DNA of 23,076 nt from an uncultured Blautia sp. Lineage in GTDB: Bacteria > Bacillota > Clostridia > Lachnospirales > Lachnospiraceae. A program made the position numbers and the translations under genes. Of the stretch, positions 1-23,076 are shown piece by piece. The DNA is taken from NCBI GenBank assembly GCA_934394595.1, contig CAKRRX010000035.1, forward strand, positions 1 to 23,076, in the 5' to 3' direction. Every line of letters starts with the position of its first letter. The stretch's first letter is position 1. Under the pieces are notes generated by a model. That model made no database searches. It was not told where the DNA came from and was given only the letters and a program-made list of their open reading frames with translations.

Positions 1-190
1 TATTGCAGATACACAGACGGATTACACCAAATTATTTAAATGATATGTGCGTGTAAGAAGTTATCATAGGAATGTAACACAGTATTCTGAAGCAGGCAAG
101 TATTACTAATAGTGGGGAAATTCCAGATTCCAGGAGATATAAATATTATCTTATATGAAAAAAGCTGAATGCCATATGAATTTATGAAGC
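1..190. other. Left edge, no gene called
   Basis: I see no convincing gene here. Two short frames run in from the left edge and stop at about 43 and 54; each is under 20 codons, so either could be the tail of an upstream gene but neither can be identified. The rest is AT-rich with stops in all forward frames. A reverse-strand open frame over 36-353 crosses a clear forward terminator and has no ribosome binding site, so I do not accept it. Confidence 0.5.
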
Positions 191-215
191 ATTTTGATAG
201 CAGTGCTGTCAAAAT
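191..215. repeat. 25-bp near-perfect palindrome, operator-like
   Basis: Arms ATTTTGATAGCA (191-202) and TGCTGTCAAAAT (204-215) flank a single central G. They are reverse complements except for one T/G position. A loop this short is poor for an RNA hairpin, so a dimeric DNA-binding protein site is the better reading. It overlaps the -35 and spacer of the putative promoter at 195-223, where a repressor would sit. Confidence 0.55.
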
Positions 216-223
216 ACTATAAG
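195..223 (+). promoter_or_regulatory. Putative sigma-A promoter in the palindrome
   Basis: TTGATA (195-200), a 17-base spacer and TATAAG (218-223) fit sigma-A spacing. A transcript starting near 230 would meet the terminator at 250-280, giving an RNA of only about 50 bases. The hexamers are good but not perfect, and the promoter is not tied to a recognisable gene. Confidence 0.4.
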
Positions 224-249
224 AGGGTGTAGATACTAAAATGTTTGAA

Positions 250-280
250 GGGGCTGTCGGGAAATGGACAGCCCCTTTTT
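250..280 (+). terminator. Rho-independent terminator
   Basis: A perfect 9-bp stem GGGGCTGTC / GACAGCCCC (250-258 and 267-275) with an 8-base loop is followed directly by TTTTT. It ends whatever is transcribed from the left and insulates the operon that starts near 400. A 13-codon frame (241-282) begins just before it and runs through the stem; this is probably coincidental. Confidence 0.9.
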
Positions 281-367
281 GATGCTTAAATATATTTAGA
301 TATATTTTAAATGAAATAGCACGAAAAACAAATAAAAGTGTAGAAAATGACATATAAGTGAAGAATG

Positions 368-396
368 TGAAATTGAATGATTGTGCATTATATAAT
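368..396 (+). promoter_or_regulatory. Probable promoter of the region 1 operon
   Basis: A perfect TATAAT lies at 391-396. At 17 bases upstream the -35 position reads TGAAAT (368-373), a weak match, which suits an activated or regulated promoter. Transcription would start near 403, so the TTGCGCAAAA element at 424 would lie about 20 bases downstream, a normal place for a LacI-type operator. Confidence 0.55.
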
Positions 397-423
397 AAAA
401 TCTAGACATAACAAAAAACATAT

Positions 424-433
424 TTGCGCAAAA
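424..433. promoter_or_regulatory. LacI-family operator core TTGCGCAAAA, copy 1
   Basis: TTGCGCAA (424-431) is a perfect 8-bp palindrome with the central CG usual for LacI/GalR operators. The same 10-bp core, TTGCGCAAAA, recurs at 12009 and 12147 before the second sugar operon, next to a LacI-family gene. I infer control of the region 1 operon by that repressor or a close paralogue. Confidence 0.6.
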
Positions 434-455
434 TGTTGGAAGGGAGGATTAATGG

Positions 456-1349
456 ATGAAATTTGGGATACATTTTAATCATTGGGGCAGCTTTTACGAA
501 AGCCAGGGAGTGATAAAATGTTTACAGCAAGCCAAAAGCGTTGGAGCAGAAGTTTTTGAATTTTTTCCAACTGATGCGATGTTTCAGAAGAATCAGAAAG
601 AAATTGATTTGTTGAAAGATGTAATAAAAGATTTGGATATAGAACCTACTTTTACATTTGGCTATCCAAAAGAGTATTGCATTACATCAGATCAAGAAGA
701 AAGCAGAAATGGTGCAGTAGAATTCCTAAAACGTGGGATAGAGGGAATTTCCTTACTTGGGGGAAAATCAGTAGGCGGAATCGTATATGGCTCCTGGCCG
801 GCAGACTATAGTACACAAATTATTGAGCCGGAGATGAAAGCGCTGCACAGGGAAAGAAGTATCGCGTGTATGAAAGCTGTGATGAAGACAGCTGAAGATT
901 TTGGTGTAACTGTAAATCTGGAAATTGTTAATCGTTTTGAACATTATCTGATCAATACAGTTGACGAAGGCCTGGAATTTTGTAAAGAGATTGACAGTCC
1001 AAATTGTAAGCTTCTGCTTGATTGTTTTCATATGAATATTGAAGAAGACGATATAGAACAGTCAATAGAGAAAGCTGCTGATTATATTGGATATTTTCAT
1101 GTCAGTGAACCCAATCGTAAAGTCCCAAATACCTGTGCACATATAAACTGGAAAGCAATAGGAAAGGCTCTGAAAAAAACAGGTTATGATGGCGCCGTTG
1201 TACTGGAACCCTTCTACAAGTTTGGTGGGGAACAGGGACATAATATGAGAATGTGGAGAGATCTGGATAAGGATCTTTCAATGGAAAATCGATTACGGAT
1301 TGCAGCACAGGGAATTGAATATATTAAAACACAATTTGAGGAGGGATAG
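456..1349 (+). CDS. Ketose 3-epimerase-like TIM-barrel (D-tagatose/D-psicose 3-epimerase family)
   Basis: This 297-residue cytoplasmic protein has the layout of the D-tagatose/D-psicose (allulose) 3-epimerases, metal-dependent TIM barrels that move the C3 hydroxyl of free ketoses. The four expected metal/catalytic residues are in family-like motifs: Glu156 in LEIVNRFE, Asp189 in LLDCFHMNIEED, His215 in YFHVSEPNRKVP and Glu251 in VVLEPF. Arg221, in the substrate-binding NRKVP segment, is also present. The start at 456 follows AGGGAGG at 441-447; an ATG at 452 is in another frame. It is the first gene of a nine-gene operon and ends one base before the SDR gene. An epimerase beside a ketose-reductase-like SDR points to interconversion of an uncommon ketose. 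Which ketose cannot be read from sequence; a sugar-phosphate epimerase is less likely given these motifs. Confidence 0.85.
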   Translation: MKFGIHFNHWGSFYESQGVIKCLQQAKSVGAEVFEFFPTDAMFQKNQKEIDLLKDVIKDLDIEPTFTFGYPKEYCITSDQEESRNGAVEFLKRGIEGISLLGGKSVGGIVYGSWPADYSTQIIEPEMKALHRERSIACMKAVMKTAEDFGVTVNLEIVNRFEHYLINTVDEGLEFCKEIDSPNCKLLLDCFHMNIEEDDIEQSIEKAADYIGYFHVSEPNRKVPNTCAHINWKAIGKALKKTGYDGAVVLEPFYKFGGEQGHNMRMWRDLDKDLSMENRLRIAAQGIEYIKTQFEEG

Positions 1350-1350
1350 A

Positions 1351-2115
1351 ATGCTAAGTGAAAGGGTAATTGGAAAAAAAGCGTGGGTAACAGGCGCTGC
1401 GCATGGAATTGGAAGAGCCAGCGCGTGGGCATTAGCTGAGGCAGGAGCTGATGTGGCAATTTCAGATATTAATGAAAAGGGGCTGGAAGAGACTGCTGAG
1501 TATATTAGAAAGCTTGGTAGGAAAGCGCTGATCTTGCCGGCTGACATCACGAAAGAGAATGAAATTGAAGAGACTATTCATACAATAGTGGATAAATGGG
1601 GAAAACTGGATATTGCTTACTGTAATGCCGGCACATTTCAGGATATTCCGGCAGAAGATATGCCTCTGGAAGAATTTGAAAGAGTTATAAAAGTAAATCT
1701 GACCGGTGCATTTATCTCTTCACGTGCAGCAGGAAAAGCAATGATAAAACAAAAAAGCGGAAGTATTATCCTTACTGCATCTATGTCAGGACATATAGTA
1801 AATATCCCACAATGCCAATGTGCATATAACTCTTCAAAAGCAGGCGTTATCTTACTGGGAAAGAGCCTGGCAATTGAATGGGCAAAACATGGTATTCGGG
1901 TAAATACAGTCAGTCCTGGTTACATTCGAACATGGAGTGATGAACCGTTAAAACCAGAAGAAGTCGGACAGTCCAATTTTGAGCAGTGGACACCATTAAA
2001 ACGTTTTGGAGCTGCAAGTGAAATAGCAGGGATTATCGTATACCTGGCCAGTGAAGAAAGCAGTTTCGTAACAGGTTCTGATTTTGTAGTAGATGGAGGC
2101 TATACAGCATTCTGA
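1351..2115 (+). CDS. SDR oxidoreductase, mannitol dehydrogenase/sorbose reductase type
   Basis: A 254-residue classical short-chain dehydrogenase. The cofactor motif TGAAHGIG is at residues 14-21, NAG at 92-94 and structural Asn116; the catalytic triad is Ser144, Tyr159, Lys163 (YNSSK). Asp39 at the end of strand beta2 favours NAD(H). The segment SMSGHIVNIPQ...AYNSSKAG resembles the polyol/ketose branch of the family (mannitol 2-dehydrogenase, L-sorbose reductase, xylulose reductase). The likely reaction is ketose to polyol or the reverse, but the substrate is not proven. An in-frame ATG at 1300 lies inside the epimerase gene; I chose 1351 because GAGGAGGG sits just before it and the protein then starts as family members do. 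The one-base gap to the upstream gene implies co-translation. Confidence 0.85.
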   Translation: MLSERVIGKKAWVTGAAHGIGRASAWALAEAGADVAISDINEKGLEETAEYIRKLGRKALILPADITKENEIEETIHTIVDKWGKLDIAYCNAGTFQDIPAEDMPLEEFERVIKVNLTGAFISSRAAGKAMIKQKSGSIILTASMSGHIVNIPQCQCAYNSSKAGVILLGKSLAIEWAKHGIRVNTVSPGYIRTWSDEPLKPEEVGQSNFEQWTPLKRFGAASEIAGIIVYLASEESSFVTGSDFVVDGGYTAF

Positions 2116-2134
2116 TAGAAAGGAAAGATAAAAT

Positions 2135-3445
2135 ATGAAAAAATATACAAAGAAAATTATGGCAATGGTAACTGTAGCAGCAACAATGGTAACCGGAACA
2201 GCGCTTCCTGTTATGGCAGATGATGCGCCGACAATTCGTTTAATAACTTGGTTAACACCTTCAAATCCTGCACAGAAACCTTCATATGATGCAATTGAAA
2301 GCTTTGCAGATGATCATGCAGATGAATTTACCCTGGAACACGAAAATATTGTTGGAGATGAGCTGAAAGCTAAGATTAAAACAGATATCGCAGGAGATAC
2401 AGTACCGGATATTTTTATTTATTGGGGAAGCGGCGGAAACTCTACTATGCTGTTGGATGCAGATGTTATTATTCCATTTGATGAATATCTGGATGCGTCA
2501 GAACTGGTTAGCAGAGATTTATTCCCGGAGGAATCATTTAGCAGAACATCATCAAATGGGACATTGACAACTATCACAACATCTCTTCAGTACGGAGTAT
2601 GGCTGTGCAATAAAGCTCTGTTTGAAGAATATGGTGTGGAATATCCAAAAACTTTAGATGATATGCTTGAAGCTGGAAAAGTGTTCAATGAGAATGGAAT
2701 TACTCCATTTGCAATGGGATCAAAGGGCGGAAATCCAGCACATGAATTCGTAGCTGAAATTTTAGGACAGATGCCAGACTGTGAGAAAGATTTTGAAAAT
2801 CTTACACAAAATTATACCATTGACACCCCTAACATTCATAATACTCTGGAAATTATCGATACAATGAGAGAAAACAACCTGTTCCCGGCAGATACCATTT
2901 CTATTGGAGACTGGAATCAGCAGTTTGCACTGTATAATGAAGGAAAAGCTGCAATGATCTATGCATGGACATGGCAGATCCCTAACATTACAGAAGAGAC
3001 AGCAGAAAATTCAGTTATTATTGATGCCCCTGTTATGCCTGGCGGTACAAGAGATACCTCAAACTTCACACGTGCAGGCGGTGATATGGGATATATGATT
3101 TCTAAAAAAGCATGGGAAGATGATACCAAAAAACAGGCAATTATTGATATTGTAGACTATTTATATTCAGCTGAGATGCAGGAAATTGCACTGTATAATG
3201 CAGGAGACATTCCGGCAAGAAATGATGTAGAAATTGACGATGCGAAGGTTACTGTTCCGCTTCTGGCAGATATTATTGCCTATGGAAAGGGAAAAGAATC
3301 TTGCCCGAACTTCCCACAGACTTGTCCGAAGACAGAATGCTGGACTGATTTTGCAGATGGATTTGATGAATTATTAGCTGGTATTTCAACTCCTGATGAG
3401 GTGATTGAACATATTGATGAATCACTGGAGTCAGCAAAGAATTAA
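2135..3445 (+). CDS. CUT1 ABC transporter sugar-binding protein 1
   Basis: A 436-residue family 1 extracellular solute-binding protein, the substrate-capturing part of the transporter formed with the next two genes. The N-terminus has basic residues, a hydrophobic core and a type I signal peptidase site after Ala28 (PVMA/DD). The mature part has typical features: a beta strand IRLITWL near the start, TDIAGDTVPDIFIYWG, and aromatic-rich stretches for sugar stacking. Unusually for a Gram-positive binding protein there is no cysteine in the leader and hence no lipobox, so it should be released or held by a non-lipid route. AAGGAAAG precedes the start. The substrate is unknown; the glycosidases in the operon suggest an oligosaccharide or furanoside. 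Confidence 0.9.
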   Translation: MKKYTKKIMAMVTVAATMVTGTALPVMADDAPTIRLITWLTPSNPAQKPSYDAIESFADDHADEFTLEHENIVGDELKAKIKTDIAGDTVPDIFIYWGSGGNSTMLLDADVIIPFDEYLDASELVSRDLFPEESFSRTSSNGTLTTITTSLQYGVWLCNKALFEEYGVEYPKTLDDMLEAGKVFNENGITPFAMGSKGGNPAHEFVAEILGQMPDCEKDFENLTQNYTIDTPNIHNTLEIIDTMRENNLFPADTISIGDWNQQFALYNEGKAAMIYAWTWQIPNITEETAENSVIIDAPVMPGGTRDTSNFTRAGGDMGYMISKKAWEDDTKKQAIIDIVDYLYSAEMQEIALYNAGDIPARNDVEIDDAKVTVPLLADIIAYGKGKESCPNFPQTCPKTECWTDFADGFDELLAGISTPDEVIEHIDESLESAKN

Positions 3446-3457
3446 ACGGAGCTGCTT

Positions 3458-4345
3458 ATGAGAAAAGGAAAAATCCATGATAAAATATTCGCTATATTAT
3501 TTCATTTTCCGTCATTTTGTCTCTACACTGTTTTTTTGATTCTTCCTCTTGTAGCTTCTTTCTTTATTGCATTATTAAAATGGAATGGTGTTGGAGACAG
3601 CGTATTTGTAGGATTAGATAATTTTCTGGATATTTTTGTACGTGACCGATACTTTAAAAAAATAATCGCCAATACATTGATCAGTATGGGAGCTGGAGTT
3701 TTTATCCAGCTTCCTCTGGCTTTGATTCTGGCTTACATGGTTTATCGTGTGAAAAAGGGTTTCAGATTTTTTCAGACATCGTATTTCGTACCGGTGGTTA
3801 TTTCAGCAACTGTAATAGGTTTAATGTTTTCATTGTTCTTTAATCCTACATTTGGACCAATCAATACGTTTCTGAAAGCTGTTGGTATGGAGAAGTATAT
3901 AAAGAATTGGTTATCTGATCCTGGTGTTGTATTATTTTCTGTAATTTTACCTGGTATATGGCAATATCTGGGGTATCATTTTGTTATCCTCCTGGCAGGA
4001 ATGCAGTCTATTCCAAGTGAGATAATAGAAAGTGCAAGGATAGATGGTGCAAATACGGTAGATATTTTTTCAAAGATTGTAATACCAAATGTGAAGAGTA
4101 TGATTCAGGTTTGTATTATCATAAATTTATCCGGAGCAATTAAAACATTTGATATTCCATACATGATGACGCAAGGCGGACCTGGTGCATCCAGTACATT
4201 TCTGGCTATTTATATGTACAAAGAAGCATTTGTGGATTCCAGCATCGGACGTGGAACTGCTATTGCGGTTTGTATGCTTATAATGGCTGTTCTGGCTACG
4301 GCAGTGGTGAACAAAATATTTGCCTATATTAACAGAAATGATTAA
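3458..4345 (+). CDS. CUT1 ABC sugar permease 1 (MalF/UgpA type)
   Basis: A 295-residue integral membrane protein with about six hydrophobic segments, the first at about residues 12-40. The cytoplasmic ATPase-contact loop (EAA motif) reads IESARIDGANTVDIFSKI around residue 191, diagnostic for binding-protein-dependent sugar permeases. With the following gene it forms the transmembrane pore. CGGAG lies before the start, 12 bases after the binding-protein gene. No ATPase gene is in the window; many Firmicutes use one shared MsmK/MalK-type ATPase encoded elsewhere, and I assume that here. Confidence 0.93.
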   Translation: MRKGKIHDKIFAILFHFPSFCLYTVFLILPLVASFFIALLKWNGVGDSVFVGLDNFLDIFVRDRYFKKIIANTLISMGAGVFIQLPLALILAYMVYRVKKGFRFFQTSYFVPVVISATVIGLMFSLFFNPTFGPINTFLKAVGMEKYIKNWLSDPGVVLFSVILPGIWQYLGYHFVILLAGMQSIPSEIIESARIDGANTVDIFSKIVIPNVKSMIQVCIIINLSGAIKTFDIPYMMTQGGPGASSTFLAIYMYKEAFVDSSIGRGTAIAVCMLIMAVLATAVVNKIFAYINRND

Positions 4346-4357
4346 AGGAGAAGGAAT

Positions 4358-5182
4358 ATGCGCAGTAAAGTAAAAATATCTGTATTGATTAAATACATTG
4401 TTCTGTGTAGTGTTGCGCTTATAATGCTGTATCCACTTTTTTGGGTTTTCCTGTCTTCCTTAAAAGAGAATAATGAAATATTTTCCAGACCTTTTTCATT
4501 TCCGTTGAATCCCAAGTGGGATAATTACTCTACGGCATGGGAAGCTGCTGATGTACCGCTGCATATGTTAAATACTGTTATTTATGCAATTTGCAGTGTG
4601 GCAGGAGTTACGATTGCAAGCGCAATGACATCTTATGTCATTGCACGAATTGAAAAAGGAAGAAAGATTTATCACTATTATTCTTTGGGAATTATGATAC
4701 CTATAAATGCGATTATAATCCCATTTATTCTTATATTTCGTAAAATAGGAATATTGAACACAAGGATTGGAATTATATTGGCTTTTATTGTAACGAATCT
4801 TGCATTTAGCATTTTTATCTTAACTCCCTTTATGGAGTCGATTCCAAAAGAACTGGAGGAAGCTGCAAAGATAGATGGATGTAATCGCGTGCAGATTTTC
4901 TGGAAAATAATTTTGCCGATATCAAAAAGTGGTTTGGCAACTGTTGCAACTTTTGTTTTAATTAACAGCTGGAATGATTTATTTTTAAGTCTGTTGATCA
5001 TATCAAAACAGTCTTTAATAACATTGAATCAGGTATGCTATAACATGAAAGCCCAATATGTGGCAGATTATGGATTGATCTCAGCAGCAATTATAATTTT
5101 GGTCCTTCCGGTAATCGTGCTCTTTGTGGTATTTCAGAAGCAGGTTATAAAAGGAATGACAGCTGGAAGCGTGAAAGGATAA
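4358..5182 (+). CDS. CUT1 ABC sugar permease 2 (MalG/UgpE type)
   Basis: A 274-residue polytopic membrane protein, partner of the preceding permease. It has the MalG-type N-terminus with an early hydrophobic helix and the phrase YPLFWVFLSSLKE. The EAA loop is LEEAAKIDGCNRVQIFWKI around residue 168, and the C-terminus QKQVIKGMTAGSVKG is typical of MalG-type subunits. AAAGGAGAAGG precedes the start. Three bases separate it from the next gene, consistent with tight co-expression of transport and degradation. Confidence 0.93.
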   Translation: MRSKVKISVLIKYIVLCSVALIMLYPLFWVFLSSLKENNEIFSRPFSFPLNPKWDNYSTAWEAADVPLHMLNTVIYAICSVAGVTIASAMTSYVIARIEKGRKIYHYYSLGIMIPINAIIIPFILIFRKIGILNTRIGIILAFIVTNLAFSIFILTPFMESIPKELEEAAKIDGCNRVQIFWKIILPISKSGLATVATFVLINSWNDLFLSLLIISKQSLITLNQVCYNMKAQYVADYGLISAAIIILVLPVIVLFVVFQKQVIKGMTAGSVKG

Positions 5183-5185
5183 GGA

Positions 5186-6211
5186 ATGATCAAATATAGT
5201 AAAGAATTAGAAGAACAAGGCTTTTTTGTGCAGAGATATGAAGATCGCTTTTTTTGGGATACCCCGGAAAATCTGAGTAAATATCCCTGGGGCACAAAAG
5301 ATGGATGGGAAAAAGAAGAAACAAACCCGGTTTTAGGAGGAAAATTTGGTACATGTTTTGATCTATCCGTTATGAAAGATGAAAATATGTATAAAATGTG
5401 GTTTTCCTGGCGTCCAAAAGAATGCATTGCTTATTCAGAAAGTCCGGATGGTGTGCATTGGAAAGAGCCCATCGAGGTGTTAAAACCAAGAGAGGATTCA
5501 TGGTGGGATAAAGATGAATTAAACCGTCCATCTGTGATAAAAGTAAATGGAATATATAAAATGTGGTATTCCGGACAGATGGCACCCTATACAAATGAAG
5601 GTAAATCCTACATTGGTTATGCCCAAAGTGTAGATGGTATTAACTGGGAAAGGTTTGATGCTCCGGTACTTGTACCTGACCAGGATTGGGAATTAAAAGC
5701 TATCATGTGCCCTCATGTTATATATGATGAAACAGAAAAAATATATAAGATGTGGTATTCCGGAGGAGGTAATCATGAACCGGATGCTATTGGGTATGCA
5801 TGGAGTAAGGACGGCATGAATTGGAAAAAATACGAAGGAAATCCAATTTTTTCCAGTGATGTTAACATTGATTGGGAGAGAAATAAAACAGCAGCCTGCC
5901 ATGTGCTGAAATGGGATGGCTGGTACTATATGTTTTATATCGGTTTTATCCATGTGGATCGTGCAGCAATTGGATTAGCCAGATCAAAAGACGGAATCAC
6001 AGGCTGGGAGCGGTATTCTCAGAATCCGATCATTGCACCGGATAAAGGAAAATTTGACGAAAAAGCAGTATATAAACCATATGTAATGAAAAATGATACA
6101 GGATGGATTATGTGGTATAATGGAGCCATGTATATTCCTGATTCAGAAGAGATTGTACGGGAACAAATCGGAGTAGCATATCTGAAACGTGAAAACTTGT
6201 GGAATGAATAA
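5186..6211 (+). CDS. Five-bladed beta-propeller glycosidase-like protein (GH43/GH32/GH130-like)
   Basis: A 341-residue protein without signal peptide, so cytoplasmic. It consists of five repeats of about 60 residues sharing a core such as YKMWYSG followed by IGYAxSxDGxNW and a NPI/VL turn (examples around residues 67-100, 122-160, 176-212 and 237-283). This is the architecture of five-bladed propeller glycosidases/phosphorylases (GH32, GH43, GH62, GH68, GH117, GH130). Candidate catalytic acids include Asp59 in the first blade (TCFDLSV), but I cannot place the protein in a named GH family. It lies between the transporter and the regulators, so it most likely acts on the imported substrate. It could instead be a lectin-like or non-catalytic member. 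Confidence 0.7.
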   Translation: MIKYSKELEEQGFFVQRYEDRFFWDTPENLSKYPWGTKDGWEKEETNPVLGGKFGTCFDLSVMKDENMYKMWFSWRPKECIAYSESPDGVHWKEPIEVLKPREDSWWDKDELNRPSVIKVNGIYKMWYSGQMAPYTNEGKSYIGYAQSVDGINWERFDAPVLVPDQDWELKAIMCPHVIYDETEKIYKMWYSGGGNHEPDAIGYAWSKDGMNWKKYEGNPIFSSDVNIDWERNKTAACHVLKWDGWYYMFYIGFIHVDRAAIGLARSKDGITGWERYSQNPIIAPDKGKFDEKAVYKPYVMKNDTGWIMWYNGAMYIPDSEEIVREQIGVAYLKRENLWNE

Positions 6212-6244
6212 TAAATAAAATTACATATGAGGGAAAGAACAGCA

Positions 6245-7969
6245 ATGAACAGAAGAAAAAATACGATACGAAAACAATTGACCATATCCTATGTATTTTT
6301 GATTTTGCTGTCTACAGTTCTGCTCAATATCGTTCAGTTTTGCCAGATATACAAATATACGAAAGACCAACAGCAGAACGAGATTGAGAAGGAATTTATA
6401 CAGACAAAAAATAATATTCAGACTGTTCTTTCCCAGATCAATACCATACGATGTCAGGCTATTGAAGTGGTTTTAAATAGTAATGAGCACTTAAAATATG
6501 GTGAAAAGGGCTACCTTTATAGCTGCAAGGAAATTGAAAAGAATTTTCAGACACTTCGCAGATCCGGGACATATATTGCAGATATCAGCTGGATTGATAA
6601 TGCAGGCAGGATAAGCAGCACAAATGAAATCATAAGAAAAGATAGTTATTATGATAATCCGTGCATGAAAGAACTGCGTGAAAGTAAAGAGAATATTGTG
6701 TATACAGGCTTTTATGACCGATCCCCCTACTTGCTGGTAGATGATCACACCCCTGTGTTTTCTGTGGGACAGAATATTTATGATATATATTGTCCGAATT
6801 TAAAAATAGGATTTCTGGAACTTGATATTTATAGTGATGCGATAGAAAACAACGTTAGCTTTACTCCAAGCGGAACAGATTCCAATGTGATTTTAACAGA
6901 TAAAGACAATAAGATCATTTTAAAAAATGATAATACTTCAAAAAGTAATATCATACAGAAAACATACACATTTGAAAACGGCTGGACTTTGGAAATCGGA
7001 TGCGGAAATGAAGCTGTTATCAGAAATCTAAAGGAAAATCTGAAAGGCTTTGTAGGTGTAGCTGTTGTTATCCTGATACTGTCTGTGATATGTGCATCTT
7101 ATTTTGCCTGGTCTATCTCAAATCCATTGGGAAAATTGACTGCCAGTATGAGCTTGATGAAAGCCAATGGTAAATTTAAAAATATAGAAGTGGATTCAAA
7201 TTTAAAGGAAATAAACACCCTTGAAATAACATACAACGCAATGGTAGTTTCCTTGGAAGAGATGTTGAAAAAAAATGCTGCTATACAAAGAGAAACCAAT
7301 AAGGCAAAACTGCTTGCACTGCAAACGCAGATAAATCCACATTTTCTTGCAAATTCTTTTGAAACGATCAGAGCATTGGCAATTAAAAGTGAAAGCTATG
7401 AAGTTGAAAAAGCAGCAGATGCACTTGCCAAAATGTATAGATATGTATTAAATGATAAAACGCATATAGTTTGCTTAAAGGATGAAATCAATTATGTGAA
7501 AAACTATATACGCATGCAGGAATTCAGGTTTGGAAAAAAAGTTCAGATATTTTACAGGATTCAGCAGGAACTGTATGATTTCCCGATTTTGTGCTTAACG
7601 ATACAACCATTAGTAGAAAATGTATATTGTCATGGCCTGAAAGATGAGCAGAAAACAAAAATAATGCTCATAGAAGCTGTACTGGAAAATGATGATTTAA
7701 GAATTGTTGTAAGTGATAATGGATGCGGAATGAGTCCGGCTCAATTACAATATGTCCACTCACTTCTTGCAGCTAATATTACCTCAAAAGTTATCAGCGA
7801 AGAATCTCCCAGAACAGGAATTGGTCTTGTAAATGTAAATAACCGTCTTGTTCTGTATTATGGAGAAGAGTCGGGAATCACTATTGAAAGTGAAGAGGGA
7901 AAAGGTACAAAAGTTTCATTTAGGGTTAAAAGGGAAAAGGTGGTGCCGGATGAAAGTTTTGATAATTGA
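6245..7969 (+). CDS. YesM/LytS-type sensor histidine kinase
   Basis: The protein is 574 residues from the start at 6245. Helix TM1 is at about residues 13-33, then an extracellular sensor region of about 230 residues, TM2 at about 268-293, a HAMP linker starting NPLGKL, a His_kinase domain with His366 in INPHFLANS, and a HATPase domain with N-box QPLVEN (454-459) and G1 box DNGCG (491-495). This is the YesM family, which usually senses extracellular carbohydrates or the loaded transporter and phosphorylates a YesN-type partner, here the next gene. An in-frame ATG at 6227 has no ribosome binding site, whereas GAGGG at 6229-6233 precedes 6245, so I prefer 6245. Its 3' end overlaps the regulator gene by 20 bases. 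Confidence 0.9.
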   Translation: MNRRKNTIRKQLTISYVFLILLSTVLLNIVQFCQIYKYTKDQQQNEIEKEFIQTKNNIQTVLSQINTIRCQAIEVVLNSNEHLKYGEKGYLYSCKEIEKNFQTLRRSGTYIADISWIDNAGRISSTNEIIRKDSYYDNPCMKELRESKENIVYTGFYDRSPYLLVDDHTPVFSVGQNIYDIYCPNLKIGFLELDIYSDAIENNVSFTPSGTDSNVILTDKDNKIILKNDNTSKSNIIQKTYTFENGWTLEIGCGNEAVIRNLKENLKGFVGVAVVILILSVICASYFAWSISNPLGKLTASMSLMKANGKFKNIEVDSNLKEINTLEITYNAMVVSLEEMLKKNAAIQRETNKAKLLALQTQINPHFLANSFETIRALAIKSESYEVEKAADALAKMYRYVLNDKTHIVCLKDEINYVKNYIRMQEFRFGKKVQIFYRIQQELYDFPILCLTIQPLVENVYCHGLKDEQKTKIMLIEAVLENDDLRIVVSDNGCGMSPAQLQYVHSLLAANITSKVISEESPRTGIGLVNVNNRLVLYYGEESGITIESEEGKGTKVSFRVKREKVVPDESFDN

Positions 7970-8756
7970 TGATGAGGAAAATATACGTTTTTTGCTATGT
8001 AATTTTCTGAAAAAGTTTGAAAGCGAATTACAAATTGTCGGAACCTGTGATAACGGAGAAGAAGGTTTGGAATTGTGCAAGAAACTATCTCCGGACCTGA
8101 TCATTTCTGATATCCGAATGCCCAAAATGTCTGGCCTTGAACTTCTTAGAAAAGTACGGGAAACGAATAAAAACTGTTTTTGCATTTTTGTCAGTGCATA
8201 TACAGAATTTTCTTATGTGCATGAAGCAATTAAAAATGGAGCAGTAGATTATATTTTAAAGCCCATTCAGGAGGAAGAGTTATATAAGATTATCGGGAAA
8301 GTGATAGGTGAGTGGAAAAAAAGCAGAAATGAAAAGGAAAAAGTAAAATTACTTCAGAGTGAAGTGAAAAAATTAAAAAAGGAAAAGCAGATCGATTACA
8401 AAAGTGATTACGATTCAGAAAAATACAGTAAATCAGTCAGAAATGTGTTGAGTTATATTGAAGAAAATTATCATCAGGATATTTCTCTGGAATCCGCCGC
8501 TACAGAGGTGTTTATGAATAAAAATTATTTATCCAGTTTATTCTGTAATGAAATGGGCGTGGGATTTACAAAGTATCTTAGTGATTTTCGCTTGAAAAAG
8601 GCCAAGATCTTATTGAGAGAAACAGAATTAAATATAAATGAAATAGCGAATATGACAGGATTTGCAACAGCGAATTATTTTGTCCGGGTGTTCAAAAAGC
8701 AGGAAAACTGTACCCCCAAAGAATATAGGATTATGGAGGAGCGGAAACTAAAATGA
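7950..8756 (+). CDS. YesN-type response regulator with AraC output domain
   Basis: A 268-residue DNA-binding regulator. The receiver domain (1-120) has acidic residues Asp7/Asp8, phospho-acceptor Asp54 in LIISDIRMP, a conserved Ser in VSAYTEF and Lys in YILKPIQ. A lysine-rich helical linker (about 130-155) leads to a double helix-turn-helix AraC domain (about 160-265) ending TPKEYRIMEE. It should activate this operon in response to the adjacent kinase. Longer in-frame starts from 7848 lie inside the kinase gene and read as non-homologous sequence; 7950 follows AAAAGGTGG and gives the expected MKVLIIDDE. Its stop overlaps the start of the GH127 gene (ATGA), so the two are translationally coupled. 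Confidence 0.93.
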   Translation: MKVLIIDDEENIRFLLCNFLKKFESELQIVGTCDNGEEGLELCKKLSPDLIISDIRMPKMSGLELLRKVRETNKNCFCIFVSAYTEFSYVHEAIKNGAVDYILKPIQEEELYKIIGKVIGEWKKSRNEKEKVKLLQSEVKKLKKEKQIDYKSDYDSEKYSKSVRNVLSYIEENYHQDISLESAATEVFMNKNYLSSLFCNEMGVGFTKYLSDFRLKKAKILLRETELNINEIANMTGFATANYFVRVFKKQENCTPKEYRIMEERKLK

Positions 8757-10708
8757 AAGCACTGGAAATTGGAAATGTAAAAATTACAAGTGGGTTCTGG
8801 AAAGAATATCAGGAATTGATATTAAAAAAAGTAATCCCTTATCAGTGGGATATTTTGAATGATAAAGTAAAAGGAATCGAAAAAAGCCATGCTATAGATA
8901 ACTTCCGAATTGCAGCTGGTATTTCAAATGATAAATTTTACGGAGAAGCATATCAGGACAGTGATTTGTACAAATGGCTAGAAGCTGTAGGAAACGCACT
9001 ACAGGTGGAAAATAATATTGAATTGGAAAAAAAGGCAGATGAGGTTATTGACCTTCTGGAAGGAGCTCAGGAAGAAGATGGATACTTAAATACCTATTTC
9101 CAGCTTGTTGAGCCAGAGAAAAAATGGTCTAATATTTTAGAGTGCCATGAATTATATTGCGCAGGACATTTAATTGAGGCTGCCATAGCATATTATAAGG
9201 GAACAGGAAAAGATAAAATATTAAAAATTGCCTGCAAGTTTGCAGATTGTATTAATGAGAAATTTGGACCGGAAGAGTGGAAGATGCATGGATATCCAGG
9301 GCATCAGGAGTTGGAACTTGCGCTGGTGAAACTGTATGATCTCACGAATGAAAATAAATATTTAAAATTAGCGGAATATTTTATTGACATGCGTGGAACA
9401 AATCAATTTTTTGAAGAAGAATTTATAAAACGTAAAAGAATTTGTCACTGGACAAAATGTAAAGTGGAAGAACCAAATAGAAGATATAATCAATTTCCAT
9501 ATCAGGAGTATAATCAATTCCACCAACCGGTACGTATGCAAAAGAAAGCAACGGGGCATGCTGTCAGAGCGGTATATATGTATACAGCAATGGCAGATCT
9601 GGCTTATCATAATGGAGATAAGGAATTGCTGGATAGCTGTAAAGCATTGTGGGATAATATTACGAATAAGCAGATTTATATAAATGGAAGTATTGGCTCT
9701 ACACCTTCCGGTGAAGCTTTTACGAAAGACTATGATCTCCCTAATGATACGAATTATTCGGAAACCTGTGCAGCTCTTGGAATGATCTTTTTTACTTTTA
9801 AAATGCTGCAAAATTTTGAGCAGAGTTGTTATGCGGATACAATTGAATATATTTTTTATAATGCAGTATTATCAGGCCTTGGTCTGGATGGAGAACATTT
9901 CTTTTATGCGAATCCAATGGAGATGCTTCCCAGACGCAGCAAGGATAATCCGGAGAGGAATCATTTGAAAGCCGTTCGGCAGCAGTGGTATGCCTGTTCC
10001 TGCTGTCCACCCAATATTGCACGTACATTAGCAGGACTTGGGAAATACATATATGGATTAGAAGAGGATGAAAGTATACTGTATGTGAACCAGTTTATAA
10101 ACAGTGAAGCTGCTGTTGAAAGAAATGGAAAACAGTATCAGGTAAAATTAGAGACACAGTTTCCGTTAAACGGAATAATCTCAATAACAGTCAGCGGCAA
10201 AGATTGTAGTAAAATAGCGATTCGACATCCTGCATGGTCCTCTGGTGTCAAGGTAAAGAAAAACGGGCGAGAAATTTTCTGTGAGAGATCTGAATCCGGG
10301 TATATTTTAGTTGATTTAGATACGCAGGAAATCAATAGAATTGATTTGGAATTTCAGATGGAACCAATTATCATAGCTGCGAATAGAAAAATCAGCTATG
10401 ACGCAAGAAAAGCTGCTATTATTATGGGGCCTTTACTGTATTGTTTTGAGTCTATTGACAATGGAACTGAAATAGAAGAACTGGGCTTATATGCTCAGGG
10501 TGCTCTTGAAACAAAGAGAAACAGTATTGCAGGAAAAGAAATTAATACAATATATGCAAAAGGTGCCAGAAGAAGAGAACTGGCAGGAGATGCACTCTAT
10601 GGAGTGTATCAGGAAATGAAAGAAGATGTAAAGCTTACAGCGATACCTTATTTCCTTTGGAATAACCGTGGAGAGGGAGAAATGAAAGTGTGGATTCCGG
10701 TTGAATAA
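8753..10708 (+). CDS. GH127-family glycosidase (beta-L-arabinofuranosidase-like)
   Basis: A 651-residue cytoplasmic enzyme (no signal peptide) of the former DUF1680 family. In the characterised bifidobacterial GH127 enzyme a Zn ion is held by Glu338, Cys340, Cys417 and Cys418, with Cys417 as nucleophile and Glu322 as acid/base. Here the matching residues are Glu337 and Cys339 (SETC), Cys417 and Cys418 (SCCPPN) and Glu321 (GEAF), with the 16-residue Glu-to-Glu spacing conserved, so it should be active. The expected activity is removal of terminal beta-L-arabinofuranose or a related furanose, but the family is broad and the exact sugar is open. It is the last gene of the operon and overlaps the regulator by four bases. 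No clear terminator follows. Confidence 0.92.
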   Translation: MKALEIGNVKITSGFWKEYQELILKKVIPYQWDILNDKVKGIEKSHAIDNFRIAAGISNDKFYGEAYQDSDLYKWLEAVGNALQVENNIELEKKADEVIDLLEGAQEEDGYLNTYFQLVEPEKKWSNILECHELYCAGHLIEAAIAYYKGTGKDKILKIACKFADCINEKFGPEEWKMHGYPGHQELELALVKLYDLTNENKYLKLAEYFIDMRGTNQFFEEEFIKRKRICHWTKCKVEEPNRRYNQFPYQEYNQFHQPVRMQKKATGHAVRAVYMYTAMADLAYHNGDKELLDSCKALWDNITNKQIYINGSIGSTPSGEAFTKDYDLPNDTNYSETCAALGMIFFTFKMLQNFEQSCYADTIEYIFYNAVLSGLGLDGEHFFYANPMEMLPRRSKDNPERNHLKAVRQQWYACSCCPPNIARTLAGLGKYIYGLEEDESILYVNQFINSEAAVERNGKQYQVKLETQFPLNGIISITVSGKDCSKIAIRHPAWSSGVKVKKNGREIFCERSESGYILVDLDTQEINRIDLEFQMEPIIIAANRKISYDARKAAIIMGPLLYCFESIDNGTEIEELGLYAQGALETKRNSIAGKEINTIYAKGARRRELAGDALYGVYQEMKEDVKLTAIPYFLWNNRGEGEMKVWIPVE

Positions 10709-10745
10709 TTGTTCCTGCTTTTGAAATAATGATTATTGGGGATAC
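10709..10745 (+). other. Intergenic gap without clear terminator
   Basis: The GH127 gene is followed by AT-rich sequence holding a 13-bp palindrome AATAATGATTATT (10725-10737) but no GC stem with a U tract. Transcription from the region 1 operon could therefore read into the LacI-family gene. Confidence 0.4.
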
Positions 10746-10774
10746 TTGACATCTCCTTTCTCACTCTGTATCAT
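10746..10774 (+). promoter_or_regulatory. Sigma-A promoter of the lacI-family gene
   Basis: A perfect -35 TTGACA (10746-10751), a 17-base spacer and TATCAT (10769-10774). Transcription would start near 10781, at the inner end of the outer arm of the inverted repeat at 10775-10859. Autoregulation through that element is plausible. Confidence 0.8.
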
Positions 10775-10859
10775 AATATGCAAACTCACAGACAGTCACC
10801 TCCATACGCTATGGCTCATTTGAGTCATCTGCCGTATACAGTGGCTGTTTGTGCATATT
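10775..10859. repeat. 85-bp nested inverted repeat in the lacI leader
   Basis: Four nested arm pairs share one centre. AATATGCA 10775-10782 with TGCATATT 10852-10859 is perfect. GACAGTCAC 10791-10799 with GTGGCTGTT 10841-10849 has two G-U pairs. ATACG 10804-10808 with CGTAT 10833-10837 is perfect. ATGGCTCA 10811-10818 with TGAGTCAT 10821-10828 has one G-U pair. As RNA it forms a long interrupted hairpin ending 15 bases before the start codon. As DNA the outer arm abuts the -10 box. It could be a structured leader, an operator array or a small palindromic insertion. Confidence 0.6.
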
Positions 10860-10874
10860 GGATGGGGTGTAAGT

Positions 10875-11882
10875 ATGGAACAAGAGGAAAAGAAGATATA
10901 TACCATTGAGGATATTGCCCGGGAGCTGGGAGTGAGTAAAACTACAGTTTCCAGGGCTATTTCCGGAAAAGGACGAATCGGGCAAAAGACCAGGGAGCGG
11001 GTTTTTCAGTTTATAGAAGAACATGACTATCGGCCCAATGTGCTGGCTAGGGGGCTTGCACAGAGGAAAACCTATAATCTGGCGCTGCTTTTGCCAAAGG
11101 ATTATATTGCAACAGAATTTCTTTTTTTTAAGGACTGCATGAATGGGATTTGTGAAGTTGCGTCCAGATATGATTATGATATCCTGATCTGTATGGTGGA
11201 AGAGGATGATTTATCTCAGCTTCAAAGACTGGAAGCAAATCGGAAGGTGGATGGGATGATCTTGAGCCGTGCTCTGGAGAATTCCAGAACTCAGAAGTAT
11301 CTGAAATCCTGTCAGGTACCTTTTGTGGTGATCGGACCGTGTAAAGATAGAGAAATTCCCTCTGTGGACAACGAGAACCAGAGAGCCAGCGAGGAAATGA
11401 CAAGCATTATGCTCATGAAGGGCAGCAGAAAGCTTGCACTTCTGGGAGGCGCGAAGAACTATAGCGTAACAAAAAGCCGATATCGGGGATTTGTAGCTGC
11501 TCATAAGAATCTGGGAGTAGAAATAAATGAAAATCTGATTTTTATGGATGCAGATAATCAGATAAAAGTGGCAGAAGCTGTGAAAAGCGCTCTGGAACAG
11601 GGAGCGGATGGAATTTTATGTATGGATGATGTGATCTGTGGCATGTGTCTTGGCAGCCTCAGGGAAAAGAAGGTTCATATTCCTTCGCAGATCAAGGTGG
11701 CCAGTCTGTATGACAGCAAGAATCTGGAGGACAACAATCCGCCGGTGACCAGTGTGAAATTTGACACAGTGCGTCTGGGAAATATGGCATGCAGAAAGCT
11801 TTTGGAGCTTTTGGGCGAACAGACGGAAAAAGAAGATGCATCATTAAGTTATCAGGTGGTTTTAAGAGAGTCCACGCAATAA
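10875..11882 (+). CDS. LacI/GalR-family transcriptional regulator
   Basis: A 335-residue repressor-type protein. The N-terminal helix-turn-helix (about 9-30) reads YTIEDIARELGVSKTTVSRA, followed by a hinge helix RPNVLARGL and a periplasmic-binding-protein-like effector domain from about residue 68. The start at 10875 is preferred to an in-frame ATG at 10851 because GGGGTG lies five bases before it and the 10851 codon falls in the inverted repeat. It sits between two sugar operons and is followed by a strong terminator. Its likely target is the TTGCGCAAAA element seen at 12009, 12147 and 424. By position it corresponds to the GanR/MalR-type local repressor; a galacto- or malto-oligosaccharide breakdown product is the probable inducer. 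Confidence 0.93.
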   Translation: MEQEEKKIYTIEDIARELGVSKTTVSRAISGKGRIGQKTRERVFQFIEEHDYRPNVLARGLAQRKTYNLALLLPKDYIATEFLFFKDCMNGICEVASRYDYDILICMVEEDDLSQLQRLEANRKVDGMILSRALENSRTQKYLKSCQVPFVVIGPCKDREIPSVDNENQRASEEMTSIMLMKGSRKLALLGGAKNYSVTKSRYRGFVAAHKNLGVEINENLIFMDADNQIKVAEAVKSALEQGADGILCMDDVICGMCLGSLREKKVHIPSQIKVASLYDSKNLEDNNPPVTSVKFDTVRLGNMACRKLLELLGEQTEKEDASLSYQVVLRESTQ

Positions 11883-11900
11883 AGAATAAATGAAATTATT

Positions 11901-11949
11901 GATTCCAGAACCTGGAAAAGCTTGGTACTTCGGTTCTGGAATCTTTTTG
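11901..11949 (+). terminator. Rho-independent terminator of the lacI-family gene
   Basis: A perfect 12-bp stem GATTCCAGAACC (11901-11912) / GGTTCTGGAATC (11932-11943) with a 19-base loop is followed by TTTTTG. It isolates the regulator from the transport operon downstream. Confidence 0.92.
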
Positions 11950-12008
11950 TTTGCCCGTCTATAAGATGCGGCGCTCTGCAAACAGCTGAAATACGATAGA
12001 ACAATCGC

Positions 12009-12018
12009 TTGCGCAAAA
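12009..12018. promoter_or_regulatory. Operator core TTGCGCAAAA, copy 2 (upstream)
   Basis: TTGCGCAAAA starts at 12009, about 126 bases before the predicted transcription start and 138 bases before copy 3. The flanks CGC and CGG of copies 2 and 3 are also alike. A distal plus proximal operator pair fits repression by DNA looping. Confidence 0.6.
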
Positions 12019-12099
12019 ACCAAAAACATAATTTAACAAGAAATAAAAATTGTGCAACATGCCATAAAATGAACCAAAAAATTAGACAATAGTATCCAA

Positions 12100-12128
12100 T
12101 TGACATTAAAAGGAAAATAGAATATACT
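12100..12128 (+). promoter_or_regulatory. Sigma-A promoter of the second sugar operon
   Basis: TTGACA (12100-12105), a 17-base spacer and TATACT (12123-12128). The predicted start near 12135 gives a leader of about 145 bases. The promoter lies between operator copies 2 and 3. Confidence 0.85.
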
Positions 12129-12146
12129 AAAAGCATGAACAAACGG

Positions 12147-12156
12147 TTGCGCAAAA
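12147..12156. promoter_or_regulatory. Operator core TTGCGCAAAA, copy 3 (proximal)
   Basis: TTGCGCAAAA starts at 12147, about 12 bases downstream of the predicted transcription start, where a LacI-type repressor blocks polymerase. Confidence 0.65.
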
Positions 12157-12265
12157 GAGCAAAAGCAATTACACAAAGAAGAGAGTGGACTTCAAGACAA
12201 AGATAAAAAGCGGAACTTGAATCCAAGTGGATTGAATAAGGCACCTGCGCAGCAGTAAAAAGATC
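12157..12265 (+). other. Leader of the second sugar operon
   Basis: The stretch from the proximal operator to the ribosome binding site AGGAGG (12266-12271) holds no reading frame of note. A short inverted repeat AATCCA / TGGATT lies at 12220-12233, and TTCAAG (12191-12196) can pair with CTTGAA (12216-12221) as an overlapping alternative. Neither resembles a riboswitch class I know. Confidence 0.35.
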
Positions 12266-12279
12266 AGGAGGAAGAGACG

Positions 12280-13545
12280 ATGAAGAAAGCAGTAAAGAAA
12301 TTAATCGCACCGGTATTGGCAGTTGCTATGGCTGCATCCTGCACAGTATGCGTAAGTGCAGAGGAAAATGAGACAATTAAGTTGACCGTATGGGGAGCAG
12401 AGGAAGATCAGACTTTATTGAAAGAGCTTACCGATAAGTTCCAGGAAGCTTATCCGGATCAGACCTTTGACATTCAGATTGGTGTAGAATCTGAATCCAC
12501 AGCAAAGGATACTGTTCTCACAGACATAGAGGCAGCTGCTGATGTATATGCATTTGCTGATGATCAGATCAACGACCTTGTAAAGGCTGGAGCACTTCTG
12601 AAGCTGGATGATTACGCAGATGCTCTTCAGCTTGCAGGAAAAACTCTTGATGATGTAAAGGCTGCAAATACAGAAGGTTCTATTGAGGCTGCAACAGTAG
12701 ACGGAAGTCTTTATGCATTCCCAAGAGCAGCTGACAACGGATATTTTCTTTATTATGATTCATCTGTTCTCACAGAAGAAGATGTAGCAAGCTGGGACAG
12801 CCTTCTTGCTGCAGCAGATAAAGCTGGAAAGAAAGTTGGTATGACCCTTGCTTCCGGATGGTACAATGCGTCCTTCTTCTACGGTGCAGGATTTACCACA
12901 GGCCTTAATGACGATGGAACAACTTCCATGGATTGGAACGGCACAAGCGCTGATGGCTATACCGGTGTTGATGTTGTAAAGGGAATGCTGAATATTGCTG
13001 GAAATTCCGCATTTATGGCAATCGCAGATGGTGATATTTCCAATCAGCTTGCTTCTGGAAACCTTGTAGCATGTGTATCCGGTACATGGGATGGAATCAC
13101 AGCACAGGATGTTTTCGGCGACGGTTATGCAGCTTCTAAGCTTCCTACCTTTACAGTAGGTGATCAGCAGGTTCAGCAGGGCTCCGTAGCTGGTTATAAA
13201 TTTATCGGTGTAAACGGATATTCAGAGAACTCCGGATGGGCAGTTCTTCTTGCTGAATACCTTACAAATGAGGAGTCTCAGCAGGCATTCTTTGACCAGA
13301 GAGAGATCGGTCCATCTAACAAAAACGTAGCAGCTTCTGATTCTGTAAAAGAGAACATCGCTCTTGGAGCACTTGCTCAGCAGTCTGAGTTTGCACAGGC
13401 TCAGAAAGTTGGCGGAAAATATTGGGATCCAACTCAGACATTTGGAGAGCTGATCGCACAGGGAACCCTTTTGGTAGACGATGACACAGCAATCCAGGAA
13501 GCACTTGACAACCTGGTAGATGGTGTAACTGCACCGGTAGAATAA
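12280..13545 (+). CDS. CUT1 ABC transporter sugar-binding protein 2 (GanS/MdxE-like)
   Basis: A 421-residue extracellular binding protein of the maltose/galacto-oligosaccharide type. The leader MKKAVKKLIAPVLAVAMAAS precedes Cys21, which weakly satisfies the general lipoprotein pattern; a type I cleavage after VSA (residue 27) is the alternative, so the anchoring mode is uncertain. The mature start IKLTVWGAEEDQ and the later ADDQINDLVKAGALLKL and ASGWYNASFFYGAG are typical of MalE-like proteins. AGGAGG lies eight bases before the start. It heads an operon with two permeases, a TraX-like protein and a GH42 enzyme, which favours beta-galactosides; maltodextrins remain possible because these families are close. 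Confidence 0.88.
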   Translation: MKKAVKKLIAPVLAVAMAASCTVCVSAEENETIKLTVWGAEEDQTLLKELTDKFQEAYPDQTFDIQIGVESESTAKDTVLTDIEAAADVYAFADDQINDLVKAGALLKLDDYADALQLAGKTLDDVKAANTEGSIEAATVDGSLYAFPRAADNGYFLYYDSSVLTEEDVASWDSLLAAADKAGKKVGMTLASGWYNASFFYGAGFTTGLNDDGTTSMDWNGTSADGYTGVDVVKGMLNIAGNSAFMAIADGDISNQLASGNLVACVSGTWDGITAQDVFGDGYAASKLPTFTVGDQQVQQGSVAGYKFIGVNGYSENSGWAVLLAEYLTNEESQQAFFDQREIGPSNKNVAASDSVKENIALGALAQQSEFAQAQKVGGKYWDPTQTFGELIAQGTLLVDDDTAIQEALDNLVDGVTAPVE

Positions 13546-13571
13546 TGATCTGAATTTTCGGATGGTTATGC

Positions 13572-13593
13572 AGTTGCTTTCGATAAAGCGACT
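13572..13593 (+). other. RNA hairpin after the binding-protein gene
   Basis: AGTTGCTTT (13572-13580) pairs with AAAGCGACT (13585-13593) with one G-U pair and a CGAT loop. No U tract follows, so it is not a standard terminator. It is the first of the hairpins between the binding-protein and permease genes and could protect the 3' end of a shorter binding-protein mRNA. Confidence 0.45.
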
Positions 13594-13672
13594 ATAAAAA
13601 GAAAAAAATGCTGCTGTCAGCAATGTGGATAAAAGCTATATAGCTGAAAAGAAGCAGTGCAGAAAAAAGAAA

Positions 13673-13707
13673 AAACGGCTCATATGCAATCTGCATGTGG
13701 GCCGTTT
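13673..13707 (+). other. Strong 16-bp intercistronic hairpin
   Basis: Bases 13673-13688 pair with 13692-13707 over 16 positions with two G-U pairs and a three-base loop; the base of the stem is AAACGGC / GCCGTTT. It ends 26 bases before the permease start and has only a three-base U run inside the stem. The position matches the malE-malF arrangement of E. coli, where intercistronic structure raises binding-protein levels over permease. A partial terminator or attenuator is the alternative. Confidence 0.6.
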
Positions 13708-13732
13708 CAAAAGTAAGGCGAGGAGGAGAGAT

Positions 13733-15193
13733 ATGGCAGAACAGGAAAAAACATCTATAATTTCTGCTATTGGCAGATTTTTCAGAGCAATCGGTGAATT
13801 CTTTGCAGAATTTGGGATTGCTGTGGCAAAGGGAGATGCTTTTGTAAAGCTGTCCTTGATTTGGATGGGCGCAGGCTATGCCAAGAGAAAACAGTATATC
13901 AAGGCTGTGCTTATGACACTTCTGGAAATTGCAGTTATTTTGTTTACTGTGAAATTTGCCATGGAGTATGTGCCAAAATTTGGAACTCTTGGCACAGTAA
14001 AAATGGAAAAAGTATTCAACATGAAGACCATGAAAAGTGAATTCAATGATTATGATAATTCTTTTACCATACTTCTGTTTTCACTGTTCAGCTTTGTGGT
14101 ATGGATTGCGTCAGCGATCGTATGGATCAAAAATGTAGTTTATGCATATGAATTACAGAAACTGGATGAGGCTGGAAAACACATTAACACATTTAAAGAG
14201 GATTTAAAGTCTCTTACTGAGGAGAAATTCCATATCACTCTTCTGACTTTACCGGTTTTGGGTGTTGTGATCTTTACACTGATTCCTATCCTGCTTCTGA
14301 TCTTTGTGGCATTTACCAATTATGATCAGCAGCACATGCCGCCTACAGAGCTGTTTTCCTGGGTGGGCTTCAGTAACTTTGCAAGTCTGTTCGGAGGCGG
14401 AGGTCTGACTTCTACTTTTGGCTATGCATTTGTAAGAGTTTTAGGGTGGACCCTTGTATGGGCATTTTTTGCAACTTTTACCACATATATCGGCGGAATA
14501 TTGCTTTCCATGCTTTTAAATAGCAAGAAGACAAGACTTCCGAAAATGTGGCGTACTTTATTTATTATAACTATTGCGGTTCCTCAGTTTGTTTCCCTTC
14601 TTCTGGTAAGAAACTTTTTCTCAAACGGAGGTATTGTAAACACCATCTGCAACAGCATTGGGCTTACCGGATTTTTAAGAAGCATCGGACTGGTGTCCAC
14701 AAGCTATATTCCGTTCCTTTCTGCACCAGGCTGGGCACATGTGATGATCATTCTCATCAATATCTGGATCGGTGTTCCTTATCAGATGCTGATTGCTACA
14801 GGTGTGCTGATGAACCTTCCGTCTGACCAGCTGGAAAGTGCAAGAGTGGATGGTGCAACTAATTTCCAGATTTTCAGGAAAATTACAATGCCGTATCTGC
14901 TTTTTGTTACAGGTCCGGCGTTGATAACGGATTTCGTAAAGAATATTAACAACTTTAATGTAATTTATCTGCTTACACAGGATGTGTATACAACTACCAA
15001 TCAGGCCATGGCAAATTCCCAGGCAAAAGAGGTGGATCTTCTTGTTACCTGGCTGTTCCGTTTGACCCAGGATTATTACAACTACAAGATGGCATCTGCC
15101 ATTGGTATCATTGTATTTATCATCTGTGCAATATTCACCCTGGTTGCATTTAACAGGATGATCAAGGGAGATAAGGAGGGAACTTATCAATAA
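13733..15193 (+). CDS. CUT1 ABC sugar permease with long N-terminus (MalF/GanP type)
   Basis: A 486-residue membrane protein, much longer than the 295-residue permease of region 1. The first 160 residues add a cytoplasmic segment and two hydrophobic helices (about 62-82 and 115-138) before the usual six-helix core, as in MalF/GanP/MdxF subunits. The EAA loop LESARVDGATNFQIFRKI lies around residue 368. An in-frame ATG at 13625 would add 36 lysine/arginine-rich residues and would have to read through the 13673-13707 hairpin; GAGGAGGAG just before 13733 decides the start. The stop overlaps the next start by one base. Confidence 0.92.
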   Translation: MAEQEKTSIISAIGRFFRAIGEFFAEFGIAVAKGDAFVKLSLIWMGAGYAKRKQYIKAVLMTLLEIAVILFTVKFAMEYVPKFGTLGTVKMEKVFNMKTMKSEFNDYDNSFTILLFSLFSFVVWIASAIVWIKNVVYAYELQKLDEAGKHINTFKEDLKSLTEEKFHITLLTLPVLGVVIFTLIPILLLIFVAFTNYDQQHMPPTELFSWVGFSNFASLFGGGGLTSTFGYAFVRVLGWTLVWAFFATFTTYIGGILLSMLLNSKKTRLPKMWRTLFIITIAVPQFVSLLLVRNFFSNGGIVNTICNSIGLTGFLRSIGLVSTSYIPFLSAPGWAHVMIILINIWIGVPYQMLIATGVLMNLPSDQLESARVDGATNFQIFRKITMPYLLFVTGPALITDFVKNINNFNVIYLLTQDVYTTTNQAMANSQAKEVDLLVTWLFRLTQDYYNYKMASAIGIIVFIICAIFTLVAFNRMIKGDKEGTYQ

Positions 15194-16047
15194 TGAAAAA
15201 GATGAAAGATAACAGAACTTCTTCTATAGTTTTACATAATTTATTGATTGCAGTGCTTGCCTTTATATGGCTGATTCCGATTATCTGGCTGTTATGTACT
15301 TCTTTCAGTGCGTATCCGGGAATGAATACAAGCACCTTTTTCCCAAAAAACTGGAGTATTTCCGCTTATAGCAAACTGTTCCACCCGGATTCCGTGGCGC
15401 AGTTTCCACAGTGGTTTTTAAATACCTTTATCATTGCATGCTTCAGCTGTGTGATCTCCACCATGTTTGTACTGATGGTTGCTTATGCAACCTCTGTAAT
15501 GCGTTTTAAGATGCGAAAACCTCTTATGAACATGGCGGTTATCCTGAATCTGTTTCCGGGAATGCTGGCGATGATCGCCGTATATTTTACTCTGAAATCC
15601 TTTAATCTGACCAACAGCTATGCAGGCCTTATCATGGTTTATTCTGCCTCATCAGGTCTTGGTTATCTGATCGCAAAAGGATTTTTTGACACTGTGCCAA
15701 GAGCCCTTTGCGAGGCAGCACGTATTGACGGATGCAGTGAGGCAAGGATCTTTTTCCAGATGGTACTTCCCATGAGCCGTCCTATCGTTGTTTACACGGT
15801 AATCAGCAGTTTCCTTGTTCCGTGGATGGATTTTGTATATGCGAAGATGATCCTCAATGCAGGTATTTCTTCCAAATATACAGTAGCGATCGGACTTTAT
15901 AAAATGCTGGATAAGAGCTTGATCAATAACTACTTTACACAGTTCTGTGCAGGTGGTGTACTGGTATCGATCCCTATTTCTATTTTGTTTATGATCATGC
16001 AGAAATTTTATGTGGAAGGAATTACAGGCGGCGCTGTAAAAGGTTGA
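15193..16047 (+). CDS. CUT1 ABC sugar permease (MalG/GanQ type)
   Basis: A 284-residue polytopic membrane protein, partner of the preceding permease. The MalG-type start WLIPIIWLLCTSFSAYPG, EAA loop LCEAARIDGCSEARIFFQM around residue 174 and C-terminus YVEGITGGAVKG are diagnostic. Its ATG shares one base with the previous stop (TAATG), and AAGGAGGG lies within the end of the upstream gene. The ATPase is not encoded here. Confidence 0.93.
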   Translation: MKKMKDNRTSSIVLHNLLIAVLAFIWLIPIIWLLCTSFSAYPGMNTSTFFPKNWSISAYSKLFHPDSVAQFPQWFLNTFIIACFSCVISTMFVLMVAYATSVMRFKMRKPLMNMAVILNLFPGMLAMIAVYFTLKSFNLTNSYAGLIMVYSASSGLGYLIAKGFFDTVPRALCEAARIDGCSEARIFFQMVLPMSRPIVVYTVISSFLVPWMDFVYAKMILNAGISSKYTVAIGLYKMLDKSLINNYFTQFCAGGVLVSIPISILFMIMQKFYVEGITGGAVKG

Positions 16048-16053
16048 TGTTTT

Positions 16054-16821
16054 ATGACGGGAAGAAAAGGAATTGTCTGGAAAACTCCGGACATTACAGC
16101 AGATGGTCTGAAGATGTTTGCGTGTATTGTCATGCTGCTTCGGACGATTGGAATTGTGATCGTGGAAAAAGGAATGATCCATCTGGATCAGTATACCCAG
16201 GAGAGCTTGAATCAGGCAATGGCCCGGGATTCCCGTCTTATGACACTTGCAGGAGTGGGGTCTGTGCTGCAGCTGCTGGGCGGTCTTGCCATTCCCATAT
16301 TTGCATTTTTGCTTGTAGAAGGATTCCGTAATACATCCAATTATAAAAAATATCTGCTCACAATGCTTCTTGCAGCGCTTGTGTGTGAAATCCCTTATGA
16401 TCTGGCTATGAGCGGTAAGGTGCTGGATCTGTCCGGTCAGAATGGACTTCTGACTATGTGTATTTGCCTGCTTATGTTGAAATGTATGGACCTTGTAAAG
16501 AATATGCCAGGTTTTTCAGGAAAGCTGGTAAAGGTTCTGATCACATTGGCAGCAGTGCTGTGGACAAGCCTTTTGCGCTGCGAGTACGGACTTTGTACGG
16601 TTCTTCTGACAGCGGTATTTTATGTATTCTATACAAGAAATGTGCTGAAAACCGTTCTTGGTGGTCTGATCAGTATTATGTATGTCACAGGCCCGCTGGC
16701 TTTTTACGGGCTTTGGTGTTACAACGGTGAGAGAAAAGACCGTATCAGTAAATACGTATATTATGCTTTTTACCCAGCCAGTCTTCTGGTACTTGGGATA
16801 GCTGCAAAATTGATATCTTAA
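16054..16821 (+). CDS. TraX-like integral membrane protein
   Basis: A 255-residue protein with about seven to eight hydrophobic helices. The N-terminal TADGLKMFACIVML and the C-terminal CYNGERKDRISKYVYYAFYP match the TraX family, named for the F-plasmid pilin acetyltransferase and widespread in Firmicutes with unknown function. TraX proteins normally have an Asp-His pair after the first LK helix (as in MxIDHIG); here the corresponding stretch reads MLLRTIG, so the pair is missing. It begins six bases after the permease gene with only a weak AAAGG ribosome binding site. Its stop codon lies in the first arm of the four-way-junction element. Membership in a sugar operon suggests a role in acyl-group or envelope chemistry, but this is a guess. 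Confidence 0.75.
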   Translation: MTGRKGIVWKTPDITADGLKMFACIVMLLRTIGIVIVEKGMIHLDQYTQESLNQAMARDSRLMTLAGVGSVLQLLGGLAIPIFAFLLVEGFRNTSNYKKYLLTMLLAALVCEIPYDLAMSGKVLDLSGQNGLLTMCICLLMLKCMDLVKNMPGFSGKLVKVLITLAAVLWTSLLRCEYGLCTVLLTAVFYVFYTRNVLKTVLGGLISIMYVTGPLAFYGLWCYNGERKDRISKYVYYAFYPASLLVLGIAAKLIS

Positions 16822-16940
16822 CCGAATCAAGTAAGTCCCCTGCTGAGGTTGCGAAAAGCAATAAGCAGTGGGTGGGGACTTGCTTGTATCAGGAGGAGTG
16901 CAAGCTCCTTCTGATAAACTGCGGAGCAGTTATTCGGTTA
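16819..16940 (+). ncRNA. Candidate four-way-junction structured RNA element
   Basis: Four stems fit together with almost no unpaired junction bases. Closing stem TAACCGAAT 16819-16827 with ATTCGGTTA 16932-16940: 9 bp, perfect. Arm 1, 16828-16840 with 16874-16886: 13 bp, one G-U, inner helices TGCT/AGCA and TTGC-GAAAA-GCAA. Arm 2, 16888-16898 with 16905-16915: 11 bp, one G-U, loop TGCAAG. Arm 3, AACTGC 16917-16922 with GCAGTT 16926-16931, loop GGA. Linkers are 0, 1, 1 and 0 bases. It is not a tRNA: the stem lengths and the lack of an anticodon arm exclude that. I know of no named class it fits; function is unknown. Confidence 0.6.
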
Positions 16941-16953
16941 TGAGCAAGTAGCG

Positions 16954-16976
16954 AAGCGGATTGCGAATATCCGCTT
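16954..16976 (+). other. Hairpin before the GH42 ribosome binding site
   Basis: AAGCGGAT (16954-16961) pairs perfectly with ATCCGCTT (16969-16976) around TGCGAAT. It lies between the four-way junction and the ribosome binding site TAAGGAG (16985-16991), so it may be part of the same element or influence GH42 translation. No U tract follows. Confidence 0.55.
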
Positions 16977-16998
16977 GATCTGCGTAAGGAGAGACAGT

Positions 16999-19020
16999 AT
17001 GGAATTTAAGACAGAGAAGCTGCTTCACGGCGGCGATTATAATCCTGAACAGTGGCTGAAACGGCCGGATATTCTGGAGAAAGACCTGGATATGCTGGAA
17101 AAAGCCAACTGCAATGTAGTGACACTTGGTGTTTTTTCCTGGTCTACATTAGAGCCAGAAGAAGGGATTTTTCACTTTGAATGGCTCCAGGAAATCATAG
17201 ACAAATTATATAAAAGAGGGATTTCTACTATCCTGGGTACGCCTTCCGGTGCGAGACCGAAATGGATGGCAGATAAATATCCGGAGGTACTTCGGGTAGA
17301 TGAGACCGGACACCGGAACCACTTTGGTTTTCGCCATAATCACTGCTATACCTCCCCTGTGTACAGAGAAAAAGTACATATTATGAATAAAAAACTGGCA
17401 GAGGAAGTAGCGGTACATCCGGGTGTGATTCTTTTGCATATTTCCAATGAATTAGGCGGGGAGTGCCATTGTCCGCTGTGCCAGGAGGCATTTAGAGGAT
17501 GGCTGAAGGAAAAATATCAGACCATTGAGAACCTCAATGATCGCTGGTGTACCACCTTCTGGAGCCATACTTATCAGAATTTTGACCAGATCGAAAGCCC
17601 TTCCAGAATCGGAGAGACACAGCTCCATGGGCTGAATTTGGACTGGAAGCGCTTTGTTACCCATCAGACCGTTGATTTTCTTCGTCAGGAAGTGTCGGCC
17701 TTAAGAGAAGGGGGAAGCGAGCTTCCGGTAACCGCCAATCTGATGCACTTTTTCGGAGGGCTTGATTACTTTAAGCTTGCAAAAGAAATTGATGTGGTTT
17801 CCTGGGATACCTATCCAACCTGGTACAAGAAGCCTCTCATTGATATCGCATATGACAATGGAATGTGCCATGACCTGATGCGTTCGCTGAAAAGAAAGCC
17901 CTTTTTCCAGATGGAATCCTGCCCAACCTCTACCAACTGGCAGAGTGTGAGCAAGCTGAAAAAGCCTGGAATGCTTTTTGCCCAGTCTATGCAAGCAATT
18001 GCCCATGGCAGTGAAGGTGCGCTGTATTTCCAGATCCGGCAGAGCAGAGGCGCTTCTGAGAAATTCCACGGTGCAGTCATCGATCATTATGGTGGAGAGG
18101 ATACCCGGGTATTCCGGGAAGTTTCGGAAGTGGGCGCTGCATTAAAAGAGCTGAAAGAACTGGCTGGAACTACTACCAGAAGCCAGGTTGCCATGATCTA
18201 TGACTGGGACAGCCAGTGGGCAATGGAAGACAGCCAGGGGCCGAGAAACAAAGGGCTTCACTATATGGAGGCCATGCTGAAATATTATCGTGGATTCCGT
18301 AAGCAGGGGCTTAACGTGGATCTGATCGATATGACCTGTGATCTGGATGCCTATAAAATTCTGGCAATGCCTATGGTTTATATGTTCAAGGAAGGGTTTG
18401 CAGAAAAAGTACGTACTTTTGTGGAAAATGGAGGAATTCTTATCACCAGCTACTGGTCCGGAATCGTAGATGATACAGACCGCTGTTACCTGGGTGGAAC
18501 TCCTCACGGCCTTATGGATGTTCTGGGGCTTCGCAGTACAGAGATTGACGGACTTTATGACTGGGAAGAGAATCAGATGGTTCCGGAAACAGGAAATCAG
18601 CTGGGCCTTACAGATACATACATCTGTAAGAATCTGTGTGACTTGGTGGAGCTTCGCGGTGCAAAGCCTCTGATGACTTACGGAAGCGATTTTTACCAGG
18701 GTTATCCCTGCCTTACCGTAAATACCTTTGGAAAGGGAAATGCCTGGTATGTGGCAGCAGATGCAGATGAGAAGTTCTATGCAGATTTCCTTGGAAAAAT
18801 TGTGAAGGACAGCTGCGTTTCCAGTGGTATTTCAGAGGAAATCCCAGATGCCCTGGAGATCACTGTGCGGGAACGTGATGATGTAAAATATTACATTTAC
18901 CAGAATTATGGTACACAGGCAGTAAAAATCCCGGTTCCGGATGGAAAAGTAACCTGGATTTATGGAAATGGACAGGAAGAACTAAAGGTTTACGGACTGG
19001 CAGTGGCAAAAGTGGAATAA
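16999..19020 (+). CDS. GH42 beta-galactosidase
   Basis: A 673-residue enzyme with the three-part GH42 layout: catalytic TIM barrel (about 1-390), a trimerisation/GATase-like domain (about 391-600) and a small beta C-terminal domain. The acid/base is Glu151 (HISNELGG), the nucleophile Glu306 (FQMESCPTS), and the metal-binding cysteines are Cys116, Cys156, Cys158 and Cys161 (CHCPLC). There is no signal peptide, so it hydrolyses imported beta-galactosides (galacto-oligosaccharides or galactan fragments) in the cytoplasm. I set the start at 16999, after TAAGGAG, rather than the in-frame ATG at 16975, which lies in a hairpin arm. Its place after GanPQ-type permeases mirrors the Bacillus gan operon. 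Confidence 0.95.
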   Translation: MEFKTEKLLHGGDYNPEQWLKRPDILEKDLDMLEKANCNVVTLGVFSWSTLEPEEGIFHFEWLQEIIDKLYKRGISTILGTPSGARPKWMADKYPEVLRVDETGHRNHFGFRHNHCYTSPVYREKVHIMNKKLAEEVAVHPGVILLHISNELGGECHCPLCQEAFRGWLKEKYQTIENLNDRWCTTFWSHTYQNFDQIESPSRIGETQLHGLNLDWKRFVTHQTVDFLRQEVSALREGGSELPVTANLMHFFGGLDYFKLAKEIDVVSWDTYPTWYKKPLIDIAYDNGMCHDLMRSLKRKPFFQMESCPTSTNWQSVSKLKKPGMLFAQSMQAIAHGSEGALYFQIRQSRGASEKFHGAVIDHYGGEDTRVFREVSEVGAALKELKELAGTTTRSQVAMIYDWDSQWAMEDSQGPRNKGLHYMEAMLKYYRGFRKQGLNVDLIDMTCDLDAYKILAMPMVYMFKEGFAEKVRTFVENGGILITSYWSGIVDDTDRCYLGGTPHGLMDVLGLRSTEIDGLYDWEENQMVPETGNQLGLTDTYICKNLCDLVELRGAKPLMTYGSDFYQGYPCLTVNTFGKGNAWYVAADADEKFYADFLGKIVKDSCVSSGISEEIPDALEITVRERDDVKYYIYQNYGTQAVKIPVPDGKVTWIYGNGQEELKVYGLAVAKVE

Positions 19021-19042
19021 AACTTTCCGGTAAAGGATGAAG

Positions 19043-19086
19043 ACAAAACGGTGAAGCAGATTCTATAGTCTGTTTCGCCGTTTTGT
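19043..19086 (+). terminator. Probable terminator of the second sugar operon
   Basis: Bases 19043-19060 pair with 19069-19086 over 18 positions with two G-U pairs and an 8-base loop. The 3' arm contains GCCGTTTT, so the core stem is followed by a T run, with a matching A run on the 5' side. It lies 22 bases after the GH42 stop. Confidence 0.8.
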
Positions 19087-19094
19087 GATATGAT
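19086..19094 (+). promoter_or_regulatory. Possible extended -10 promoter
   Basis: TGATATGAT (19086-19094) fits an extended -10 (TGnTATGAT). No good -35 is visible because that position falls in the terminator hairpin. It would serve the SH3-domain gene. Confidence 0.35.
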
Positions 19095-19142
19095 GGGAAT
19101 AAAACAAAATGGAATGTTTGTTTCTATATGGAGGTGCTGGCA

Positions 19143-19916
19143 ATGAAGTGGAAAACGAAAATTCAAAAATCAATGGTAATTCTGTGTGCTGGAGTTTGGT
19201 CTGTGTCATTGGGAAATGCAGGAGCTATGGCAGAATGTCAGGATCAGACAGAGGAATGCAATCCAGTGAAATATTCTGAGATGTGGGAGTACCCTTATTA
19301 TGAAGGGGTGATCGCAGATACCGCAGCCAATTATAGCGATGGTCCAGCAGGAGGACCGTCCATTGCTCTGTACGATATAGATCAGGATGGAACCAGGGAG
19401 CTGATCGTGGCTTATGGCACCTGCATGGCAGACTGGACAAATGACGTGTATACATTGGAAGAGGGAAATCTGGTGACCATGATCGGAGGACTTGCCGGGT
19501 ATCTCCTTTTTTACAGTGCGCCAGATGGAAATGGCATCTACACCATGTATGGAAAACAAGGCTATCAGGATATTGAGCGTGTGACAAAAGCGGGAAATAC
19601 ACTTTCAGAAACCACCATAGAGAGCCGGGAACTTGGGCAGAATGAAGATTATGCTTCCTTTGACAAGCCCATTGAGTTGACTTCCCTGTCCTGTCCGGCC
19701 TATGATGTGCAGATCAATGCATCTGACGGTGGTGTGAATCTTCGTGAAGGTCCCGGAGTGAAATATGATAAAGTACGAGAGGATATGGTTCCCACAGGTG
19801 CAGTGGTTACCATTATCAGGGAATCTACAGCTGAAAATGGTGTCCTGTGGGGATATACCTATTATGATCACTGCTATGGATGGATCACACTTACGCCGGT
19901 TATCCGGGTAGAGTAA
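19143..19916 (+). CDS. Secreted protein with C-terminal SH3b domain
   Basis: A 257-residue exported protein. The signal peptide runs to about residue 30 with cleavage after AMA (next residues ECQDQ). The middle has a calcium-loop-like segment YDIDQDGTRELIV, common in Lachnospiraceae surface proteins. The last 65 residues form a bacterial SH3 domain: VNLREGPGVKYDKV ... GYTYYDHCYGWITL. SH3b domains bind cell-wall peptides, so wall attachment is likely. No catalytic domain is recognisable. The start is 19143, after GGAGGTG; an ATG at 19128 overlaps that ribosome binding site. Four cysteines in the mature protein may form disulfides. Confidence 0.85.
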   Translation: MKWKTKIQKSMVILCAGVWSVSLGNAGAMAECQDQTEECNPVKYSEMWEYPYYEGVIADTAANYSDGPAGGPSIALYDIDQDGTRELIVAYGTCMADWTNDVYTLEEGNLVTMIGGLAGYLLFYSAPDGNGIYTMYGKQGYQDIERVTKAGNTLSETTIESRELGQNEDYASFDKPIELTSLSCPAYDVQINASDGGVNLREGPGVKYDKVREDMVPTGAVVTIIRESTAENGVLWGYTYYDHCYGWITLTPVIRVE

Positions 19917-19994
19917 AGGTGGGGCCAAGCATAGTGTAGCTGAAAGCATAGAGAAAATTTTCAAAATATGTTCTGGAGAAAAGGAGAGGGCCAG

Positions 19995-20741
19995 ATGCTC
20001 TATATCAGTCATTTATTACCTGATGAGGAAATGAAAGAATTTACACAAAAATATGGAACAGGAATTGAAAGCATTGATTTTTCCATTTCTGATAATCTGG
20101 ATCATCTTTCGGAAACTGTGGAAAATTACAGAAAGAAAATGGAGACTATGGGGACAGATGCGCTGATTCTTCATGGGCCTTTTCTGGATATCAATCCCTG
20201 TGCCTATGACAGTCTGGTAAGAGAGGTGACCATGAAGCGATTTTCCCAGTGTTATGAGGCAGGGGTGCTTCTGGGAGCCGGGAAAATCGTGTTTCATTCC
20301 GGAATGAATCCCTACGTCTATTATAAGGAGAGCTGGGCAGAACATGTGGCGCTTTTCTGGCAGGAATTTATGGAAGATCACACAGAACTTGAGGTGGTGC
20401 TGGAAAATGTGTTTGATGATGACTGGAGGTTGCTTCTTGATGTGTGCAACAGAGTAAACAGGCCAAATTTCAAGCTTTGTCTGGATATTGGCCATGCTCA
20501 CTGCTATTCCTCTCTGGACGTGCTGCAATGGGCAGAAAATCTGGCACCGTATGTTACCCATGTACATGTTCATGACAATTGTGGAGATCGGGATTCCCAC
20601 ATCGGATTAGGAAAAGGAAATCTACTCTGGAAAGAAGTTCTTTCTTTTCTTCCGGAAAATGAACAGCGTACCTGGACCGTAGAATGTATGAAAAAAGCGG
20701 ATGTGCAGGCTTGCCTGGATGCTTTGCATGTCGAAAAATGA
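19995..20741 (+). CDS. TIM-barrel sugar isomerase/epimerase (AP endonuclease 2-like)
   Basis: A 248-residue cytoplasmic protein of the xylose isomerase-like TIM-barrel superfamily. Metal-site candidates are Glu137 (VVLENVF), Asp164 and His167 (CLDIGHAHC), His191/His193 (VHVHDN) and a late Glu (WTVECM). It is more distant from known epimerases than the protein at 456-1349 and has no matching NRFE motif, so the substrate cannot be named; endonuclease IV-like DNA repair activity is less likely at this length. The start at 19995 follows GGAGAGGG; an in-frame ATG at 19968 lacks a site. It may be co-transcribed with the SH3b gene 78 bases upstream; no terminator lies between. Confidence 0.8.
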   Translation: MLYISHLLPDEEMKEFTQKYGTGIESIDFSISDNLDHLSETVENYRKKMETMGTDALILHGPFLDINPCAYDSLVREVTMKRFSQCYEAGVLLGAGKIVFHSGMNPYVYYKESWAEHVALFWQEFMEDHTELEVVLENVFDDDWRLLLDVCNRVNRPNFKLCLDIGHAHCYSSLDVLQWAENLAPYVTHVHVHDNCGDRDSHIGLGKGNLLWKEVLSFLPENEQRTWTVECMKKADVQACLDALHVEK

Positions 20742-20764
20742 CGAAAAAAAGTGTATGATTTTTG

Positions 20765-20793
20765 TTGAAATTATGAGAAAAACCCCGTAGAAT
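20765..20793 (+). promoter_or_regulatory. Sigma-A promoter of the 106-residue gene
   Basis: TTGAAA (20765-20770), a 17-base spacer and TAGAAT (20788-20793). The predicted start is near 20800, about 50 bases before the gene at 20849. Confidence 0.7.
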
Positions 20794-20848
20794 AATGACG
20801 AAAATAGTGACTAGTGGAATCTAAAAAATTTTATGGAGGAAGCCATAC

Positions 20849-21169
20849 ATGGAAAATACAGTTATAAGCGAGAATATTATGCGGTACAACATTGAGAAAC
20901 TTCTGGAAAACTGGAGCAGCAATACGGAAGAGGATGAGTACATCCGACAGGACAATGAGGATATGAAGTATCTGGAATACAGATATGAGAGCCTGAAGCT
21001 GCCTTATACTGCAAAGCGGGTGGCAGATGATTACATTGCCTGTGTAAAGACCCGGGACGAGCGCATGGCAGATCTGGCATATGCAGCCGGACTTCGGGAT
21101 GGATTGGCGCTGGTAAAAAAGCTGGGAATGCTCGTGGAAAGTGCAGAGAACCTTTTGCCGGCAAAATGA
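20849..21169 (+). CDS. Small conserved-looking protein of unknown function (106 aa)
   Basis: I do not recognise a named family. It is an acidic, helical 106-residue protein without signal peptide or membrane helix. The N-terminal half is rich in Glu/Asp/Asn with alternating hydrophobics (NIEKLLENW, MKYLEYRYESL). The C-terminal half has RVADDYIACVKTRDERMADLAYAAGLRDGLAL, resembling short uncharacterised Firmicute proteins that end in an AYxxGLRDG helix. Coding status is supported by a promoter at 20765-20793, GGAGGAAG before the start and codon use like the neighbours. Its 3' end faces the hydrolase gene 10 bases away. Confidence 0.8.
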   Translation: MENTVISENIMRYNIEKLLENWSSNTEEDEYIRQDNEDMKYLEYRYESLKLPYTAKRVADDYIACVKTRDERMADLAYAAGLRDGLALVKKLGMLVESAENLLPAK

Positions 21170-21180
21170 AAGCGCTTACC
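21167..21180. promoter_or_regulatory. cre-like sequence at convergent gene ends
   Basis: TGAAAGCGCTTACC matches 13 of 14 positions of the CcpA box TGNAANCGNTNNCA. It overlaps the stop codons of both convergent genes, far from either promoter, so regulation is doubtful; a roadblock role or chance are both possible. Confidence 0.3.
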
Positions 21181-21743
21181 TACAGCATTTTTTCCAGGCA
21201 TTCTACGATCAGACGCAGATTGCGGATAGCGCCTAAAGTATCATTTTTTTGCTCCAGGGAATGATTGCATCCCTCGAAGATGCCGCCGGTTTTGGAAGGA
21301 AAATTCCGGGCGGCGGCGCGGATCTTGTTCTCAGGCATATAAGGATCAGCAGTGCCTGCAAAGAAAAGACCATCTATATCAGAAAGATAGCGCAAGGTTG
21401 AAGGAATGGGCGTCATCAGAAACTGGTGTACTCTGCCCTTTAGATTCAGGGCGCTCTCCATCTGGCAGGCAATGGTAGTGCCGATGCTTTTGGAAATAAA
21501 AACAATCTTATCGTAATCAGAAAAGGAAATGTTCTCCAGCTGAGGGAGCGTTCTTTTTGCGGCAAGCTTTATGACCGGTTCCAGTTCAGAGGGGGTGCGG
21601 CCCCGGAAGGTGTGGATATCTTGTCCGTAATCAAGGCGGATGATTTCGTAATTATGTTCCGCAGCCATGGCAGCTGTGTAGTATAAAAGGGGTCGGGTAC
21701 AGGTGTAGCCTACTCCTGGAAAAATAACAGCCAGTTTTTTCAT
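21180..21743 (-). CDS. Alpha/beta hydrolase family protein
   Basis: A 187-residue cytoplasmic protein. It begins KKLAVIFPGVGYT, a strand followed by an oxyanion-type turn. The nucleophile elbow is the Ser in FISKSIGT, the acid Asp in FFAGTADPYM, and the base His in GCNHSLE, giving a complete Ser-Asp-His triad in the right order. The small size with little cap resembles dienelactone hydrolase-like or KANL3/Tex30-like hydrolases; the substrate is unknown. AGAGGT precedes the start on this strand. It is the only reverse-strand gene in the window, divergent from the phosphatase gene and convergent with the 106-residue gene. Confidence 0.85.
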   Translation of the reverse strand: MKKLAVIFPGVGYTCTRPLLYYTAAMAAEHNYEIIRLDYGQDIHTFRGRTPSELEPVIKLAAKRTLPQLENISFSDYDKIVFISKSIGTTIACQMESALNLKGRVHQFLMTPIPSTLRYLSDIDGLFFAGTADPYMPENKIRAAARNFPSKTGGIFEGCNHSLEQKNDTLGAIRNLRLIVECLEKML

Positions 21744-21805
21744 AAAGTACCTCTTTTCATGAATCTGTATGACCGAATCAGATGTCTGGGTAGTCGTATA
21801 ATGGT

Positions 21806-21835
21806 ATTATATACTTTGGGAGTGGGAAATGTAAA
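21806..21835 (-). promoter_or_regulatory. Promoter of the reverse-strand hydrolase gene
   Basis: Read on the minus strand, TTTACA (21835-21830), an 18-base spacer and TATAAT (21811-21806). This gives a leader of about 55 bases before the start at 21743. Confidence 0.65.
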
Positions 21836-21876
21836 GAAAGTACCAGAAGAAATATGATGAATTATCTGTGAAGATA

Positions 21877-21885
21877 TGTTATAAT
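21877..21885 (+). promoter_or_regulatory. Extended -10 promoter of the phosphatase gene
   Basis: TGTTATAAT (21877-21885) is a perfect extended -10 element. No good -35 is seen at 17 bases, as is common for extended -10 promoters. The predicted start near 21892 is 55 bases before the gene, which argues against the longer in-frame start at 21884. Confidence 0.7.
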
Positions 21886-21946
21886 GTGCGCTGATAAACA
21901 GCGAAAAAAAGTAAAATTTATACGATGTGATACGAGGTACTATATT

Positions 21947-22678
21947 ATGAAATTACTGATCGTGCGTCATGGTGATCCGGATTATGACATTGATTCCCTT
22001 ACAGAAAAGGGCTGGAAAGAAGCGGAGTATCTGTCCCAGAAGCTTTGTAAGCTGGATGTAAAGGCTTTTTATGTTTCTCCCCTTGGAAGAGCAAAAGATA
22101 CTGCGGCTCCGACCTTAAAGAAAATGGGCAGGAGTGCCGAAGTGTGTGACTGGCTGCAGGAATTTCCATGTCGTATCTGGCGTCCGGATGTGACAAAAGA
22201 GAAGATGATCGCCTGGGACTGGCTTCCACAGGATTGGATGCAGGATGAAAGATTCTTCCAATGTGACCATTGGTTTGAAAATGAAGCTTTGCAGGAAGGT
22301 CATGTAAAAGAAGAGTACGACTATGTGATCCGTGAGTTTGATAAACTGCTGGCAAAGCATGGATATCAGCGGGAGAAGCGGTATTATAAAGCTGTGGAGG
22401 CAAATAATGATACCATTATCCTGTTCTGCCATTTTGGACTGGAATGCGTGCTGCTCAGCCATTTGCTGAATATTTCTCCTATGGTGCTGTGGCATGGTGT
22501 ATGTGCTGCTCCTTCTTCTGTTACTACACTGGTGACAGAGGAGAGAAGAGAGGGGATTGCTGTTTTCCGTATGAGTTCTTTCGGAGATATTTCCCATCTC
22601 TATGCCAACGAGGAACCACCTGCATTTGCAGCAAGGTTCTGTGAGACTTACAAGAACGAAGATCAGAGACATGATTAA
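21947..22678 (+). CDS. Histidine phosphatase superfamily protein
   Basis: A 243-residue cytoplasmic protein. The catalytic signature RHGD (Arg7, His8, Gly9) opens the protein after strand MKLLIV. Arg48 in SPLGRAKDTA and His162 in FCHFGLE complete the phosphate pocket. The insert between them is long, with several tryptophans (AWDWLPQDWM), unlike compact cobalamin or sugar phosphatases. The substrate is unknown. The start at 21947 follows GAGG and matches the family N-terminus; the 21-residue upstream extension would start in the -10 box. Tandem terminators follow. Confidence 0.88.
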   Translation: MKLLIVRHGDPDYDIDSLTEKGWKEAEYLSQKLCKLDVKAFYVSPLGRAKDTAAPTLKKMGRSAEVCDWLQEFPCRIWRPDVTKEKMIAWDWLPQDWMQDERFFQCDHWFENEALQEGHVKEEYDYVIREFDKLLAKHGYQREKRYYKAVEANNDTIILFCHFGLECVLLSHLLNISPMVLWHGVCAAPSSVTTLVTEERREGIAVFRMSSFGDISHLYANEEPPAFAARFCETYKNEDQRHD

Positions 22679-22718
22679 TTTTCATTTTATAAATTTTATA
22701 AGACTATTAGGGAAATAT

Positions 22719-22750
22719 TAACAGGGGCTATTTACCCCTGTTATTTTCTG
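22719..22750 (+). terminator. Rho-independent terminator after the phosphatase gene
   Basis: A perfect 9-bp stem TAACAGGGG (22719-22727) / CCCCTGTTA (22735-22743) with a 7-base loop and TTTTCTG tail. Confidence 0.9.
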
Positions 22751-22755
22751 TATAA

Positions 22756-22778
22756 AAGGCTGGAAAGCCTTGATTTTG
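22756..22778 (+). terminator. Second, weaker tandem terminator
   Basis: AAGGCT (22756-22761) pairs with AGCCTT (22766-22771) around GGAA, followed by GATTTTG. It lies five bases after the first terminator's tail and probably acts as a back-up. Confidence 0.6.
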
Positions 22779-22915
22779 CTAGAAAAAATTATGAAATTGG
22801 TTTTATCAGGATTTATCATGTAAATTCAGTTTGGAACAGCTGAAATTTAATATATGGGGGAAACTGTGGGGTAAAAAGTGGGGTATAGTTTGAAGCTCAT
22901 TTTTCAATGTAGCAG
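22779..22915. other. Intergenic sequence with short GTGGGGTA repeat
   Basis: No gene is seen. GTGGGGTA occurs at 22866-22873 and 22878-22885. The surrounding frame (22844-22888) would read NLIYGGNCGVKSGV then stop, but a stop at 22841 cuts it off, so I do not call a gene remnant. Confidence 0.4.
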
Positions 22916-22944
22916 TTGTAGAAAGGGAGAATATTAGCTATAAT
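22916..22944 (+). promoter_or_regulatory. Sigma-A promoter at the right edge
   Basis: TTGTAG (22916-22921), a 17-base spacer and perfect TATAAT (22939-22944). The predicted start near 22951 falls at the AAGGAG ribosome binding site, so the leader would be extremely short. Confidence 0.6.
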
Positions 22945-22963
22945 ATAAAAAAGGAGCAAACTG

Positions 22964-22987
22964 GTGAAAGATGATTACATGAATTAA
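22964..22987 (+). CDS. Seven-codon mini-ORF overlapping the next start
   Basis: GTG at 22964 lies seven bases after AAGGAG (22951-22956), the best start position here, but the frame stops after seven codons (VKDDYMN). Its TAA shares a base with the ATG at 22987. It may be a coupling leader, or the real gene start with a nearby frameshift, or chance. Confidence 0.3.
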   Translation: MKDDYMN

Positions 22988-23076
22988 TGTCTGATGAAAG
23001 AAGTGATTGTATGCCAGAAAATGTAAGCAGTATTATATATAAATTTTCCCAGGAAGTGAAGCGTTTGCTGGGTGAA
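22987..23076 (+). CDS. Start of probable nucleotidyltransferase-domain protein (partial)
   Basis: Thirty codons run open to the right edge: MSDERSDCMPENVSSI then IYKFSQEVKRLLGE. The segment KFSQEVKRLLGE resembles the helix before the YGSYARG motif in minimal nucleotidyltransferases (MNT/antitoxin type), but the diagnostic GS and DxD residues lie beyond the window, so this is provisional. The start at 22987 lacks its own ribosome binding site and may depend on the overlapping mini-ORF; an alternative start is the in-frame ATG at 23011. Confidence 0.45.
   Translation, partial: MSDERSDCMPENVSSIIYKFSQEVKRLLGE

Follow-up and report, generated by a model that had tools for sequence, protein, structure and literature searches.

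The locus described here raises the question of what is represented by a strongly folded stretch lying between a TraX-family gene (16054–16821, + strand; Pfam PF05857, E 9.5e-26) and a GH42 beta-galactosidase gene (16999–19020, + strand; Pfam PF02449, E 1.3e-142) of an uncultured Blautia sp., within the 23,076-nucleotide stretch of DNA that was analysed as a whole and is referred to below as the window. A preliminary description had proposed a compact four-way-junction RNA at this position and had offered three readings of it, namely a cis-regulatory RNA, a processed small RNA or a dispersed hairpin-rich repeat. In the current study, the folded stretch was found to be a 158-nt mobile DNA repeat which carries no gene and is one of many scattered copies; a presumed local RNA thereby turns out to be a mobile repeat that is abundant in gut bacteria and whose insertion sites are resolved by comparison.

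Energy-based folding bore out the compact junction, as positions 16819–16940 reach a minimum free energy of −65 kcal/mol compared to a shuffle mean of −32.3 (z −9.54; none of 200 shuffles as good), and no other 122-nt stretch had a lower energy when both strands of the window were scanned in 15-nt steps. On the + strand, a closing stem of 9 bp pairs TAACCGAAT (16819–16827) with ATTCGGTTA (16932–16940), enclosing arm 1 (16828–16886; 13 bp, 16828–16840/16874–16886, extended by two 5-bp helices), arm 2 (16887–16916; 13 bp, 16887–16899/16904–16916) and arm 3 (16917–16931; 6 bp, 16917–16922/16926–16931). The closing stem and all three arms are defined by the fold and by covariation, and arms 1 and 2 also by comparison of copies. 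The helix lengths proposed earlier hold for the closing stem (9 bp) and for the arms of 13 and 6 bp, and an arm described as 11 bp becomes 13 bp by energy. An 8-bp hairpin 3′ of the junction (AAGCGGAT/ATCCGCTT, 16954–16961/16969–16976) was also present in the computed fold.

Conservation of this fold was assessed over 41 distinct sequences out of 49 copies, two (L101 and L102) having been omitted and six identical rows dropped. Across these, 97.4% of the cells are paired and changes on both sides occur in 12 of 50 pairs, a value reached by none of 500 shuffles and by no slide of one to three columns, it being noted that kinship can inflate shuffle results. A MAFFT alignment of 16 divergent copies (A2) was not counted because the closing stem is misaligned in the GAACGCAG and TAACGCAG types. 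Copies in distant genomes have a closing stem that differs in sequence but still pairs, as TAACCTCAT/ATGAGGTTA, TAACGCAG/CTGCGTTA and TGAACGCAG/CTGCGTTCA. As judged from aligned copies, these data show that the four-way-junction structure is under selection on the + strand and is kept by compensatory changes. The + strand appears to be the folding strand since G-U cells exceed A-C cells (142 versus 25, or 55 versus 24 without the pairs that are mainly G-U); this asymmetry fits RNA or top-strand DNA alike, and the compensatory changes would suit an RNA equally. When folded as DNA, the segment gives z values of −9.9 (+) and −9.0 (−). The case carries a general warning, namely that a mobile element can yield a conserved fold with compensatory changes.

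In agreement with the earlier remark that the structure matches no nameable class, a search of the whole window against Rfam 15 gave no match at or above the gathering score of any family. Matches to microRNAs (E 0.03–3) and to freshwater-1 (E 3.7) were dismissed as chance.

A functional cis-regulatory or small RNA belonging to the TraX/GH42 locus would account for a strong fold just 5′ of the putative GH42 ribosome binding site (AAGGAGA, 16986–16992, + strand). The locus was compared with relatives. A TraX search returned four loci, the closest of which belongs to Blautia sp. MSJ-9 (G001; 75% identity), and the TraX and GH42 genes were seen to adjoin without the element in four genomes (L001/L106 in G001, L002 in G002, L104 in G048 and L105 in G005); two loci with other sequence after TraX (L003, L004) and one genome in which TraX and GH42 are not adjacent (G040) were left out of this count. 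Since the gene pair exists without the element, a GH42-specific regulator, as had been suggested, is rejected; the absence of the element between the same two genes in four relatives contradicts a conserved function, and elsewhere the element adjoins other genes. An RNA serving this locus is thus highly improbable, and the element at the window locus looks lineage-specific on the sequences compared.

The suggestion of a dispersed hairpin-rich repeat proved correct. At E≤1, the 158-nt query had at least 41 matches in G001 (40 of 150 candidates scored), including three that are full-length with 94–95% identity; in the genomes of the other three TraX loci the matches were weak and numbered three, two and four (best E 6.8e-4). 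A genus sample has matches in 28 of its 60 genomes (E≤0.001) and a family sample in 33 of its 299 genomes (E≤1e-8), both samples being those of G001 and including it. The copies are dispersed and have sharp ends, and they are best explained as a family of non-autonomous mobile elements of the Lachnospiraceae. Viruses and plasmids were set aside as carriers: one IMG/VR contig contains the exact 29-base tail pattern, the 11 matching phage records are all unannotated faecal contigs, and the plasmids searched gave no match. A second dispersed repeat, starting GGTCTGGAATGAATTTTGGTTACGTTACTGAGAACGGAGTGAACAG, was observed in the left flank of one copy (L073; query 2201–2247) and has many copies in G040, G061, G001 and G005.

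The boundaries of the element were deduced from the comparison of copies and from empty sites. Full-length copies have TTAACCGAATCA in common on the left and ATATCCGCTTGA on the right, and just outside these common ends, of 42 copies, 41 have T as the preceding base and 31 have C as the following one. The window copy extends over 16822–16979 (+ strand; CCGAATC...CCGCTTGAT). Comparison of copies shows that its ends, CCGAATC and CCGCTTGAC, do not form an inverted repeat, and the right end itself, CTTGAT (16974–16979), is mostly CTTGAC or ATTGAC in other copies.

Six of the 24 filled sites whose flanks were searched were compared base by base with empty alleles. At one of these (L068), two genomes have empty alleles of the sequence CCTTTTTAA/TTTGG, the filled allele being CCTTTTTAA[element]TTTGG. 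At two more (L087, L089), the junctions are again gapless, scattered substitutions being present in the flanks, and a fourth (L071) is gapless against six genomes, a target A having become G in the filled copy. Filled and empty alleles of the fifth (L064) differ by one T, and the sixth (L065) is ambiguous and readable as a 3-bp duplication. Sequences carrying another 19–32 nt at the L068 site (L167, L184, L170) or extra bases at the L065 site (L176, L171) were not taken as clean empty alleles. The empty alleles of L068, L071, L087, L089 and L064 contain TTTAA, and this pentanucleotide stands 5′ of 39 of 48 tabulated copies, the other nine differing; some of the 48 copies may go back to a common insertion, so that they do not all count as independent. 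These alignments of filled and empty sites show a 158-nt unit (16822–16979 in the window) that inserts 3′ of TTTAA, or CTTAA in the window, without target duplication, the junctions being gapless at four of the six sites. Near the L068 site, where other genomes are empty, one locus (L167) carries approximately 20 nt similar to the element's right end, perhaps left behind by an older copy.

In the window, the CTTAA target (16817–16821, + strand) lies outside the element and yet forms the foot of the closing stem, the first three bases of the left strand of the stem being those of the target. These same bases are the TAA stop codon of the TraX-family gene (16819–16821). The earlier observation that the stop codon falls within the left strand of the closing stem is therefore accurate; these bases are better understood as part of the insertion target, since TTTAA stands in the empty alleles of other copies, the opening of the structure by TraX translation being a proposal of the preliminary description. 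The window copy probably inserted at the stop codon of TraX, which was preserved, the GH42 ribosome binding site being left outside the element, and an effect on the GH42 mRNA, if any, would be incidental. In one subfamily, found at TTTGA-type sites, the target-side A is replaced by G, the T of the opposing strand by C and the right-end A by G together; the G is a putative target base, no empty site for such copies having been found in 23 genomes. One TTTGA-type element (L251:1221–1540) occurs as two tandem copies with one junction in common, the second being without the left target bases.

Unit sizes range from approximately 73 to 161 nt. A short form of about 73 nt (L024, L030, L034) has both ends and arm 3 and is missing arms 1 and 2; G005 gave 39 matches to this form, many of which are the ends of long copies. 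The best-matching part in distant genomes, to which the match narrows there, is a conserved right-end module (TATGAGCAAGTAGCGAAGCGGATTGCGAATA, 16939–16969, + strand) that can form an extended hairpin, its stem interrupted by GA/GA and GTA/GGA internal loops. The 8-bp hairpin at 16954–16976 is an alternative to this. Among 69 tails, chosen by their likeness to that of the window, the 8-bp hairpin has at least seven of its eight pairs in 55, the inner extended hairpin is fully paired in 44, and both apply in 33. Pair exchanges in the extended hairpin (T-A to C-G in nine tails, C-G to G-C in two), together with two copies (L101, L102) in which it takes the forms CCGGCAA/TTGCCGG and GCCGCAA/TTGCGGC and the 8-bp hairpin is lost, and with a subfamily whose outer helix is perfect, lead us to prefer the extended hairpin, on the tails compared, as the basic right-end structure, although 22 tails keep only the 8-bp form intact. 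From its sequence, the GGTTA within the right strand of the closing stem is able to pair with the left junction or, with one T-T mismatch, with TATCC of the right end, and this alternation may act as a switch.

Concerning the manner of movement, the insertion of the element at TTTAA without duplication and the hairpins at both of its ends suggest movement of the IS200/IS605 type. According to PMC7290912, members of that family lack inverted ends, do not duplicate their target and have a tetra- or pentanucleotide on the 5′ side of the insertion. Hairpins at both ends, together with insertion 3′ of a pentamer without duplication, are likewise described in PMC7290912 and PMC6006769. In the present family, insertion occurs 3′ of a fixed pentanucleotide, duplication is absent at four of six sites and hairpins lie near both ends. 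We consider it probable, and the best reading of the data, that the element is non-autonomous and that a Y1 (IS200/IS605-type) transposase, acting in trans, moves it in single-stranded form; the comparison of sites shows the insertion signature, and the enzyme is an inference. The element would move as a folded single strand, its hairpins being recognised by a Y1 HUH transposase of the IS200/IS605 type supplied in trans, and since TAA, the last bases of the target, pairs with TTA at the foot of the closing stem, the element may read its target by means of its own fold. At the left end, the target abuts the stem, leaving no room for a canonical guide between the left cleavage site and the left hairpin; at the right end, the extended hairpin is preceded on its 5′ side by GGTTA, which is able to pair with the right end. 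With insertion sites resolved by comparison, the enzyme, the target rule and the effect on neighbouring genes become directly testable.

Strong Y1 genes (E<1e-30) were present in 14 of 15 genomes with at least nine element matches compared to 7 of 45 others (Fisher p 8.6e-8, uncorrected for kinship). Other observations count against a Y1 enzyme. No single Y1 type is common to all copy-rich genomes, G009 having only one type and G032 only another, and G007, with 11 element matches, has no Y1 match. A mobiliser was not found: element ends enclosed none of the 30 Y1 loci that were fetched out of 53 matches in nine genomes, the 1.5-kb flanks used being such that the far end of some 2-kb elements may be missed. 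Pieces of an element near three Y1 loci (L134, L151, L159) are read as separate copies; in L159, approximately 40 nt separate a 54-nt left-end piece (1159–1212) from the terminus of an IS605-type element that encodes a Y1 protein.

Among known systems, the non-autonomous derivatives of IS200/IS605 elements (palindrome-associated transposable elements, PATEs) resemble the present family in having no terminal inverted repeats, no target duplication and no gene, in inserting 3′ of a fixed T-rich pentamer and in bearing hairpins near both ends. The element differs from them at its left end, where a multi-arm junction takes target bases into its closing stem, in that no resident IS with the same ends was seen among the Y1 and TnpB loci fetched, and in its many copies per genome, as against the one PATE-like sequence that PMC7290912 reports. 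Bacterial MITEs such as ERIC, NEMIS, RUP and CIR are 100–200 bp in length, fold stably as RNA and may affect neighbouring mRNAs, and most of them carry TA termini and inverted ends and duplicate their target (PMC2229807). The element is alike in size, in its stable fold and in that it may affect neighbouring mRNAs, but has no inverted ends and, at four of six sites, no duplication. No published description of the family was found in a literature search with subscription papers outside its coverage.

Dispersed intergenic palindromes with GTAG near a hairpin are also typical of REP/REPIN sequences, and a repeat of this type moved by a domesticated RAYT (TnpA-REP) would explain both the intergenic position of the copies and the GTAG tetranucleotide 5′ of the right-end hairpin, as is described for REPs in PMC3733652 and PMC6006769. 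The units described here are longer, however, at approximately 73–161 nt with several stems as against a single hairpin of about 20–65 nt, and have sharp ends and a fixed target, and in the extended-stem subfamily GTA is an internal loop inside the hairpin. Long, low-scoring Y1 genes (199–277 aa), which we read as RAYT-like, are present in G006, G014, G029, G034, G042 and G065, but of the five of these genomes that were searched only G029 has element matches. No RAYT association was seen among the Y1 loci fetched; none of these 30, a set from which the RAYT-like genes are absent, is flanked by copies on both sides. Movement by a RAYT is judged quite improbable.

TnpB genes were considered in the same manner, and none of 30 loci fetched, out of 64 matches, was enclosed by element ends; one (L205) has a whole divergent copy approximately 290 nt from a TnpB fragment and another (L195) a 38-nt piece. 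Near-identical TnpB-only elements of approximately 1.6 kb encoding 371 aa, most of which end in GCATGTCAC, are likewise inserted at TTTAA (L203, L208, L211, L216; G005). They were set aside as partners of the element, with which they have only the TTTAA target in common. Use of this target in the same genomes would fit movement of the element through RNA, by a retro-type or an RNA-guided route such as an omega-RNA-like transcript used by TnpB, as would the G-U preference and the likeness of the right-end motif to Clostridiales-1 RNA (see below). The ends of the TnpB elements differ from those of the element, G-T wobbles in top-strand DNA could give the same asymmetry and the fold as DNA is equally far beyond shuffles (z −9.9), so that an RNA intermediate is regarded as improbable.

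Mobility by a Y1 transposase in trans, which remains the preferred reading, is compatible with a secondary use by the host, in which copies would be kept because their transcript hairpins stabilise or process mRNAs. The setting of 21 copies, those within length limits, was examined; 20 lie between open frames and one inside a frame. Where the neighbouring genes are on the same strand, the folded strand is in the sense direction in 10 of 12 copies, in line with such a use. The sample is small, however, convergent or divergent genes flank 8 of the 20 intergenic copies, and the insertion signature would be left unexplained; we consider this use conceivable but somewhat unlikely.

The right-end hairpin offers, in addition, a lead on Clostridiales-1 RNA (RF01699), which is listed among candidate structured RNAs in PMC2864571. 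Its model scores 20.6 and 17.5 bits in the window, below the gathering score of 48, and 31.2 bits in L245. The hairpin motif AUGAGCA-G-AGC...GCGGA-UGCGAAU is common to both, and the remaining architecture differs. Searches of six genomes yielded 17 matches over the cut-off in three of them (12 in G347, four in G040 and one in G005), all three being element-carrying genomes in which these matches are dispersed, and none was found in 14 control genomes. This is a lead and does not amount to membership. It is a speculative and rather unlikely extension that a Lachnospiraceae-wide superfamily of gene-less elements exists in which the choice of target resides in the element's own fold; in such a superfamily, the GGTTA switch, between TAA plus CC and TATCC, could license cutting, and the GA and GTA-GGA hairpin would tie in the Clostridiales-1 ‘RNA’. 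By eye, the dispersed Clostridiales-1 RNA copies of G347 (L284, L289, L293, L297, L300, L302) vary in their outermost stems, which seem to pair as if the flank joined in. In L245, a TwoAYGGAY RNA (RF01731, 46.4 bits, over its cut-off; 1352–1485, − strand) directly adjoins an element of the TAACGCAG subfamily.
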